Origin: Flavobacterium sp. MDT1-60
GTDB lineage: Bacteria > Bacteroidota > Bacteroidia > Flavobacteriales > Flavobacteriaceae
Assembly: GCF_014844035.1 (NCBI RefSeq)
Contig: NZ_CP062159.1
Coordinates: 2,170,001-2,234,000 of the forward strand
Direction of reading: 5' to 3'
Length of the DNA stretch: 64,000 nt
Shown here: positions 1-64,000 of the stretch, in pieces
Layout of the letters: each line of letters starts with the position of its first letter
Numbering within the stretch: position 1 is the stretch's first letter
The notes under the pieces: generated by a model
What the model was told of the DNA's origin: nothing
What the model saw: the letters and a program-made list of their open reading frames with translations, nothing else
Databases searched by the model: none
Translations under genes and position numbers: made by a program

Positions 1-2492
1 TGACCTGCTAAAATTTGGCTTTCGCCGATTAATTCCTGAATCGTATTAAAAGCATTTTTGAAGAAGGAAGCATCTTTTATAGTAGAAGTTTCGTTTCCGA
101 TTGTATTTCTGATTTGTGCAAAAGATGAACCTCCTAATTTGAAATCATCCTGAGACAAATTGATATAATAAATTGAGTCTCCGTTTTTTTGTAAAACAGG
201 TTCTACAACTTTTCTGATATCAGTACAGTTTCCTCCAGCAGAAATAATAACCGTTCCCGGTGCAATTACTTCGTCATTTGGATATTTTTGTTTCATTGAA
301 AGTGAATCTTTTCCTGTCGGAATATTGATTCCCAATTCAATTGCAAATTCTGAACAACCTTCAACAGCAGCGTACAGACGAGCGTCTTCACCTTCGTTTT
401 TACAAGCCCACATCCAGTTGGCAGATAATGAAATTCCTTTTAATCCGTCTTTAATCGGAGCCCAGATAATGTTGGACAACGATTCTGCAATAGCATTTCT
501 GCTTCCTGCAACCGGATCAATCAAAGCCGCAATAGGAGCGTGGCCAATAGAAGTGGCGATTCCTTCTTTTCCTAAATAATCTAAAGCCATAACGCCAACA
601 TTATTCAAAGGCAATTGCAAAGGTCCTGCACATTGTTGTTTCGCTACTTTACCACCAACACAACGGTCCACTTTGTTTGTTAACCAGTCTTTTGAGGCAA
701 CAGCTTCTAAACGTAAAACATCTTTTAAATAGCTTTCAAAATGGGCGCCGTCATAAGCAACATCCGCATATTTTCTGTCGATAGTTTTATCGGTCATAAC
801 CGTTTTTGGAGAACTTCCGAAGAAATCTTCCAAAGCATAATCCATCGGTTTTGAACCATTTGATTTTGATTCAAATGTAAAACGGTGATCGTTAGTTACA
901 TCTCCAACCTGATACATTGGCGAACGCTCTCTGTCGGCAATTCGTTGTAAAATAGCAATGTCTTTTTGACCAATAACCAATCCCATTCTTTCCTGAGATT
1001 CATTACCAATAATTTCTTTTGCAGAAAGTGTTGGATCTCCAACCGGTAATTTATCCAAATCGATTAAACCTCCCGTTTCTTCCACTAATTCAGAAAGACA
1101 GTTTAAGTGCCCTCCAGCTCCGTGATCGTGAATCGAAACAATTGGGTTATTGTCGCTTTCTACCAAACCACGAATGGCGTTGGCAGCACGTTTTTGCATT
1201 TCAGGGTTGGAACGCTGAATGGCATTTAATTCGATTCCTGAACCAAAAGCTCCTGTATCTGCAGAAGAAACTGCAGCACCACCCATTCCGATTCTATAAT
1301 TTTCTCCTCCAAGAATTACGATTTTATCGCCTTCTTGTGGTTTCTTTTTGATTGCCTGATCTAATTTTCCGTAACCAATTCCGCCCGCTTGCATGATTAC
1401 TTTATCGTAACCAATTTTGCGATCGTTTTCTGAATGTTCGAAAGTTAAAACCGAACCTGTAATTAACGGTTGACCAAATTTATTTCCGAAATCAGAAGCT
1501 CCGTTGGATGCTTTGATCAAAATATCCATTGGAGTTTGGTACAGCCATTTTCTTTCTTCCATTGCGTTTTCCCAAGTCCTGTCATCCTGAGCGGAGTCGA
1601 AGGATTTCAAACGAGAATAGGAAGTCATATAAACTGCTGTTCCTGCCAATGGCAAAGAACCCTGTCCACCGGCTAAACGGTCACGAATTTCTCCTCCTGA
1701 ACCTGTTGCAGCCCCATTGAAAGGCTCTACAGTGGTTGGGAAATTGTGTGTTTCTGCTTTTAAAGATAAAACTGAATCAAATTCTTTTATCTCGTAATAA
1801 TCTGGTTTGTCAGCTGTTTTTGGTGCAAACTGCTGCACTTTTGGTCCTTTTACAAAAGCAACGTTGTCTTTGTAAGCAGATACGATATCGTTAGGATTTT
1901 CCTGTGATGTTTTTTTGATTAATTTGAAAAGAGAAATTTCTTTTTCTTCGCCATCGATTACAAAAGTTCCGTTGAAAATTTTGTGACGACAGTGTTCTGA
2001 ATTCGCTTGTGAGAAAGCAAAAATTTCAGAATCCGTTAGTTTTCTTCCTAGTTTTACAGCAAGATTGTCTAAGTAATCTACTTCTTCCTGGCTTAAAGCC
2101 AAACCTTCAACTTTGTTATATGTTGCAATATCATCGATTTCCAGAATGGGTTCCGGCTGTACGTTGATAGTGAAAATTTCCTGATCTAATTGATTGAATT
2201 TTTGAAAAAGCATCGGATCAAAATCAGTAAAATCAGCCGTTGCAGGGTGAAATTCTTCAATTCTGATGATGCCCGGAATACCCATATTCTGAGTAATTTC
2301 TACAGCATTTGTACTCCAGGGTGTGATCATAGTGGCACGGGGACCAACAAAAAAATCCGTCAAGGCGGATTTTTCGATCTTATTAGAGTTGGCAAAAAGC
2401 CAGTTTAATTTTGAAATGTCTTGAGCCGAAATTTCGTTTTGCGTTTGTACCGCGAAAACAGTTTTGCTTTGGTTTTCAAAGAAATGGATCAT
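1..2492 (-). CDS. purL: Phosphoribosylformylglycinamidine synthase (partial, 3' end outside window)
   Basis: PurL makes formylglycinamidine ribonucleotide from FGAR, glutamine and ATP, the fourth step of purine synthesis. About 830 N-terminal codons are present of a family length near 1220, so the C-terminal glutaminase domain lies outside the window. The start is the ATG at 2492 (MIHFFENQ). Family signatures seen in the reverse-complement translation are NSEHCRH, AETHNFPTTVEPF, GAATGSGGEIRD and, after residue 289, WLYQTPMDILIKASNGASDF. Residues about 296-306 (KSFDSAQDDRT) are encoded by a dispersed palindromic-repeat sequence inserted in frame between the conserved TSYSRL and WENAMEERKW blocks. 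A good Bacteroidota promoter lies at 2523-2554. The call is secure; whether the inserted peptide matters is unknown. Confidence 0.96.
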   Translation of the reverse strand, partial: MIHFFENQSKTVFAVQTQNEISAQDISKLNWLFANSNKIEKSALTDFFVGPRATMITPWSTNAVEITQNMGIPGIIRIEEFHPATADFTDFDPMLFQKFNQLDQEIFTINVQPEPILEIDDIATYNKVEGLALSQEEVDYLDNLAVKLGRKLTDSEIFAFSQANSEHCRHKIFNGTFVIDGEEKEISLFKLIKKTSQENPNDIVSAYKDNVAFVKGPKVQQFAPKTADKPDYYEIKEFDSVLSLKAETHNFPTTVEPFNGAATGSGGEIRDRLAGGQGSLPLAGTAVYMTSYSRLKSFDSAQDDRTWENAMEERKWLYQTPMDILIKASNGASDFGNKFGQPLITGSVLTFEHSENDRKIGYDKVIMQAGGIGYGKLDQAIKKKPQEGDKIVILGGENYRIGMGGAAVSSADTGAFGSGIELNAIQRSNPEMQKRAANAIRGLVESDNNPIVSIHDHGAGGHLNCLSELVEETGGLIDLDKLPVGDPTLSAKEIIGNESQERMGLVIGQKDIAILQRIADRERSPMYQVGDVTNDHRFTFESKSNGSKPMDYALEDFFGSSPKTVMTDKTIDRKYADVAYDGAHFESYLKDVLRLEAVASKDWLTNKVDRCVGGKVAKQQCAGPLQLPLNNVGVMALDYLGKEGIATSIGHAPIAALIDPVAGSRNAIAESLSNIIWAPIKDGLKGISLSANWMWACKNEGEDARLYAAVEGCSEFAIELGINIPTGKDSLSMKQKYPNDEVIAPGTVIISAGGNCTDIRKVVEPVLQKNGDSIYYINLSQDDFKLGGSSFAQIRNTIGNETSTIKDASFFKNAFNTIQELIGESQILAG
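1581..1605. repeat. Dispersed palindromic-repeat arm inside purL
   Basis: The plus strand reads GTCATCCTGAGCGGAGTCGA followed by AGGAT. This resembles the arms of the intergenic palindromic elements at 27444-27547 and 29310-29409 (GTCATTCTGAGGAACGAAGA). Read on the coding strand it is in frame with purL and gives the peptide SFDSAQDD. Only one arm is obvious, so this looks like a half element or a degraded one. Confidence 0.7.
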
Positions 2493-2522
2493 TGTGATGT
2501 GTAGTTTGTTGTATTGAAGATG

Positions 2523-2554
2523 CAAATTTAGTGTAAATAAATAGTAAGCGCAAA
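2523..2554 (-). promoter_or_regulatory. purL promoter, Bacteroidota type
   Basis: On the minus strand the sequence is TTTG, then 20 bases, then TAAATTTG (-7 element at 2523-2530, -33 element at 2551-2554). It fits the Bacteroidota consensus TTTG-N17-23-TAnnTTTG. The purL ATG is at 2492, giving a short 5' leader of about 25 bases. Confidence 0.65.
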
Positions 2555-2636
2555 TTTGAAAACAAACTCTTTTAAACTTTTTGCCACAAAGACACAAAGG
2601 CACAAAGTTTAGTTAAAAATGATTAATCGTACTGTT

Positions 2637-2717
2637 TGTCATTTCGACGTAGGAGAAATCTCCGCGAGTAGCTCGACAAAGATTTGGACTATCGTGGGAG
2701 TTTTCTTAGAAATGACA
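2637..2717. repeat. Palindromic repeat element, about 81 bp
   Basis: The ends TGTCATTTC (2637-2645) and GAAATGACA (2709-2717) are perfect 9-bp inverted repeats. The centre carries the same TCGACAAAGAT core as the element at 29310-29409. It is a member of a dispersed family in this window. Confidence 0.7.
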
Positions 2718-2765
2718 TAAAACAAAAAAATCATTTTAATCCCTTTAATCTGTGGCTAAAAAAAA

Positions 2766-2796
2766 TGCTCGCAAAGCCATCATGACTTCGCGAGCA
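2766..2796 (-). terminator. Rho-independent terminator of the endonuclease I gene
   Basis: TGCTCGCAAAG (2766-2776) pairs with CTTCGCGAGCA (2786-2796), 11 bp with one G-U pair and a 9-nt loop. An A-run at 2758-2765 gives a U-tract on the minus-strand transcript, just downstream of the gene that ends at 2838. Confidence 0.8.
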
Positions 2797-2837
2797 AAAT
2801 ATACTTCAATTTCTTATATTACTTATATGGTGAAACT

Positions 2838-4685
2838 TTATTTGATTACTATGTTTTTAATAGTCGTTTTTGAGCCTTTTATGATTTTTACCAGATAAAT
2901 TCCTTTAGAAAGATGATGCACTGATATTGCAGGATCCGAAGTGTTTTGTTTTTCAAAAACTTTTTGTCCTGCAAAAGAAATAATCTCAATGGAGTAAGGT
3001 TCGTCTAAAGTAGAAAAACCAACATAGAAATTTCCGTCTGATGGATTTGGATAAAGTACGATTTCATCTGAATCCAGAACAGTAACTTCTTCCTCAACTG
3101 GTTGTACCATTTTGCTTGCCAGATTATTGCAGGTATCTGTAGTATAAGAATCCCATTGCGAACTTAAATTAAATGTTGTTGATGGAGAAGTCACAGTCGA
3201 TTTTCTTCTTAAAGTCACATCAATTGCAAAGTTAGCTGTTCCGCCAGAGAAAGTTCCGATGATATCAATCAAAACACCATTTTTAAATAAACCTACAGCG
3301 TCATTTCCGTTAAAAGTTAATTCAGTTGCTGTAGTCGAAATATTAGCCGCGCTTGTAGAAAAACAAGCTGAAGAGATAGAACTGTTTACGATTACAAACT
3401 TACTTCCTGTCGTTAAAGTTCCGCTCAAGGTTAAACCAGTGCTCCAGGAACCTGCACCATTGGTTTGTTTTTTTATAGTGTAAGCAGATAAGCTCACTGA
3501 ACTTCCTGTATTATTAGCGATTTCAAGCGCTTTATTGTTTCCTGAACCTTCAATATATTCAGAGAAAAGCAAATCGGTTGCTGTTCCGGTTCCGCTGCTG
3601 TTGGTCGTTACGGCAATTGTGTTACTGGAGGCAGAAGCGTTTCCGGCAGCATCTTTTGCTTTTACATAAATGGAATAACTTGTTGAAGCAGTTAAATCGG
3701 TTATCGTTGCTGTTACTCCTGAAACGGTTGTTTTTAAAACACTGTTGGCATAAACATCATAACCGGTAACACTAATATTATCTGTTGAACCTGTCCAGGC
3801 AACTGTGATTGAAGTTGCAGTTTTTGATGTTGAAGCCAAACTCGTTGGAGTAGTTGGTGCCTGAGTATCTCCGGAAGGTGTACCACCCCAAATTTGATTC
3901 ACATATTCCGGATGATCAATATAGGGGTTTCTGTTATTTTGACGTGCATAAATGGCATTGTTTCTGGCAATTTCTCTTGCACTTACTGGATCTTGCGTAT
4001 GCCAGGCCAAAAGAAGATTTAAAAAAGCAGTTGTAAATACTTTATTGCTGGAACCGTCAAACATAGGATAAGAGTATCCTGCAACCGTAGTCTCATAACG
4101 GGTTGCAAAATAAAGGTACATTCTGGCAATATCGCCTTTAAAAGCATTTACAGGTTCAAAAACAGTTCCTGAATAGCCGGATACAGAACTTGAACCTAAT
4201 TTTCCTCCGTTTTGAGAGGTATAAGTTGCTGAACTTACAGTTCCATGAGGATAGTTGGAGCGGATTCCGTTTACTTTTCCATCTGTTGGTGTAATAAAAT
4301 GGGCATCGGCAACCATTGGAGATTGCTCATTAAATACGGATTGCGGAATAATATGTTCTCTATTATAACAATCGCCTTCTACAGAATAGTTTCCACAACG
4401 TTGTGTGCTTCCTGTGCTGTAATTGTAAGGATCTGTTCCGGAAGGATTTTCAGAATACATGTCTAAAACAGTTCCGTCATTTTCATAAAAATTATCAACG
4501 TCAGAAGTTTGATACGTCGTGTACAAACCGGCATAACCGTTATCAGTATGCCCTTTAATGATGTTGTACAATTGTGTTTTTAAGGTATAACCCGTTCCGG
4601 TTGCAGTGTTGTAATATCCGCTCGGAATTTGAGCAAAACTTGCTGTAATAACGAGTAATAAGAAAAAAGAGTAGAGTTTTTTCAT
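2838..4685 (-). CDS. Secreted endonuclease I with FN3, lamin-tail and T9SS sorting domains
   Basis: A non-specific DNA/RNA endonuclease of the EndA/NucM (endonuclease I) family, predicted to be exported and carried across the outer membrane by type IX secretion. The 615 residues read in order: signal peptide (1-18, ending ASFAQ); endonuclease I domain (about 25-265) with the active-site region CYNREHIIPQS and DAHFITPTDGKVNGIRSNYP; a fibronectin type III domain (about 277-360) opening with DTQAPTTPTSL; a lamin-tail-like domain (about 370-500, LLFSEYIEGSGNNKALEI); and a C-terminal T9SS type A sorting domain (about 535-615) with YPNPSDGNFYV and GIYLVKI. It is monocistronic with its own terminator (2766-2796). 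A possible -7 element, TAAATTTG, lies at 4750-4757. Likely roles are DNA scavenging or biofilm DNA turnover, which is inference. Confidence 0.93.
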   Translation of the reverse strand: MKKLYSFFLLLVITASFAQIPSGYYNTATGTGYTLKTQLYNIIKGHTDNGYAGLYTTYQTSDVDNFYENDGTVLDMYSENPSGTDPYNYSTGSTQRCGNYSVEGDCYNREHIIPQSVFNEQSPMVADAHFITPTDGKVNGIRSNYPHGTVSSATYTSQNGGKLGSSSVSGYSGTVFEPVNAFKGDIARMYLYFATRYETTVAGYSYPMFDGSSNKVFTTAFLNLLLAWHTQDPVSAREIARNNAIYARQNNRNPYIDHPEYVNQIWGGTPSGDTQAPTTPTSLASTSKTATSITVAWTGSTDNISVTGYDVYANSVLKTTVSGVTATITDLTASTSYSIYVKAKDAAGNASASSNTIAVTTNSSGTGTATDLLFSEYIEGSGNNKALEIANNTGSSVSLSAYTIKKQTNGAGSWSTGLTLSGTLTTGSKFVIVNSSISSACFSTSAANISTTATELTFNGNDAVGLFKNGVLIDIIGTFSGGTANFAIDVTLRRKSTVTSPSTTFNLSSQWDSYTTDTCNNLASKMVQPVEEEVTVLDSDEIVLYPNPSDGNFYVGFSTLDEPYSIEIISFAGQKVFEKQNTSDPAISVHHLSKGIYLVKIIKGSKTTIKNIVIK

Positions 4686-4827
4686 AAAAAATAGTTTTGA
4701 TTTGGTTTGATAACAAATTGATTTTAAGAATCTTAATTGTTTGTTGAATCAAATTTACTATTTTTAAGAATACGCTGCGTTAAGGAATGTTTATTTTTAG
4801 ATATATTTTCTTACGCGTCGCTTTTCT

Positions 4828-4959
4828 GCCGCTAAGGCGCAAAGCCACGAAGTTTTTTATAGCCACAGATTAGAAGATTAAAGTGATTATAAAAAATCTG
4901 CCTAATTCTGCTTAAATCTGCGTGAAACAAAAAACTTCGTGTCTTAGTGCCTTCGTGGC
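4828..4959. repeat. Long imperfect inverted repeat between genes
   Basis: Arms of 31 nt (4828-4858 and 4929-4959) pair with about five mismatches; both contain the CACGAAGTTTTTT-type core. Between them lie further CCACAGATTAGA and AAATCTGC motifs of a second repeat family. It sits just 3' of the minus-strand lipoprotein gene and could fold in that transcript. Confidence 0.65.
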
Positions 4960-4968
4960 AAGTTCCCT

Positions 4969-6483
4969 TTATTTAGGGAAAGCAGCACTCTGATAAGCAC
5001 CCAAATCCGGTGGAGTCGTTCTTGTAATTCCTAAAATGTCCAACGGAATTATATAGGTCTGATTTCCTTTCGCGAAAGCGGCAGAAGTATTATCAATGTT
5101 GAATTTATTTTGAGAAACATTATAAAACTTCGGATTCTCATTTAGAATAATCTGATTATAATGAACAGCATCTGTTTTAAATTGATAATCCGGATTTGTA
5201 GTTGAACTATTGAATTTCAGCAAACAATTATTCAATTGATAAACAAAAGCGGTATTGGCATTTTTACTCAAATTGAATTCGTTGGTATTGGAACCATAAA
5301 TGATACAGTTGTTGAAAGTTGCCTGAGTCAACGGATTTGTTTCCGGAGTTGCGCTGGCTAAACTATTACTTATGTTTACTGCGAAGTGCGTACTGTTTTG
5401 CCAGTTGTTATTAAAAGTACAATGAGTAAAACTATAATTGCCCCCATAAACACAGGATAAACTTGCTAATCCTGCATAATTGATTACAATATTTTCTCCT
5501 GTGATTTTAGCATTTTGAGCCAATATTCCATATTCAACACAATTGTAAATCTGCGTATTTTTAATGGAAACAGTTGTGGCATCCTGATTTTTGAAAGACA
5601 AACCAATTACAGCATTTTTAAGTGTTAAATGATTTATCGAATGATTTGTACTTCCGTCAGCCAGAATAACCGAATTCCATTGTCCCGGAATAGCATCGTA
5701 AAGCGATTCTAATCGGTCGCCTTCAAAAATAACTTCTTTTTCCAGTTTTTCAGTTGATGATGCAGTTCCGTTTATTTTTAATGAAGCTTTTTTGTCAACA
5801 AAAAGTCCCGAGTTTGCATGAAAGTATACGCGTGTTCCGGCTTCAAAAGTAACTGTTTTATTTTCAGGAACTCCTGCGTATCCGTAGATTACGTAAGGTT
5901 TTTGTTTTGTGAAAAGTAATTCATTTCCGTTTACAGCATCATTATCATCCAAATAAAAACCATCAACATCTTTACCGTCTATTTTAATTTTTTCCTTGGT
6001 TCCATCCGGATTTTGTTTCGGATATAAAAAAACAGCATCCTGAATCAAAGTGACCAAAGCAACTTGTTGAAGATTTGCTCCACTATCAAATTGGATTTCA
6101 TCAGTATAAAGAAAATCAGCTGGATTAGCATCTGTAATATCAGCTGTGGTTTCTACAAAAATATACAAACTATCCTTGGCTAAAAGCGTAACATTGTTGA
6201 AAATTTTCCCATTGTTTCCGGTCATTCCATCAACGGTCATGCGGTATTTCGAATTCAATCCTTTTTTGAGTTGAATAACCGGAATTGAAATATCGTTTTT
6301 ACTTTTATTGTATACTTTCAGTTGATAGGTGCTCGAGCCGATATTTTTAAAAACAGTATCCAGGTAAACAGTGTCTTTTGAAAACTTTAAATCTCCTGTG
6401 CTTGCAACAGTATCAAAATCAGTTCGGCATGAACTGAAAGCCAGAATTAGGCCGAAAATGAAAAGGACAAAGTATTGACGCAT
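4969..6483 (-). CDS. Lipoprotein with predicted right-handed beta-helix
   Basis: A secreted lipoprotein of 504 residues, found widely in Bacteroidota as an uncharacterised parallel beta-helix protein. The start chosen is the ATG at 6483 (MRQYFVLFIFGLILAFSSC), because it gives a clean lipoprotein signal with Cys19. A longer in-frame reading to 6540 would run through a palindromic repeat and put a charged tail before the signal. The N-terminal part (about 30-130) looks like an immunoglobulin-like domain (STYQLKVYNKSKNDISIPV). From about residue 220 there are stacked short strands typical of beta-helices (FEAGTRVYFHANSGLFV, HLTLKNAVIGLSFKNQ, ATFNNCIIYGSNTNEF). No catalytic motif is recognised. 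It probably sits on the cell surface or in the periplasm. Confidence 0.8.
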   Translation of the reverse strand: MRQYFVLFIFGLILAFSSCRTDFDTVASTGDLKFSKDTVYLDTVFKNIGSSTYQLKVYNKSKNDISIPVIQLKKGLNSKYRMTVDGMTGNNGKIFNNVTLLAKDSLYIFVETTADITDANPADFLYTDEIQFDSGANLQQVALVTLIQDAVFLYPKQNPDGTKEKIKIDGKDVDGFYLDDNDAVNGNELLFTKQKPYVIYGYAGVPENKTVTFEAGTRVYFHANSGLFVDKKASLKINGTASSTEKLEKEVIFEGDRLESLYDAIPGQWNSVILADGSTNHSINHLTLKNAVIGLSFKNQDATTVSIKNTQIYNCVEYGILAQNAKITGENIVINYAGLASLSCVYGGNYSFTHCTFNNNWQNSTHFAVNISNSLASATPETNPLTQATFNNCIIYGSNTNEFNLSKNANTAFVYQLNNCLLKFNSSTTNPDYQFKTDAVHYNQIILNENPKFYNVSQNKFNIDNTSAAFAKGNQTYIIPLDILGITRTTPPDLGAYQSAAFPK

Positions 6484-6497
6484 TTGAATTGGTTTAG

Positions 6498-6579
6498 TTT
6501 TTTGCCACAGATTAAAAGGATCGTTACTCTTTGCGTACATATTTAATCTGTGAGAATCTGTGCAATCTGTGGCAAAAAA
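6498..6579. repeat. Palindromic repeat of the CCACAGATT family
   Basis: TTTTTTGCCACAGATT (6498-6513) and AATCTGTGGCAAAAAA (6564-6579) are perfect 16-bp inverted repeats 50 bp apart. The element lies between the divergent lipoprotein and thioesterase genes and would be in the lipoprotein leader. Related elements are at 19447-19509 and 24288-24387. Confidence 0.8.
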
Positions 6580-6717
6580 TTACCAGCAGATTTTGATTGT
6601 TTTTGTAAAAATAGCAAAAAAGGGACAGGTTCATAAATGATTTTTAATATTAGAATTGGATTTTCTAATTTGTATCTCATCTTTTCTTTAATTTTACGAT
6701 TTTAAAGCCTATTCTAA

Positions 6718-7149
6718 ATGAATTATACCAAAGAGCAAATATTAGAGCGTTGCAATCAGTTTTCTAAAAACACTTTGATGGAAACGCTGAAAATTGAATA
6801 TATAGATGCAGGAGAAGATTTTTTAACTGCAAAGATGCCGGTAAATCCAAGTGTTCATCAACCTATGGGATTGCTGCACGGTGGAGCTTCAGTGGCTTTG
6901 GCCGAAAGTGTTGGAAGCGCAGCATCATTCTTTTTTATCGATACAAAAGAACAGGAAGTACGCGGAATCGAAATTTCAGCAAATCACTTAAAAAGTATTC
7001 GCGAAGGCTGGGTTTTCGGAACGGCACGAATTATTCATAAAGGAAGAAGTATTCATTTGTGGGAAATTAAAATTACCGATGAAGCAGGAAACTTAATTTC
7101 GCTTTGCAAACTAACTAATATGGTTTTGGATAAAAAGAAAACCGAATAA
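6718..7149 (+). CDS. PaaI-like hotdog thioesterase, probable DHNA-CoA hydrolase
   Basis: A 143-residue acyl-CoA thioesterase of the PaaI/YbdB hotdog group. The family motif HQPMGLLHGGASVALAESVGS is visible (residues about 47-67), with the acidic residue on the central helix, followed by VRGIEISANHLKSIREG and the GTARIIHKGRSIHLWEI strand pair. The next gene, isochorismate synthase, starts 4 bases after its stop, so the two are surely co-transcribed. That context makes 1,4-dihydroxy-2-naphthoyl-CoA hydrolase of menaquinone synthesis (MenI role) the best guess. The fold call is firm and the substrate is inferred. An alternative is a general hydroxyphenylacetyl- or benzoyl-CoA thioesterase. Confidence 0.85.
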   Translation: MNYTKEQILERCNQFSKNTLMETLKIEYIDAGEDFLTAKMPVNPSVHQPMGLLHGGASVALAESVGSAASFFFIDTKEQEVRGIEISANHLKSIREGWVFGTARIIHKGRSIHLWEIKITDEAGNLISLCKLTNMVLDKKKTE

Positions 7150-7153
7150 AAAT

Positions 7154-8237
7154 ATGAACGACTTTTTCTCCACTATAAGAAAACACCAAGAGCAGAAATT
7201 GCCTTTTGTAATCTATTCCAAACCTAATTCCTCAAGTATTTATGCGCTTTTGCAGCAGAATGATACCTTATACAAAGTCACAGATTATAGTGAGAAAGGT
7301 TTTGTTTTTGCTTCTTTTGATGAAAAACAGCTGTTTATAATTCCGGAAGAAGAATCAAGAATTATTAGCGCCGAACAAACATTTGTTGGTTTTAGTTTCA
7401 ACGAAATTGATGATTTATCTGTTGACCCGGAAGCTAAAAGTCAATATGAGGATTTGGTTTCCAGAGGAATTGAAGCCATTAAAAACGACGAGTTCAAAAA
7501 AGTGGTTTTATCCAGAAGTGAAAAAGTTGATTTGATCGATTTCGATTTTGTTGTCACTTTTAAGCGTTTGATTCATCTTTATCCGTCGACTTTTGCATAC
7601 TGTTTTTTTTCATCCGGAAATTGGGCTTTGGATGGGAGCAACACCAGAACAATTACTGAAAGCAAATGGAAATATTTTTGAAACAACAGCTTTGGCAGGA
7701 ACACAGAAAGCAACTTTAGAAACAGAGATTTCCTGGCAGCAAAAAGAAAAAGACGAACAGCAATACGTAACCGATTTTATTGTAAAAAGATTGCGTGAAG
7801 TAGCTTCTTCAGTTGTGGTTACAGAACCTTACAGCATAAAGGCCGGATCAATCTGGCATATTAAAACAGATATTTCCGGAGTTTTGAATGATAATTCAAC
7901 TTTAGAGGAAGTAATTGATACACTTCATCCGACGCCAGCCGTTTGCGGTTTGCCAAAGAAAAAAGCAAAAGCATTTATAATTGAAAATGAAAACTACGAC
8001 AGAACTTTTTACACTGGATATTTGGGTGAATTGAATAGTAGTTTTGCACGCAATGCCAATAGTTCTGATTTATTCGTAAATTTACGTAGCATGCAAATCA
8101 AGGACAATAAAGCTATTTTGTACATGGGTTGCGGTATTATCAAAGAAAGTATTCCTGAAAAAGAGTGGGAGGAAAGCGTCAATAAATCGATGACGATGAA
8201 AAGAGTTTTGAATATAAAAAAGAATAGTAGTTGTTAG
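7154..8237 (+). pseudogene. menF: Isochorismate synthase, interrupted by a +1 frameshift
   Basis: Converts chorismate to isochorismate, the first step to menaquinone or to a catecholate siderophore. Two overlapping frames together make one full-length EntC/MenF-type protein of about 360 residues: 7154-7681 carries the N-terminal part (KKVVLSRSEKVDL) and 7593-8237 the C-terminal catalytic part (IGLWMGATPEQLL, ETTALAGTQ, HIKTDISG, TPAVCGLPKKKA, FYTGYLGEL, MGCGIIKES). The frames meet in a run of eight T at 7603-7610, where seven would join AYCFF to HPEIGLWMGATPEQ. Menaquinone is normally essential in flavobacteria, so a homopolymer sequencing error or slippage is more likely than true loss. It follows the thioesterase gene by 4 bases. 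Without other copies known, its status is uncertain. Confidence 0.85.
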
Positions 8238-8248
8238 AGAAAAGTTTT

Positions 8249-8305
8249 CAGTGCCAGTCACAGTTTTCAGTGTTATACTGTGACTGAAAACTGTGACTGG
8301 CACTG
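8249..8305. repeat. Perfect 22-bp inverted repeat (CAGTCACAG family)
   Basis: Two 22-nt arms (8249-8270 and 8284-8305) are perfect reverse complements around a 13-nt loop; the arm begins CAGTGCCAGTCACAGTTTTC. There is no T-run after it. It lies between menF and bshB1. A related but scrambled stretch of CAGTCTCAGTC units occurs at about 32368-32437. Confidence 0.85.
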
Positions 8306-8344
8306 TGACTGAACCTGAAACCTGAAACCAGAAACAAAACAAAA

Positions 8345-9061
8345 ATGAAATTAGATATACTAGCCTTTGGCGCACACCCAGACGATGTAGAATTGGGTTG
8401 TGCCGGAACAATTTTAAAAGAAGTATCTCTGGGTAAAAAAGTGGGGATCGTAGATTTAACCCGAGGAGAATTAGGGACACGCGGAACAGCTCAGACCAGA
8501 GATGAAGAAGCGAAAGCTGCAGCAAAAATATTAGGTGTTTTGGTTCGTGAAAATTTAGGTTTACGTGACGGTTTTTTTGTAAACGATGAAAAACATCAGT
8601 TAGAGGTTATTAAAATGATTCGAAAATATAAACCGGAGATTGTATTATGTAACGCTATTGATGACCGTCATATTGACCACGGAAAAGGAAGTAAGCTGGT
8701 TTCTGATGCTTGTTTTTTATCCGGATTGATGAAAATAGAGACTTCAATTGATGGTGAAAAACTAGAAGCCTGGAGACCGAAAGTGGTTTATCATTATATT
8801 CAGTGGAAAAACATCGAACCAGATTTCGTTGTAGATATTACGGGCTTTGAGGACAAAAAGGTAGAAGCAATTGCGGCTTATAAAACACAATTTTATGATC
8901 CAGATTCAAAAGAGCCTGCCACACCAATTACAAGTAAAAACTTTTTTGAAAGCTTAAATTACCGTGCAAAGGACTTAGGAAGACTTGTAGGGAAGGATTT
9001 TGCCGAAGGTTTTACTGTTGAAAGATGTTTGGCAGTCAATAGCTTAGATGATTTGATTTAA
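8345..9061 (+). CDS. bshB1: Bacillithiol biosynthesis deacetylase BshB1
   Basis: A 238-residue zinc-dependent LmbE/PIG-L family deacetylase that removes the acetyl group from N-acetylglucosaminyl-malate in bacillithiol synthesis. The metal-binding motif AHPDDVE (residues 10-16) and the second motif DDRHIDHGKGSKL (about 105-117, family form DxxxDH) are present. The segment RGELGTRGTAQTRDEEA and the C-terminal YKTQFYDPDSKEPATPIT match BshB1 rather than general PIG-L proteins. It starts 107 bp after menF and across a strong inverted repeat, so read-through is possible but not needed. tRNA-His follows. Confidence 0.92.
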   Translation: MKLDILAFGAHPDDVELGCAGTILKEVSLGKKVGIVDLTRGELGTRGTAQTRDEEAKAAAKILGVLVRENLGLRDGFFVNDEKHQLEVIKMIRKYKPEIVLCNAIDDRHIDHGKGSKLVSDACFLSGLMKIETSIDGEKLEAWRPKVVYHYIQWKNIEPDFVVDITGFEDKKVEAIAAYKTQFYDPDSKEPATPITSKNFFESLNYRAKDLGRLVGKDFAEGFTVERCLAVNSLDDLI

Positions 9062-9088
9062 AAAGATGAATATTTTTTCATTTTTTTA

Positions 9089-9119
9089 TTTGCGGAAGTA
9101 AACATTAGTTGTATATTTG
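9089..9119 (+). promoter_or_regulatory. Promoter of tRNA-His
   Basis: A textbook Bacteroidota promoter: TTTG (9089-9092), 19 bases, then TATATTTG (9112-9119). Transcription would start near 9124, about 13 bases before the tRNA. Confidence 0.8.
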
Positions 9120-9136
9120 CAACCGCTAAGCAAAAT

Positions 9137-9211
9137 GGTGGTTGTAGCTCAGCTGGTTAGAGTAGCGGTTTGTGGTGCCGCGGGTCGCCGGTTCGAACCC
9201 GGTCAGCCACC
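9137..9211 (+). tRNA. tRNA-His (GTG)
   Basis: The cloverleaf is complete. The acceptor arms GTGGTTG (9138-9144) and CAGCCAC (9204-9210) pair with one G-U. The anticodon stem GCGGT/GCCGC encloses TTGTGGT, giving anticodon GTG. The T-arm GCCGGTTCGAACCCGG is canonical. The extra G at 9137 opposite C at 9211 is the histidine identity G-1:C73 pair. The CCA end is not encoded. Confidence 0.97.
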
Positions 9212-9220
9212 CAGAAATTT

Positions 9221-9250
9221 AAAGCCTTGAAGAAATTCAAGGCTTTTTTT
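9221..9250 (+). terminator. Terminator of tRNA-His
   Basis: AAAGCCTTGAA and TTCAAGGCTTT form a perfect 11-bp stem with a GAAA tetraloop, followed by a T-run. It lies ten bases after the tRNA. Confidence 0.92.
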
Positions 9251-9394
9251 GTTTTTGATTACAAAAACAAATTCCAATATTTTAAATTCCAAATTTTTAA
9301 AACTACTTTTAAATAAATCTTTATTTCAAAAGCGTGAACGAGGAAAGTTGGAATTTGGAATTTATTTATTGGAATTTACTTTTTTTGATTTATC

Positions 9395-9425
9395 AAAAAA
9401 AAAGCATGACGGTTAAGTCATGCTT
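9395..9425 (-). terminator. Terminator of the zinc metallopeptidase gene
   Basis: AAGCATGAC (9402-9410) pairs with GTCATGCTT (9417-9425) around a 6-nt loop. The A-run at 9395-9403 gives the U-tract on the minus strand. Confidence 0.85.
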
Positions 9426-9454
9426 ACATTTGGTTATTATATTTGGTTTGTGAA

Positions 9455-10303
9455 TTATCGAATTTCTTCAAATGTAGTTCCTTGTTTAATATCACCGGTT
9501 TTGAAACCTTTTTTAAACCAGTACATTCTTTGTTCTGATGTTCCGTGCGTAAACGAATCCGGAACAACCTGATCGCTCATTTTACTCTGAATCGCGTCAT
9601 CACCAACAGCATTCGCAGCGCTTAAAGCTTCGTCAATATCGTCGGTATCTAAATTTTCTTTATTATAATGCGTCCATACTCCGGCATAAAAGTCAGCTTG
9701 CAATTCTAGTGCTACTGAAAGCTTATTCGCTTCGGCTTCACTTTTCCCTTCCTGAGCTTCTCTCATCTTTGCTGAGGTTCCAAGTAATGTCTGTACGTGA
9801 TGCCCAATTTCATGCGCGATAACGTACGCAATAGCAAAGTCGCCACCCTTGGCGCCAAATTTAGTTTTTAACTCTTCAAAGAAGCCTAAATCCATATATA
9901 CCTTTTGATCACCCGGACAATAAAAAGGTCCTGATGCAGATGATGCACCACCACAAGCCGTTTGTACAGAACCTCTAAAAAGTACCAGTTTTGGGTTTTT
10001 ATACGTCATACCGTGTTCTTTAAATATTTTGCTCCAGATATCTTCGTTGTCTGCCAGGATTACTCTAACAAAATTCCCCATTTCTTCATCTTCCTTGCTT
10101 AATGGGGCTACAGCTTCAGTTTGTTGCTGACCACCCTGCATTTGCTCTAATGCAGATCCTACAGTTTGGCCGGTTTCACCTCCAAAAACATTCAGCAGTA
10201 AAATGATTATACCAATAACTCCACCTCCAAGGGCAACTTTTCCTCCAGAAACACCTCTTCGGTCTTCAACATTATCACTTTGTCTTCTGCCTAACCATTT
10301 CAT
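9455..10303 (-). CDS. YpfJ-family neutral zinc metallopeptidase
   Basis: A 282-residue membrane-anchored putative metallopeptidase (Zn_peptidase/YpfJ family). It begins with the family hallmark MKWLGRRQSDNVEDRRG, followed by a glycine-rich stretch and one membrane segment (about 23-40, VALGGGVIGIIILLLNVFGG). A low-complexity Gln stretch leads to the catalytic domain, which holds ACGGASSASGPFYCPGDQKVY and the zinc motif AHEIGHHVQ, with the downstream third-ligand region ELQADFYAGVW. All catalytic residues are present. The domain probably faces the periplasm. It is a single-gene unit with its own terminator. Its substrate is unknown in the family. Confidence 0.9.
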   Translation of the reverse strand: MKWLGRRQSDNVEDRRGVSGGKVALGGGVIGIIILLLNVFGGETGQTVGSALEQMQGGQQQTEAVAPLSKEDEEMGNFVRVILADNEDIWSKIFKEHGMTYKNPKLVLFRGSVQTACGGASSASGPFYCPGDQKVYMDLGFFEELKTKFGAKGGDFAIAYVIAHEIGHHVQTLLGTSAKMREAQEGKSEAEANKLSVALELQADFYAGVWTHYNKENLDTDDIDEALSAANAVGDDAIQSKMSDQVVPDSFTHGTSEQRMYWFKKGFKTGDIKQGTTFEEIR

Positions 10304-10394
10304 ATCTTTCTATTTAAGCTTTTTAAGTTTTCTTTCATACGAATTTATGTTTTTTTTGGGAATTACACATTAACAGAAACAATTTAGTTTCAAA

Positions 10395-13300
10395 TTATTT
10401 TAGCCATTTTCGCATCGCTTCTTCAACGGTTCCTCTTATGATAGGTTTTGAGATATAATCGTTCATTCCGGCTGATAAACATTTGTTTCGTTCTTCTTTT
10501 TCAGCTCCGGCAGTGACAGCGATTATTGGAATGTGTTGACCAATTTCAGTAATTCTGATTGCTTTTGTCGCTTCATAACCATTCATGATTGGCATCTGAA
10601 TGTCCATAAAAACAAGATCTGGATTTATATTTTCGATTTGTTTGACGGCTTCATAACCGTTTTCGCATTCGAAAATAATAGAATTCATATTTAAGTTCTT
10701 TACAATCGTTTTTAACAGGAGCATATTTACTTTGTTATCTTCAACAATCAAAATGCTTATTTTTTTCTGATTTGAATTGTAACTTAAAGCATATTCCGGA
10801 TTTCTGTTTTTTGAAATTTGCTTGAATTTTTCATTGATACTTTTATGGCTAGTTTTCAAATTCAGGTCAAAATAAAAATTACTGCCTTCGTTTATTTTAC
10901 TCTTAAGTTGTAAACGACTTTCCATTAAAGCTAATAATTGATTCGAAATGGTTAACCCTAAACCAGTTCCACCAAACTTTCTCGTTGTTGAACTATCTTC
11001 CTGTGAGAAAGCCTTGAATATTTTTTTCTGATTTTTTTCCAATATTCCAATTCCGGTATCAGTTACAGAGAAACGAATGATATAATTTTCATCTGATTTT
11101 TTATCCAGAACGGTCACATTAAGTTTGATTGAACCTTCATTTGTAAACTTAATTGCATTGGATAAAAGGTTAATCAAAATTTGTTTGAGACGAACAATAT
11201 CTGTCCAGATGTATTTTGGTACAGATGGATCAAGATTTAATTCAAGTTCAAGATTTTTTTGATTGGATTCGTAAATAATCAGATCAAATATTTGTCCGAG
11301 TATTTTCTGAACATCATATAAATCAATAAAAAGCTCCAGTTTTCCCGCTTCAATCTTAGAAAAATCAAGAATGTCATTGATGATTTCAAGTAAGGAATGA
11401 GCCGATTGATTGATGGTTGTCATATACTTTTCCTGAATTTCTTCAAGATTAGTTTTCATTAATAAATGAGTGAATCCGATTATTCCATTTAAAGGCGTTC
11501 TAATTTCGTGCGACATGTTGGCCAGAAAATCAGATTTAGATTTATTGGCTGCCTCTGCCAGTTCTTTGGCTTTTATGGCGTCTTCGCTTTCTTTAATTTT
11601 AGCTATATTTCTGTTTCGGTCCAAAGCCGAGGAAATATTATTGGCCAGCGTCTGAAAAATATAAATTTCATCGTCAGTCCATTTTCTTTCTTTAGTACAA
11701 TCATCAAATCCGATAAAACCTGAAAAAATATTGTTGGTAAACAGCGGTAAAATTAATATCGATTTAATATTATTGTTAACTAACAGTTTTTTAAAAAAAG
11801 TATCTTCGAGATCGCTGGTTCGCGTGTTTAAAACTTTTCTATTTTGAGAATGGGAAATAATTTCCTTTAAATTTTCTTCAGAAAAAACTTGCAATGTGGT
11901 TATTTGATGCTCAATTCCTTCTCTTGACCATTTGTATTGCTGACTAATAGTATTGGTTTCCAGATCTTTTTCATAATAAAAAATATGATCTACTTTTGAA
12001 GCTTTTCCTATAATGTCATAGGTTTCCTGAAACATCTTTTGCAAACTTTTACTCAATAGAAACTTTTCTGTACAAAGGGCTAATGCCGAAAGCAGTTCAC
12101 TTTTATGTTCCAGTTTTTTCTCCGCTTTAAGTCGCATCTGAGAAGAAATAGCTAACGAAATAACATCAGAAATAGTTCTTGCATAGTTGATGTCTTCATT
12201 GTCCCAATCTCTTTTTTCTCCGGTACTTTCAAAACAAACAACACCGGCTAATTGTCCATTTGAAAAAATAGGAACATCAAGCATTGATTTTATTTTGTTT
12301 TTTGTAAAGTAAATTTCCTGAAATTCAGAAGTTTCTAATTTATCAAAAACATCAGGAGCATTTATGATGGCTTTGTTTTTTAAGGTTTCAAAATAAATAG
12401 GATACGATTCCTTGTCCAGAATGTTTTTATCACTTAAGTTTTGATCATCACTACTGAATAAATTTTTACAAATAATTACATCGTCTGTAAACTTCCAGAA
12501 ACTTACCCTGTTTGCTTTTGAAACTGTTGCAGCTTCTTTTATAATAGAATCAATTACCGTTTGCAGATTATGATATTCACGAAAATCTGTTGTCGATAAT
12601 TTTTTGGTCGAATTATTATAAGCTTCAATTTTTTCGAGACGTCTTTTTTTCTCATTTTCAATATTTTTCATCTCCGTTATATCTCTGGCGATACCGGCAA
12701 AACCAATAATTTCGTCCAGATCATTTTTACGTACGATTACTTTTTGTGAGATCCATATCTCGCTTCCGTCTTTCTTTATAATCGGGATTTCAATTGTAGG
12801 GTAACTGTTTCCGTTTTTTTCCAGATTTTCGTAAAAATCTACTGCATTTTTAATATAATCTTCGTGAATGAAATTAGAATAATGCTGTAGAATGATTTCA
12901 TTTTCAGCATATCCTAAAATCGAAAATCCAAATTCATTTATAAACGTAAAATAGCCATCAACACTTATTTCAAAAATAATATCTGTAGCGGTCTGAATAA
13001 GGTTTTTATATTGGTCCTGAACAATTATTTGTTCCGTAACATCCTGGCCAATACTGATAATTAAATTTTCTGAGAATTTTTTATCCTTCCACTGAATGTA
13101 CTTAAACTCTCCGCTTTTATTTTTTAATTTTCTGATGTATAGTTTATTATCAATGTAGTTTTTCTGATAATTTTCTTTGCTGAATTCCTGATCTTCAGTA
13201 AGTCTCCAAAATTCCATTCCCCTCACATCCTCAGGCTGATAGCCTAAAATTGAAGTAATTGTTTCACTGCAAAAAAGTAATTCCCCTTTTTCATTTGTAG

Positions 13301-14078
13301 CAATTGTCAGAGAATTTCCTTTATGAACAATTTCATTCGTGAATCTAAAATTATCGCGGTTATTTAATAAAACGGCATATTTTACCTGATTGATAATAAA
13401 AATTAAAATAGAAAAGTTAACTAGTAAAATGGACGATTTAATTGGAATTAAATTAAAAACGATAGTTATCGTTAAGTAAGTAAAGAGTATTCCAACAAAA
13501 AACCAATATACTTTTATGGGTTTTAATATGTTATAGGAAAAGAAAAATGCGATCAAAAAAGTGATAATGGGTACCACATCATTAGGGAAATAAATAATAT
13601 TTTTCCCAATATAGATCATGTAAATAAAAAAGGCTATTATGAAGTTTTGCTGAACCCGTTCTCTTAAAAACTTGACCTTATCTGTAAGAAAATAGATAAC
13701 CAAAACTATAGAGCCGATTGAAACATTTGAAATTAATAAACTGGCTGGTCTTATTTTAAAAATTTCATTGATAATTTCAATTAAAATTATAGCAATTCCA
13801 AAAAACAAAACATAAAGTTCGTACTCTTTATTGACAGTGTCATTTTCTCTTTTTTTCTCAATGAAATTTCCAATTTTAGCCTTTATTCTGAAAAACTGAT
13901 AAACCAGAATGCTTAAAAAACCCAAAAGAGATAACCCTAAAATAATAAGTTTAGGATTGTTATAAAAAATAATATCCGGATTAAAGACATACCAATTTGT
14001 GACAACTGCTTTCAGGGTACTACCAAAATGGGTAATGCCTGAAAGCAATGAATTATAAAAACTATAGTTTGCTACCAT
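10395..14078 (-). CDS. Hybrid sensor histidine kinase (7TM-PAS-PAS-GAF-GAF-HisKA-HATPase-REC)
   Basis: A 1227-residue hybrid two-component kinase. The first 240 residues contain about seven hydrophobic membrane segments. Then follow two PAS domains (about 250-345 and 355-475, the second ending VIVRKNDLDEIIGFAGIARD), two GAF domains (about 500-660 and 680-830), a HisKA domain with His857 in MSHEIRTPLNG, an HATPase domain (N-box LSNAIKF, DTGIGI, GGTGLGL), and a receiver with Asp1159 in FMDIQMPIMNG and the lysine in YISKPI. There is no DNA-binding output domain, so signal must pass on by phosphotransfer. No partner regulator is adjacent; the next gene is an unrelated membrane protein. The signal is unknown. 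Confidence 0.94.
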   Translation of the reverse strand: MVANYSFYNSLLSGITHFGSTLKAVVTNWYVFNPDIIFYNNPKLIILGLSLLGFLSILVYQFFRIKAKIGNFIEKKRENDTVNKEYELYVLFFGIAIILIEIINEIFKIRPASLLISNVSIGSIVLVIYFLTDKVKFLRERVQQNFIIAFFIYMIYIGKNIIYFPNDVVPIITFLIAFFFSYNILKPIKVYWFFVGILFTYLTITIVFNLIPIKSSILLVNFSILIFIINQVKYAVLLNNRDNFRFTNEIVHKGNSLTIATNEKGELLFCSETITSILGYQPEDVRGMEFWRLTEDQEFSKENYQKNYIDNKLYIRKLKNKSGEFKYIQWKDKKFSENLIISIGQDVTEQIIVQDQYKNLIQTATDIIFEISVDGYFTFINEFGFSILGYAENEIILQHYSNFIHEDYIKNAVDFYENLEKNGNSYPTIEIPIIKKDGSEIWISQKVIVRKNDLDEIIGFAGIARDITEMKNIENEKKRRLEKIEAYNNSTKKLSTTDFREYHNLQTVIDSIIKEAATVSKANRVSFWKFTDDVIICKNLFSSDDQNLSDKNILDKESYPIYFETLKNKAIINAPDVFDKLETSEFQEIYFTKNKIKSMLDVPIFSNGQLAGVVCFESTGEKRDWDNEDINYARTISDVISLAISSQMRLKAEKKLEHKSELLSALALCTEKFLLSKSLQKMFQETYDIIGKASKVDHIFYYEKDLETNTISQQYKWSREGIEHQITTLQVFSEENLKEIISHSQNRKVLNTRTSDLEDTFFKKLLVNNNIKSILILPLFTNNIFSGFIGFDDCTKERKWTDDEIYIFQTLANNISSALDRNRNIAKIKESEDAIKAKELAEAANKSKSDFLANMSHEIRTPLNGIIGFTHLLMKTNLEEIQEKYMTTINQSAHSLLEIINDILDFSKIEAGKLELFIDLYDVQKILGQIFDLIIYESNQKNLELELNLDPSVPKYIWTDIVRLKQILINLLSNAIKFTNEGSIKLNVTVLDKKSDENYIIRFSVTDTGIGILEKNQKKIFKAFSQEDSSTTRKFGGTGLGLTISNQLLALMESRLQLKSKINEGSNFYFDLNLKTSHKSINEKFKQISKNRNPEYALSYNSNQKKISILIVEDNKVNMLLLKTIVKNLNMNSIIFECENGYEAVKQIENINPDLVFMDIQMPIMNGYEATKAIRITEIGQHIPIIAVTAGAEKEERNKCLSAGMNDYISKPIIRGTVEEAMRKWLK

Positions 14079-14168
14079 AGTAGTTTGGGTATGTTTGGTT
14101 TAGTAAATAGCATTTTGAATTTTCTAAACAGAGTAGGTTAAGCTCTTTGTTTACTTAGAATCTTCGTT

Positions 14169-14960
14169 TTATTCTAAATCCGATTGACCTATCGCATCAA
14201 TTGGATCTTCTTCATCCATATTAAAAATTCCATAATAAGTCGCGTAATTCATTGATGTATTAAAAGCAAGTGTGAACAAGATTGGTACGCAGCATGCAAA
14301 TACACCCACTATTGCTCCAATAAGGCCAACAATGAAAAAAGCAAAAATTAATAATGGATTTTTACTTACAACAATGATACTTGATTTAATTGCATCTAAG
14401 GCTTTTAAATCTCCGAAAACAATTAACGGAATAACTAAATAAGTAAAAAAGTTGATAGATATTGAAATGACACCTCCCAGAAGTCCTAATCCAATACTCT
14501 CGAGGACATTTGAAATAGCAGTTCCTACGACTGCGATAATGAAAGTGGCTGTGAATATCTGAGCAAAATAAGGCGCTTTGTAATAAGTAAAAATAGTAGA
14601 AACATTGAATTCCTCATCTTTATCAGCGCAATCTGCCATTTTTAGAAATCCGGCACCAAAAGGAGCCAAAACACCGCTTAAAAGTGAAATTCCCAGTGTA
14701 GAAATTAATTGTTCGATATAGGATAATTTTTGATTTTCAAGATTCTCAAAAAAATCTTTACTCATACTTTCCACACCATAATAGGCAACAAGTACACTAA
14801 AAAATGCGAATAAAAAGAGGAATGAAAATACTAAAATGATAAGCCCTGAATAAAGTGCTATTTTTTTATAGTTTTCGAATGCATGGTTAAAAACAGTTGA
14901 AAAATCTAAGGAATAGCCATGATTTTTAATGTCTTCGATTTGATCAGATGTAGATTTCAT
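14169..14960 (-). CDS. Uncharacterised multi-pass inner-membrane protein
   Basis: A 263-residue protein with about six hydrophobic segments, for example LYSGLIILVFSFLFLFAFFS, FAQIFTATFIIAVVGTAIS and LLIFAFFIVGLIGAIVGVFA. The N-terminal 40 residues are cytosolic and polar (FSTVFNHAFENYKKIALYSG), and the C-terminus is acidic (NMDEEDPIDAIGQSDLE). The shape resembles the glycerophosphodiester phosphodiesterase membrane-domain/YciC-like proteins of Bacteroidota, but no catalytic motif is visible. It lies 91 bp upstream of the hybrid kinase gene, in the same direction; a common transcript is possible. Function unknown. Confidence 0.75.
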   Translation of the reverse strand: MKSTSDQIEDIKNHGYSLDFSTVFNHAFENYKKIALYSGLIILVFSFLFLFAFFSVLVAYYGVESMSKDFFENLENQKLSYIEQLISTLGISLLSGVLAPFGAGFLKMADCADKDEEFNVSTIFTYYKAPYFAQIFTATFIIAVVGTAISNVLESIGLGLLGGVISISINFFTYLVIPLIVFGDLKALDAIKSSIIVVSKNPLLIFAFFIVGLIGAIVGVFACCVPILFTLAFNTSMNYATYYGIFNMDEEDPIDAIGQSDLE

Positions 14961-15081
14961 TTTACTGGTAGAATTGCTTTATACTTTTATATTTAGGTTA
15001 AATACTAAAACGTAAATATAATATATTTAATTAATTACATATGAAAATCTACAAAATATACATAAGTTGATTTCTACCTGT

Positions 15082-16422
15082 TTACATCCAGTCTAATAAT
15101 CGTTTGATAGACGTTAATTTATCTTTATAAGGAGCATATCGCATAGGCAGATCTAACCAGTTTCCTTTTTTAACAATCGCTTTATGATGAGAGAAAATAT
15201 CAAAACTTAATTGGCCGTGATAAGCACCAATTCCGCTATGGCCGACACCTCCAAAAGGTAATCTTTTATTTGAAAAATGAACAACAGTATCATTAATGCA
15301 ACCGCCTCCAAAAGAGTAATTTTCAATTAGCTTTTTAGCAAAAGAATGATTTTCGCTAAAAATATAAAAAGCAAGAGGTTTTTCATATTTACTTATGACG
15401 TTCTGAATTTCTGTTTCTGTTTCATAAGTAAGAATAGGTAAAATTGGACCAAAAATCTCTTCTTTCATTACAGGACTATCAAGAGATGGTTCTTCAATTA
15501 ATGTGGGTGAAATGAATAGTTTGTTAGCATCCGTTTCTCCTCCAAAAATCACTTTTTCACGTTCGATCATGCTGTCTAGCCGAAGAAAGTTTTTAGTGTT
15601 GATGATACGGGCAAAATCAGGAGATTTTTCCATTTTTTTACCATAAGCTTTTATAATTTCTTCGATCAAAAAAGTAATAAAATTGACTTTCATGTTTTTT
15701 TGGATCAGAATATAATCGGGAGCGATACAAGTTTGTCCGGCATTGATGAATTTTCCCCAGACAATTCGTTTTGCGGCCAATTTTAAATTAGCCGTTTCGT
15801 CAATAATACATGGGTTTTTTCCTCCTAACTCAAGAGTTACCGGAGTTAGATTTTCTGCTGCTGCCCTGGCGACAATTTTACCGACAGCAACGCTTCCGGT
15901 AAAGAAAATATAATCCCAACGCTGAGCCAGTAATTTATTAGAGATTTCAACACCGCCTTCAAAAACTTCAACATGATTGATATGAAATGTCTTTTCAATA
16001 ATTTTTGAAATAATTGCTGATGTATTTGGAGTAAGTTCAGATGGTTTTAAAATGACTCTGTTTCCTGCTGCAACCGCTGCAATAAGAGGGCATAAAGCCA
16101 GTTGAAAAGGATAATTCCAAGGAGCAATTACCAAAACTTTTCCATAAGGTTCTTTGTAAATATAATCGATGGAAGGGAAGTTGAGAATCGATGGAAAAAC
16201 ACGTTTGCGTCTTGCCCATTTATGAATGTTTTTGATGGTGTCTTTCAGATCAGAAATAACGTAATTTGTTTCTGTTAGAACGGCTTCGAATTCCGGCTTT
16301 TTAAAATCATCGTATAAAGCTTTTACAATTAAATCTTCGCTTTTTTGTATATTATACAATAACTTTTTGAGCGTTTCTTTTCTATATCCGATGTCGTTTT
16401 TATAGTCCATTTTTCTGATCAA
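15082..16422 (-). CDS. Aldehyde dehydrogenase (class 3-like)
   Basis: NAD(P)+-dependent oxidation of aldehydes to acids. At 446 residues it has the short length of the class 3 / coniferyl-aldehyde type. Visible motifs are APWNYPFQL, the nucleotide-binding FTGSVAVGKIVARAAAE, the general-base region LELGGKNPCIID, the catalytic cysteine in AGQTCIAPDYILI, EEIFGPILP, and the C-terminal PFGGVGHSGIGAYHGQLSFD. The start at 16422 (MIRKMDYKND) is followed by a second possible ATG 12 bases later. It is not clearly in an operon; the gap to the next gene upstream is 63 bp. The physiological aldehyde, perhaps fatty aldehyde or a lipid-peroxidation product, is not evident. Confidence 0.92.
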   Translation of the reverse strand: MIRKMDYKNDIGYRKETLKKLLYNIQKSEDLIVKALYDDFKKPEFEAVLTETNYVISDLKDTIKNIHKWARRKRVFPSILNFPSIDYIYKEPYGKVLVIAPWNYPFQLALCPLIAAVAAGNRVILKPSELTPNTSAIISKIIEKTFHINHVEVFEGGVEISNKLLAQRWDYIFFTGSVAVGKIVARAAAENLTPVTLELGGKNPCIIDETANLKLAAKRIVWGKFINAGQTCIAPDYILIQKNMKVNFITFLIEEIIKAYGKKMEKSPDFARIINTKNFLRLDSMIEREKVIFGGETDANKLFISPTLIEEPSLDSPVMKEEIFGPILPILTYETETEIQNVISKYEKPLAFYIFSENHSFAKKLIENYSFGGGCINDTVVHFSNKRLPFGGVGHSGIGAYHGQLSFDIFSHHKAIVKKGNWLDLPMRYAPYKDKLTSIKRLLDWM

Positions 16423-16485
16423 CTTGTTTTTTCTCTATGCAAGTTAATTGATAAAAATTAAAAAAATAACAAATAAATCATAAAA

Positions 16486-17175
16486 TCATAGGGCATTCCA
16501 AATGGTTTCATCAGGTGTTGGTGCGACTATCGTAATATTTTCTTTAGAAACAGGATGAACAAAAACCAGTTTTCTGGCGTGAAGATGGATTCCTCCGTCA
16601 GGATTGCTTCGGTCAAAACCATATTTTAAATCTCCTTTAATCGGAGAACCAATAGCAGACAATTGCGCACGAATTTGATGATGACGACCCGTATGAAGAT
16701 TAATTTCTAAAGCAACATAATTCTGAAGTTCTTTAAAAACAGTATAATCTAAACTGGCAATTTTACTATCCGGAACTTCTTTTAAATGTGCTTTTGAAGT
16801 GTTATTTTTTTCATTTCTTTTTAAAAAATGAACCAATTTGGCAGTTGTTTCCTGAGGTTTATTCTTCACAACTGCCCAATAGGTTTTTTGTGTTTCACGA
16901 TTACTGAACATTTCGTTCATTCGTGTTAAAGCTTTGCTTGTTCTGGCAAAAACAACAATTCCGGTTGTAGGTCTGTCTAAACGATGAATCACTCCCAGAA
17001 ACACGTCGCCAGGTTTATTGTATTTGTCTTTAATGTATTCTTTTACAACATCAGATAAAGGTTTATCACCTGTTTTATCGCCCTGTACAATATCGCCCAC
17101 ACGCTTGTTTACCACAATGATGTGGTTGTCTTCGTGCAGGATTTGGAGATTGTTTTTGTCGGAGAGAATTTTCAT
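16486..17175 (-). CDS. RluA-family RNA pseudouridine synthase
   Basis: A 229-residue pseudouridine synthase modifying rRNA or tRNA. The catalytic Asp67 lies in the family motif HRLDRPTTGIVVFARTSKA. Other conserved blocks are LHTGRHHQIRAQL and PIKGDLKYGF, followed by HLHARKLVFVHP. There is no N-terminal S4 domain, so it is the short type. It is 179 bp downstream of panB in the same direction, with repeats between. The exact target uridine cannot be told from sequence. Confidence 0.92.
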   Translation of the reverse strand: MKILSDKNNLQILHEDNHIIVVNKRVGDIVQGDKTGDKPLSDVVKEYIKDKYNKPGDVFLGVIHRLDRPTTGIVVFARTSKALTRMNEMFSNRETQKTYWAVVKNKPQETTAKLVHFLKRNEKNNTSKAHLKEVPDSKIASLDYTVFKELQNYVALEINLHTGRHHQIRAQLSAIGSPIKGDLKYGFDRSNPDGGIHLHARKLVFVHPVSKENITIVAPTPDETIWNAL

Positions 17176-17204
17176 TTTGATGTGAAATTTAGATTGGGAA
17201 AAGT

Positions 17205-17350
17205 TTGGCTAAAGCCCCTCTATAGGGCTTAAAAAATATACCCCCAGCTAAAGCCGGAGGCAATTCATGAAACCTTTGCCTTTGTTGCTTTGGATGTATT
17301 TGCCTAAAAAAAAAAACTTAGTCCCTTAGAATCTTAGCAACTTAGAGCCT
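17205..17350. repeat. Repeat-rich spacer (GCTAAAGCC and CTTAG motifs)
   Basis: The spacer between panB and the pseudouridine synthase holds GCTAAAGCCCCTCTATAGGG and GCTAAAGCCGGAGGCAATTC, two copies of a dispersed flavobacterial motif. It also has serial CTTAGTCCCTTAGAATCTTA units close to panB. The CTTAG units belong to the same family as those at 48731-48885. Confidence 0.6.
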
Positions 17351-17354
17351 TAGA

Positions 17355-18173
17355 TTAATATTGTTCACTAGAATTCGGGAAATCACTTGACTTAACATCA
17401 GCAACATATTTACCAATTGCTGAGGTCATTTCCTGGTATAAGTTTAAGTAGCGGCGTAAGAAACGCGGGCTAAATTCATTGTTCATTCCAAGCATGTCAT
17501 GAATTACTAAAACCTGACCGTCAACGCCACCTCCCGCACCAATCCCAATAACCGGAATCGAAATACTTTTGGCTACTTTTTCAGCTAAATCAGCTGGGAT
17601 TTTTTCTAAAACTACAGCAAAACAACCTACTTTTTCAAGCATTTTTGCATCTTCAATCAATTTTTCGGCTTCTTCGTCTTCTTTGGCGCGAACGCTGTAA
17701 GTTCCGAATTTATAAATAGATTGTGGTGTTAAACCCAAGTGTCCCATTACTGGAATTCCGGCGTTTAATATTTTTTTGATCGATTCTTTAATTTCTTTTC
17801 CACCTTCGAGCTTTACTGCATGTCCGCCGCTTTCTTTCATGATTCTGATCGCAGATCGTAAAGCTTCTTTTGGATCAGACTGGTAGCTTCCGAAAGGCAA
17901 ATCAACTACAACCAAAGCTCTTTCAATTGCACGAACTACAGATGAAGCATGATAGATCATTTGGTCTAAAGTAATTGGCAAAGTCGTTTCATGTCCCGCC
18001 ATAACATTTGATGCCGAATCACCTACTAAAATCACATCGATTCCTGCAGTATCAACAATTTTTGCCATCGTAAAATCGTAAGCAGTAAGCATAGAGATTT
18101 TTTCTCCGTTACTTTTCATTTCGATTAGCGATTTTGTAGTTATTCTTTTATAATCTTTTTTAGCTACTGACAT
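17355..18173 (-). CDS. panB: 3-methyl-2-oxobutanoate hydroxymethyltransferase
   Basis: PanB transfers a hydroxymethyl group from methylene-tetrahydrofolate to alpha-ketoisovalerate, making ketopantoate for pantothenate and CoA. The 272 residues have the usual family length. Signatures include [26 protein letters not shown] split over the metal site, [33 protein letters not shown] and [20 protein letters not shown]. The other pantothenate genes are not in the window. The C-terminus ends in a polar tail ([12 protein letters not shown]). The call is secure. Confidence 0.96.
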
Positions 18174-18234
18174 TTTGTTTTTTGTTTATTTTTTTTTGAT
18201 AATGTAAAAGTATTGAATAATTGTAACTTGAGAA

Positions 18235-19431
18235 TCAGCAATAGAAGAATATTTCAATGCTGAAAAGCTTACCGTTTTTAAATTCTATTTTAAATTGACT
18301 GTCTTCCACAAGGATAGAATAATTATGCGGTGACTTTATAGAAGCCTCGATATAGGCACCATATTTTTCAATGAAAGCTTTTTCGGACACAGAATTATCT
18401 AAAACCGAATTTGCGTTTATGATGAATTTGTTGTTTTCATTGATATAAACTTTGACGATTTCTGCCTGATTTTTCTTTTCTTCAACAGAAGTTTCCAGAT
18501 CCGGGTAATAATAAAACAAGTCACTTAAATACACACCGCATTCGTCTCCAATGTTTGCTTTTTTAGAAGGCTGTCCAAATGTTTTTACTAAATCTTTTTG
18601 TGTTAAAAAAAGCGATTTGGTTTTGGTTCCTTTTAAAACAAATTCGGCTTTTTGAGTAAAGGCAACAATTTCTTCGGGTAGTTTATGCTTTGCTAAACCT
18701 TTGGCAATAGCCATATTTAAGTCGGTTTCAGTAATAAGTTTTGGATCGTTTAATTGTTTGACAACTTCGTAATAGCGCTGATAAGCAGGAGCTAATTTAG
18801 CGTAATCGCTGTTCCATGCCAATTCTACCATTCTTTCGCTGACCGTTTTTCGATCCGCCATGGCATTAACATCAAGTTTATCAAATTCTTTTACTAAAGC
18901 ATCAAAATTGGGTCTTATACCAATAAATTTTCGTAAAGTATATTTTGCCTCTTCTTCAGTAAAATTGCCATTTACATTTACCCAGTCTTCCTGGTTTTTC
19001 GGAAGATAATTAACAGCAACGGGATCGCCGGTATAAAGAATTTCTTTAATTTTTGAGTTTTTATCAGGCAGGGCTCGTGCTTTTAAACTTGCAACAAGAA
19101 CAAATAAATGATTGCCTCCATAATAGGCATCACCGCCTTCAATAATAGGATTTTCATTGTCTTTAACTTTTATGTCTTTTGCATTTAATCTTGTTGTAAC
19201 GAATTTTTCTTCAATAAATCCTTCATTAAAATTATCAGCTTGTACTTTATACCAGCCATTTTTACTTTCGGATAATAATCGAACTTCAGCACCATATTTA
19301 AAGTAACCCAAAAAAGCTGCGGAAGTATTTGCAGCTGTATAAAGTCTGGTATCTGAATTTAGAAAATAGCGTTCTTGTGAATGCAATAAGACCGAAGAGA
19401 ATAAGGCAATTAGAAAGTAGATTTTTTTCAT
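18235..19431 (-). CDS. Exported SH3-domain protein
   Basis: A 398-residue secreted protein with two bacterial SH3-like domains near the N-terminus: about 20-80 (RLYTAANTSAAFLGYFKYG, then WYKVQADNFNEGFI) and about 100-165 (LKARALPDKNSKIKEILYTG). The rest is an uncharacterised domain. The start is the ATG at 19431 (MKKIYFLIALFSSVLLHSQ), giving a clean signal peptide; a longer in-frame reading to 19509 would run through a palindromic repeat. Bacterial SH3 domains usually bind cell wall or mediate protein contacts, so a periplasmic role is likely. No enzyme motif is seen. Confidence 0.82.
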   Translation of the reverse strand: MKKIYFLIALFSSVLLHSQERYFLNSDTRLYTAANTSAAFLGYFKYGAEVRLLSESKNGWYKVQADNFNEGFIEEKFVTTRLNAKDIKVKDNENPIIEGGDAYYGGNHLFVLVASLKARALPDKNSKIKEILYTGDPVAVNYLPKNQEDWVNVNGNFTEEEAKYTLRKFIGIRPNFDALVKEFDKLDVNAMADRKTVSERMVELAWNSDYAKLAPAYQRYYEVVKQLNDPKLITETDLNMAIAKGLAKHKLPEEIVAFTQKAEFVLKGTKTKSLFLTQKDLVKTFGQPSKKANIGDECGVYLSDLFYYYPDLETSVEEKKNQAEIVKVYINENNKFIINANSVLDNSVSEKAFIEKYGAYIEASIKSPHNYSILVEDSQFKIEFKNGKLFSIEIFFYC

Positions 19432-19446
19432 GAAGTATTTTAGTTT

Positions 19447-19509
19447 TTGCCACAGATTAAAAGATTGAAAAGGATTTTTAATCTGTGCTAATCTTTTAAT
19501 ATGTGGCAA
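19447..19509. repeat. Palindromic repeat of the CCACAGATT family
   Basis: Arms TTGCCACAGATTAAAAGATT (19447-19466) and AATCTTTTAATATGTGGCAA (19490-19509) pair with one mismatch over 20 bp. It fills most of the gap between sdaA and the SH3 protein gene. Confidence 0.8.
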
Positions 19510-19525
19510 TAATTATTTTCGAATT

Positions 19526-20953
19526 TTAACAATCGGCCATATTTACAGCAATTGCCAATCCTCCTTCAGAAGTTTCTTTGTATTTAGAATTCATATCTTT
19601 TGCGGTTTGCCACATCGTATTAATCACTTTGTCTAAAGGAACTTTTGCATTTTTAGAGTCGGTTTCTAAGGCCAATTCGGCTGCATTTATAGCCTTTATG
19701 GCACCCATAGTATTTCTTTCGATACACGGAATCTGAACCAAACCACCAATTGGATCGCAGGTAAGTCCTAAATGATGTTCCATGGCAATTTCTGCCGCCA
19801 TTAAAACCTGCGCAGGAGTTCCGCCCATTAATTCGCAAAGTGCTGCTGCAGCCATTGATGACGAAACGCCAATTTCGGCTTGACAACCACCCATTGCTGC
19901 TGAAATGGTAGATCCTTTTTTGAAGATACTTCCAATTTCTCCGGCAACCATTAAAAATTGTTTGATTTCTTTTTCGCCCGCATTATGGTTTTCAATCACC
20001 AAATAATACATTAAAACAGCCGGAATTACACCAGCGCTTCCGTTAGTTGGTGCTGTAACAACACGGCCTAAAGAGGCATTTACTTCATTCACGGCAAGTG
20101 CAAAACAACTTACCCATTTTAAGATTTGGCGAAATTTAACCTCCGTTTTTCTGATTTCTTCCAACCAGGATTGAGGATCGGAGTAATTAGATAATCCAAT
20201 TAAATTCTGATGCATGTCAAAAGCTCTTCTGCGAACATTTAAACCGCCGGGAAGAATTCCTCCTGTATGACAGCCAATATACATACATTCTAACATTGTA
20301 TTCCAGATGCGCATTAATTCAGAGTGAATTTCTTCTTCAGGACGCATCGATTTTTCATTTTCATAAACAATCTCTGAGATCAATTTATTTTCTGAAATCG
20401 TATAATTTAAAAGCTCCACCGCATTTTGAATGGGAAACGGAAAAGCACATTTAATCTCTTCTTTTATTTTGGCATTGATACGTTCTTCCTTAACGACAAA
20501 ACCACCTCCAATAGAATAAAAAGTAGATTCATATTCAGAATTATCTGCTTTGTATGCTGTGAATTTTAGCCCATTGGCATGAAAAGGAAGAAATTCTTTA
20601 TTGAAAACAATATCCTGAAGAAAGTAAAACGGAATCGTAAGCTGATTACCTAAATTGATTTCATTTTTGGTTTCAATCGTTTTGATAATTCCGGCAATAT
20701 TGTCTACCGGAATATATTCCGGATCTTGTCCGCTCAGACCTAGCATTACGGCCAAATCAGTAGCATGACCTTTTCCTGTCAGTGAAAGTGAACCATATAA
20801 ATCAACTTTAACTCTGGTAACTTGTTCTAAAATAGATTCGTTTTTTAACTCTTCTAAAAAACGTTCAGCAGCGCGCCATGGCCCCAAAGTATGTGAGCTT
20901 GAAGGACCAACGCCAATTTTAAGCATATCAAAAACAGAGATACATTCTTCCAT
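19526..20953 (-). CDS. sdaA: L-serine ammonia-lyase (iron-sulfur type)
   Basis: Deaminates L-serine to pyruvate with a [4Fe-4S] cluster. It is the single-chain form (475 residues) with the beta domain first ([20 protein letters not shown]) and the alpha domain after about residue 190 ([66 protein letters not shown]). Conserved cysteines for the cluster are present. A -7 like element TATCTTTG lies at 20973-20980 on the minus strand, 20 bases before the start, without a clear -33. The gap to the divergent antiporter gene is 316 bp. Confidence 0.96.
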
Positions 20954-21269
20954 TGTTCAATTTTTATTAAGACAAAGATAATTGAATAATGCAATGATGT
21001 TTTAATTTCAATTAGAAATCTTGCGGTTTTGTTAAAATAAATATTAAATATTAATAATTTGGCAAAGAAGTAAATTTAATTAGTTAATATAGGGCTTTCG
21101 TAAAAAGTTCGGGATTTTTTTAGGTATTTTTGTAAATAGCTATTACTAGAAGAAACTGATCTTTTTAGTTTTTTAATAATCGAAATAAACTGCAAACTTT
21201 GGGTATTTTGTCTGAATGCTAAAAATGTCTTTTTAGGACAATTGATATACCAGGAGCTAAAACCACATT
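20954..21269. other. Divergent intergenic region between sdaA and the antiporter gene
   Basis: No gene or repeat is supported in these 316 bases. Two weak promoter elements are visible: TATCTTTG on the minus strand (20973-20980) for sdaA, and TATTTTTG on the plus strand (21125-21132) that could serve the antiporter gene, leaving a leader of about 130 bases. Neither has a clear -33 partner. Confidence 0.45.
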
Positions 21270-23417
21270 ATGATAGAATTTTTCAGGAATTTATTACAAG
21301 AGTTCGAATTGCCACTTAACAATCCGGTATTGATTTTTTCATTAATACTTTTCATCATTTTATTATCGCCAATTTTACTGAAAAAAATTAATATTCCGGG
21401 AATCATTGGTTTGATTATTTCGGGTGTTATTATTGGCCCTCACGGACTTAATATTTTGGCCAAAAATTCAGCGGTAGATTTATTTTCTACAATTGGACTT
21501 CTTTACATCATGTTTATTGCCGGTTTAGAACTCGATATGAATGAGTTTAAAGCCAACAGGAATAAAAGTTTATTATTCGGGTTTTTTACTTTTATTTTCC
21601 CATTAACGATTGGTTTTCCGGTTTGTTTTTATCTCTTAAATTATGATTTTAATGCCAGTTTTTTAACGGCGAGTATGTTTGCGACACACACGTTGGTGGC
21701 ATACCCAATTGTTAGTAAACTCGGAATTGCCAAAAATCAGGCAGTTGCAATTACTGTTGGAGGAACTATTTTGACAGATACCGCGGTTCTGATAATTTTG
21801 GCCGTAATTATGGGAAGCAGTCAGGGAAATCTGAATCAGGCTTTCTGGATAAAACTAACCATTTCATTAGCAATTTTTTCTGCGATCATGTTTTTAGTAA
21901 TTCCGAGAGTTGCAAAATGGTTTTTTAAGAAATTGGAAAGTGAGAAACACGCCCATTATATTTTTGTTCTTTCTGTCGTTTTCTTTGCGGCATTTTTAGC
22001 CGAAGTAGCAGGAGTAGAGCCTATTATCGGCGCTTTCGTTGCTGGTTTGGCATTGAATCCTTTGATTCCGCAATCATCAGCATTAATGAACCGAATTGAG
22101 TTTATTGGAAACTCATTATTCATTCCGTTTTTCCTTATTTCTGTGGGAATGCTGGTTGATATCAGCGTAATTTTAAGCGGACCAACAGCCTTAATTGTAG
22201 CCGGGACATTGAGTGTAGTGGCTATTTTTGGAAAATGGATTGCAGCGTTTTTTACGCAAATTGTTTTTAAATATACCAAGACCGAAAGACAACTAATTTT
22301 TGGATTAAGCAGTGCGCATGCCGCAGCAACTTTGGCCGTAATTTTAGTTGGATATAAAGCCGAAATCCTGGATGAAAATATCTTAAACGGAACCATTATT
22401 TTAATATTGATTACCTGTATCGTGGCTTCTTTTGCTACAGAAAAAGCAGCAAAAAAAATTGCAATCTGCGAAGAAGAGATTTCTCATGAAGATGCGCATA
22501 AAGATCAGATTTTAGACGAGCATATTTTGATCCCATTAGCAAAAACTTCTGCGACAGCAAGTTTATTAGATTTTGCACTTTTGATAAAAGATAAAAAATC
22601 GTCAAATCCGATTACTTTATTGACGATTGTTCCGAATAATGACCAGGCTGAAAAGAATATTTTAAGATACCGAAAAGCAGTTGATAAATTTGTAATTCAG
22701 GGTTCAGCCTCAGAAGTAAAAATCAACACAATTGCCAGAATTGACCATAATCCTGCCAGTGGAATTGCCAGAACTTCAAAAGAAATCATGTCGGATATTG
22801 TGATTGTTGGCTGGCCAAGAAAAACAGGTTTCTTAGATAAAATTTTTGGAGAAAACGTAGATTCAATTATCAATAACGTTGATAAAAGTTTATTCATTTG
22901 TCGTTTCGAAAAAACATTTATTGAAGAAAAAAGATTGGTTTTTATTTGTCCGCCTTTTTCTGAAAGAGGAGCCGGATTTCAACTTTTACTTCAAAAAATT
23001 TGCCGACTGTCGCAAGAATTAAGTGTTCCGATTGTAATTTATGCCGAATATAAAACGCATCAAACCATTCAACAAATTGTTAATAATTTAAAACTGAACG
23101 CGAAATTAGGATTTAAAAGTATTTTGGATTGGGATGATTTTGAAGCTATTTCAGATGAAATCAAACCAACCGATTTGATTGTTTTCAACTTATCGCGAAA
23201 AGGTTCGGTTTCATACCAATCGATTTTTGATAAATTACCTCAAAAATTTGAAAAATCATTTAATGAAAATAACCTGATTTTGGTGTACCCGCAAGATGAT
23301 AACAAAGTAACTTCTATGGATGCTTATGAAGATTTTACCGCAACGCCATTAACCAAAGGCCTTGAAGCGATTGAACAGATTGGTAGAGGTTTGGGGAATA
23401 TTTTGAAGAAGGGATAA
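21270..23417 (+). CDS. Cation:proton antiporter (CPA2 family) with cytosolic C-terminal domain
   Basis: A 715-residue monovalent cation/proton antiporter of the KefB/Na+:H+ exchanger type. About twelve membrane segments fill residues 15-390, with the family blocks IPGIIGLIISGVIIGPHGL, FIAGLELDMNEFKANRN and AEVAGVEPIIGAFVAGLALN (aspartate/glutamate cation site region). From residue 415 the protein is soluble. This part looks like two universal-stress-protein-like folds (EHILIPLAKTSATASLL, RLVFICPPFSERGAGFQLLL) and not a TrkA/RCK nucleotide-binding domain. That arrangement is common in Bacteroidota antiporters of this group. Likely roles are pH or Na+/K+ homeostasis. The SUKH gene starts 35 bases after its stop. 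Confidence 0.9.
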   Translation: MIEFFRNLLQEFELPLNNPVLIFSLILFIILLSPILLKKINIPGIIGLIISGVIIGPHGLNILAKNSAVDLFSTIGLLYIMFIAGLELDMNEFKANRNKSLLFGFFTFIFPLTIGFPVCFYLLNYDFNASFLTASMFATHTLVAYPIVSKLGIAKNQAVAITVGGTILTDTAVLIILAVIMGSSQGNLNQAFWIKLTISLAIFSAIMFLVIPRVAKWFFKKLESEKHAHYIFVLSVVFFAAFLAEVAGVEPIIGAFVAGLALNPLIPQSSALMNRIEFIGNSLFIPFFLISVGMLVDISVILSGPTALIVAGTLSVVAIFGKWIAAFFTQIVFKYTKTERQLIFGLSSAHAAATLAVILVGYKAEILDENILNGTIILILITCIVASFATEKAAKKIAICEEEISHEDAHKDQILDEHILIPLAKTSATASLLDFALLIKDKKSSNPITLLTIVPNNDQAEKNILRYRKAVDKFVIQGSASEVKINTIARIDHNPASGIARTSKEIMSDIVIVGWPRKTGFLDKIFGENVDSIINNVDKSLFICRFEKTFIEEKRLVFICPPFSERGAGFQLLLQKICRLSQELSVPIVIYAEYKTHQTIQQIVNNLKLNAKLGFKSILDWDDFEAISDEIKPTDLIVFNLSRKGSVSYQSIFDKLPQKFEKSFNENNLILVYPQDDNKVTSMDAYEDFTATPLTKGLEAIEQIGRGLGNILKKG

Positions 23418-23452
23418 GAAAAAAGTTTTCTAAAATGCTCGAAAAGTAAATT

Positions 23453-23881
23453 ATGACAGAACATCTAGAAAGAATAATTAAAAAATATAGTTTTCCAAAA
23501 AGAGATGTAAATTCTACTGTTGAAATAATTGATATTGAATTATATTCGAAATTAAAACTTCCGAAAGATTATGTGTTTTATCTTGAGAACTATCACGGTA
23601 TAGATCAATTCATTGGTGTTGAATTTATAAACCTTTGGAGTTTAGAAGAAATTATTGAAACCAATAAAAATTACAATATAGTAGAAGAATTACAACATAC
23701 TATCGGAATTGGTTCAAATGGAAGTGGAGAATTTATTGGAATTACATTGGATAAAAACGAGAATATCAAAATAATTCTTTCTCCTTTTATTGATTTAAAT
23801 ACTAAGTATCATATCGAAATTGGGACTTCTTTTACAGATTTTCTGGATCGTCTTGATAATGGTATTGATTGGTTTCCTTAA
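23453..23881 (+). CDS. SMI1/KNR4 (SUKH) family protein
   Basis: A 142-residue SUKH-superfamily protein. Typical features are the KLPKDYVFYLENYHG segment (residues about 36-50), the INLWSLEEIIETNKNY strand-helix, the GSNGSGEFIGIT loop, and the C-terminal FTDFLDRLDNGIDWF helix. In bacteria many SUKH proteins are immunity proteins of contact-dependent toxins, but no toxin gene or toxin C-terminal repeat is nearby. It may be an orphan immunity gene or have a housekeeping role. It could be on the antiporter transcript (35-bp gap). Confidence 0.78.
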   Translation: MTEHLERIIKKYSFPKRDVNSTVEIIDIELYSKLKLPKDYVFYLENYHGIDQFIGVEFINLWSLEEIIETNKNYNIVEELQHTIGIGSNGSGEFIGITLDKNENIKIILSPFIDLNTKYHIEIGTSFTDFLDRLDNGIDWFP

Positions 23882-23917
23882 ATTAGGGAAGATTTTCTAA
23901 ATTTAAATTTGAAAAAA

Positions 23918-24277
23918 ATGAATCATAATGTCCAATCCATACGCCTATTTATTGGAGCTAAAGATTTTCAAATCTCCAGAAGTTTTTACCAAGATTTAGG
24001 ATTTGAAGAAACAATTTTAGATCCAAAGTTTTCTGTTTTTAAAACAGGAGAAATTGCCTTTTATCTTCAGGATTATTATGCTAAAGAATGGATCGAAAAC
24101 ACCATGATTTTCTTAGAAGTTGATGATGTCAATCGTTATTACAACGAACTTTTAGCGTTAAACCTAACGGAGAAATATGGCGTAAAACTAACTCCAACAC
24201 GTCATTTAGATTGGGGAAGCGAATGTTTTCTGCATGATCCTTCTGGTGTTTTATGGCATTTTGGGAAGTTTAAGTAA
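23918..24277 (+). CDS. VOC-family protein (glyoxalase/bleomycin-resistance fold)
   Basis: A 119-residue vicinal oxygen chelate protein. The paired beta-alpha-beta modules are visible: IRLFIGAKDFQISRSFYQDL, EIAFYLQDYY, MIFLEVDDVNRYYNELLALN and the C-terminal WGSECFLHDPSGVLWHFGKF, where the Glu/His of the metal site may lie. The start chosen is the ATG at 23918 (MNHNVQ); a TTG nine bases upstream is also in frame. It follows the SUKH gene by 36 bases. A specific substrate cannot be assigned. Confidence 0.8.
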   Translation: MNHNVQSIRLFIGAKDFQISRSFYQDLGFEETILDPKFSVFKTGEIAFYLQDYYAKEWIENTMIFLEVDDVNRYYNELLALNLTEKYGVKLTPTRHLDWGSECFLHDPSGVLWHFGKFK

Positions 24278-24287
24278 ATGAAAGTTT

Positions 24288-24387
24288 GCCACAAATTTCA
24301 CTAATTTTCACGAATTATATTGAGTTTAAATTAAGTTTAGCTTAAAACTTTGCTATTTAATTAGTGTAAATTCGTGCAATTCGTGGC
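24288..24387. repeat. Palindromic repeat (CCACAAATT/AATTCGTGG type)
   Basis: 29-nt arms at 24288-24316 and 24359-24387 pair at 24 of 29 positions. Each arm is itself made of short CAC-AATT units. It lies between the convergent VOC and 2H-phosphoesterase genes. Confidence 0.7.
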
Positions 24388-24396
24388 TAAAAAAAT

Positions 24397-25077
24397 CTAT
24401 AGATATAAATCTGCCAGATTAATGGTATTGCTTTTCCGCTGATACCAATCGTTACAAACTAATTGCAATTTATCAACTTCGAATTCTCCAAAATCAAAAT
24501 CCCGAAATTTTTCTACAACTTCTAGTAATTCCTTTGGATTTCGGAGTTTTTCCTGAAATCTCATAACGGTTGAATGTGCAGTCGCAATGGCATAACGACT
24601 ATCAATACTTTGTTGTAAAGTTGATTTTTTGAAGTTCTCACGCAATTTATCCCGTAAGTTATTTAAAGATTCATCCGTTGGAAAACCCTGAATCATTATT
24701 GCAGAAGGTGAGGCTGTAACACCTTTAAAACCGATGTTAATTTTATCTACATCAATTAAACTTTTTTGAATGATTTCGATATATTCTTCAATCCTGATTT
24801 TATCCAGAGTAAAACCTTCATAACACGAAATAATGGACAGTACCGTAATATGAATGTCTGAATTGGGATAATAATATTGTGTAGAATCAACTTCTTTTAA
24901 TTCTTCTAAAAACAACTGAATTTTAGCTTTTATTTCATCGCTTGGGCGGATCAATAAAGTTATTCCAAATCTTGAGTCTGATACATCATTAATTTGGTTC
25001 TCAATGATATAGTTTCCTTCAGAAATAGCTTTAGAAGATTTTTGATAAAGTCGATTGTAATGTTCTTGTAAATTCAT
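24397..25077 (-). CDS. 2H phosphoesterase / 2'-5' RNA ligase family protein
   Basis: A 226-residue member of the 2H superfamily. Two His-x-Thr/Ser motifs expected for the active site are present: DIHITVLS (about residue 76) and AHSTVMRF (about 167). Members act on cyclic phosphates of RNA or nucleotides. The start codon is 6 bases after the stop of the upstream DUF1801 gene, so the two are an operon. Nothing in the context names a substrate. Confidence 0.75.
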   Translation of the reverse strand: MNLQEHYNRLYQKSSKAISEGNYIIENQINDVSDSRFGITLLIRPSDEIKAKIQLFLEELKEVDSTQYYYPNSDIHITVLSIISCYEGFTLDKIRIEEYIEIIQKSLIDVDKINIGFKGVTASPSAIMIQGFPTDESLNNLRDKLRENFKKSTLQQSIDSRYAIATAHSTVMRFQEKLRNPKELLEVVEKFRDFDFGEFEVDKLQLVCNDWYQRKSNTINLADLYL

Positions 25078-25083
25078 TTATAT

Positions 25084-25452
25084 TTATTTCTTTTTCGCTT
25101 TTTCGAGATTTTCTTTGACTCTGAATTTTACAATTTTGGTAATCAGATCATACGGCATCGGCTTATTAAAGGGAAATTGAACCGAACCTTTTCCGGATTT
25201 ATATCGAGAAAGTTCTTCCTGAAATGCTTCATGACCACTTGGTAAAGCATACAAACCAATATGATTTTTAAAAGCCGCAAAGTAAACCACTATTCCGTTT
25301 TGCTCAAAAGCCGGCATTGAATAACTGATTTTCTCAGTCGCATCGGGAGCTGCTTTTTGAATCGTCATTCGAACTTTCTCCAGAATCTCCTGAACATCAT
25401 TTGGAAAAGCGCCAATGTATTCGTCGATGTTTAATGGTTTCTTAGTTTCCAT
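25084..25452 (-). CDS. DUF1801 (YdhG-like) protein, copy 1
   Basis: A 122-residue DUF1801/YdhG-fold protein. The blocks VQEILEKVRMTIQKAAPDA, ISYSMPAFEQNGIVVYFAAF, HIGLYALPSGHEAFQEEL and GSVQFPFNKPMPYDLITKIV are those of the family often labelled iron chaperone. Firm biochemical evidence for that role is limited. It forms an operon with the downstream 2H phosphoesterase gene. Two more DUF1801 genes occur at 30841 and 38531. Confidence 0.85.
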   Translation of the reverse strand: METKKPLNIDEYIGAFPNDVQEILEKVRMTIQKAAPDATEKISYSMPAFEQNGIVVYFAAFKNHIGLYALPSGHEAFQEELSRYKSGKGSVQFPFNKPMPYDLITKIVKFRVKENLEKAKKK

Positions 25453-25575
25453 TGTTAATTCAATTTATTTTAAAGAACTGGTTGATAAATCTCACGCATT
25501 TTATCATAGAATGCGTGCTAAACAGTCGGCAACTTTGCGGAAATCTTTGCGAACTTTGCGGTTAAGTTCGCATTT

Positions 25576-26043
25576 CTAGGCAAGTCCTTTTGGAAAACGG
25601 TCCAAAACCAAATTCAATTGAAGTTTATGTTCTAAATACGCTTTTGCGCCGGCTAAAACCAAAGTAAAACCTTCAGTAGAATTACGAACCTGATCGATTA
25701 TTTTATCTGAATCGCCTTTAAAGCCAGAATTTGTTATACTAACAAAAGTTTCATTTTCGTTTAATGGTGTGAACCCCCATTCTACCAAAGTGCTTTCTTC
25801 AGGATTTCCCCATTCGATTACAATTTTCTTATTTTCCTGTAAAACATGAGTCGTGACGGTTAAAGAAAAACCATACATTTCCCAGGTCCATTCTGTTTTT
25901 TTATTTTGTTCTAATTTGCCTGAGCCCTTTGTAAACCAAAATTTGCTCGTGATTTCCGGATCAATAAAAGCGTTAAAAACTTCTGAAACAGGTTTTCTAA
26001 TCAGCATTTCGGCTTTTGCGAATTTGTTATTTTCTGTTTTCAT
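25576..26043 (-). CDS. SRPBCC (AHSA1-type) protein, copy 1
   Basis: A 155-residue START/Bet v1-like protein related to the Aha1 C-terminal domain. Motifs are RKPVSEVFNAFIDPEITSKF, TEWTWEMYGFSLTV and the C-terminal helix GFTLVLAGAKAYLEHKL. These proteins carry a hydrophobic pocket; the ligand is unknown. It is separated by 123 bp from the DUF1801 gene downstream. A second SRPBCC gene is at 33496. Confidence 0.85.
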   Translation of the reverse strand: MKTENNKFAKAEMLIRKPVSEVFNAFIDPEITSKFWFTKGSGKLEQNKKTEWTWEMYGFSLTVTTHVLQENKKIVIEWGNPEESTLVEWGFTPLNENETFVSITNSGFKGDSDKIIDQVRNSTEGFTLVLAGAKAYLEHKLQLNLVLDRFPKGLA

Positions 26044-26216
26044 CTTTGTGGGAAGTTAAAGGTTATGAGTTAAAGGTTAGGGGTTTAGCGCTGTATCAAA
26101 GTGAAGATGTAAATATAACTCTAATTGTTTAATTTTAAAAGTATTACATATAGGTTGTCAGATGTGTGTCTAACTTTTTACTTTCAATTTTCAACTTTTT
26201 ACATCTTACATTTAAC

Positions 26217-26798
26217 TCACAACTTCTCTTTATCAATCCATTTTCCAACTGTAGGTGGCGTATAATTTCTCATTTGCTTTAATAAATCATCAATATCATC
26301 GCTTACCAAAAGCATTTTCTGATTCGCTTCTTTCAGTAAACCTTTTTCGACCATTGTTTCGGTTAATTCAATTAAAGAATTATAAAAGCCATTGATATTT
26401 AAAATTGCAATAGGTTTTTTATGAAGTCCCAATTGTGCCCAGGTTAACATCTCAAAAAGTTCTTCCAGCGTTCCAAAGCCGCCCGGAAGCGCAATAACGC
26501 CATCGCATAAATCATTCATTTTGGTTTTTCTTTCGTGCATGCTTTCTACCAAAATCAATTCAGTTAAACCTAAATGAGCAATTTCCTTTGATCTTAAGAA
26601 ATCTGGTAGAACACCAATTGCTTTTCCGCCATTATTTAAAACGCCGTCAGCCAGAGCGCCCATTAAACCTACGTTTGCGCCACCATAAACCAGTTCTATA
26701 TTTTCTTTAGCTAAAGTTTCGCCAAGTAAGGTCGCTTGTTCGGCATAAATGGCTTCGGTTCCAAAACTGGAACCGCAGAAAACAGTTATTCTTTTCAT
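26217..26798 (-). CDS. LOG-family cytokinin riboside 5'-monophosphate phosphoribohydrolase
   Basis: A 193-residue Rossmann-fold protein of the TIGR00730/LOG family, which cleaves the N-glycosidic bond of nucleoside 5'-monophosphates. The diagnostic PGGFGTLEELFE motif (about 107-118) is intact, together with the N-terminal VFCGSSFG and YGGANVGLMGALAD. In bacteria the true substrate is often AMP or a modified purine. Flanking spacers on both sides contain TTAGATGTAAAA-type repeats. It is transcribed alone or with neighbouring minus-strand genes. Confidence 0.9.
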   Translation of the reverse strand: MKRITVFCGSSFGTEAIYAEQATLLGETLAKENIELVYGGANVGLMGALADGVLNNGGKAIGVLPDFLRSKEIAHLGLTELILVESMHERKTKMNDLCDGVIALPGGFGTLEELFEMLTWAQLGLHKKPIAILNINGFYNSLIELTETMVEKGLLKEANQKMLLVSDDIDDLLKQMRNYTPPTVGKWIDKEKL

Positions 26799-26878
26799 TT
26801 ATTTAGTGTTAGATGTTAAAAGTTAGATGTAAAATGGTATAATAGTTTTTGCACGTTTTACATCTGACAATTCACAAT

Positions 26879-27403
26879 TCATAATTTTCGAAGTTCGTAT
26901 TCAAAATAAGGTACTTCAACGCCATTGATGTTAAACATCATATCATTGATTTTTTCGGCTCCAAGTTTTAAAACGGCTTTTTGAGAACGGAAATTTTCCG
27001 ATCCAACGTGAAAAAGAATCGAATTAACATGCTGAAAAGCATAATCTATCAATAATCTTTTGTTTGATTTATTATACGGACCACCCCAAAATTTTCTTGT
27101 AATAAATGTGTAGCCAATTCCAACGCTCGATTTTTCGGGATTGTAATCATAAAAACTGGTTGTTCCCATTATTTCATTTGTTTGTTTATCGAGAATTAAG
27201 AATGGGCTTTTTGTAATTATGATTTCAAAAAAAGTTTTAAAACCTTCTCTTTGATACCGGTCTTTGACAGGATTCTGTTCCCAAATTAGTGGGTCGGAAG
27301 CGGCTTCAAATAATGCTTCAAAATGTTTTTCTTCTAACGGAATTAATTTTGTGATTTCGTTTTCTAAGAAATCTGGTTGTAAATTGAATTCTGTATTTTT
27401 CAT
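26879..27403 (-). CDS. GNAT N-acetyltransferase (RimJ/RimL type), copy 1
   Basis: A 174-residue acetyltransferase. The order EEKHFEALFEAASDPLIWEQ, GTTSFYDYNPEKSSVGIGYT and the acetyl-CoA region NKRLLIDYAFQHVNSILFHV followed by NFRSQKAVLKLGAEK is that of RimJ/RimL-like GNATs. The canonical QxxGxG/A loop is weak (KFWGGPYNKSNK), which is common in this subgroup. The substrate is unknown. Confidence 0.85.
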   Translation of the reverse strand: MKNTEFNLQPDFLENEITKLIPLEEKHFEALFEAASDPLIWEQNPVKDRYQREGFKTFFEIIITKSPFLILDKQTNEIMGTTSFYDYNPEKSSVGIGYTFITRKFWGGPYNKSNKRLLIDYAFQHVNSILFHVGSENFRSQKAVLKLGAEKINDMMFNINGVEVPYFEYELRKL

Positions 27404-27443
27404 TTTTTACTGTTTTTTATTTTACCGCAGATTAAAGTTACTG

Positions 27444-27547
27444 TTTGTCCTCCTGAGGAACGAAGGATCACACAAGAGACTCCGCAATCAAAATCGCCAA
27501 TCTTTGTCGAGCCACTAGTGTGATCCTTCCTCCGTCAGGATAACAAA
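27444..27547. repeat. Palindromic repeat element, about 104 bp
   Basis: Left arm TTTGTCCTCCTGAGGAACGA continuing AGGATCACAC and right arm GTGTGATCCTTCCTCCGTCA continuing GGATAACAAA pair imperfectly. The centre contains AATCTTTGTCGA, the inverted core of the elements at 2637 and 29310. Confidence 0.75.
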
Positions 27548-27609
27548 ATGGGAATGGAAATCTATGTAGATCTGCTTAAATCTGTTTAAATCTGCGTGAA
27601 ATTTAATAT

Positions 27610-28734
27610 TTATATCCTCTTAACCTGAACACAAGAAACATTTTCCATTTTAATCTCGTTTCCTGTTTTCTTTAATAAACCTGTTTTCTCATTTCTTTTA
27701 AAAACGACCACATTTCCGGAATTGACATTTGTGGCAACAAGAAATTTTCCGCTTTCGTCAAGAGCAAAAACTCTCGGATGCTTTCCTAAAGTTGAGTGAT
27801 ATCCAATGTTTTTCAAAAGTCCATTTTCATCAATAGAAAAAATCGCGATGTTGTTTTCTTTTCCACGGTTTGTGGCATAAAGAAATTTTCCGTCAGGAGA
27901 AATATGAATGTCTGAACTTTCAAAACCTCCCGTAATTTTATCAGGATGGGTATTGATGCGTTGAATTTTGTCCAACGTTCCATTGTCATATTGATAAACA
28001 CTAATCGCACCGGCCATTTCTTCAATACAATACCCAAATTTTTGATTCGGATGGAAAGTAAAATGTCTTGGTCCCGCTTCTAAATCTGTTTTGGTAAACG
28101 GATTTTTTGTTTCCACCAAAGGTTGTTTCAACTTTGTATCAAAACGATAACACCGAATTTTATCTGCCCCCAAATCGGGTAAAAAAAGATAATCATTTTG
28201 AGGAGAAAACACAGCCGAATGCACATGCGATCTCGTTTGCCTTTCTTTATGAACACTTCCGTCTGTATATTGGAAATTCTGCGCAAGCGAATCTATTTTT
28301 CCATTTTCTAATAAAGGATGAACCGAAACACTTCCTTCAGTATAATTGGCATTCACCAACCATTTTCCGCTTTTATGAACAGAAACATACACCGGATTTT
28401 CACCACCGCTTCTTTGTTTGTTTAGAAAAGTTAAAGTTTTGTTTTGAGGATTAAATTCAAAACTGCTGACATTTCCGTCATTTGGTGTTTTGGTTTCTGT
28501 ACAAGCGTATACGTACTTTCCGTTTGGAGAAATGGTTAGATACGACGGATTTATGACATTTTTTGCAGAAGTAACTTTGGTCAGTTTTCCTTTTAAAGTA
28601 TCAAGTTGATATACCTGAATTGCTTCAGCATTCTTATCTTTATTATAACTTCCCAAAAAGACATAAGTATTTTGAGAAAAAATAGCAGAAGTTACAAGAA
28701 AGGCAAGTGTCAGAAAGGTTATTTTTAGTTTCAA
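27610..28734 (-). CDS. Lactonase family protein (7-bladed beta-propeller), exported
   Basis: A 374-residue protein of the 6-phosphogluconolactonase-like beta-propeller family. It opens with a signal peptide (MKLKITFLTLAFLVTSAIFSQ), so it is periplasmic or secreted. Repeated blade motifs are SPNGKYVYACTE, HKSGKWLVNANYTEGSVSVH, SPQNDYLFLPDLGADKIRCY, HPNQKFGYCIEEMAGAISVY and SPDGKFLYATNRGKENNIAI. Exported members cannot serve the cytosolic pentose phosphate pathway, so a sugar lactone outside the cytosol is the more likely substrate. Confidence 0.88.
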   Translation of the reverse strand: MKLKITFLTLAFLVTSAIFSQNTYVFLGSYNKDKNAEAIQVYQLDTLKGKLTKVTSAKNVINPSYLTISPNGKYVYACTETKTPNDGNVSSFEFNPQNKTLTFLNKQRSGGENPVYVSVHKSGKWLVNANYTEGSVSVHPLLENGKIDSLAQNFQYTDGSVHKERQTRSHVHSAVFSPQNDYLFLPDLGADKIRCYRFDTKLKQPLVETKNPFTKTDLEAGPRHFTFHPNQKFGYCIEEMAGAISVYQYDNGTLDKIQRINTHPDKITGGFESSDIHISPDGKFLYATNRGKENNIAIFSIDENGLLKNIGYHSTLGKHPRVFALDESGKFLVATNVNSGNVVVFKRNEKTGLLKKTGNEIKMENVSCVQVKRI

Positions 28735-28760
28735 AGTATTGTTTTTTTTGAAAATTAATT

Positions 28761-29291
28761 TTAGTTACTAATTTTTAATCTGAAGCCAAAGACGGCTAAT
28801 TCTCCCTGCATGAAATCTAAATCTTCAGACCTTTGAAATCCAATGTTTTCGTACATTTTCCAAGCGGTTTGCATCGCTAAAGTCGAATGAATTATAACTT
28901 GATTTAAATTATTTTCTGTTGCTTTTTTTATGCATTCCTGCGTCAAAAGTTTACCAATTCCTTTGCCGCGTGCCTTATTGTCGACACCTAATAATCGAAA
29001 TCCTGCTGTGTTTTTTTCCTGAGTTGCAATTCCGCCCGAACCATAATATTGCATATCATTAAAATAAACAACTGCACCCAGAATAGCATTATTGCTGTCA
29101 ACCGCTACCAAAAGTTCCGTTTCCGGATGATTGGTAAAATCGCCAATATTGGCCAGCATTTTGTAATAATTGGGTTGCTCCTCTTCTTTCGGAAAACCAT
29201 CTAATTGGGAATAAACGCTAATAAGCAGTTTTCCTATTTCTTCAAATTCTGAAGGACTTGCGTTTCTAATAATATGATTTGATGTATTCAT
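28761..29291 (-). CDS. GNAT N-acetyltransferase, copy 2
   Basis: A 176-residue acetyltransferase. The acetyl-CoA loop is clear: GFRLLGVDNKARGKGIGKLL, with R-x-x-G-x-G/A, followed by QVIIHSTLAMQTAWKMYENI and GFQRSEDLDF. The ATG at 29291 (MNTSNH) is chosen; a longer in-frame start at 29351 would lie inside the palindromic element at 29310-29409 and add a repeat-encoded peptide. The gene is 26 bp from the lactonase gene downstream and may share its transcript. Confidence 0.85.
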   Translation of the reverse strand: MNTSNHIIRNASPSEFEEIGKLLISVYSQLDGFPKEEEQPNYYKMLANIGDFTNHPETELLVAVDSNNAILGAVVYFNDMQYYGSGGIATQEKNTAGFRLLGVDNKARGKGIGKLLTQECIKKATENNLNQVIIHSTLAMQTAWKMYENIGFQRSEDLDFMQGELAVFGFRLKISN

Positions 29292-29309
29292 GTATTTTTT
29301 TAGTTTTTT

Positions 29310-29409
29310 TGTCATTCTGAGGAACGAAGAATCACACAAGTGAATCGACAAAGATTGGCGACTTACTTTGAGGATTTTCTAGTGTGATTCTTCGTTCCTC
29401 AGAATGACA
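29310..29409. repeat. Palindromic repeat element with perfect 28-bp arms
   Basis: Arms of 28 nt (29310-29337 and 29382-29409) are perfect reverse complements; the left arm begins TGTCATTCTGAGGAACGAAG. The 44-bp centre includes TCGACAAAGATTGGCGA. The whole unit is 100 bp, codes for nothing, and has ends ending in TGTCA/TGACA. Confidence 0.9.
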
Positions 29410-29459
29410 AGCTAAATGGTCTTTTGTTAGGGTTCAAATCTACTATCTAAAATCTAAAA

Positions 29460-30557
29460 TTATCTAATCCCTTTCCACCATTGTTGAAATTCTTGTTTTT
29501 CATTTTTTAATTCTACCAATTCGCCAATTTTCGGTGTAATTAGCGGAATAGGATTTTCAGAATTGGCATTCAATTCCGTTACTTTAATCAAAGGTTCATC
29601 CCAGGAATGAAGTGATAAAGGAAATTTTGAATTATGCACCGGAAACACTCTTTTAGCTTTTAGATCTTTCATCGCTTTTATTACATCTTCCGGTAAGTTG
29701 TGGATGTATTTCCAAGCCGGATTATATTGACCATTATCGATAAGCACAATATCAAAAGGGCCATGTTTATCGCCAATTGCTGCAAAGTGAGAATCGTAGC
29801 CACTATCTCCGCCCAGATACATTTTGAAATCTTTGGTTTCTAAAATAAAAGAAGTCCAGAGTGTATTACAGCGTTTGATACTTCGGCCGGAAAAATGTCT
29901 CGATGGAGCTGTATAGAGCGTTAAATTTTGATCTAATTCTATTTTTTCGTGCCAGTCTTTTTCGATAATATTTTCTGCTGAAAAGCCCCAAAACTCAAAA
30001 TGTGAACCAACACCAAGTGCCGTGATTACTTTTTTTATTTTTGGTTTCAGTTCCATAATAGTTTTATAATCTAAATGATCATAATGGTCGTGTGTTATCA
30101 GTAAATAATCTATTTCAGGAATATCATCATAGGTATAAATATCAGTTCCCTTAAAGGCTTTTGTGGTTCCGTAAATAGGAGAGGCGTTGCCGCTGAAAAC
30201 AGGATCAATTAAAAAACGTTTGCCTTCAAGCTGAATGAAATAAGAGGAATGTCCAAACCAAACTAAAACATCCTGATTTAAAGAGAGTTCTTTTAAATTG
30301 GTTTTTACAGAAGGAATAAGATCAGTTGGGGTTTTTCTATTTACCTTTTTAAATAAAAATTCGGTTAAAACATCATAATACCCGTAACCTTCTGCAAGTT
30401 CCGGAGTAAAATTTTCATTTTCGAATTTTCCATTTTTATATTGAGGTGACTTTTGTATTAAAGCAAGTCTCTCTCCGGAAGGTTGTTTCCCAAACCTTGG
30501 ATGGAATAAAAAGTACAAAATTACAGCTAGTAAGAGAATTATTGATGTGAGAATCAT
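29460..30557 (-). CDS. MBL-fold metallohydrolase (NAPE-PLD/UlaG-like), membrane-anchored
   Basis: A 365-residue metallo-beta-lactamase-fold hydrolase. An N-terminal membrane helix (MILTSIILLLAVILYFLFH) anchors it. The metal-binding motif is THDHYDHLD (about 151-159), with further ligands in APSRHFSGR, YLGGDSGYDSHF and VFPVHNSKF. The pattern with DVLVWFGHSSYFIQLEGKRF matches N-acyl-phosphatidylethanolamine phospholipase D-like and UlaG-like proteins. All active-site residues seem present. It may act on a lipid at the membrane, which is inference. Confidence 0.88.
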   Translation of the reverse strand: MILTSIILLLAVILYFLFHPRFGKQPSGERLALIQKSPQYKNGKFENENFTPELAEGYGYYDVLTEFLFKKVNRKTPTDLIPSVKTNLKELSLNQDVLVWFGHSSYFIQLEGKRFLIDPVFSGNASPIYGTTKAFKGTDIYTYDDIPEIDYLLITHDHYDHLDYKTIMELKPKIKKVITALGVGSHFEFWGFSAENIIEKDWHEKIELDQNLTLYTAPSRHFSGRSIKRCNTLWTSFILETKDFKMYLGGDSGYDSHFAAIGDKHGPFDIVLIDNGQYNPAWKYIHNLPEDVIKAMKDLKAKRVFPVHNSKFPLSLHSWDEPLIKVTELNANSENPIPLITPKIGELVELKNEKQEFQQWWKGIR

Positions 30558-30567
30558 TTTTGTGAGA

Positions 30568-30825
30568 TTATAAGAATGAAAATATTTTTAATATAAAATT
30601 GAAAGATAAGATCAAGCCAATTATAGTTAAGGTTGTCAACCCCAAATATAAGCGAAGACTTTGAAATTCATTGATAGGAAAATTTCTTAAAAAATATTTT
30701 AGAACATTTTTACGGTTGTAAATGCAAAACAAAAGAAGCGTTATAAAAATTAAAAAGAATATAAATTCTAATATAAAAGCATCATTTTCTTGTTGAGAAC
30801 TATTCTCTAAAAATATTTTATTCAT
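30568..30825 (-). CDS. Small membrane protein, unknown
   Basis: An 85-residue protein with two hydrophobic helices (ILEFIFFLIFITLLLFCIYN and LYLGLTTLTIIGLILSFNFI) joined by a basic loop containing NRKNVLKYFLRNFP. The gene lies 10 bases from the MBL-fold gene and 15 bases from the DUF1801 gene, all in the same direction, so it is likely co-transcribed. No family is recognised. Confidence 0.6.
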   Translation of the reverse strand: MNKIFLENSSQQENDAFILEFIFFLIFITLLLFCIYNRKNVLKYFLRNFPINEFQSLRLYLGLTTLTIIGLILSFNFILKIFSFL

Positions 30826-30840
30826 GAAATTTTGTAAAGA

Positions 30841-31266
30841 TTATTTTTGAGGATATAATTTTTGTAATTCTATTACTGAAACGGAAACCATTTCTTTGAG
30901 AATTTCTACATTAATATCACTTAGTTTTTTGATGTAAATACAACCTTTAGCCGCTCTATGTTTTCCTAATTTAGAAAGTAAATCCTCTCTATTTTCTTCA
31001 GACAGATAAGTATAAAGCGAAATAGCGGCTTTTCTTGGCGAGAACCCTGCAAGGGGTGCATCGCCTTCGTGCCCACTGGCATATTTGTAATGGTAACTTC
31101 CAAAACCAATAATGCTTGGTCCCCACATTTTAGGTTCAAAACCAGTTACTTTCTGCATTATTGTAATCAATTCGGCAGTATCATTTCTTTTTGCTGCATC
31201 ATCTACAAAAGTGTTTATAAAATCTATAACACTGGTTTCTGTTTCAGTAGTTTTATTTTTTGCCAT
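30841..31266 (-). CDS. DUF1801 protein, copy 2
   Basis: A 141-residue DUF1801-domain protein. The family blocks are MWGPSIIGFGSYHYKYASGH, FSPRKAAISLYTYL and KLGKHRAAKGCIYIKKLSDI. It is the longer, divergent type compared with the copies at 25084 and 38531. Its start codon is 3 bases from the stop of the serine hydrolase gene upstream, so translation may be coupled. Confidence 0.82.
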   Translation of the reverse strand: MAKNKTTETETSVIDFINTFVDDAAKRNDTAELITIMQKVTGFEPKMWGPSIIGFGSYHYKYASGHEGDAPLAGFSPRKAAISLYTYLSEENREDLLSKLGKHRAAKGCIYIKKLSDINVEILKEMVSVSVIELQKLYPQK

Positions 31267-31269
31267 GGC

Positions 31270-32316
31270 TTATTTTTTTGGATGAAGTAAATCGCTTTTA
31301 AAGAGAATATTTTTGATTTTACTTTCAGAAGCATAAAACAAGTTTGAATCTTCATTCATCTGATTTTCTAAAACGATCAAACTCATATCACTTTCGGGGA
31401 AATACAAATTTATGGAAGAAAACCCATCCCCAAGACCGGTATGTCCAACATATTTTACAGCATCTTTTTCAATTATTCTAATGCCATAACCGTAGCCTTC
31501 TTTTTCTTTTCCAAAGAAATTGTGTTGTGCTGTTATGTTGTATTTAAACATTAATTGATAACTTTCTGGTTTTAGCAGTTTTCCTTTATGGAAATTTTCA
31601 TTCCAAATCGCTAAATCGCCAACGGTTGAAACAATTCCGCAAGAAGGAGTATTTTCTTTAGTAATCATGGTTTGATTCACTATTTCGAAAGTGCCTTTAG
31701 TGTTAATATAACCTGAGACTAAATTTTCAATTTTATCTTTTGAATAACAAAATGTATTTTTCATCTTTAACTTTTTGAAAAATGCATTTGCTACTTCGGA
31801 GTAGCTTTTTTTAGTGGTAACTTCAATTATTTTCCCCAAAAAAGGATAGCCCATATTTCCATATTTAAATTCGGTTCCGGGTTTAAACAATAGCGGTTTT
31901 TCTAAGTCGACTATTCCGTGCGTGTGATTTAATAATTGATGAACAGTCACAGAATCTGCCCAGGTTTGTTTCAGTTCCGGCAAATATTTTTTAATGGGTG
32001 CCTGCAAATTGATTCGCCCTTGTTCGACTTCTTTCATAATTAAAACGGCTGTAATCTGTCTCGTGTTCGACATAATTTCAAACTGACTGTCTAATTTTAA
32101 AGGTTTTTTAGTCTCAAAATTGACAAAACCGTAAGCTTTATTATACAAGGTTTTTCCGTTCTGGCCAATCAGAATTACACCATTAAATTTAGGATCGGCA
32201 ACTTTAATTAAACTGTCAATTTGAGCAGCATAATTCTTTTTTTGAGCAAATGAATTGTAGTTCGAAAATAATAAAACGAAAGAGATAAAGAAGGAAATAC
32301 GGAAAATTGAGCTCAT
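31270..32316 (-). CDS. Exported serine-hydrolase (class C beta-lactamase fold) with altered SxxK motif
   Basis: A 348-residue beta-lactamase-fold protein (penicillin-binding-protein-like/esterase) with a signal peptide (about 1-24, ending NSFAQ). The YxN motif (KYGNMGY) and the HTG motif (GHTGLGDG) are intact. The first motif, expected as S-x-x-K in the sequence SxxKQxTA, reads S83-N-T-R86-QITA. The lysine that activates the serine is therefore arginine (codon AGA, one base from AAA). The protein may be weakly active, inactive or a binding protein. It is the first gene of a run with DUF1801, the small membrane protein and MBL-fold genes. Confidence 0.88.
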   Translation of the reverse strand: MSSIFRISFFISFVLLFSNYNSFAQKKNYAAQIDSLIKVADPKFNGVILIGQNGKTLYNKAYGFVNFETKKPLKLDSQFEIMSNTRQITAVLIMKEVEQGRINLQAPIKKYLPELKQTWADSVTVHQLLNHTHGIVDLEKPLLFKPGTEFKYGNMGYPFLGKIIEVTTKKSYSEVANAFFKKLKMKNTFCYSKDKIENLVSGYINTKGTFEIVNQTMITKENTPSCGIVSTVGDLAIWNENFHKGKLLKPESYQLMFKYNITAQHNFFGKEKEGYGYGIRIIEKDAVKYVGHTGLGDGFSSINLYFPESDMSLIVLENQMNEDSNLFYASESKIKNILFKSDLLHPKK

Positions 32317-32367
32317 TAAAAGTTTTTTGGTTTTAGGTTTAATTTCAGTTTTTTTGTTTCAGGTTTG

Positions 32368-32437
32368 CAGTCTCAGTCTCAGTCACAGTCCCAGTTGACA
32401 GTTACGAGGCTGAAAACTGCGACTTCGACTGAAAACT
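32368..32437. repeat. CAGTC-type repeat stretch
   Basis: Serial CAGTCTCAGTCTCAGTCACA is followed by CAGTTGACAGTT and, inverted, CTGAAAACTGCGACTTCGAC. It resembles a scrambled copy of the element at 8249-8305. It lies between the serine hydrolase and SnoaL-like genes. Confidence 0.55.
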
Positions 32438-32441
32438 CATT

Positions 32442-32810
32442 TCAGAACATTCCGTTTTCGTTAATCGTTTCTTTTGGAATCGCTTGTCCCAAATCCCAAA
32501 GTTCTACTATTTTGTCTGCTTCAAATCTAAAAATATGCACGACGGCCGCGCCTAAGTCAGTTGAATTTTGTTTAACACAGGAGTGTACCGCAACCAAATC
32601 GCCGTCTCTTAAAGCATGATGAATTTTGAAAGTCTTATTCGGATTTTTTCTGGAAGATTCTTCCATGGCTATCATCAAAGTATTGGCATCGCCTTTAAAA
32701 TAAGCATTATGGTGTTTGAAATTCTCGCCTATATAAAGCCTGAAAGCTTCGTGTGAATGCCCATTTGCAGCGAGTTTTAAAAATTCCTGGGCAATATATT
32801 TCTTAGTCAT
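32442..32810 (-). CDS. SnoaL-like / NTF2-fold protein, copy 1
   Basis: A 122-residue NTF2-fold protein related to predicted SnoaL-like aldol-condensing enzymes. Visible blocks are KYIAQEFLKLAANGHSHEAF, YIGENFKHHNAYFKGDANTL, IHHALRDGDLVAVHSC and HIFRFEADKIVELWDLGQAI. The VELWD ending is typical of the family. The reaction is not known. A second NTF2-fold gene lies at 34133. Confidence 0.82.
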   Translation of the reverse strand: MTKKYIAQEFLKLAANGHSHEAFRLYIGENFKHHNAYFKGDANTLMIAMEESSRKNPNKTFKIHHALRDGDLVAVHSCVKQNSTDLGAAVVHIFRFEADKIVELWDLGQAIPKETINENGMF

Positions 32811-33001
32811 GATTCTAAAATTAAAAACAAACTAAGTTATGAAATTTAGAAGTATGTTTTCAAGTAAATAAAGCCGGAAATTTGAAGTTTTTTAGAGATT
32901 TTCTGATTTGATCTGAGAAGTGTCAATACCCAATTTTTTAAATTCTTTTTAACCTAATTCGGTAATGTAAAAATGTTTATCGGTGAAATAAAATTACTTT
33001 T

Positions 33002-33415
33002 CTAGGCTCTTCTTTTGACCAATTTAATTGCTAAATAAGCCATTGGAATATAAGCAAAAACTAAATCTACAACCGTAAACCACATTGGCGAAGGCAGAGA
33101 GCAAACACTTACAATACCACCTAACAAAAAGAAAGCTCCAATAATTAAACCCAGTTTTGTTTTGTGATTGAATGCCAATAAAGCGGTTGTGATTGCGCCA
33201 GCAAATGTCCCGATTGCATGTGCCAAAAATGGAAAAATAAAATGTTTTGGTTCAAACAAATGCATCGTTTTTTGCAAACCTTCCATAGTTGTATTATCAG
33301 CTCCGTCCGGGGGCGGAATAATAGAACCGCTCATTAAAATTATACTCATGTTTACAATGCTTCCAACAAAAAGACCAGCAATTACGGCCAAAGTATTTCT
33401 TAAAACAGGGTTCAT
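33002..33415 (-). CDS. Four-helix membrane protein, unknown
   Basis: A 137-residue integral membrane protein with four hydrophobic segments: LAVIAGLFVGSIVNMSIIL, FLAHAIGTFAGAITTALLAF, GLIIGAFFLLGGIVSVCSL and VVDLVFAYIPMAYLAIKLV. A short extracytoplasmic loop contains IPPPDGADN. The type is common in Bacteroidota near small accessory genes; function unknown. It stands alone with gaps of 80 and 190 bp. Confidence 0.72.
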   Translation of the reverse strand: MNPVLRNTLAVIAGLFVGSIVNMSIILMSGSIIPPPDGADNTTMEGLQKTMHLFEPKHFIFPFLAHAIGTFAGAITTALLAFNHKTKLGLIIGAFFLLGGIVSVCSLPSPMWFTVVDLVFAYIPMAYLAIKLVKRRA

Positions 33416-33495
33416 AAATTTTGGTTTTTAGTTGCACTAATTTATGAAAATTATCGATAGTATAGTGAACCAAATCTATTATTCTGTTATCCTAA

Positions 33496-33981
33496 TTACT
33501 TCGCGCTCAGTTTTCTTTCGTTTTCCGTTTGCGGTTTGTCTTTGCCGTTGGGCTGACCTTTTCCGGTTGTAATCAATTTTTTTAAGCTATTCTGAATATA
33601 ATTCGTCCAGGAATCTCTACAAATATCAAAACATTCATAATCCGGAACCAGGCCAACATGTGTAAAACGAAGCTCCGTTTTTTCGTCTTTTTCTGAAATC
33701 TCAAAAGTTGGTTTTGTACCTGTCCATTCTGTTTCGTCTTCAGTGAATTTGAAATAGTTTTTCTCCACCAGCCAAACAATTTTCTGGTTCGGAATGACTT
33801 CAATCAATTTAACTTTACAGCGATGTACATCTTCATAATGATAGTCAAATTCATCATTCAGTTTGCCTGTATTGCCATCAATTTGTTCAGACCACCAGCC
33901 GCGAACATTGGTAACGGCATTAAAAACTTCTTCCGGAGATTGTTCAACTATTAGGGTTGTGGTAAAATCTTGCGCACTCAT
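33496..33981 (-). CDS. SRPBCC (AHSA1-type) protein, copy 2
   Basis: A 161-residue START-like protein. Motifs are QSPEEVFNAVTNVRGWWSEQ, YHYEDVHRCKVKLIEVIPNQ, VWLVEKNYFKF and ELRFTHVGLVPDYECFDICR, with the C-terminal helix SWTNYIQNSLKKLITTGKGQ. The tail is polar and low-complexity (KDKPQTENERKLSAK). It shares the fold with the gene at 25576 but is clearly a separate subfamily. Confidence 0.85.
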   Translation of the reverse strand: MSAQDFTTTLIVEQSPEEVFNAVTNVRGWWSEQIDGNTGKLNDEFDYHYEDVHRCKVKLIEVIPNQKIVWLVEKNYFKFTEDETEWTGTKPTFEISEKDEKTELRFTHVGLVPDYECFDICRDSWTNYIQNSLKKLITTGKGQPNGKDKPQTENERKLSAK

Positions 33982-34132
33982 TTTATATCATTTTTAGAAA
34001 GTTAAATAACAAATTTACGTTCTAAAAATCAATATGTTAGGGTGTTTGTGAGACAATTTTAAGGGGCGTTTCAGACAGGTTGGAATTTTAGATTTTAGAT
34101 TTTTTGAATTTAATACCTGCTAATCAGTATTT

Positions 34133-34474
34133 TTACTCTCTCATAATATCCATTCTGCTTATTTTCTCGTCTTGTATTTCAAAAATAACCACTTGTTCTT
34201 TTTTCTCATTAATTCCATTTCGCCCATAAACATATTCATGCACTATGGCTTTATTATTAAAGTAAATAGTTTTTATAAATTCGGCATTCAAATCAGGAGA
34301 TTGTTCAAATAGTCTAACAAACATTTCTTCACATTCTTTTTTGCCATTAATTACTAATGAATAATCTGAAAAATTATAAATCTTGGTGTCTTCAGTATAT
34401 AGGGACATCATGTTTATAATGTCTTTGTTATTAAATGCAGACATTTGTCTGTCAATGATTTCTTCTATTGTCAT
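34133..34474 (-). CDS. SnoaL-like / NTF2-fold protein, copy 2
   Basis: A 113-residue NTF2-fold protein. The N-terminal helix MTIEEIIDRQMSAFNNKD, the MSLYTEDTKIYNFSD segment and the closing strands EQVVIFEIQDEKISRMDIM fit the nuclear-transport-factor-2-like/SnoaL group, often annotated as steroid-isomerase-like. No catalytic residues can be fixed with confidence. It is 60 bp from the DUF4180 gene upstream. Confidence 0.78.
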   Translation of the reverse strand: MTIEEIIDRQMSAFNNKDIINMMSLYTEDTKIYNFSDYSLVINGKKECEEMFVRLFEQSPDLNAEFIKTIYFNNKAIVHEYVYGRNGINEKKEQVVIFEIQDEKISRMDIMRE

Positions 34475-34534
34475 TTTAAAATAAAATATTTTAGATTTTC
34501 CTTATTAGTCCAATTAATAAATTAATAATAAAAA

Positions 34535-34891
34535 TTAGGACAGCCTTTCCAATCCTTCTTCCAAATTACTCACAAAATTGATTTGTCGGTTTTTATTACT
34601 TTCAAAAATAAAGTCTTTAACGCTTTTACTTTCATATTTTTTAAAGTCACCAATAATTGCCAAACGTACCCTGAAATTGGAGAACTTTTGAAGTATTTCG
34701 CCGGCAATTCTGTTTTTCAAATCAAAGAAAAGAGGCATTATGTTTTTCTCATAAAGAATAATTCTGTCAAAATCCTGATAATAAATGTCGACCAATAACT
34801 GAGCGCCCTCTTCAATAGAATTAATTAGAATCTCTTCGCTAACTATTTCGGCAATCCTTGTATTGTTTATGATATGGGTTTCTAATTTCAT
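34535..34891 (-). CDS. DUF4180 protein
   Basis: A 118-residue DUF4180-domain protein. The blocks IAEIVSEEILINSIEEGAQL, QDFDRIILYEKNIMPLFFDL, GEILQKFSNFRVRLAIIGDF and NRQINFVSNLEEGLERL span the family from end to end. Members often sit next to small regulators, and their function is unknown. The start codon lies 12 bases after the stop of the DinB/oxidoreductase gene, so they are an operon. Confidence 0.85.
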   Translation of the reverse strand: MKLETHIINNTRIAEIVSEEILINSIEEGAQLLVDIYYQDFDRIILYEKNIMPLFFDLKNRIAGEILQKFSNFRVRLAIIGDFKKYESKSVKDFIFESNKNRQINFVSNLEEGLERLS

Positions 34892-34903
34892 TTTTGATAT
34901 AAG

Positions 34904-36004
34904 TTAGCCAAAATAATCTTTTATTTTTTGAACAACTTCTTCAATTTGTTTCATATGATACTCCATCACTTTCTCCAATTCTAAAGTCCCGCCTAAAATC
35001 AGCATTTCTTTATTTTCGAAACGTTTTCCAAGTCGGTCTTCCAGCATAATGGTTTCCATACTTTGTGCCATATTTATTTCGGATAAAAACTCATTTGGAT
35101 GTCCGGCTGTGCAAATCACAAGCCCAAACGGAATGATTTTCATCTTTTGAGAAGTATCATTTTGCCCGTACGCATATCCAACAGAATAAACCCGATCAAA
35201 CCAGCCTTTTAATTTTGCCGGACAATCACTCCACCAAACCGGATAAAGAAAAATAATGCAATCCGCTTTTTCGATTTTGTCATGTTCATCCAAAACGTCA
35301 TTAGAAATTGGAAGTTCTGTTTTGGCAAATCCTTCTCGTTCATATTCCTCTTTAGACATATCGCTCTGGAAATTCATATCGTATAAATCCGAAATTTCAA
35401 GATTCCAGTTTTGTTTTGAAATTTTGGATTTCAAATGTTCCAGAACCTGAAAAGTGTAGGACTTTTTACTCGGATGACTGTAAACAAGTAAGATATTCAT
35501 AATCGATATTAATAAAGTTTGTTTTTTTGCTTCACGAACCCATTTTGGAGCGTTATCAATATTTTGGCGCAATAATAAATTCAATTGTGCCGCGTGATGC
35601 TGCACATGGCGCATGTTATAAAGTAAAATTTCAACAACATTGTAGCGCATTGTTCCCGATTCATTTTCCCAATTACTTCTATAAATTTCATCCGTCATCG
35701 TAGCAATCAGATTACGACATTTTTCTCTGCAAAATTCTAAATAAGTCAATACTTCCTTTTTTGTATAAACTCTTTCAGGCATCCTGTCTTCAAATTCTGA
35801 AAGAGAAAAGGGCGCTGGAGGGGTAAAACCTCTCGGATCAAGAGTTAAATAATAATCCAGAAAAAAGGCACAATGAAAGGCATTATATCCAAATTGCTGT
35901 TCCGTATCCCAAAGTGATTCCGGACAAAATTCAATAGCATTTTTTAACATATCAATGCTTCCGCCAAATTGCCTCCAAAGTATTTCTTTTAAAGAATGGT
36001 CCAT
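34904..36004 (-). CDS. DinB-like domain fused to NAD(P)H oxidoreductase (flavodoxin fold)
   Basis: A 366-residue two-domain protein. Residues 1-165 form a DinB/YfiT-like four-helix bundle (LWDTEQQFGYNAFHCAFFLD, MRYNVVEILLYNMRHVQHHA; the histidines could bind metal). Residues 169-366 are a KefF/MdaB-type quinone or NADPH oxidoreductase (MNILLVYSHPSKKSYTFQ, IIFLYPVWWSDCPAKLKGWF, ICTAGHPNEF). The join is very short (KKQTLLIS), and Met169 (ATG at 35500) is exactly where a separate oxidoreductase would start. A run of seven A on the coding strand at 35522-35528 precedes the join. If one A were missing, the DinB part would stop after a few codons. It may thus be a recent fusion by indel or a sequencing error. 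The DUF4180 gene follows. Confidence 0.82.
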   Translation of the reverse strand: MDHSLKEILWRQFGGSIDMLKNAIEFCPESLWDTEQQFGYNAFHCAFFLDYYLTLDPRGFTPPAPFSLSEFEDRMPERVYTKKEVLTYLEFCREKCRNLIATMTDEIYRSNWENESGTMRYNVVEILLYNMRHVQHHAAQLNLLLRQNIDNAPKWVREAKKQTLLISIMNILLVYSHPSKKSYTFQVLEHLKSKISKQNWNLEISDLYDMNFQSDMSKEEYEREGFAKTELPISNDVLDEHDKIEKADCIIFLYPVWWSDCPAKLKGWFDRVYSVGYAYGQNDTSQKMKIIPFGLVICTAGHPNEFLSEINMAQSMETIMLEDRLGKRFENKEMLILGGTLELEKVMEYHMKQIEEVVQKIKDYFG

Positions 36005-36060
36005 AACAGATTTTTTTTCTTAAACGAAAATACAAATTAAACCTGAGTAGAAATAAAATA

Positions 36061-36093
36061 AAAAATGCTCTTCAATTTTTGACGAGCATTTTT
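36061..36093 (-). terminator. Terminator hairpin
   Basis: AAAAATGCTC (36061-36070) and GAGCATTTTT (36084-36093) form a 10-bp stem with a 13-nt loop. The A-run on the plus strand provides a U-tract for minus-strand transcripts arriving from the lipoprotein region. Confidence 0.75.
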
Positions 36094-36133
36094 TTATTCG
36101 GAAGCAGAAGGTTTCATTTTTAAAAGAACGTTC

Positions 36134-36211
36134 AGTCCCGCTGTCCGCTATATCTTTTGTAGTCTCGTTCTTCAAACGAGATCACAAAAGGATATCACTC
36201 CCATCGGGGCT
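36134..36211. repeat. Extended palindromic element (TAGCCCCGATG...AGCGGGACT family)
   Basis: Ends AGTCCCG (36134-36140) and CGGGGCT (36205-36211) pair. Inside, ATATCTTTTGT pairs with ACAAAAGGATAT with one bulge, and TCTCGTT pairs with AACGAGA at the tip. The minus strand shows the conserved AAAAGATATAGCGGACAGCG block. The same GATAGCCCGAC-type block occurs in the element at 39061-39178. From memory such units are scattered in flavobacterial genomes. Confidence 0.75.
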
Positions 36212-36262
36212 AGCGATTACGTTTCTTTTTCATAAGAACCAGGAAAACGAATTCGCAGAAAT

Positions 36263-36379
36263 TTATTGTCTTACAAAATACAAATCACTACCATCGACAT
36301 AAGATTGTCCTAAAGCCATTTCCCCCTGAGCAGAAACAGAATACGGCCATTTGGAATCAATTTTTTCATAATAATTATT
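36263..36379 (-). pseudogene. C-terminal gene remnant, family unknown
   Basis: On the minus strand the frame from about 36379 to the TAA at 36263-36265 reads NYYEKIDSKWPYSVSAQGEM followed by ALGQSYVDGSDLYFVRQ. It looks like real protein (aromatic and charged residues well placed) but has no start, and a stop lies directly upstream in frame. It appears to be the 3' end of a gene whose 5' part was lost. It lies 64 bp beyond the inverted repeat that bounds the lipoprotein unit 36443-37241. Confidence 0.55.
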
Positions 36380-36442
36380 TTACTCGTTCGTATTTTGAAA
36401 TTAAGCAGTCTCCTATTGCCCAAATCCCTTATAGCGTTTGTT

Positions 36443-37241
36443 GTTAGCAGTAGGTGTTTTAATTATACTCAAATGTTTCTTTATAAATTAAATTTCTGTT
36501 GTTTGTTAAAGTAATTATTCTATTATTTGAATCTAAAGTATTTTGGTAGCCATAATGTGTAAGAGGAAATGTATAATCTGTTTCTTCATAAGGATACGCT
36601 TTTTCTATGGCAAAGAAGTTTTTGAAATATGGTTTGTAATCTAATCTTAAAACTCCTATTGATTTAATTAAGTTCATTGGATTTGCTATACTTTTATTGT
36701 AATTTAAATATTCAACAAAAACTTCGTTTTGATTTTCTATTGAAACTACATTTCCATTAGTGTCATAATTATATTTATGATTTTTAATATTTCCATTGAT
36801 GTAGCCATCATTATATTCAATTAAATTTTCATTATTAAATTTAAAATCTGAAATTTTTTGATTTGATTCATTATACAATTCAGCAACATTCCCGTTCCAA
36901 TTTATATAACAAAATATTTGACCATTTCTTATTTCTTTTATAAGCTTTCCTTGGTTATTGTATTCAAATGTACTTTTGTAATTGAATTGAGGATTTAAAT
37001 AATTTGTAAAAGTTTCGGATAATACTTTTCCATCACTATCAAAAGTATATTCTTGACTGTATATAGTATCAAAACTTTCAACATCTTCTGCTACAGTATA
37101 TTTCATTGCAGAAACTTGGATTGCATTTTCGACAACTTCTTCATCATTGTTACAACTAATTAGTAAAATGAAACTGAATAAAATTAGAGTTCTTTTCATT
37201 ATTTCTATTTTTTGGTTATGTTTCTTCCAATTACTGCTAAC
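36443..37241. repeat. 10-bp inverted repeats bounding a single lipoprotein gene
   Basis: GTTAGCAGTA (36443-36452) and TACTGCTAAC (37232-37241) are perfect inverted repeats 779 bp apart. The unit between them contains exactly one gene with its leader. The outer side at 36431 continues as TAGCGTTTGTTGTTAGC, itself partly palindromic. No transposase is inside. Confidence 0.6.
36459..37199 (-). CDS. Lipoprotein with YD-like repeats
   Basis: A 246-residue lipoprotein. The ATG at 37199 gives MKRTLILFSFILLISCNNDE with the lipobox ISC (Cys16). The mature part has tandem YD/RHS-like motifs: YTFDSDGKVLSETF, FEYNNQGKLIKEIRNG, FKFNNENLIEYNDG, YNYDTNGNVVSIENQNE. Such repeats form a beta-shell in Rhs toxins, but in short Bacteroidota lipoproteins their role is unknown. 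The gene is bounded by inverted repeats GTTAGCAGTA/TACTGCTAAC. It is followed downstream by a gene remnant. Confidence 0.78.
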   Translation of the reverse strand: MKRTLILFSFILLISCNNDEEVVENAIQVSAMKYTVAEDVESFDTIYSQEYTFDSDGKVLSETFTNYLNPQFNYKSTFEYNNQGKLIKEIRNGQIFCYINWNGNVAELYNESNQKISDFKFNNENLIEYNDGYINGNIKNHKYNYDTNGNVVSIENQNEVFVEYLNYNKSIANPMNLIKSIGVLRLDYKPYFKNFFAIEKAYPYEETDYTFPLTHYGYQNTLDSNNRIITLTNNRNLIYKETFEYN

Positions 37242-37273
37242 TGTCCAATTTGAAAGCAAGAAGATATAATAAT

Positions 37274-37705
37274 TTATTTTACCCTTACGTATTTTGATGT
37301 AGAACAGTCAAAACATTCGTCAGTTAAAATCAAATTTTCACCATTAATTTCAATTAAGCGATCAATAAAGTATTCTTGAGTAATGGAAAGTCCTTTGTCT
37401 ATAACAAGCATTTCTTTTTCACCGCCAAAAATGGATGGTTTAGTTTTTATCAAAAATTGCTGTTCGCGCGACAATTTTCCATTAATATAAATTCTAAGAA
37501 TAGAACCCGAAAATTCAATTTCTTTTTTTTCATTTAAAGTAGCCTGAGTAGGACCGCCAAAACCCCCAGTCGTAGAAACGCATAACCATCGTCCTTCCAG
37601 ATTTTTCTCCGTTGTAGTATTGGTATTGGCATTTTTAATGGTGTCTTCGCTACTATTACAGGAAATAAAAATTAGAACAAGAAACAATAAGAAATATTTT
37701 TTCAT
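37274..37705 (-). CDS. Small lipoprotein, possibly lipocalin-like
   Basis: A 143-residue lipoprotein (MKKYFLLFLVLIFISCNSSE, lipid-bearing Cys16). After a Thr/Asn-rich linker the domain runs LEGRWLCVSTTGGFGG, IEFSGSILRIYINGKLSREQ, KEMLVIDKGLSITQEYFIDR and LILTDECFDCSTSKYVRVK. The LEGRW opening and closing strands suggest a small lipocalin-like or META-like barrel, but this is not certain. A CxxC pair is near the end. Confidence 0.7.
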   Translation of the reverse strand: MKKYFLLFLVLIFISCNSSEDTIKNANTNTTTEKNLEGRWLCVSTTGGFGGPTQATLNEKKEIEFSGSILRIYINGKLSREQQFLIKTKPSIFGGEKEMLVIDKGLSITQEYFIDRLIEINGENLILTDECFDCSTSKYVRVK

Positions 37706-37836
37706 GGGTTAAAATTTATATCGGTTTAACTAATAGATGTAAATTTTGTTAAATGGTTGCGTATGAAGCGGGTGATTTCTTAAAATTATATAATTTATTT
37801 GAATTACTTGTTTTGTAAATCACTTTGATAGTGTTT

Positions 37837-38466
37837 CTAAACTGATAAAACAGCCGGAGTCGGGTCGTTTTCCTTGATTCTGATCTTACATATTTTTTCA
37901 ATCTCATAAACATTTTCAATTGCCGAAATGTAAAGAATATCCGGTACAAATTTATCTGATTCGTTTTTTCGACTTTGTAGTTTTCCTGTTCTTAATTCGT
38001 ATTCTAAATCACCAAAATTATTTTTAGCGTTTATTTTCACATTACCGGAAAACTGTTCCCAATCTGTGATAGTTGATTTTCCATTTCGATACTGAATCAT
38101 TCGGGTTTCTGTTCCAATAAAATAACCTCCTTTTTGAAAAAAGGAATAAACAGAGGAAATGATAAGTCCGACTCCAACGATTACAAACAGGCCTATAATC
38201 ATACCCGGTACTATCAACTCGCCCAAATCATCCCAGCTTGCCGTAACCGGCACATCGTTGGATGTAAAATGTACTTCTTCATTTTTAAGTAAAGGACCGA
38301 AGAAAGCAACAACAAAAATGCTGACAAAAGCACAATAAGCAATGCTGAAAATAAGACGCTCGACTGATTTACCAAGAGGTAAATTTCGTTTTGCTTTTAT
38401 AGAAAATTCAACTTTTTCATTTTCAATTAGTTTTTTAAGATCGATTGGTAATTCTGTTAAAATCAT
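37837..38466 (-). CDS. Membrane protein of unknown function
   Basis: A 209-residue protein with two hydrophobic regions, LIFSIAYCAFVSIFVVAFFG (about 38-57) and VPGMIIGLFVIVGVGLIISS (about 86-105). They are separated by a loop with NDVPVTASWDDLGEL, and a soluble C-terminal half follows (GGYFIGTETRMIQYRNGKST). The C-terminal part resembles a PH-like domain as in other flavobacterial membrane proteins, without a firm assignment. It lies 131 bp upstream of the lipoprotein gene in the same direction. Confidence 0.65.
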   Translation of the reverse strand: MILTELPIDLKKLIENEKVEFSIKAKRNLPLGKSVERLIFSIAYCAFVSIFVVAFFGPLLKNEEVHFTSNDVPVTASWDDLGELIVPGMIIGLFVIVGVGLIISSVYSFFQKGGYFIGTETRMIQYRNGKSTITDWEQFSGNVKINAKNNFGDLEYELRTGKLQSRKNESDKFVPDILYISAIENVYEIEKICKIRIKENDPTPAVLSV

Positions 38467-38530
38467 TTTTTGCGATTTAGTTTTTGGTTGAGGTAAATTC
38501 CTGGCTATTATTAAAGTAGAGGTTATTTCA

Positions 38531-38920
38531 TTATTTCAATCGCTCTAAAACTCCTTTGCGTTTGACAATGTTTTTATAATCCCATTGTATTGCTCTTGCT
38601 TTTGTGATCCAACGTTCTAAATCTTCTTTAATGATTTGTTCAACTGAAGTATAACGGAATTCAGCTGCTTTAAAAGAACCTTCATTTGCCAATTTTTCTT
38701 CCTCAAATGATTGTCCGCTCCAAAAGAGTAAACGAACATTGTTTTTTAGTTTACTGTAACCAACAATTGGATTTCCATCCAGAAACCAAACCGGATGTGC
38801 GTGCCAGATTTTATTTTCGGCATCCGGAAGATTTTCATTTATTATTATGGCAAGCTGATTGCAGATTTCTTTATCTGAATCACTTTGAGAATTGTTATAA
38901 TCTTGTACGGTTGCATTCAT
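38531..38920 (-). CDS. DUF1801 protein, copy 3
   Basis: A 129-residue DUF1801/YdhG-like protein. Family blocks are ICNQLAIIINENLPDAENKI, WHAHPVWFLDGNPIVGYSKL, VRLLFWSGQSFEEEKL and the C-terminal YTSVEQIIKEDLERWITKA. It belongs to the same superfamily as the genes at 25084 and 30841 but is a distinct branch. The function is unknown. Confidence 0.82.
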   Translation of the reverse strand: MNATVQDYNNSQSDSDKEICNQLAIIINENLPDAENKIWHAHPVWFLDGNPIVGYSKLKNNVRLLFWSGQSFEEEKLANEGSFKAAEFRYTSVEQIIKEDLERWITKARAIQWDYKNIVKRKGVLERLK

Positions 38921-39060
38921 CTTAATAAGCTTTTTAGTTTCTTAATTTGTTGAATTTGTTGCTTTTGGTTTAATTCTGAAATTAATGCTTTGAGCTAAAT
39001 TAATCTTTTTTTTATTACAAAAATTAGGGATAAAAAGAACTTCTTATGAAAATGAGTGTT

Positions 39061-39178
39061 GCGTGAGGGATAGGAGCTTGCTACCGAAGTAGCACGGATA
39101 GCCCGACACCAGCCTGATAAAAGGGCGTATACATATAAAGTAATTTGCCCTTTTATCGGGATGGTGACACGCCCTAAT
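39061..39178. repeat. Repeat element GCGTGAGGGATAG ... GATAGCCCGAC
   Basis: The unit starts GCGTGAGGGATAGGAGC, has a small hairpin GCTAC/GTAGC, the block CACGGATAGCCCGACACC, then a 14-bp stem (39113-39126 with 39147-39160, CCTGATAAAAGGGC type, one G-U pair) and ends near GTGACACGCCC. It shares the AGCGGATAGC-type block with the element at 36134-36211. Confidence 0.7.
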
Positions 39179-39182
39179 AAAA

Positions 39183-39210
39183 AATCCGACTTGCTTTCAC
39201 AAATCGGATT
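39183..39210 (-). terminator. Terminator, AATCCGACTTGC family, copy 1
   Basis: AATCCGA (39183-39189) and TCGGATT (39204-39210) enclose CTTGCTTTCACAAA. It follows the minus-strand carbonic anhydrase gene, with the A-run 39179-39184 as U-tract. Copies 2 and 3 at 41475 and 43569 are identical over the hairpin. Confidence 0.85.
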
Positions 39211-39233
39211 TTGATATTATACCTGAATTCAAA

Positions 39234-39893
39234 TTACAACTGAACTACTTTTCCGGTGTGTACATCATATCGCATAGCAACAATTTTTACCTGATGTTCT
39301 TTTACGATTGGATTGTCCTGAATTAACTTTACAGAATGCACGATATTGGCATTAATTGCTCCCAAATAGTTAGTTGCTTTTGGAGTTGTTTTATCGGCAT
39401 CAATTTCTTCTTTTTCCTGTGAAATCGTTTCAACGATATTATCAATATGATTGAAGTGCTTTTTATAAGAACCATCTTTATCGTTGATGTACGCTTTTAT
39501 TGCGCCACATTCAGTGTGACCTAAAACAACAATTAATTTGGAGTCTAAATGCTCAACAGCATATTCGATACTTCCCATATCGATATCAGAAATTAGATTT
39601 CCGGCATTTCTAATTACGAACAAGTCTCCAATTCCCTGATCAAATACAATTTCAGGTGAAACACGACTGTCTGAGCATGTAATCACAACAGCAAATGGTT
39701 TTTGCCCATCCTGATTAGCCAGAACTGTTTTTTTGTTTTGATGCGGATGAACTGATTTTCCGTTTAGGAATCTTTCGTTACCTGTGGTTAATTGTTCTAA
39801 AGAAGTTAAGTCTTTCTCTTCTGTTGGCTTGTGTTTTTTGCAGCCAATTACAGAAAAAATGATAAGAGCAAGTATTGCAATCTTTGTTTTCAT
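39234..39893 (-). CDS. Beta-class carbonic anhydrase, lipoprotein form
   Basis: Interconverts CO2 and bicarbonate. The 219 residues start with a lipoprotein signal (MKTKIAILALIIFSVIGCKK, Cys18), so the enzyme is predicted on the periplasmic side of a membrane, unlike the usual cytosolic beta enzymes. Zinc and catalytic residues are present: Cys73-x-Asp75-x-Arg77 in CSDSRVSPE, and the His/Cys pair in LGHTECGAIKAY. VIRNAGNLISDIDMGSIEYA is also typical. It is a single gene with its own terminator. A possible -7 element TAATTTTG lies at 39945-39952. Confidence 0.93.
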   Translation of the reverse strand: MKTKIAILALIIFSVIGCKKHKPTEEKDLTSLEQLTTGNERFLNGKSVHPHQNKKTVLANQDGQKPFAVVITCSDSRVSPEIVFDQGIGDLFVIRNAGNLISDIDMGSIEYAVEHLDSKLIVVLGHTECGAIKAYINDKDGSYKKHFNHIDNIVETISQEKEEIDADKTTPKATNYLGAINANIVHSVKLIQDNPIVKEHQVKIVAMRYDVHTGKVVQL

Positions 39894-40006
39894 TTTATGA
39901 TTTTTTAAATTATGTTTTATTCAGTGTTCTAGCATAGAACCGTGCAAAATTATTTTGCTTTTACATACTAATTAGCCACAGGACGTTTTTATTGTATCAA
40001 TTAAAT

Positions 40007-40906
40007 CTATTTTTTAAATGAGTTGAAAGTGGCTGAAATATTGGAGACGAATTCTTTTGTGTATTGTCCGGTTGGGTCTAAATCGGGATCTAAAATGGTT
40101 ATTTCGAGTCCACTTAATTTCTCACTTTGAAATAGGTAAGAGGTAAGTTCGTTAAATTCAGTGTAAGTTAAACCATCAGGGGTTCGGCTGTCTACACACG
40201 GCATAATTGAATCGTTTAAGACGTCTGCATCGATATGAAGCCAAAAACCGTCCAGATTCTTTGCTGCAATTTCTGATAGAAAAGAATTAATACAATTTTT
40301 AATGCCTTGTTTGCGCAACATTTCAAGACTTAAATAAGTGGCTGTAGAATTCCGAATCTCATTTTCGTATTCCTCATCATATTCGCGATTGCCTACGCAC
40401 CAAAGGTTTTCTTCTTTTATATATGGAGATAAATTTAGAATATCGGTTAATTTTTTATGTCCGTTTCCGGTAACAACAGAAGCTGCCATTCCGCCAACCC
40501 CACCAGTATCAGACAAGGAAATGTCCATGAAATCAGTATGTCCATCAAGATAGAATAAACCATAATTTCCTTTTTGTTTTAACGCAATGGCTGATCCTAA
40601 AAGAATACTGCAATCTCCCCCAATTATAAAAGGAAATTTATTTTGAGTTAGTAAGTTATTGATTAAATAAGCTTGTTCTCTCGCATATTCAACCAGGGAA
40701 TTCGCATTGAGAATTTGTGTTTCGGGATCCTTGATATTTGAATATTTTGGTGGATCAATTCTGATGATGTCTTTATGTGAAATGAATTTATGCAAATTGT
40801 GTTTCCATAACCAGTCTGGTAATTTTTTTACGCCAGGTTGTTTTCCGGGTTGAGGTTCTTTTAAGCCTAGGTTCGACGGAAATTCGACAATGCACAGTTC
40901 TTTCAT
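40007..40906 (-). CDS. Arginase/agmatinase/formiminoglutamase family hydrolase
   Basis: A 299-residue ureohydrolase-family enzyme. The manganese ligands are in FIIGGDCSILLGSAIAL, LFYLDGHTDFMDIS and the pair HIDADVLN (DxD) with PCVDSRTPDGLTYTEF. All six expected ligand positions seem present. Substrate choice (arginine, agmatine, formiminoglutamate, guanidinobutyrate) cannot be read from sequence. The gap to the carbonic anhydrase gene downstream is 113 bp. It lies in tandem with the SymE-like gene upstream (37 bp), perhaps by chance. Confidence 0.9.
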   Translation of the reverse strand: MKELCIVEFPSNLGLKEPQPGKQPGVKKLPDWLWKHNLHKFISHKDIIRIDPPKYSNIKDPETQILNANSLVEYAREQAYLINNLLTQNKFPFIIGGDCSILLGSAIALKQKGNYGLFYLDGHTDFMDISLSDTGGVGGMAASVVTGNGHKKLTDILNLSPYIKEENLWCVGNREYDEEYENEIRNSTATYLSLEMLRKQGIKNCINSFLSEIAAKNLDGFWLHIDADVLNDSIMPCVDSRTPDGLTYTEFNELTSYLFQSEKLSGLEITILDPDLDPTGQYTKEFVSNISATFNSFKK

Positions 40907-40943
40907 GAAATTTTATTTGACTATAAAGTTATTAAAATATGTT

Positions 40944-41138
40944 TCAGTTTTTTTCTTTGTTAATAGTAATTGTCAGCTTGTTTTTCTTTTGTTTGATATT
41001 TACCATTTGACCTTCCTTAAAACCAAGTTTATTAAGCCATTTACCTTGTAGTTTTATTACAGGAATTGTTGTGCATGTATGTGTTCTGGTTTGGTATTTG
41101 GTATGAATTTTTAGTTTTCTTGAATTTTCAATTGTCAT
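40944..41138 (-). CDS. SymE-like toxin family protein (AbrB fold)
   Basis: A 64-residue basic protein of the SymE family, small toxins or RNA-associated proteins with an AbrB-like fold. The start chosen is the ATG at 41138 (MTIENSRKLKIHTKYQTRTH), because the longer frame to 41180 lacks a coding look and runs through the promoter. The conserved end is PVIKLQGKWLNKLGFKEGQM followed by VNIKQKKNKLTITI. In E. coli SymE is held in check by the antisense RNA SymR. Here a divergent XRE regulator sits 88 bases away instead, and three operators lie between them. The first operator covers the symE start codon. Toxicity is not shown. Confidence 0.8.
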   Translation of the reverse strand: MTIENSRKLKIHTKYQTRTHTCTTIPVIKLQGKWLNKLGFKEGQMVNIKQKKNKLTITINKEKN

Positions 41139-41219
41139 ATATTTGTATGACAAATATAAAACAAAAAACAGATTTGTCAATTTTTAATATGACAAAATTG
41201 TCAGCAAATTATATGACAT
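41132..41219. promoter_or_regulatory. Triple operator TTGTCA-N10-TGACA(A/T) between symE and the XRE gene
   Basis: Three 22-bp inverted repeats have identical architecture: O1 41132-41153, O2 41174-41195 and O3 41198-41219, each TTGTCA, ten bases, then TGACAA (TGACAT in O3). O1 overlaps the SymE-family start codon and the -7 element, O2 covers its -33 element, and O3 ends 7 bases before the XRE start codon. Spacing O1-O2 is 42 bp (four helical turns) and O2-O3 is 24 bp. The XRE protein is the likely ligand. Confidence 0.82.
41151..41180 (-). promoter_or_regulatory. Promoter of the SymE-like gene
   Basis: On the minus strand TTG (41178-41180), 19 bases, then TATATTTG (41151-41158) matches the Bacteroidota consensus. 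The -7 element lies 13 bases from the ATG at 41138, leaving almost no leader. Both elements are inside operators O1 and O2. Confidence 0.7.
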
Positions 41220-41226
41220 TTGATTT

Positions 41227-41442
41227 ATGACGAGAGATATATTAAAAAAGAAAATAGGTCAACGAATTATTAAATTACGAGAAGAAAAGGGTTGGAGTCA
41301 GTCAGATTTGGCGAGAGCTTGTCTTAAAGACCGCCAATCTATAGAAAAACTTGAAAACGGAAAAGTTAATCCAACAATATATAGTTTGCTAGAAGTTGCA
41401 AATGCTTTAGAGATTTCACTATCTAAATTGGTTGATTTCTAA
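41227..41442 (+). CDS. XRE-family transcriptional regulator
   Basis: A 71-residue protein that is little more than one HTH_3 domain. The helices are KKKIGQRIIKLREEKGWSQS, DLARACLKDRQSIEKLENGK and the closing VNPTIYSLLEVANALEISLS. It is read divergently from the SymE-like gene and most probably binds the three operators between them, repressing both. Its own start is 7 bases from operator O3, so autorepression is likely. It could act as the antitoxin-like partner. It ends before a shared terminator at 41475-41502. Confidence 0.88.
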   Translation: MTRDILKKKIGQRIIKLREEKGWSQSDLARACLKDRQSIEKLENGKVNPTIYSLLEVANALEISLSKLVDF

Positions 41443-41474
41443 TAGTGGCTTTCCGGAAATATGATTTAATAAAA

Positions 41475-41502
41475 AATCCGACTTGCTTTCACAAATCGGA
41501 TT
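41475..41502. terminator. Terminator, AATCCGACTTGC family, copy 2 (bidirectional)
   Basis: Same 28-nt hairpin as 39183-39210, between the convergent XRE gene and the minus-strand DUF1254 gene. The A-run before it serves the minus strand; the plus strand has only a short T-run. Confidence 0.8.
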
Positions 41503-41522
41503 AATACTATTTAAGTATATTT

Positions 41523-43013
41523 TTAATTTACTTTTATAACTGCTGGTGGCGTCCATTCATTTTTTATAGTTTTTTCCTGTGGTCCATAGCATCTGAAATA
41601 TAAGCAGAAAATACCTTTAGGAGCAGGTAACCAGTTGGCTTTTTTAGTGCCTTTAGGTTCCGAATTTTGTACATACAATGTTAATGAGCCGTCGGTATTA
41701 TATTTTAGATCCTTATTTTTTGTACCCAACGAATAACGTTTTAAAGGATTGGGAGAGAAAAAGTGGTGTTCATCATACAAAGTGAGGGACCAAAAACCAT
41801 CTACCGGGGGCATTTTATCTTTTGCAAAAGTTACGGTATATTGTTTTGTACCGCTCAATCTTGCACCTTGCGAATCAAGATCCTGATAAAAGTATTTTGT
41901 TTCTGCACCAGCGTTTACGAGTATGTTTGATTTTGCAATTGCTGTTCGTGTAAAATAATCTGTTCCAAAGGCAGCGCAGTTATTGGCGGTAGACCAATTA
42001 TCGGCTAGCGGTATTCCCCAGTTGCGAAACTGCAATAATGGATCTATTAATTCCTTGTCAGCTTTAAAGGCTTCTTCTATCATTGCTTTTTTTAGTGCGG
42101 GATCTTTTTTTGCAGCTTCAATTACAGCAAGTATTTGAGCATAACGCGATTCTTCGCCCGGCAAAGGCGGTGCATCTTTTAGCACCATGGGAAGTTCATC
42201 GAAAAATTTATCAGGAAATACCCATTTGGTTTCGCCTGAGTCACCATCTTTTGTAGGCGACCCCAGAGAAGGAAGTTTGCTCCAATCCTGCTTTTTCATC
42301 TTGCCATCAAATTTATCCAATGCATATACATCAATAGCATTAATTATGCCTTGAATTGCTTTTTTGTCTTCAGGAGTATCATCCTGAAATACTCGTGGTA
42401 CAATGAATGCTGTTCCCGTTTTGCTGCGAAACATTTTTGTAATTCCTTTCGGTACATCGCCTTTCCAGTTAGGACCAACAAGTAGGTAGAAACCGGGTTT
42501 GGTTCCATACATTTTACCTAGTTGGGCAAAAGCATCAGTTCTCAGGTCAACTACCTGGTAAACCCAAAATCGGTCTCCAAAATCTGGCACTTGCACTACC
42601 ACAGGAGTTTCATCAAGTGCAGCAATGGCGGCACCATACACTACATCCTGATTTGGGCACGCAACCCAACGTTGCTCGGGTTGTATATAATCGTGCAGCA
42701 TGGCTAAAGTATTAAGCGGAGCAAAAGGCAAAACACCATTCATTAATCCAACTTTTGGCGCCTGTTTAAAAGCGAGGCGGCGATTGTAAATGTTTTCCAT
42801 AGGCCATGCCCAGAAATAGGCATCTTGTGCTACCTGTCTTGCATACGCTTCAGTAATCTTTACGGAGGTATCTGGCCCGGGTGGCAATACTGACTTATTT
42901 GAGGTTGTGCTGTCAAGCTTTGTAGAAGTTGATAAGGTAGTTTCTGTATTTTTGTTTTGATTGCAAGATGCGAGAGCAAAAATGACAATCATTGATATAA
43001 GTCTCTTTTTCAT
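41523..43013 (-). CDS. DUF1254/DUF1214 lipoprotein
   Basis: A 496-residue protein with an N-terminal DUF1254 domain (AYARQVAQDAYFWAWPMENI, LNTLAMLHDYIQPEQRWVAC, PDFGDRFWVYQVVDLRTDAF) and a C-terminal DUF1214 domain (PPVDGFWSLTLYDEHHFFSP, GSLTLYVQNSEPKGTKKANW). The start is the ATG at 43013, giving the lipoprotein signal MKKRLISMIVIFALASCNQN (Cys17). The family is common in environmental bacteria, often as tandem pairs; the function is unknown. A truncated DUF1214 copy sits directly upstream (43052-43331). Confidence 0.88.
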   Translation of the reverse strand: MKKRLISMIVIFALASCNQNKNTETTLSTSTKLDSTTSNKSVLPPGPDTSVKITEAYARQVAQDAYFWAWPMENIYNRRLAFKQAPKVGLMNGVLPFAPLNTLAMLHDYIQPEQRWVACPNQDVVYGAAIAALDETPVVVQVPDFGDRFWVYQVVDLRTDAFAQLGKMYGTKPGFYLLVGPNWKGDVPKGITKMFRSKTGTAFIVPRVFQDDTPEDKKAIQGIINAIDVYALDKFDGKMKKQDWSKLPSLGSPTKDGDSGETKWVFPDKFFDELPMVLKDAPPLPGEESRYAQILAVIEAAKKDPALKKAMIEEAFKADKELIDPLLQFRNWGIPLADNWSTANNCAAFGTDYFTRTAIAKSNILVNAGAETKYFYQDLDSQGARLSGTKQYTVTFAKDKMPPVDGFWSLTLYDEHHFFSPNPLKRYSLGTKNKDLKYNTDGSLTLYVQNSEPKGTKKANWLPAPKGIFCLYFRCYGPQEKTIKNEWTPPAVIKVN

Positions 43014-43051
43014 TTTTAAGAATAAATAATTTGTTATTGTAAACACTTAAA

Positions 43052-43331
43052 TTACTTCACTTTTTCAACATCATTCAATTTCAAGGTTTGATCATATAAG
43101 TTTGGTTTAGGGCCATAGAAACGAGCCAATATTTCAAACTTGCCTTTTGGATCTGTTGGCACCCAATTTGATTCGCCGCTTTCAGGTGGAGTTGGACCAA
43201 AATAAAGGTCAACAGAACCATCGCTGTTTGTTTTTAATCCTGGTGTTTGTGAAGAGCGTCCTGCCCATTTTTTATTTCGTATGAAAGTATGTGTATCACG
43301 ATCATAAACTGTCATTGACCAATATTGTTTT
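43052..43331 (-). pseudogene. Truncated DUF1214 copy
   Basis: An open frame of 87 codons (43052-43315) that extends in frame to about 43331 as QYWS before a stop. The reading YWSMTVYDRDTHTFIRNKK, then GLKTNSDGSVDLYFGPTPPE and FEILARFYGPKPNL, aligns with the C-terminal third of the DUF1254/DUF1214 protein just downstream. The N-terminal two thirds are missing. It may still be translated as a small protein from ATG 43315. It is most simply the leftover of a tandem duplicate. Confidence 0.75.
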
Positions 43332-43637
43332 TTTTATCTATTTAATATTCATATCTTAATTTTAAGACAAGTGTTTCCAAAATAAATTTAATCAATAGAC
43401 AGACAGAAATTGATTTGAATGATAGCAAATACGTTTCATTTTATAAATTGAAACCAAACAAACTATAAAAGAGGCTTCATATTAGCTTTGGCTTATTATG
43501 TTTGCTTTAAAATTCGCTTGTAATTTGATTATTAATTGTTATTGGTTTTTAAAATTAAGGCATAAAAAAATCCGACTTGCTTTCACAAATCGGATTTTTA
43601 AATTGAAAATTATATGTAACCGTAAAACGGTTTTGTA
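43316..43637. other. Intergenic region
   Basis: Apart from a few upstream codons of the DUF1214 remnant and the terminator at 43566-43599, these 322 bases show no gene, repeat or clear promoter. Confidence 0.6.
43566..43599 (-). terminator. Terminator of lpdA, AATCCGACTTGC family, copy 3
   Basis: AAAAATCCGA (43566-43575) and TCGGATTTTT (43590-43599) form a 10-bp stem with loop CTTGCTTTCACAAA, identical to copies 1 and 2. It is 38 bases after the lpdA stop. Confidence 0.9.
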
Positions 43638-45026
43638 TTACAAGTGAATTACTTCGCCATAAGCATCAGCAACAGCTTCCATAACAGCCTCGCTCATTGT
43701 TGGGTGAGGGTGAATAGATTTTAAGATTTCATGACCTGTAGTTTCAAGTTTACGAGCTACAACTGCCTCAGCAATCATATCTGTAACACCGGCACCAATC
43801 ATGTGGCATCCTAACCATTCTCCGTATTTTGCATCGAAGATTACTTTTACGAATCCGTCCGGAGTTCCGGCAGCTTTTGCTTTTCCTGAAGCTGAGAAAG
43901 GGAATTTACCAATTTTTAATTCGTATCCTTTTTCTTTAGCTTGTTTTTCAGTTAAACCAACAGAAGCAATTTCCGGAGTAGCGTAAGTACAACCAGGAAC
44001 GTTTCCGTAATCGATTGGATCTACGTGTAAACCTTTAATTTTCTCCACACAGTTAATACCTTCAGCAGAAGCTACGTGAGCTAAAGCCTGTCCAGGAGTA
44101 ACGTCTCCAATTGCGTAGTATCCCGGAATGTTAGTTGCGTTGTAAGCATTTACTAAGATTTTATCTTTGTCAACAGCGATTCCAACTTCTTCTAAACCAA
44201 TGTTTTCAATGTTTGTTTTGATTCCAACAGCCGAAAGCAGAATATCAGCTTCAAGAACTTCTTCACCTTTTGCAGTTTTAACAAATGCTTTAACTCCTGC
44301 ACCAGTTGTATCAATACGCTCAACAGAAGAGTTCGTCATAATTTTAATTCCGGCTTTTTTCAAAGAACGCTCAAATTGTTTTGAGATATCTTCGTCTTCT
44401 ACAGGAACTACGTTTGGCATAAATTCTACAATAGTCACATCAGTTCCCATTGAGTTGTAAAAGTGAGCAAACTCAACTCCAATAGCTCCAGAACCTACAA
44501 TAATCATAGATTTTGGTTGAGTTGGCAATGTCATTGCCTGACGGTATCCAATAACTTTTACACCGTCTTGTGGTAAGTTTGGTAACTCACGAGAGCGGGC
44601 TCCTGTAGCAATGATAATATGGTCAGCACTGTATTCAGTTACTTTATTGTCTTTATCAGTAACGTCAAGTTTTTTACCTGGTTTTAGTTTTCCAAAACCT
44701 TCAATAACGTCAATTTTGTTTTTTTTCATCAAGAACTGAACTCCTTTGCTCATTCCTTCAGCAACACCACGGCTACGTTGTACAACTGCAGGGAAATCTT
44801 TATCGAATTCAGAAACTTTCAATCCGTAATCAGAAGCGTGTTTTAAGTAATCAAAAACCTGAGCTGATTTTAGTAATGCTTTTGTTGGGATACATCCCCA
44901 GTTTAAACATACACCACCAAGGTTTTCTTTTTCAACTACAGCTACCTTAAAGCCTAATTGTGAAGCTCTAATCGCTGTTACATATCCGCCAGGACCACTT
45001 CCTAAAACAATAACGTCGTATTTCAT
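43638..45026 (-). CDS. lpdA: Dihydrolipoyl dehydrogenase
   Basis: The E3 subunit of 2-oxo acid dehydrogenase complexes (pyruvate, 2-oxoglutarate, branched chain), an FAD flavoenzyme reoxidising lipoyl groups with NAD+. The 462 residues start with GSGPGGYVTAI (FAD site) and the redox disulfide Cys40/Cys45 in GGVCLNWGCIPTKALL. Then come the NAD site IVGSGAIGVEFAHFYNSMG, the second FAD motif YAIGDVTPGQALAHVASAEG and the C-terminal His-Glu active-site region SIHPHPTMSEAVMEA. It is monocistronic, with its own terminator. The E1 and E2 genes are not in the window. Confidence 0.96.
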   Translation of the reverse strand: MKYDVIVLGSGPGGYVTAIRASQLGFKVAVVEKENLGGVCLNWGCIPTKALLKSAQVFDYLKHASDYGLKVSEFDKDFPAVVQRSRGVAEGMSKGVQFLMKKNKIDVIEGFGKLKPGKKLDVTDKDNKVTEYSADHIIIATGARSRELPNLPQDGVKVIGYRQAMTLPTQPKSMIIVGSGAIGVEFAHFYNSMGTDVTIVEFMPNVVPVEDEDISKQFERSLKKAGIKIMTNSSVERIDTTGAGVKAFVKTAKGEEVLEADILLSAVGIKTNIENIGLEEVGIAVDKDKILVNAYNATNIPGYYAIGDVTPGQALAHVASAEGINCVEKIKGLHVDPIDYGNVPGCTYATPEIASVGLTEKQAKEKGYELKIGKFPFSASGKAKAAGTPDGFVKVIFDAKYGEWLGCHMIGAGVTDMIAEAVVARKLETTGHEILKSIHPHPTMSEAVMEAVADAYGEVIHL

Positions 45027-45370
45027 TTTTTTGGTTTTTAGTATTTATAACCGAAAATGAGGTTTATAATTCCGAAACTCACTCTTCGATTTTTCTTTTG
45101 TTATTTGTGATTGCGAATTTAAGGATTTATTTTAAAAAACACTTTAAAATTTATTTTTACCCATACTGATTTTGACCTTTTCACAGAAACTTAAGTAATT
45201 GTTAATTGTTAATTGTGAATTATGAATTGTAAATCAGATTTAGAAGCGAAGTCTCAAATTAAATTGTTTATCAAAATAAACGAAGTCGAAGTCCTTTCGT
45301 ATGAAAGATCTTCGACTTCGTTCAAGTGATTGCAATGATCAATTAACCATTTACAATTAACCATTTATAA
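45027..45370. other. Intergenic region with cruciform repeat
   Basis: No gene is seen in these 344 bases. AATTGTTAATTGTGAATTAT-type A/T-rich repeats lie at about 45195-45230 and again near 45340-45373. The hairpin at 45279-45322 lies between them. Confidence 0.6.
45279..45322. repeat. Cruciform-forming inverted repeat
   Basis: AACGAAGTCGAAG (45279-45291) pairs with CTTCGACTTCGTT (45310-45322), 13 bp. After two mismatches CTTTC/GAAAG continues the stem to a GTAT loop. No T-run follows, so it is unlikely to be a simple terminator. Confidence 0.8.
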
Positions 45371-45955
45371 TTAAACTTTAACGTGCCCCCAATTTTCTCC
45401 ACTTGCAATTCGTCTGATTTGCATTTCGCTTACTCCGAATTGTTTGGCGATCATTTTTAGACGTGTTTTTTGCTCTGGTCGGGCTAAAATTTTCTTTATT
45501 AACATCACTTTAGTTGTGGTTAATTTTCTTCCGTCTGCTTTTAAGTTGTGTTCAATAAGATTTTTCTTTGCCTGAATCACACGCGGACTTTTGCGGCTGT
45601 GCGCCATCATTTCGGCTTTTGTTGCCCAGCGTAAATTATTTACATCATCATTACTTCTGTTATAATCCAGATGCAATACATAAGTTTGATCTTCAGATGT
45701 TTTCGGGATAAAGTATTGGGCAACTAATTTATATAAAAACAGGTATTTGTTGACTATTTTGTCGTCTTTTTTGACTTTAAATCTAAAGGTAGGATAACCA
45801 TCACTTAAACCGCCTTTTAGGATGCGGCCGTTTTCAATTTCGTCAGTAAAGCTTATTAAACGGCCTCTGTTTGAAATGGCATAACGTAATTGTAAGGAAG
45901 CATTTATTTCTATTTCTTTGAATTGTTCGTTTGGATAAAATCTGTTTTGTGGCAT
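45371..45955 (-). CDS. NUMOD4/HNH-type endonuclease-like protein with C-terminal HTH
   Basis: A 194-residue protein. The N-terminal part (about 8-60) resembles NUMOD4 (YAISNRGRLISFTDEIENGR, LSDGYPTFRFKV). The middle is a HNH-like nuclease domain (VLHLDYNRSNDDVNNLRWAT), where the family usually has two histidines before xD. Here the first is leucine, so activity is questionable. The last 60 residues form a helix-turn-helix (MIAKQFGVSEMQIRRIASGE). Stand-alone proteins of this kind look like homing endonucleases but without a host intron. It is flanked by a cruciform repeat downstream. No intron or intein is seen. Confidence 0.75.
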   Translation of the reverse strand: MPQNRFYPNEQFKEIEINASLQLRYAISNRGRLISFTDEIENGRILKGGLSDGYPTFRFKVKKDDKIVNKYLFLYKLVAQYFIPKTSEDQTYVLHLDYNRSNDDVNNLRWATKAEMMAHSRKSPRVIQAKKNLIEHNLKADGRKLTTTKVMLIKKILARPEQKTRLKMIAKQFGVSEMQIRRIASGENWGHVKV

Positions 45956-46098
45956 TTTCTTTTACATTTGATTTCTATTATCTCAAAGATAAAAAAAGCA
46001 AAAGTTTTAAATGTTACATAATTTCCTAAGATTATTACATTTATGATTACTATAACGCTAATTTAACTTTTTTAAGAACTTTTTTAGCATTTCAAAAT

Positions 46099-47853
46099 CT
46101 AGTTCGCAACCGAAAATTGTGAATCGTATAAATTTTTGTAATAGCCTTCTGCCTTATTTAACAATTCCTGATGTGTACCCTGTTCTACAATTAATCCTTT
46201 GTCCATAACCACAATTTTATCAGCATTTACAATTGTTGCCAATCGGTGCGCAATGATAATTGAAGTTCTTCCTTTGGTAATTGTTTCGGTCGCACGCTGA
46301 ATCAATTCTTCTGAATAGGTATCAATTGATGAAGTAGCTTCATCCAAAATCAAAATACTCGGATTGCTTACATAAGAGCGTAAAAAAGCAATTAATTGGC
46401 GTTGTCCTGAGGACAGCATCACTCCACGTTCTTTTACATCAAAATCGTAATTATCAGGCAGACTCATAATGAAATCATGTACGCCAATTTTTTTAGCAGC
46501 ATTCAAAACTTGTTCGCGGGTAATTTCTGGATTTTGTAAAGTAATATTGTTGTAAATCGTATCAGCAAATAAAAATACGTCTTGTAAAACCACCGCAATT
46601 TGTTTTCGCAATGAAGCCAAAGTATAATTTTCAATATTATGTCCGTCAATAAAAATAGTGCCGCTATTAATTTCGTAAAAACGATTCAGTAAATTGATAA
46701 TGGTGGATTTTCCTGCTCCGGTCGAACCAACAATCGCAATCGTTTGTCCTGCATCCACAGATAAATCAATTCCTTTAATCACTTCTTCTTCCGGAATATA
46801 ACTAAAACGCACGTCCTTAAATTCAATACTTCCATCAAAAATAGGCGCCTCAAGCGTTCCGGTATCCTGAATATGATCTTGCGTGTCAATAATATCAAAA
46901 ACACGATTCGCCGCAATCATTCCTAACTGCATCTCGTTGAATTTATCCGCAATCTGACGCAATGGATTAAACAACATTCCTATGAACATCGTATAGGAGA
47001 ATAAATCTCCGAAAGTGGTAAAATGGTCTCCATTCAAAATTTTAAATCCGCCATAAACAACCACTAATCCTAAAGTTATAGAAGAAATAATATCGGCAAT
47101 TGGGAAAAATATAGAGTTGTATAAAATCGTTTTGATCCAGGCAACTCTATGCTTATTATTGATTTCTTTAAAGTTCTCAGCTTCGATTTTTTCTCTGTTA
47201 AAGAGCTGTACGATTTTCATTCCCGTCACGCGTTCTTGTACAAATGAATTCATATTAGCAATTTGTGTACGAACTTCCTCAAAAGCAACCTGCATTTTAC
47301 GCTGAAAAATTCGGGTAATATAAACCAAAATTGGCATGGCGACAATTACAATCCAGGTCAGCTTCCAGTTCATATAAAACATGAAAATCAGTACGACCAG
47401 CATTTTCATCATATCACTAATAATCATAAACAATCCCTGACTGAAAATACGTGCAATAGACTCAATATCTGATACGGATCTGGTTACCAATTGTCCTACC
47501 GGAACCAAATCAAAATACTTCATTCTGAAACTCAAAATATGTTTGAAAAGTTTGGTACGAATGTCTTTTACAATATCCTGTCCGAGCCAGTTGGCCCAAT
47601 ACACAAAATAGAACTGAGAGAAAACTTCCATCAAAAGTACCACTCCCATCAAAATAATATACATCAATAACCCATGTTTATCATGTGTCTTGATATAGCC
47701 GTCGACCGTTTGTTTTAACAAATAAGGGCGAAGTGCTGCAAAAATCGAGAGTGAGACTGCAAAAATAATAACGCCGTAGTAGCGCCATTTATAAGGCTTT
47801 GTGTATGTTAAAATCCGTTTGAATAATCCGGTATCGAATGCTTTTGCTTTCAT
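46099..47853 (-). CDS. ABC transporter, MsbA-like half exporter
   Basis: A 584-residue half transporter with a six-helix membrane domain (about 20-310, starting KPYKWRYYGVIIFAVSLSIF) and an ATPase domain (about 345-580). Walker A is GSTGAGKST, the signature LSSGQRQ, Walker B ILILDEATSSID and the H-loop IIIAHRLATI. It would work as a homodimer exporting a lipid, peptide or drug; the substrate is not evident. truA lies 89 bp upstream in the same direction, with a 16-bp inverted repeat in the gap. Confidence 0.92.
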   Translation of the reverse strand: MKAKAFDTGLFKRILTYTKPYKWRYYGVIIFAVSLSIFAALRPYLLKQTVDGYIKTHDKHGLLMYIILMGVVLLMEVFSQFYFVYWANWLGQDIVKDIRTKLFKHILSFRMKYFDLVPVGQLVTRSVSDIESIARIFSQGLFMIISDMMKMLVVLIFMFYMNWKLTWIVIVAMPILVYITRIFQRKMQVAFEEVRTQIANMNSFVQERVTGMKIVQLFNREKIEAENFKEINNKHRVAWIKTILYNSIFFPIADIISSITLGLVVVYGGFKILNGDHFTTFGDLFSYTMFIGMLFNPLRQIADKFNEMQLGMIAANRVFDIIDTQDHIQDTGTLEAPIFDGSIEFKDVRFSYIPEEEVIKGIDLSVDAGQTIAIVGSTGAGKSTIINLLNRFYEINSGTIFIDGHNIENYTLASLRKQIAVVLQDVFLFADTIYNNITLQNPEITREQVLNAAKKIGVHDFIMSLPDNYDFDVKERGVMLSSGQRQLIAFLRSYVSNPSILILDEATSSIDTYSEELIQRATETITKGRTSIIIAHRLATIVNADKIVVMDKGLIVEQGTHQELLNKAEGYYKNLYDSQFSVAN

Positions 47854-47865
47854 TTATTTTTTTTT

Positions 47866-47929
47866 GCTTTAAGCTTTAGGCTTTGAGCTATAGGCTTACA
47901 AATAAGGCTTAATGCCTAAAGCTTAAAGC
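47866..47929. repeat. 16-bp inverted repeat between truA and the ABC gene
   Basis: GCTTTAAGCTTTAGGC (47866-47881) and GCCTAAAGCTTAAAGC (47914-47929) are perfect reverse complements 32 bp apart, and further AAGC/GCTT units extend on both sides. It would form a long hairpin in a truA-ABC transcript. Confidence 0.8.
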
Positions 47930-47942
47930 CTACAGCCTAAAG

Positions 47943-48677
47943 CTATAAATAATCGTAATCAATTTCGGTTAAATATAAACCATGTGCAGGAACCGAAAAA
48001 CCTGCTTTTTCTCTGCTTTTGCTGGCAATAATGTTTTCAAAATCTTCCAAGGAAATTTTATGTAAACCAATATTTACCAAAGTCCCAACAATAGAACGAA
48101 CCATATTCCGTAAAAAACGATTCGCTGAAATCGTAAAAACCAATTTATTATTTTCTTGTTTCCAATAAGCCTCAAAAATCGTGCAATCAAAGGTGTTGAC
48201 ATCTGTGTTTACTTTTGAGAAACACTGAAAATCGGTATGATTCAGCAAAATTTTCGCGGCTTCATTCATCAAAGCTACATCTAATTTTTGGTTAAAGTAC
48301 CAACTCAATTCCTCCAAAAACGGATTTTTAACAGTATTGATATGGTATTCATAAGTTCGTTTTGTAGCATCAAATCGGCAATGCGCATCATCATGAACTA
48401 AAATCAAATCAAAAATGGCAATGTCTTTTGGGAGATAGGAGTTTAGTTTGTGCACTAAATTCGGAACATCGATTGGAGTTTCATAATCAAAATGCCCGTA
48501 CATCTCCTCCGCATGAACTCCGGTATCAGTTCGTCCGGCCCCCATAACATTTATAGGAGCATTTAGTAACACCGAAAGCGCTTTGTTTAAAGTTTCCTGA
48601 ACAGAAGAGGCATTAGGCTGAAATTGCCAGCCATGATAATGTGTTCCGTTATAAGCAAATTGAATAAAATATCTCAA
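47943..48677 (-). CDS. truA: tRNA pseudouridine(38-40) synthase
   Basis: Modifies uridines 38-40 in tRNA anticodon stems. The 244 residues carry the catalytic Asp51 in GAGRTDTGVHAEEM, the opening FIQFAYNGTHYHGWQFQPNA, CRFDATKRTYEYHI and the C-terminal RFLRNMVRSIVGTLVNIG. The length is normal. The ABC exporter gene follows after an inverted repeat of 16 bp. Upstream is a repeat-rich 416-bp gap. Confidence 0.95.
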   Translation of the reverse strand: MRYFIQFAYNGTHYHGWQFQPNASSVQETLNKALSVLLNAPINVMGAGRTDTGVHAEEMYGHFDYETPIDVPNLVHKLNSYLPKDIAIFDLILVHDDAHCRFDATKRTYEYHINTVKNPFLEELSWYFNQKLDVALMNEAAKILLNHTDFQCFSKVNTDVNTFDCTIFEAYWKQENNKLVFTISANRFLRNMVRSIVGTLVNIGLHKISLEDFENIIASKSREKAGFSVPAHGLYLTEIDYDYL

Positions 48678-48735
48678 AGTAAAGGTTCAAAGGTTCAGAG
48701 AGGCAAAGGTACAAAGGTTTTTTTAAAAGTTGCTA

Positions 48736-48885
48736 AGGTTCTGAGATGCTAAGGCTCTAAGATTTTCCGTTTTTATTGTAGAGAGGCAATGCAGTGCGTC
48801 TAACATTCGATATGAAAAAATAACAAACCGAATGTTTTGGAAATTTATCAAAAAGAAAACATCGAACCTTAGCATCTCAGAACCT
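48736..48885. repeat. Inverted repeat pair AGGTTCTGAGATGCTAAGG
   Basis: Perfect 19-bp arms at 48736-48754 and 48867-48885, 112 bp apart. The right arm is followed by another AGAACCTTCG unit. It belongs to the CTTAGCATCTCAGAACCT family seen again near 51121-51140 and, in shorter form, near 17330. Confidence 0.75.
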
Positions 48886-49043
48886 CAGAACCTTCGTAAA
48901 AAACTGTTAAAACCCAAAATACCAATCATAGTTTACTCCTCAAAAAATCGTGTCAGAAATTGACAATTCCAACGATAGAAAATCAATTAAATTTTAACTT
49001 TTTTTGCTAAAAAATATTAAACGTTAATTTTGAAAATATTTCA

Positions 49044-49073
49044 TTTTAACAGGAAGTATTTCTCCTATGTTTG
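49044..49073 (+). promoter_or_regulatory. Promoter of the SPFH gene
   Basis: The -7 element TATGTTTG (49066-49073) matches TAnnTTTG exactly. The -33 region TTTT (49044-49047, 18 bases upstream) is only a partial match. It lies 20 bases before the ATG at 49094. Confidence 0.55.
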
Positions 49074-49093
49074 CAGTCTAAATATCAAAAACT

Positions 49094-51010
49094 ATGAATG
49101 AAATTACTTCTTATTGGTGGATAATTTTAATCTTATTCTCCATTATTTTTTACAAATTTATTTTACGCGTTTTCTTCGGAATGGTAATGGTTCCCGAGGA
49201 TAAAATTGGTTTAGTAACCAAAAAATTCGTTTTGTTTGGAGCAGACAAATCGCTTCCTGACGGTCGTATTATTGCGACAAAAGGGGAGGCAGGTTATCAG
49301 GCACAAACACTTGCCCCGGGTTTGTACTGGGCTATGTGGATTTGGCAATATTCTATAGATATGACAAGTTTTACTATTGTGCCGGAAGGTAAAATTGGAC
49401 TTGTTTTAAGTAAGGACGGAAAAGAAATTCCAACAGGACGAATTCTAGCCCGAAAAGTAACAAGCGATAACTTTCAGGATGCTCAGGCTTTCTTGGATAA
49501 TGGCGGGCAAAAAGGACGTCAAACTGCTTTTATTACTACGGGTTCATATCGTATCAATACGTTTCTTTTTGAAATCGTAATTGTAGAACAAATCAAGATT
49601 TTCGAAAACATGATTGGTATTGTGACCGCTCTTGATGGTGAACCTATACCGATTGGCCAGATTGCGGGTAAATATGTTGAAGGGCACAACAATTTTCAGG
49701 ATTGCGACGAATTCCTGAATCTTGGCGGAAACAGAGGTTTACAACCACAGGTAATATTGGCAGGTTCTTACTATATTAATACTTGGGCAATTCAAATTGA
49801 GCAAAATCCAATGACAGATGTACCTATCGGATATGTTGGTGTCGTTATTTCATATATTGGTGAAGACGGATTAGATGTAACCGGTGAGCATTTCAAACAC
49901 GGAAACATTGTATCAAAAGGACAACGCGGTGTTTGGATGGAACCGCTGGGTCCTGGAAAATATGCTTTGAATAAATATACAACTAAACTGGAATCTGTAC
50001 CTACAACTAATCTGGTTCTGAATTGGGCTGATGCACGAAGCGAATCTCACAATTTAGATCATAATTTATCAACTATTACGGTCCGTTCTCAAGATGGTTT
50101 CCCTTTTAATCTGGATGTATCACAGATTATTCATGTTCCGGCAAACGAAGCACCAAAAGTTATTGCCCGTTTTGGAAGTATGACCAATTTGGTTTCTCAG
50201 GTTTTGGAGCCCACTATTGGTAACTATTTTAGAAACTCAGCTCAGGAAAGTGATGTAATTTCGTTTTTAAGTACCAGAAAAGAGCGTCAGGAATCTGCTA
50301 AAAATCATATTAAAGTTGTTCTTGATGAATATAATGTGAATGCTGTAGATACCTTAATTGGAGATATAGTGCCGCCAGATTCATTGATGAAGACTTTGAC
50401 AGACAGAAAACTGGCGGAAGAAGAACAAAAAACCTATCAAACCCAAAAAATGGCGCAAGAACAGCGTCAGGGAATGGAGAAAGAAACTGCGATTGCCGAT
50501 ATGCAAAAAGAAATCGTTCGTGCCTCGCAAAGTGTTGAAATTGCACAAAGGACTGCAGATGCAACAGTTAAAAAAGCAGAAGGAGATGCAACCAGTTTAA
50601 AACTGAATGTAAACGCTGAAGCTGAAGCAACAAAAATGCGTGCCAATGCAGAAGCCGAAGCTACAAAAGCGAGAGCAGGAGCACAGGCAGAAGCAACTAA
50701 ATTGAACGCAAGCGCTGAAGCTGAAAGAATATCTAAAACAGGTTTGGCTGAAGCAGAGAAAATCATGGCAATTGGTAAATCAACAGCCGAATCGTATCAA
50801 TTGCAGGTTAGTGCAATGGGTGGAGACAACTTTACAAGATATAAAGTTACCGAAGAAATTGGTAAAGGAAATATCAAAGTAATTCCGGATGTATTAATTT
50901 CTGGAAATGCCGGATCTGATGGTTCAATTAGCGGTCTGTTAGGATTAAAACTAATGGAAATGATGGATACGAAAGATTCTAAAGATGGTAAAAACCCTAA
51001 GAAACAGTAA
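49094..51010 (+). CDS. Flotillin-like SPFH/band 7 protein
   Basis: A 638-residue membrane-scaffold protein. One N-terminal membrane helix (WWIILILFSIIFYKFILRVF) is followed by several repeated beta-rich segments that share MVPEDKIGLVTKK / VPEGKIGLVLSKDGKEIPTG / ENMIGIVTALDGEPIPIG, then an SPFH core (SQIIHVPANEAPKVIARFG). A long Ala/Glu-rich coiled coil (about 450-575) follows with heptad-like EAEATKMRANAEAEATKA units. The tail is Gly/Lys-rich. Flotillins organise lipid domains and partner kinases or secretion. No nfeD partner is adjacent, and it is transcribed alone from a leader-less looking promoter. Confidence 0.9.
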   Translation: MNEITSYWWIILILFSIIFYKFILRVFFGMVMVPEDKIGLVTKKFVLFGADKSLPDGRIIATKGEAGYQAQTLAPGLYWAMWIWQYSIDMTSFTIVPEGKIGLVLSKDGKEIPTGRILARKVTSDNFQDAQAFLDNGGQKGRQTAFITTGSYRINTFLFEIVIVEQIKIFENMIGIVTALDGEPIPIGQIAGKYVEGHNNFQDCDEFLNLGGNRGLQPQVILAGSYYINTWAIQIEQNPMTDVPIGYVGVVISYIGEDGLDVTGEHFKHGNIVSKGQRGVWMEPLGPGKYALNKYTTKLESVPTTNLVLNWADARSESHNLDHNLSTITVRSQDGFPFNLDVSQIIHVPANEAPKVIARFGSMTNLVSQVLEPTIGNYFRNSAQESDVISFLSTRKERQESAKNHIKVVLDEYNVNAVDTLIGDIVPPDSLMKTLTDRKLAEEEQKTYQTQKMAQEQRQGMEKETAIADMQKEIVRASQSVEIAQRTADATVKKAEGDATSLKLNVNAEAEATKMRANAEAEATKARAGAQAEATKLNASAEAERISKTGLAEAEKIMAIGKSTAESYQLQVSAMGGDNFTRYKVTEEIGKGNIKVIPDVLISGNAGSDGSISGLLGLKLMEMMDTKDSKDGKNPKKQ

Positions 51011-51085
51011 TTGTATATAGGTGTAAAATGTTAGATGTAAAATGTGAAACGTAGTTTATCTAATATCTCTGGCATCTAGTTTAAG

Positions 51086-51116
51086 AATCCGATTTGCGAA
51101 AGCAATCGGATTTTTT
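51086..51116 (+). terminator. Terminator of the SPFH gene, reversed AATCCGATTTGC family
   Basis: AATCCGATT (51086-51094) pairs with AATCGGATT (51104-51112), with GC/GC around a GAAA tetraloop and one bulged T, then a T-run to 51116. Its reverse complement is AATCCGATTGCTTTCGCAAA followed by TCGGATT, almost the hairpin found at 39183, 41475 and 43569. Confidence 0.88.
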
Positions 51117-51198
51117 ATTAGCATCTCAGAACCTTAGGGTCTTTAAAAAAAACCTTTGTACCTTTACACCTCTGAACCTTTGTCCCTTTAAAAAAAGA

Positions 51199-51693
51199 AT
51201 GAAAAAAATCCTCCTGCTTTCCGATACTCACAGTCATATTGACGATACTATTTTAAAATATGTGGCTTTGGCCGATGAAGTTTGGCATGCCGGAGATATT
51301 GGAGATTTGCATGTTACCGATACTATAAAAAAACTAAAACCTTTGCGTTGTGTTTATGGTAATATTGATGGGGCAGAAGCAAGATTGGAATTCCCATTGC
51401 ACAATCGTTTTTTATGTGAAAATGTTTCGGTTTGGATTACGCATATTGGAGGTTATCCCGGAAAATACAATCCGGCGATAAGAGAAGAAATGACTTCAAA
51501 TCCTCCCAAATTATTTATTTGCGGGCATTCACATATTTTAAAAGTCATGTTCGATAAAAAGCATAATTTGTTGCACATGAATCCTGGTGCGTGCGGAAAA
51601 AGTGGTTTCCACCAAATGCGTACGATGTTGCGATTTGTTATCGATGATGATAAAATAAAAGATTTAGAGATTATCGAAATAGGAAAAAAATAA
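51199..51693 (+). CDS. YfcE/MJ0936-family metallophosphoesterase
   Basis: A 164-residue calcineurin-like phosphodiesterase. Metal ligands appear in LLSDTHSHID, VWHAGDIGD, VYGNIDG, WITHIGGYPG, ICGHSHILK and the ending MNPGACGKSGF. The ATG at 51199 (MKKILLLSD) is chosen over a longer frame starting at 51094, which lies inside the terminator and repeat zone of the upstream gene. It lies convergent with the histidine-kinase gene, 5 bp away. The natural substrate in such proteins is usually a small phosphodiester. Confidence 0.9.
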   Translation: MKKILLLSDTHSHIDDTILKYVALADEVWHAGDIGDLHVTDTIKKLKPLRCVYGNIDGAEARLEFPLHNRFLCENVSVWITHIGGYPGKYNPAIREEMTSNPPKLFICGHSHILKVMFDKKHNLLHMNPGACGKSGFHQMRTMLRFVIDDDKIKDLEIIEIGKK

Positions 51694-51698
51694 GTTTT

Positions 51699-52610
51699 TT
51701 AGTGCTGATGTGGTAAAGGAATTTTTATTTTGATTGTAGTTCCTTCATTAGGATTAGAAATAACATTAAAACTTCCTTTGAATTTTTTAATTCGGGCTCT
51801 TATTCGGTTAAGTCCGAAACCTTCATCTTTTATTTTTTTTGTTTTGAATCCTTTTCCATCATCCTGAATCGTTAAAATAAAATGATTGTTTTTTTCTTTT
51901 AATTTTATGTGTGCCTTTTTTGCTCCGCTATGTTTTATGATATTATTACAAAGCTCTGATGCAATAAAATAAAGCTTCATCTCAAATTTTTCGATGTATC
52001 TTTTTTCTGTTGGAATTGTAGTTGTAAATTCAAAAGTGATAATCGAATTTGAATTTCTTTCGCATAAATCTTCTAAGGCATAAATCAAACCAAAACGAAC
52101 CAAAAGACTCGGAACCAAGTCATGTGACATATCACGCAAAAGGTCATGAACATCAGTCAGAATAACTTTTGTTTTCTGAATTTCATCTGACGCTATATTA
52201 TTTTGATTAGTGAAAGCATTTAAATGCAATCCCGCAGTTGACAATAGCGAATTAATGTTGTCATGTAAAAACGAAGCGATTTTTTTACGTTCCAATTCCT
52301 GAGTGTCGATTCCGAAATTTATAACATCCAAAAGTATTTTTTGTTTGATGTCTTTTCGCTTGATTTTCTGTTTTAATTTAGTATTCTGATAAAAGAAATA
52401 AAATAAAAAAAAAAGGATTATTACCAGAATAATTGATAGACTGACTACTTTTTTATTTCTTAATTGTTCGTATTGATGAAGTTGAGTGGGAGTGCGTTCT
52501 TTTGTTTTTTTTATAGATATAGTGCTTTCTTCTCTTGAAGTTTTAAAAACAGCATTTTCATTAGAAGAAATGAAGAAAATAAAAAGAACTAAAAATCTAA
52601 TGAAATACAT
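51699..52610 (-). CDS. Sensor histidine kinase (NarL/HisKA_3 type)
   Basis: A 303-residue kinase with a short N-terminal signal-like helix, a short extracytoplasmic stretch and one membrane helix (VSLSIILVIILFFLFYFFYQ, about 56-75). The HisKA_3 domain has His116 in ERKKIASFLHDNINS, and the HATPase domain has SELCNNIIKHSGA, DDGKGF and GFGLNRIRARI. No TPR or ligand-binding region is left, so it is a minimal sensor. It is downstream of its response regulator (40 bp), in one operon. Confidence 0.92.
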   Translation of the reverse strand: MYFIRFLVLFIFFISSNENAVFKTSREESTISIKKTKERTPTQLHQYEQLRNKKVVSLSIILVIILFFLFYFFYQNTKLKQKIKRKDIKQKILLDVINFGIDTQELERKKIASFLHDNINSLLSTAGLHLNAFTNQNNIASDEIQKTKVILTDVHDLLRDMSHDLVPSLLVRFGLIYALEDLCERNSNSIITFEFTTTIPTEKRYIEKFEMKLYFIASELCNNIIKHSGAKKAHIKLKEKNNHFILTIQDDGKGFKTKKIKDEGFGLNRIRARIKKFKGSFNVISNPNEGTTIKIKIPLPHQH

Positions 52611-52650
52611 AGTCAGTACTTATTAAAATTAATTTTATTTTATGACACAT

Positions 52651-53316
52651 TCATGGATTAATCAAATGGTTTTTTAACGCATATTTGACCAGACCAATAG
52701 TGTTTTTAGTCTGTAATTTTCTCATGATGTTTTTTCGATGTGTTTCGACTGTATTGGTGCTGATAAAAAGTTTTTCGCTTATTTCTTTTCCTGTATATTC
52801 TAATGAAATTAAAGTAACAATCTCAATTTCCCGTGGACTCAAAATAGGGTTTTCGATGTAAATATTTTTATTTAATTTCGGATTATTGTGTGTAAAAGTG
52901 TTGAAAATTTTCTCTCTTACAGCATCAGAAAAATACTCTTGTCCCTGATAAACAGTTTTGATGGCTTCTATAATGTTTTTGCCTGCACATTTTTTGGTTA
53001 GATAACCTTTGGCGCCAAATTTCATTACTTCCTTGATGATTTTTAATTCATCATAACTGGATAAAATAATGATTTTACAAGGACTTTCATTTTTATTAAA
53101 CTCCTGTAAAACTTCGATTCCGTCTTTTTGAGGCATGCTTATATCTAAAACTAATATATCAGCCTTGTTTTCAATGACATTTTGAAGTACAGTAGTGCCA
53201 TTAAGAGAACTTCCTACGACTTCAAAGTTGGGAACTGTTTGTAATAAATTGGTAAGCCCATCAATAAGTACCTGATGGTCATCGGCAAGATGAATTCTTA
53301 TTTTGTTTGTTATCAT
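52651..53316 (-). CDS. LuxR/NarL-type response regulator
   Basis: A 221-residue regulator with a receiver domain (about 5-125, phospho-acceptor Asp58 in LVLDISMPQKDG) and a C-terminal LuxR-type HTH (LSPREIEIVTLISLEYTGKE, ISEKLFISTNTVETHRKNIM). It pairs with the adjacent histidine kinase encoded downstream. Its target genes are not visible; no other gene is next to the pair upstream except the DUF4293 gene, which has its own terminator. Confidence 0.94.
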   Translation of the reverse strand: MITNKIRIHLADDHQVLIDGLTNLLQTVPNFEVVGSSLNGTTVLQNVIENKADILVLDISMPQKDGIEVLQEFNKNESPCKIIILSSYDELKIIKEVMKFGAKGYLTKKCAGKNIIEAIKTVYQGQEYFSDAVREKIFNTFTHNNPKLNKNIYIENPILSPREIEIVTLISLEYTGKEISEKLFISTNTVETHRKNIMRKLQTKNTIGLVKYALKNHLINP

Positions 53317-53408
53317 TGTTTTCGGAAATGAAACGGCAAAATTATAAAGAGATGATCTTGTAAAAATGCTATGATAAGGTTCTTTTGTATCATTTTAAGA
53401 CACAAAAA

Positions 53409-53430
53409 AACCCGAATATAAATTCGGGTT
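53409..53430 (-). terminator. Terminator of the DUF4293 gene
   Basis: AACCCGAAT (53409-53417) and ATTCGGGTT (53422-53430) form a perfect 9-bp stem with loop ATAA. The A-run 53404-53410 is the U-tract on the minus strand. Confidence 0.88.
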
Positions 53431-53461
53431 CTCTTCGCACAAAAAAATTAAGTTTATAGGT

Positions 53462-53878
53462 TTATCTCAAACGATCTACAGATTTTACGAGATCTTCATC
53501 CTTCTTGATGGCCTTATTAGCTAACACTAATAACACGATAGCAACAATCGGTAGAAACATCCCAATACCTTTCTCTGAAACAGCGTTAGCTGTCTCTCCA
53601 GATAAATTTAGAGAGCGATATACAAATAATCCTAATAAAATTAAATTTAATATTATGTTCAGTCTGTTCATCACAAACTGATTTTGTCTTTTTTTGAATG
53701 AAATAATACTAACAATAGTAAGCATTGTACTTAGGCCTAATAAAATAGTGTAAAACTGGTCTTGCATAAAATAGAATGCTTTTCCTGTATTTAATGTCCA
53801 AAGCGGAATAAAAAACATTAAAACCCCTGTTACAACAAAGGTAAGAAGTAAATAAACGGTTTGAATTCTTTGTATCAT
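53462..53878 (-). CDS. DUF4293 membrane protein
   Basis: A 138-residue Bacteroidota-specific protein with four membrane helices: VYLLLTFVVTGVLMFFIPLW, YTILLGLSTMLTIVSIISF, LNIILNLILLGLFVYRSL and MFLPIVAIVLLVLANKAIK. The opening MIQRIQTVYLLL is the family hallmark. It lies divergent from rho, a neighbourhood conserved in Bacteroidota. A -7 like TATTTTTG is at 53896-53903. Function unknown. Confidence 0.92.
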   Translation of the reverse strand: MIQRIQTVYLLLTFVVTGVLMFFIPLWTLNTGKAFYFMQDQFYTILLGLSTMLTIVSIISFKKRQNQFVMNRLNIILNLILLGLFVYRSLNLSGETANAVSEKGIGMFLPIVAIVLLVLANKAIKKDEDLVKSVDRLR

Positions 53879-54061
53879 GGTCTAAAATTGTTTTACAAAA
53901 ATATATTTTCTTTTTTATAAATACTATTGTATGATTAAATTTTATTCGTATTATTGCATCATAATACCGTAAGCACTTCATACTGCGGTCAATTGAAAAC
54001 AATTATCTACCTATTCTTTTTACAGTATTTCCTTTAAAATAATTAAATTCATAGAATATTC

Positions 54062-55897
54062 ATGTTTGATATTTCTGCATTAAAAGAAATGAAGCTTTCT
54101 GAGCTTCAAGAAATAGCTAAGTTAGCTAAAACTATAAAGTTTAATGGCGTTAAAAAAGAGACTTTAATCAGTCAGATTTTAGCACATCAGGAAGCGACTG
54201 AAAAGCCGCCTGTCAATGTTGCGCCTCAGGCAGAAATAACAGATGATAAACCTAAAAGGGCAAGGATTCTTCCGGTTAAAAAAGCAGCAATTAGTAAAAA
54301 TGCTCCCGTTTTAGAATTTGATAAAGTAGAGGAGCCAGCTGATAAAATAGCCGAAACACCTGAAAAAGCTGCAACACCTAAAATTTCAAAACCCAACACG
54401 AAAATTCAACCGACTCAACAAGTTCAGGAAGTTGCAGAATCTGAACCGGTAGAAAAAAAGGGTCCGAAAATCGTAAAGTTTAATAAATCAGCTTACGAGA
54501 AAAAGGTAGCTTTACAAAAAGAAAAAGAGGTTCCGTCTGAAGAAACAACTGAGACTGAGACTGAAACTGAAACTGAAACTGTAGCTACGGCTCCGGTAGC
54601 TGAAAAAGTTGAAGGAACAGCTCCGGTAAAAAAGATTAATCCAAATCAGATTAAAAATCAAAATCCGAACCAAAACCCAAATCAGAATCCAAACCAAAAT
54701 GGAAACGGAAATGGGAATAACGGAAACCAAAATCCAAACCATAAAAATAAAAAGAATAATTTCAGAGATTCAGACTTTGAGTTTGACGGAATTATTGAAA
54801 GTGAAGGTGTTCTTGAAATGATGCCTGACGGATACGGTTTCCTGCGTTCATCAGATTATAATTATTTGGCTTCTCCGGATGATATTTATTTATCAACTTC
54901 ACAAATCAGATTATTCGGTCTTAAAACCGGAGATACTGTAAAAGGAGTGGTTCGTCCTCCGAAAGAAGGTGAGAAATTTTTCCCTTTAGTTCGTGTACTA
55001 AAAATTAATGGTCACGATCCGCAGGTAGTTCGCGACAGAGTTTCTTTTGAGCACCTGACTCCTGTTTTTCCTTCTGAAAAATTTAAATTAGCCGAGAAAG
55101 GCAGTTCAGTTTCAACCCGTATTATCGATTTATTTTCTCCAATAGGAAAAGGACAACGTGGTATGATAGTCGCACAACCGAAAACTGGTAAAACAATGTT
55201 GCTAAAAGACATTGCAAACGCGATTGCAGCCAACCATCCTGAAGTCTATTTAATCGTTCTTTTGATTGATGAACGTCCTGAAGAGGTTACAGATATGCAA
55301 AGAAGTGTTCGTGGAGAAGTTATTGCTTCTACTTTTGACAGAGAGCCACAAGAACACGTGAAAATTGCCAATATTGTTTTAGAAAAAGCAAAACGTTTAG
55401 TAGAATGCGGACACGATGTTGTAATTTTATTAGACTCAATTACACGTTTGGCAAGAGCTTACAATACAGTACAGCCAGCTTCTGGAAAAGTATTAAGTGG
55501 TGGTGTTGATGCTAATGCATTACAAAAACCAAAACGCTTTTTTGGAGCAGCAAGAAATGTTGAAAACGGAGGATCTTTAAGTATTATCGCAACAGCATTG
55601 ACTGAAACTGGTTCTAAAATGGATGAGGTTATCTTTGAAGAATTTAAAGGAACTGGTAACATGGAGCTTCAATTGGATCGTAAAATTGCGAACAAACGTA
55701 TTTTCCCTGCAATCGATCTTACGTCTTCAAGTACACGTCGTGATGATTTATTATTAGACGAGAAAACATTACAAAGAATGTGGATTATGCGTAAATATCT
55801 ATCCGATATGAACCCGGTAGAATCTATGGATTTTGTAAACGACCGTTTCAAGAAAACCAGAAATAATGAGGAGTTTTTGATTTCTATGAATGACTAG
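54062..55897 (+). CDS. rho: Transcription termination factor Rho, long-linker form
   Basis: The RNA-dependent ATPase that ends transcription at Rho-dependent sites. The 611 residues begin with a Rho_N helical domain (1-45, [20 protein letters not shown]). Then comes an approximately 200-residue low-complexity region with [10 protein letters not shown] (about 163-173) and [13 protein letters not shown] (about 200-220). The cold-shock RNA-binding domain follows ([20 protein letters not shown]) and then the ATPase domain with Walker [15 protein letters not shown], Walker [16 protein letters not shown] and the Q-loop/R-loop region. E. coli Rho is 419 residues, and the extra length is all in the linker. 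It is flanked by a strong bidirectional terminator. Confidence 0.96.
54548..54583 (+). repeat. 6-bp tandem repeat in rho
   Basis: Six successive ACTGA(G/A) units code for the [10 protein letters not shown] stretch; the first two copies use GAG and the later use GAA. The unit count could vary by slippage without shifting the frame. Confidence 0.7.
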
Positions 55898-55906
55898 TTT
55901 TAGGAA

Positions 55907-55945
55907 CAAAGGTTCAGAGGTTCAAAGGTTCAAAGGTTCAAAGGT
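55907..55945. repeat. AAAGGTTC tandem repeat, with inverted copy at 56026-56060
   Basis: Consecutive CAAAGGTTCA units lie just after rho, and the reverse form (ACCTTTGTTCCTTTGAACCT) lies beyond the terminator at 56028-56056. The two arms flank the terminator hairpin. Confidence 0.65.
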
Positions 55946-55972
55946 TTAATTTGAAAATTCTGAATGATATAT

Positions 55973-56011
55973 AAAAAAGGATGAGTTAGTTTTATTAACT
56001 CATCCTTTTTT
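55973..56011. terminator. Bidirectional terminator between rho and the M28 peptidase gene
   Basis: AAAAAAGGATGAGTTA (55973-55988) pairs with TAACTCATCCTTTTTT (55996-56011), a perfect 16-bp stem with a 7-nt loop, with T on one side and A on the other. The two genes converge here. Confidence 0.9.
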
Positions 56012-56071
56012 TTTGATTACAAGATTCAAAACCTTTGTTCCTTTGAACCTTTGTTGCTTTGTATCTATTTT

Positions 56072-57088
56072 TTATTTTTTATCCACTACCGGTCTATTCT
56101 CTCTATTGGCTAAATCCCAGGCTACAACAAACGCTAATTGTGCTCTTTTTGTTAAGGCATCGTATTCGATTTTTTCTGGTTCGTCGCCTTTTCCGTGGTA
56201 ATCTTCGTGAACTCCATTAAAGAAGAAAACGGCAGGAATACCAAATTTTGCAAAGTTGTAGTGGTCAGAACGCTCGTAGAAATGATTAGGATCTTTTGGA
56301 TCATTAAATTTAAAATCTAAATCTAATTTGGTGTATTTGTTGTTTTGAGCTACGACAGCATTATGTAGGTCTGACGAAAGTCTGTCAGCGCCAATTACAT
56401 AAACATAGTTGTTGGTTTTCGCATGTTCTACATCACGACGTCCGATCATATCGATGTTGATGTCACTAATAGTATTTGCAATTGGAAACAATGGGTTTTC
56501 AGAATAATAACGAGATCCATGCAAACCATGTTCTTCACCGGTTACATGTAAAAATAAGATAGAACGTTTTGGTCCGTGTCCGTCTTTTTTAGCTTTAGCA
56601 AATGCTTTAGCAATTTCCATAACTGCAACAGTTCCGGAACCATCATCATCAGCTCCGTTATAGATTTCTCCATTTTTAATTCCAACGTGATCATAATGCG
56701 CTGAAATTACCAAAACTTCATCTGGTTTTTCAGAACCTTCAATGTACGCCCAGATATTTTCTGAATCGGGTAAATTTTCATTACGCTTTGCATTTAAAAA
56801 TGCTGCCGAAATGTGTTGGTAATAATCTGTTGCTCCTTTTGGGAACGAAATTTTATTTTTTTTGTATTGTTCAATCATGTAAAGACCTGCTTTTTTCTGT
56901 CCTTTCGAGCCAGTTTCGCGGCCTTCCATTTCATCAGACGCAACAATGTAAAGCATTTTTTTTAAGTCTTTTGCTGTAATGCTGTTCACGTATTTGGTTG
57001 GATCTGAGTTGTCTTTCGAAGCAACTGATTGTGCATTTTTACATGAAAATGCTGAAGCAATTAGTAATAGAATTACAATTTTTTTCAT
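56072..57088 (-). CDS. M28-family metallopeptidase, lipoprotein
   Basis: A 338-residue zinc aminopeptidase of the M28 type. A lipoprotein signal (MKKIVILLLIASAFSCKNAQ, Cys16) places it in the periplasm or at the cell surface. Metal ligands and catalytic residues lie in VISAHYDHVG, IYNGADDDGSGTVAVMEIAK, LHVTGEEHGLHGSRYYSENP, INIDMIGRRD and RSDHYNFAKFGIPAVFF. It is a complete enzyme. It likely takes N-terminal residues from peptides for growth on protein. Confidence 0.93.
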   Translation of the reverse strand: MKKIVILLLIASAFSCKNAQSVASKDNSDPTKYVNSITAKDLKKMLYIVASDEMEGRETGSKGQKKAGLYMIEQYKKNKISFPKGATDYYQHISAAFLNAKRNENLPDSENIWAYIEGSEKPDEVLVISAHYDHVGIKNGEIYNGADDDGSGTVAVMEIAKAFAKAKKDGHGPKRSILFLHVTGEEHGLHGSRYYSENPLFPIANTISDINIDMIGRRDVEHAKTNNYVYVIGADRLSSDLHNAVVAQNNKYTKLDLDFKFNDPKDPNHFYERSDHYNFAKFGIPAVFFFNGVHEDYHGKGDEPEKIEYDALTKRAQLAFVVAWDLANRENRPVVDKK

Positions 57089-57159
57089 TTTTGGTTAGTG
57101 TAAATTGATAAATATGTAGAAAACATAGAAAATGAGTAAAAGTAGGGTAAAAAAGAAGT

Positions 57160-58068
57160 TTATAAAAAATAACATAACACTTTTAACAAATGAAACAAAT
57201 CTTGATTCTCCATAAAAACGATGATGTGCAGGATAAAATAATAACACATCCAAAGTATTCCGACAAAATTGATAATATCAGCTATAAAAGCGACGGGGTT
57301 GTTTTCTCCCAATAATCCAAATAACTTTTGGACAATGAATAAGATGAGAAATATTAAAAGTAAAAAAGAGAAATAATGAAGGGTAAAAATGCCATGATCA
57401 AAGTAATACCATCTTTTTTTGCTATGGAAAATCCATAAAAAGAAGGCAAAGAAAGGCATTATTATGAATAATATTTTAGGGATGTTATGTAAAAATGATT
57501 CAATGAATTTTTCGATAATTTCCCTTTTGGTATTGTGTTCAGTAACAGTTACCACTTTTTCATAAGCCCAATATTCAAAATCTGAAAATTTTTCACTTTC
57601 TTTTCCATACTTCTGAATTGAGTCGATTGTTTTCATCGGCCTTAAGTCAAAAATTTTCTCGTCATTAAAAGTTTTAATTTTTCCTTTTTTCTCTTGTTTT
57701 ATAAGGTTTGAAGTAATGTCTTTTTCGCTTTTACTTAGATTTTCGCTTACCTTATTCGGAAACATGGCAATCAATAAAAAAGTGATAAAACTGATGAAAA
57801 TATAAAGACGAACGGGTGCCAGATAGGATAATCTTTTTCCTGATAAATATTCTTTAGTTAAAGTAGCAGGTTTAAAAAGAAGATTTTTGATTGTTTTCCA
57901 AAATGCGTTTTCATAGTGCGTTAAATCTTCAAAAAAATGAACGAACAAATGATGAAAGGTCTTTCGCGAATCTGTATTTTCCTGCCCGCAGTTTGGGCAA
58001 AATTTCTGCTCGGCAACATGCCTGCAATTGAGGCAGGTTTTATCTTTTCTAATCGGACTATGTGACAT
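57160..58068 (-). CDS. DUF3667 membrane protein
   Basis: A 302-residue Bacteroidota membrane protein. The N-terminus carries a zinc-ribbon-like CxxC pair (CLNCRHVAEQKFCPNCGQEN). Then come the family block TFHHLFVHFFEDLTHYENAF with KPATLTKEYLSGKRLSYLAP, a membrane helix (VRLYIFISFITFLLIAMFP), a charged cytosolic loop and three more helices near the C-terminus. Function unknown. The gap to the dienelactone hydrolase gene is 45 bp, so they may share a transcript. Confidence 0.9.
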   Translation of the reverse strand: MSHSPIRKDKTCLNCRHVAEQKFCPNCGQENTDSRKTFHHLFVHFFEDLTHYENAFWKTIKNLLFKPATLTKEYLSGKRLSYLAPVRLYIFISFITFLLIAMFPNKVSENLSKSEKDITSNLIKQEKKGKIKTFNDEKIFDLRPMKTIDSIQKYGKESEKFSDFEYWAYEKVVTVTEHNTKREIIEKFIESFLHNIPKILFIIMPFFAFFLWIFHSKKRWYYFDHGIFTLHYFSFLLLIFLILFIVQKLFGLLGENNPVAFIADIINFVGILWMCYYFILHIIVFMENQDLFHLLKVLCYFL

Positions 58069-58113
58069 TGGTTAATTTATTGGTTTTGTTTTGATTTGGT
58101 TTAGTTATAGTTT

Positions 58114-58887
58114 TTATTTTTTTAGGACTTCATCGAGAAACAATTTCAAATGTTCAAATGATCTTTTAGCAGCAACCGGATTATAAGCCGCTCCTTTAGA
58201 ATTATCGTTTCCTGCTTCGGGGTTGGTGAAAGAGTGAACAGAATCCGCATAATAAATCATTTGCCAATCGGCTTTTGAATCTCTCATTTCTTGCTGAAAA
58301 GCAGTAACTTCTTCTTTAGAAACATAAGGATCGTCGGCTCCGTGACAAATTAAAACTTTAGCAGTAATAGGTGTAGCAGGTCGTGCAGCATCTTTGCCTA
58401 AACCTCCATGAAATGAAGCAACTCCTTTTACGTTCAGATGACCGCGCGCAGCTTCCAAAACTCCGGTTCCTCCAAAGCAATAGCCAATAACCACAATATT
58501 ATCTGCATTTGCTCCGGATTTGATTAATTCCTGTAAAGCAAGATTGATTCGTTTTTGGTAAGCCTCATAATTCGTTTTATAGAAGCCAGCTTGTTTTCCT
58601 GCTTCTGAAGTATTTTTTGGATAGTTTCCTTCTCCATAAATATCAGCGATAAAAACAGTATAGCCTAGTTTTGATAAATTCTCTGCAATTCCTTTTGAGG
58701 CATTGTCAATTCCGAGCCATGCCGGTAAAAGTAAAATACCGGGATTATTACTGCTTTTTTTAGCAGGTTTTATAGATAAACCATTTAATGCCTGACTTCC
58801 GTCAGCGTATTTTACTGGTTTTAATTGTGCGTTTATAGTGTTAGAAAACAGTATAGTAGCAAAAATAAGAAGGGCTGAATTTTTCAT
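58114..58887 (-). CDS. Dienelactone hydrolase family protein, exported
   Basis: A 257-residue alpha/beta hydrolase with a signal peptide (MKNSALLIFATILFSNTINA). The nucleophile is Cys in VIGYCFGGTGVLEAA, followed by LICHGADDPYVSKEEV and the histidine in YADSVHSFTNPEAGND. The oxyanion region is LLLPAWLGIDNASKGIAENL. These proteins hydrolyse lactones or esters. In this place (next to exported amidases) a role in breakdown of an exotic ester is possible. Start and fold are clear; the substrate is unknown. Confidence 0.9.
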   Translation of the reverse strand: MKNSALLIFATILFSNTINAQLKPVKYADGSQALNGLSIKPAKKSSNNPGILLLPAWLGIDNASKGIAENLSKLGYTVFIADIYGEGNYPKNTSEAGKQAGFYKTNYEAYQKRINLALQELIKSGANADNIVVIGYCFGGTGVLEAARGHLNVKGVASFHGGLGKDAARPATPITAKVLICHGADDPYVSKEEVTAFQQEMRDSKADWQMIYYADSVHSFTNPEAGNDNSKGAAYNPVAAKRSFEHLKLFLDEVLKK

Positions 58888-58932
58888 TGTTTTACAATTT
58901 TAAACAAATATCAGAAATATTATGTTACAAAA

Positions 58933-58962
58933 AAACCTCGAAAGCTATTTCTTACGAGGTTT
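58933..58962 (-). terminator. Terminator of the penicillin acylase operon
   Basis: AAACCTCG (58933-58940) pairs with CGAGGTTT (58955-58962), with an inner AAG/CTT. The A-run at 58928-58935 makes the U-tract on the minus strand. Confidence 0.8.
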
Positions 58963-58988
58963 GTAAATTATGCGATTTAAGCCAGAAA

Positions 58989-61187
58989 TTATTCGCCTGG
59001 ATGATAAGTTTTCTCGGCATTTTTTTCAACATCTTCTTTATAAAATAAGACGTCTTTAAATTCACCTTTTCGATACATTTCAGCCTGATCTGTAAAATGT
59101 TTTGAGTTTTCATCACCGTTGTTTCCTCCGGCCAGTAACGATTTTGCTTTTATCTTTGGACCAAATTCAACAGCACAGACAAAACTGTTTCCGTTATAAC
59201 CATAACGTTTTTTAGAATCATTTTGATAACTGCTTTTAAATGAAGGTAAACTTCCCCAGGAACCGGGACCAAAACCAATTGGCAGACTTGATTTGGCATC
59301 ATCATATTTTAAATCGATAGCACTGCCTGAACGCTGAAAACGATTAATATCTCCCCAGGCAACCTGCCAGGTTCCCCATTTCGATTTTAATTCTTTTAGC
59401 ACTGTTTGCAATTGCGGAATAAGTTGATCAACTCCTGCGTTTTTTGCGAATTGTTTTGTGTTTTCAACCTGATCTAATTCACCTTCATCAATATAGGCTT
59501 TTAGAATAATTGGGTCTAATTTATACGCCCATTCAACCGCTAATGTGGTTGCTACTGAATTTTCTTTGGTATAATAATCCCAGTTTTTCAAAATTGTTAC
59601 TGCTTCTGATAATTCATTATAATCATTATAATCAGATTTTATATTTTTTTCAAAAACATTTACCAGGCTCGGAATCAAAATTTCGAAAATGGATAATTTC
59701 GAATCATAACCGTCTGCGATTACTTTATCCAAAGTATATTTATCGCCTTTACTGAAAATTCGAACAGCATTTATTCCTCTAAAATTTTCTCCATCTGGTG
59801 CCATATAAGGTAGATAATTTTCTCTTTTTGGACTATTTTCTCCAGCAACAGAGTAAGGAGTAGAATTACAATTCTGCAGCCAGCCGTTTACGGGATTGTA
59901 TAAATGAACGGTTTCGTTTACTTCATGTAAACCTTTCCATTGTGTTGATGAAATTGAACCATCAACAACTTTTGACCAATTCAGATTTTTATCTCTTATC
60001 GGAATAAAATTACCGTGCCAATACGCAATATTCCCTTTACTATCAGCATAAACAGTATTGTTGGAGGTGTTGGCTTTTAAATCCATTGCTTTTTTGTAAT
60101 CGTCAAAGCTTTTGGATTTTGTTCGAACCCAACTCTGAATCAAACTGGTCATTGAACGATTATTTGATTTTAAACTGATCCATTTCCCGTCGCGTTTGGC
60201 CATAATTGGACCGTTGTTAGTGAAATAGGTTTTGAATTTTTTCGGAATTAGTTTTCCGTTTTCTGTATAATTAATCGTGATTTCCTTTTCGATAACAGGC
60301 AAAAGCTTTTTGTCGAATTCGTAAAATAGCTTTCCGTTTTTATTGGTGATTTTTTCGGCATACATATCCGCAACATCTACATTTGATGAGGTATGCATCC
60401 AGCCACAATTTTCATTGAATCCCTGATAAATAAAAAACTGTCCCCAGGTTACCGCTCCATAAACGTTCAAACCTTCTTCGCTGGTAATCTGAACCTCGGG
60501 TCTGAAATAAAAAGTGGTATGCGGATTAATATATAAAATAGCATTTCCATCAGCTGTTTTTGACGGTGCAAAAGCAAATCCGTTGGAGCCAGTCTGAACG
60601 TATTTTTCTCTTTCTACGTAAGCGACTTTATCATTATTTCCGGAATAAAAAGCTTTTAATTCTGCTGTAGAAAGATCAGCCGTACTAATAGCACCAATAC
60701 TTCCGTCTGTCCAAAGCAATGGAAACCAGGGTTCAAAATGTGTTAAAAGTGACGGTTTTACTTCAGGATGTTTGTAGAGATAATAGTTGATTGCATCAGC
60801 ATAACTATTCAGCAGTTTTTTAAGCCATAACGGTGCTTTTTTATAATCGGCTTTTGCTTCATTTACATCAATTAAAAGTTTAATTTCTAAATCATTATAT
60901 AAAACAGCTTGTCCTTTAATTTCAGAAAGACGTCCCAGTTTTTCAATATAATTCATTTCGATTCTCTTGAAATCATCTTCGCATTGCGCATAAAGTAGAC
61001 CGAAAACGGCATCTGAATCGGTTTTTCCATATATGTGCGGAATGCCCCAATTGTCACGAATTATGGTCGTTTGTTGTGCTAGTTTTTCTAATCGGCTGAC
61101 TTCTTTTGAGTTGATTTTTTGTGCCGAAATATGAAAAGTTATACAGCAGAATAAAAAAGCTAACTTTAGTATTTTTGAGGTAAACAT
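58989..61187 (-). CDS. Penicillin-acylase family amidohydrolase, exported
   Basis: A 732-residue Ntn-hydrolase of the penicillin G acylase/acyl-homoserine-lactone acylase group. A signal peptide (about 1-22) is followed by an alpha-chain region with IIRDNWGIPHIYG and EDDFKRIEMNYIEKLGRLSE. The autoproteolytic site is Gly200-Ser201, where Ser201 becomes the beta-chain nucleophile (TGSNGFAFAPSKTADGNAIL); the oxyanion region is INPHTTFYFRPEVQI. Predicted product: mature heterodimer in the periplasm. Candidate substrates are acyl-amides, including quorum signals. It ends the operon with the cyanophycinase-like gene, whose stop is 2 bases upstream. Confidence 0.9.
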   Translation of the reverse strand: MFTSKILKLAFLFCCITFHISAQKINSKEVSRLEKLAQQTTIIRDNWGIPHIYGKTDSDAVFGLLYAQCEDDFKRIEMNYIEKLGRLSEIKGQAVLYNDLEIKLLIDVNEAKADYKKAPLWLKKLLNSYADAINYYLYKHPEVKPSLLTHFEPWFPLLWTDGSIGAISTADLSTAELKAFYSGNNDKVAYVEREKYVQTGSNGFAFAPSKTADGNAILYINPHTTFYFRPEVQITSEEGLNVYGAVTWGQFFIYQGFNENCGWMHTSSNVDVADMYAEKITNKNGKLFYEFDKKLLPVIEKEITINYTENGKLIPKKFKTYFTNNGPIMAKRDGKWISLKSNNRSMTSLIQSWVRTKSKSFDDYKKAMDLKANTSNNTVYADSKGNIAYWHGNFIPIRDKNLNWSKVVDGSISSTQWKGLHEVNETVHLYNPVNGWLQNCNSTPYSVAGENSPKRENYLPYMAPDGENFRGINAVRIFSKGDKYTLDKVIADGYDSKLSIFEILIPSLVNVFEKNIKSDYNDYNELSEAVTILKNWDYYTKENSVATTLAVEWAYKLDPIILKAYIDEGELDQVENTKQFAKNAGVDQLIPQLQTVLKELKSKWGTWQVAWGDINRFQRSGSAIDLKYDDAKSSLPIGFGPGSWGSLPSFKSSYQNDSKKRYGYNGNSFVCAVEFGPKIKAKSLLAGGNNGDENSKHFTDQAEMYRKGEFKDVLFYKEDVEKNAEKTYHPGE

Positions 61188-61189
61188 GC

Positions 61190-62053
61190 TTATTTGATAT
61201 TAAATTTTTGTCCGGCGGTATAAATGCTCACTTCTAATTTTTCAATTGAAATCAGGTTGTTGTTTTTAGATTTTATAATTCCTTTCGGATTTTTAATTAC
61301 AATAACCTGGCTTTCTCCAGCCACTTCAATTTGATTGTTTCGAACAATAATTGCGGTAGCTTCATCAATTCCAATTCCGGTTAAAGTTGGGAATTCAACC
61401 AAAGCAGAAAGTAAACGGTTATAACGGTTTCTCTTTAAAAAATGTTGGTCAATAACAGCCGTTTTCAATAATCCCAATCCTTCGGAAGTTTCTAAATTAT
61501 CATATCGGATATTGTCAAAAGTGCCAGAATATTCTTTTTGTAATTTCTGGTTTCCGGTAATCATTTTTTCAGACATTACAGCAGCTCCTGCGCTTGTTCC
61601 GGAAATTGTGCTTCCGTTTTCGTATGCTTTTTGTATTGCTGTTTTGATTGGTGTATTTTGCACCACATTCATAAAACGACTTTGATCGCCACCGCTTATA
61701 AAAATTAGTTTTGCTTTTTGAACTGAATCTGTAAGAACTTTATTTTGCGCTGTTGCTGCATTAAAGTTCAGCATCACAATCGGGTTCGAAGTCAGCTTTA
61801 CCATTTGAGTTTTAAAAAAGATAAACGAACTATCCGGTTCTTCGCTTGACATTGGTAAAACCACGATATAATCTTTTTTTGATAATTCGGCTACAGCCAA
61901 AACCTGTTTCATTAAAGCATCAGAACGATCTCCGCCGCCAATAATAAATAATTTTCCTTTTGGAGTTTGTGCCTGTAGAAAATTAAAAACGAAAAGACAT
62001 AGAAATGCAATAAATTGATTCGAAGAAAATCTAAAAATAAATTTGTTTTTCAT
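61190..62053 (-). CDS. Cyanophycinase-like S51 peptidase, exported
   Basis: A 287-residue serine peptidase of the S51 group. The catalytic Ser lies in ISGTSAGAAVM and the family opening is KGKLFIIGGGDRSDALM; FISGGDQSRFMN is also typical. A signal peptide (FSSNQFIAFLCLFVFNFLQA) makes it extracytoplasmic. Cyanophycinases cut Asp-Arg polymers; related enzymes cleave alpha-aspartyl or isoaspartyl dipeptides. It is 2 bases from the acylase gene and 26 bases from the Lrp gene, so they form one operon. Confidence 0.85.
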   Translation of the reverse strand: MKNKFIFRFSSNQFIAFLCLFVFNFLQAQTPKGKLFIIGGGDRSDALMKQVLAVAELSKKDYIVVLPMSSEEPDSSFIFFKTQMVKLTSNPIVMLNFNAATAQNKVLTDSVQKAKLIFISGGDQSRFMNVVQNTPIKTAIQKAYENGSTISGTSAGAAVMSEKMITGNQKLQKEYSGTFDNIRYDNLETSEGLGLLKTAVIDQHFLKRNRYNRLLSALVEFPTLTGIGIDEATAIIVRNNQIEVAGESQVIVIKNPKGIIKSKNNNLISIEKLEVSIYTAGQKFNIK

Positions 62054-62079
62054 TGGATTGCTGTGGTTAAATAGATTTC

Positions 62080-62532
62080 TTATAAAGTAATATTTCGTTT
62101 AAAAGCACAGCCCAATTCAATAATTGAATCCGTTTTGGCGATGCCCGGAATACTATCTATTTTTTCGTAAAGAATTCTTCGCATGTGTTCGTGATTCTTT
62201 GCAATAATTTTGATGTAAAGTGTGAATGAACCTGTAACATAATAACATTCTGTGATCTCTGGAATATCTTTCAAGGCTTCAATAATTCGGTCAGAATCAG
62301 AATCTTTGTTTAGTGTTATTCCGGTAAAAGAAGCCCAGTCGTATCCAATCTTTTTTTCTTGTATAATTGGTTTTATGCCAGCAATTACGCCTTGTTCAAT
62401 CATTCTGTTGATACGTTGATGCACCATCGTGTTTGATATTTTTAAATTAGCAGCAATTGCCGAAAAAGCCATTCTCCCGTCTTTTTCTAATTCCTTAATT
62501 ATATTGATATCAAATTCGTCTAATGTTTCCAT
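62080..62532 (-). CDS. Lrp/AsnC-family transcriptional regulator
   Basis: A 150-residue regulator with an N-terminal HTH (IIKELEKDGRMAFSAIAANL, ISNTMVHQRINRMIEQGVIA) and a C-terminal RAM ligand-binding domain (CYYVTGSFTLYIKIIAKNHE, KTDSIIELGCAF). It is divergent from the ornithine aminotransferase gene, with a palindrome between (62659-62689), and would probably respond to an amino acid such as ornithine or arginine. It is also the first gene of the operon with the S51 peptidase and acylase. Confidence 0.92.
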   Translation of the reverse strand: METLDEFDINIIKELEKDGRMAFSAIAANLKISNTMVHQRINRMIEQGVIAGIKPIIQEKKIGYDWASFTGITLNKDSDSDRIIEALKDIPEITECYYVTGSFTLYIKIIAKNHEHMRRILYEKIDSIPGIAKTDSIIELGCAFKRNITL

Positions 62533-62658
62533 TCTTTATATTGAGTTTAAAACTGCCTTTTTACATCCATAAAAGTAATTATTTTTTTTAATAAAAAGCG
62601 ATAAAATATCAGCTGTGCTAAAATCATATTTTACTTTTTCGGTTATAAAAATTTACAT

Positions 62659-62689
62659 TTTGACTTATTTGATTAAAATTAAAGTCAAA
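62659..62689. promoter_or_regulatory. Candidate Lrp operator
   Basis: TTTGACTT (62659-62666) and AAGTCAAA (62682-62689) form an 8-bp inverted repeat with a 15-bp spacer of A/T. It lies 66 bases before the rocD start, between rocD and the Lrp gene, a natural position for control of both. Confidence 0.55.
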
Positions 62690-62725
62690 TATTGGTTTTT
62701 AATACCGTGAATTAATATTTTTTGA

Positions 62726-62733
62726 TACTTTTG
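62726..62733 (+). promoter_or_regulatory. rocD promoter -7 element
   Basis: TACTTTTG matches TAnnTTTG. No clear -33 partner is seen at the usual spacing. The element is 22 bases before the start codon. Confidence 0.5.
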
Positions 62734-62754
62734 TAACTCTAAAAAATACAGCTC

Positions 62755-64000
62755 ATGATTCATACTGAAAATACCCTTTCGTCAAAATCAGAAATTTTGA
62801 TTGAAAAAGAAAATAAATACGGCGCTCATAATTATCATCCGCTTCCAGTTGTGCTGGAAAGGGGAGAAGGAGTATACGTTTGGGATGTTGATGGAAAAAA
62901 ATATTATGATTTCTTGTCTGCTTACTCTGCGGTAAATCAAGGGCATTGCCATCCGAAAATTGTACAGGCAATGGTTGATCAGGCTCAAAAACTGACTTTA
63001 ACATCACGTGCCTTTTATAATGACAAATTAGGAAATTACGAAGAATATGTAACGAAGTATTTTGGATTTGATAAAGTACTCCCAATGAATACCGGTGCCG
63101 AAGCTGTTGAAACAGCTTTGAAAGTTTGTAGAAAATGGGCGTATGAAGTAAAAGGAATTCCTGAAAATCAGGCGCAGGTGATTGTGTGTGAAAATAATTT
63201 CCACGGAAGAACCACTACAATTATTTCCTTTTCAAATGACGAAACTGCCCGTAAAAACTTTGGCCCTTTTACAGATGGATTTATAAAAATTGAATACGAT
63301 AATCTTGAAGCTCTTGAAAAAGCTTTAGAGTCATCAAAAAATATTGCCGGATTTTTGGTTGAACCTATTCAGGGAGAAGCCGGAGTTTATGTTCCGTCAG
63401 AAGGGTATTTGGCGAAAGCAAAAGCTTTGTGTGAGAAACATAATGTTTTGTTTATTGCAGATGAAGTTCAGACCGGAATTGCTCGTACCGGAAAATTACT
63501 AGCCGTTCATCATGAAAATGTGCAACCTGATATTTTAATTTTAGGTAAAGCAATTTCCGGAGGTGTTTATCCGGTTTCAGCAGTTTTGTGTAATGACGAA
63601 ATTATGAATGTGATTAAACCTGGACAACACGGATCTACTTTTGGAGGAAATCCTGTTGCTGCGGCTGTTGCCATTGCAGCATTGGAAGTGATAAAAGAGG
63701 AGAAACTAGCAGAAAATGCAGAACGTATAGGAATCATTTTAAGAAAAGGATTAAATGAAATTGCTGAAAGAAATAATCTGATTACACTCGTTCGCGGAAA
63801 AGGTCTATTGAATGCCATCGTAATTAACTGCGGAGAAGATTCTGATTTAGCCTGGGAAATTTGCCTAAGATTCAGAGACAACGGATTATTAGCAAAACCA
63901 ACACACGGAAATAAAATCAGATTAGCTCCGCCGTTGGTAATGACAGAAACTCAAATTCAGGAATGTCTTGAAATTATTGAGAAATCATTGAATGATTTTA
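62755..64000 (+). CDS. rocD: Ornithine--oxo-acid aminotransferase (partial, cut at right edge)
   Basis: Transfers the delta-amino group of ornithine to 2-oxoglutarate, giving glutamate semialdehyde. The frame runs from the ATG at 62755 ([15 protein letters not shown]) to the window edge, 415 codons, so probably only the last few are missing. Class III aminotransferase signatures are [68 protein letters not shown] and the PLP lysine in [32 protein letters not shown] is also seen as [13 protein letters not shown]. The gene is divergent from the Lrp regulator that probably controls it. Confidence 0.95.

Follow-up and report, generated by a model that had tools for sequence, protein, structure and literature searches.

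What holds a symE-like gene in check when it faces a divergent XRE gene across an array of inverted repeats? SymE is the textbook RNA-silenced toxin and was later reported as a DNA-binding protein. In E. coli, symE is controlled by LexA, by the antisense RNA SymR and by Lon, as described in the passages of PMC1891008 that concern it. The locus studied here lies in a stretch of 64,000 nucleotides from Flavobacterium sp. MDT1-60 (contig NZ_CP062159.1, positions 2,170,001 to 2,234,000), hereafter called the window. It resembles E. coli symE/symR in the PF08845 family of its gene and in that control apparently acts on the 5′ end of this gene, and differs from it in that the antisense RNA there is matched here by a divergent XRE gene with three putative operators and no Rfam match at threshold. 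The arrangement recurs in related bacteria, which suggests a protein switch in place of E. coli's antisense RNA.

The symE-like gene (40944–41138, minus strand) encodes 64 residues from an ATG at 41138. With 37.4 bits against PF08845 SymE_toxin (curated cut-off 29) it passes the family cut-off, and it is the only PF08845 match in the host genome. Against the MazE_antitoxin profile the protein scores 18.3 bits, under the cut-off of 24.7, and a search by sequence gave no credible match in the PDB. The XRE gene, a putative repressor gene (41227–41442, plus strand), encodes 71 residues that comprise only a helix-turn-helix (HTH) domain (PF01381 HTH_3, 52.1 bits, cut-off 23). The two genes are divergent and separated by 88 bp (41139–41226). 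The nearest solved structures to a profile of the XRE classes A and B defined below are SinR (2.2e-11), C.AhdI (4.8e-11) and C.BclI (3.7e-10), with CylR2 lower; in PADLOC the best match of the XRE is HTH_VI (6.7e-11), followed by Control_protein (3.5e-9). The XRE belongs to the C-protein/SinR group of small HTH proteins, and shares its short stand-alone HTH with the controller (C) proteins of restriction-modification systems and with SinR/CylR2-type repressors, which are also its closest solved structures. C proteins autoregulate through palindromic operators and usually also activate. Unlike in restriction-modification systems, the partner here is symE, and no restriction gene was recognised near the pair among the two flanking genes by profile or the ORFs from 30 to 52 kb by eye. 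Profile matches assign the flanking genes to the arginase family and to DUF1254/DUF1214.

A sequence-only reading of the window had described three inverted repeats TTGTCA-N10-TGACA(A/T) in the 88-bp gap, spaced by 42 and 24 bp. All three are present as putative operators with start-to-start spacings of 42 and then 24 bp: O1 (41132–41153, TTGTCA-N10-TGACAA) over the symE start region, the central O2 (41174–41195), and O3 (41198–41219, TTGTCA-N10-TGACAT). The sites and spacing stand, with the refinements that O1 runs past the gap, 7 bp into the symE ORF, and that O3 ends in TGACAT. The repeats were also said to cover the –7 and –33 elements of symE, and both elements are found there. The –7 element, TATATTTG (41158–41151, minus strand), is of the Bacteroidota type, and its TTTG is overlapped by the TTG of O1. 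The –33 element, TTGACA (41180–41175, minus strand), is the symE-side half of O2 and gives the combination TTG-N19-TATATTTG. These promoter elements are named after the Bacteroidota –33/–7 consensus. Coverage of the symE start codon holds in that the ATG at 41138 falls within O1, and is qualified by the start itself, whose true position is uncertain because an ATT takes the place of the ATG that several close relatives have at codon 3; one database copy of the protein has 62 residues instead of 64. On the other side, O3 overlaps a putative XRE –7 element, GACATTTG (41215–41222, plus strand), 4 nt upstream of the XRE start codon, whose promoter role is predicted, and the two halves of O2 may serve as –33 elements of both the symE and the XRE promoters. 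The exact operator pattern gives seven oriented hits in the 5.56-Mb genome, five of them from O1–O3, and the reversed-pattern control gives one. Outside the locus the exact pattern is rare genome-wide.

Relatives of the locus were collected with protein and profile searches. By protein search, symE turned up in 13 of 299 family genomes and, among named genomes, at 24 loci, mainly of Chryseobacterium and also of Flavobacterium, Sphingobacterium, Tenacibaculum and others; the profile search found it in 46/398 genus, 39/395 order and 20/395 phylum genomes (the host genome counted in each). A further 20 symE places were chosen by hand, and the loci read are the best matches of the searches, not every weaker place. 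Removing copies that share 100 nt from the domain start left 129 symE places or fragments, of which 107 score at least 40 bits. We classified these 107 by the nearest divergent regulator within 700 bp scoring above 60 bits: 38 have a class A regulator, like the XRE of the window, 10 class B (about 40% identical to it), 28 class C, a third HTH group, and 31 none of these, several of the last group carrying other XRE-like ORFs upstream. Counted among the 38 class-A loci are the window itself and a few whose XRE is broken or distant (for example L042, L052 and L086). At L093–L096, a class-C XRE/symE pair is joined by an extra class-A XRE further upstream, which reads in the same direction as the class-C XRE, so that two regulator types are stacked in a single locus.

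The type of operator follows the class of regulator. The sequence-only reading had proposed looking for the N10 operators beside other symE/xre pairs, and the class-A site is present at 36 of the 38 class-A loci, window included (the misses are L050 and L084), and at 0/10 class-B and 0/28 class-C loci. Conversely, a second site, GTTCG-N6-CGAAC, is present at all 10 class-B loci and at 0/38 class-A and 0/28 class-C loci; its 10/10 is partly by construction because the motif was derived from those same loci, which does not apply to its absence elsewhere. For class C no common operator was found, the best shared palindrome occurring in 13/28 loci. For two XRE classes, the covariation thus amounts to a prediction of where the regulator binds.

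The spacing is conserved as well. Among 34 loci, window included, with a class-A XRE of more than 95 bits within 130 bp, 26 have three sites at 24 and 41 or 42 bp (24 exactly, two with an extra weak overlapping match); the other eight have two sites each, 24 bp apart in five and differently spaced in three. Three or more sites, with up to 3 mismatches of 12, occur in 27/33 real class-A intergenic regions versus 12/9900 Markov-1 resamples, and the half-site letters are near-invariant. The promoter-like elements keep their places relative to the sites: in 21 of the 26 three-site loci (window included) TAnnTTTG falls right on the O1 boundary, 17 or 18 nt past the TGA of O2, against a background in the flanks of 0.0007 per position, and GACATTTG over O3, directly before the XRE start, is kept in 24/26. 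In four of the two-site loci, L023, L030, L044 and L045, the gap is 41–42 bp shorter and the usual place of the symE –7 element is missing by eye; the fifth is L084. Of the 395 order genomes, 20 carry an XRE of at least 70% identity; symE was detected in 18 of them, compared with 39/395 overall (the host genome in both sets). For the two exceptions, L168 and L169, the stretch searched gave no match to symE at E 1e-3. By eye, L169 keeps O3 with the rest degraded, and L168 has all three operators, one with 1 mismatch, preceding other sequence; its array, upstream of the XRE at 621–833, may control another gene. In G830 and G948 an XRE of 51–56% identity was found with no symE hit.

Gene order, operators, their overlap with promoter-like elements, conservation and the covariation of operator with XRE class are all established at the level of sequence. 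Because the array is conserved, the site type tracks the XRE class and the operators interlock with the promoters, the XRE very probably acts as a repressor of symE that also regulates itself, as the sequence-only reading had suggested; covariation, conserved spacing and sites overlapping both promoters all point this way. The locus would then be a self-contained transcriptional gate in which the XRE represses both symE and itself, a reading we consider probable. A dimer of the XRE would bind the three operators, where O1 covers the symE –7 element and start region, O2 the symE –33 element and perhaps also that of the XRE, and O3 the XRE –7 element. From this geometry of promoters and operators, O1 and O2 are expected to block symE and O3 the XRE. 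At high XRE levels both genes would be shut, and a fall in XRE, on some presumed inducing signal, would open symE. SymE itself is predicted to be an AbrB/MazE-related DNA binder which, when abundant, may compact DNA and slow growth and would hence be held low. This role is inferred from E. coli SymE, for which a review (PMC11894785) describes DNA binding that shows no preference for sequence, compaction of the nucleoid and a lack of observed RNase activity.

What happens to symE where the XRE is gone bears on the nature of the pair. The XRE has been lost or is broken at 16 loci, which belong to the window's genus or to named Flavobacterium (L046, L052–L054, L056, L058, L060, L062, L063, L065–L067, L069, L081, L032 and L138; in L046 pieces of it are found by eye on both strands). 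The symE domain is uninterrupted at 15 of the 16, the exception being L138; in L063 a stop lies at the end of the domain. At all 16 the old XRE promoter block is inverted and faces symE, with O2 kept and O3 decayed. An intact class-A XRE elsewhere in the genome was found in 0/15 cases (all but L032), and any match at E<=1e-10 in three. The core of O2 nevertheless scores 0.97 in conservation versus 0.73 for the rest at these loci, a difference inflated by the placement of O2 by best match, and the repressor model alone cannot explain conservation of O2 where no class-A XRE remains. The median pairwise dN/dS of symE, from pairs that are not independent, is 0.25 at 14 XRE-lost or broken loci (54 pairs, dS 0.15–1.5), 0.26 at 11 loci with the XRE (43 pairs) and 0.16 in Chryseobacterium (10 sequences, 29 pairs); in relatives the XRE has medians of 0.10 and 0.11. 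L042 likewise combines an XRE broken at its 5′ end with an open symE. The reverse loss also occurs: next to an XRE that is still open, symE is disrupted or truncated in L039, L043, L044, L045, L084 and L086 (frameshifted in L044 and L045, the domain stopping early in L084).

These losses weigh on the suggestion, made in the sequence-only reading, that the module is possibly toxin-antitoxin-like. In a type II system the XRE would also bind and neutralise SymE, and the operators would provide conditional cooperativity. SymE carries a toxin annotation, antitoxins are often small XRE proteins (also according to the relevant passages of PMC1891008), symE has a neighbouring regulator gene and operators in the promoter region that the two share, as in such systems, and the six loci with a broken symE beside an open XRE show the direction of loss expected of a toxin. 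A type II toxin should not persist without its antitoxin, however, and here 15 of 16 symE domains do, 14 of them yielding the median dN/dS given above, in genomes of which none of 15 has an intact class-A XRE. Moreover, in the SymE tree L018, which has a class-A XRE with class-A operators, falls inside the class-B SymE clade (100/93, 99/86), in a tree of few columns with many open forks and unsettled bootstrap; one SymE lineage thus appears to have switched XRE class. An open symE without the XRE, together with a change of XRE class, is easier to reconcile with transcriptional gating than with a toxin that is neutralised. A type II system is unlikely here, and an addiction role of the pair is doubtful. 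The family label leaves the role unfixed, since a protein flagged SymE_toxin can act as an antitoxin in the case reported in the part of PMC6504116 that concerns it.

SymE could also be a regulator in its own right, binding intergenic sites and repressing the XRE so that two stable states arise as with phage CI/Cro. Divergent genes with three operators are what such a switch would use, and E. coli SymE does bind DNA. The same account of E. coli SymE finds it to lack sequence specificity, though (PMC11894785, in the passages on binding), and an alignment of 17 loci showed by eye no second conserved motif in the class-A spacer besides the operators and promoter-like elements. We therefore give a two-way switch little credence. 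That the repeats act as RNA hairpins, in a leader or antisense element, instead of as DNA operators, is very improbable. The plus strand of 41130–41226 does fold better than its shuffles (z –3.08, 2/200 as good), as an array of palindromes would in any case. Against hairpins, the half-sites are near-invariant and not covarying, the motif differs by XRE class, and O2 and O3 would lie outside the symE mRNA by the promoter positions predicted here. Rfam on 40500–42000 gave six matches at E up to 10, all below the gathering score, and on eight loci the best was DUF805b in L034, with 32.3 bits versus a gathering score of 35.6. That near-threshold match lies at L034:3295–3329, about 110 bp downstream of symE.

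Repression of symE by the XRE remains likely on this balance, and a broader account of the gate can be sketched, which we offer tentatively and rate as somewhat less probable than its opposite. Bacteroidota SymE would be a useful DNA-compacting protein, not an addiction toxin, gated by interchangeable divergent XREs that fall into three or more distinct classes, two having operators of their own; in relatives of the window's genus an inversion would have put the old XRE promoter before symE, the XRE would have been lost, and symE would have become a stand-alone gene under selection. Natural loci that place varied regulator classes, or no recognised class-A XRE, before the same protein allow the purpose of SymE to be asked, and are also suited to studying how a cell swaps its means of silencing a gene.

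Part of the arrangement has precedent. Kawano et al. (2007) reported predicted operons that combine SymE with Cro/cI HTH genes and proposed transcriptional control, in the passages of PMC1891008 on genomic context, so that SymE beside a Cro/cI-type regulator, as found here, was already known in 2007. Those passages also describe SymE as nearly exclusive to proteobacteria, and transcription-factor genes as displaced by other regulators or sRNAs. The sequence-only reading's suggestion that the XRE may have taken over the antisense RNA's part would run in the reverse order. SymE/XRE-HTH pairs in Serratia are listed as possible hybrid type I/II systems in the section of PMC7725324 concerned. The pairs in both papers likewise have SymE adjoining a Cro/cI-type regulator; in those sections, though, they are predicted operons or have the regulator preceding, with no operators given, whereas here the genes lie in Bacteroidota, are divergent across 88 bp instead of in a single operon, and have mapped operators. 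Among the matches listed from the open-licence literature we recognised no description of such an operator array, and the divergent multi-operator form in Bacteroidota, together with the covariation of regulator and operator, looks new.

The surroundings of symE were examined for signs of mobility. In 21 loci, with and without the XRE, an arginase gene (15) and/or a dihydrolipoyl-dehydrogenase-like gene (10) lies near symE, so many copies occupy a common chromosomal site, and a neighbour protein of the locus is 99% identical in Flavobacterium branchiicola (L032). Ten genus genomes for which no class-A-type symE was listed were chosen for comparison (one, G806, has a class-C-associated symE), and 7 of them gave no match at E 1e-60 to the arginase-family gene that adjoins symE in the window (40007–40906); the whole neighbourhood may therefore be gained or lost together. 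The three with arginase show no exact operator in the 700 bp upstream. With 7/10 lacking an arginase match and 3/10 an exact operator, no insertion boundary is defined, and the idea of a clean empty site was set aside. A mobile element was likewise set aside, the symE query having no match at E 1e-3 in 72,556 plasmid and 50,697 phage records, collections from which records very near the host genome may be left out. Five stretches of viral contigs carry a two-site pattern, with a symE hit at E 1e-3 in 0/5; one viral contig, L182, has a weak XRE hit (26% identity) about 2 kb from its array, and three distant SymE relatives (32–40% identity) occur on viral contigs.

Recurrent inversion of the promoter was rejected on five close pairs, in which the inverted blocks share 65–72% identity versus 88–93% for the symE starts; these identities fit an old inversion with exchange of symE. 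Between L048 and L046 the inverted block is 86% identical over 78 nt, and a later or second inversion event is possible there. In some Chryseobacterium a leader of about 80 nt that can form a hairpin precedes symE (L029:2920–3000, L034:2920–3000, L036:2922–3002, L142:1418–1497 and others). The hairpin has a compensatory change in 0/22 pairs, the element has no Rfam match, and weaker copies (28–46 bits; L025:1458, L178, L179) stand, by eye, in front of a different, unknown gene family; with no compensatory change and copies before another family, it was dropped as part of the system. Finally, a repeat-like sequence, GTCATTTCGAC...GGAGAAAT, found at 2636–2656 of the window, also occurs by eye near loci without the XRE, upstream of symE in L032, L054, L056, L065 and L086, and looks like a scattered repeat of the genus.
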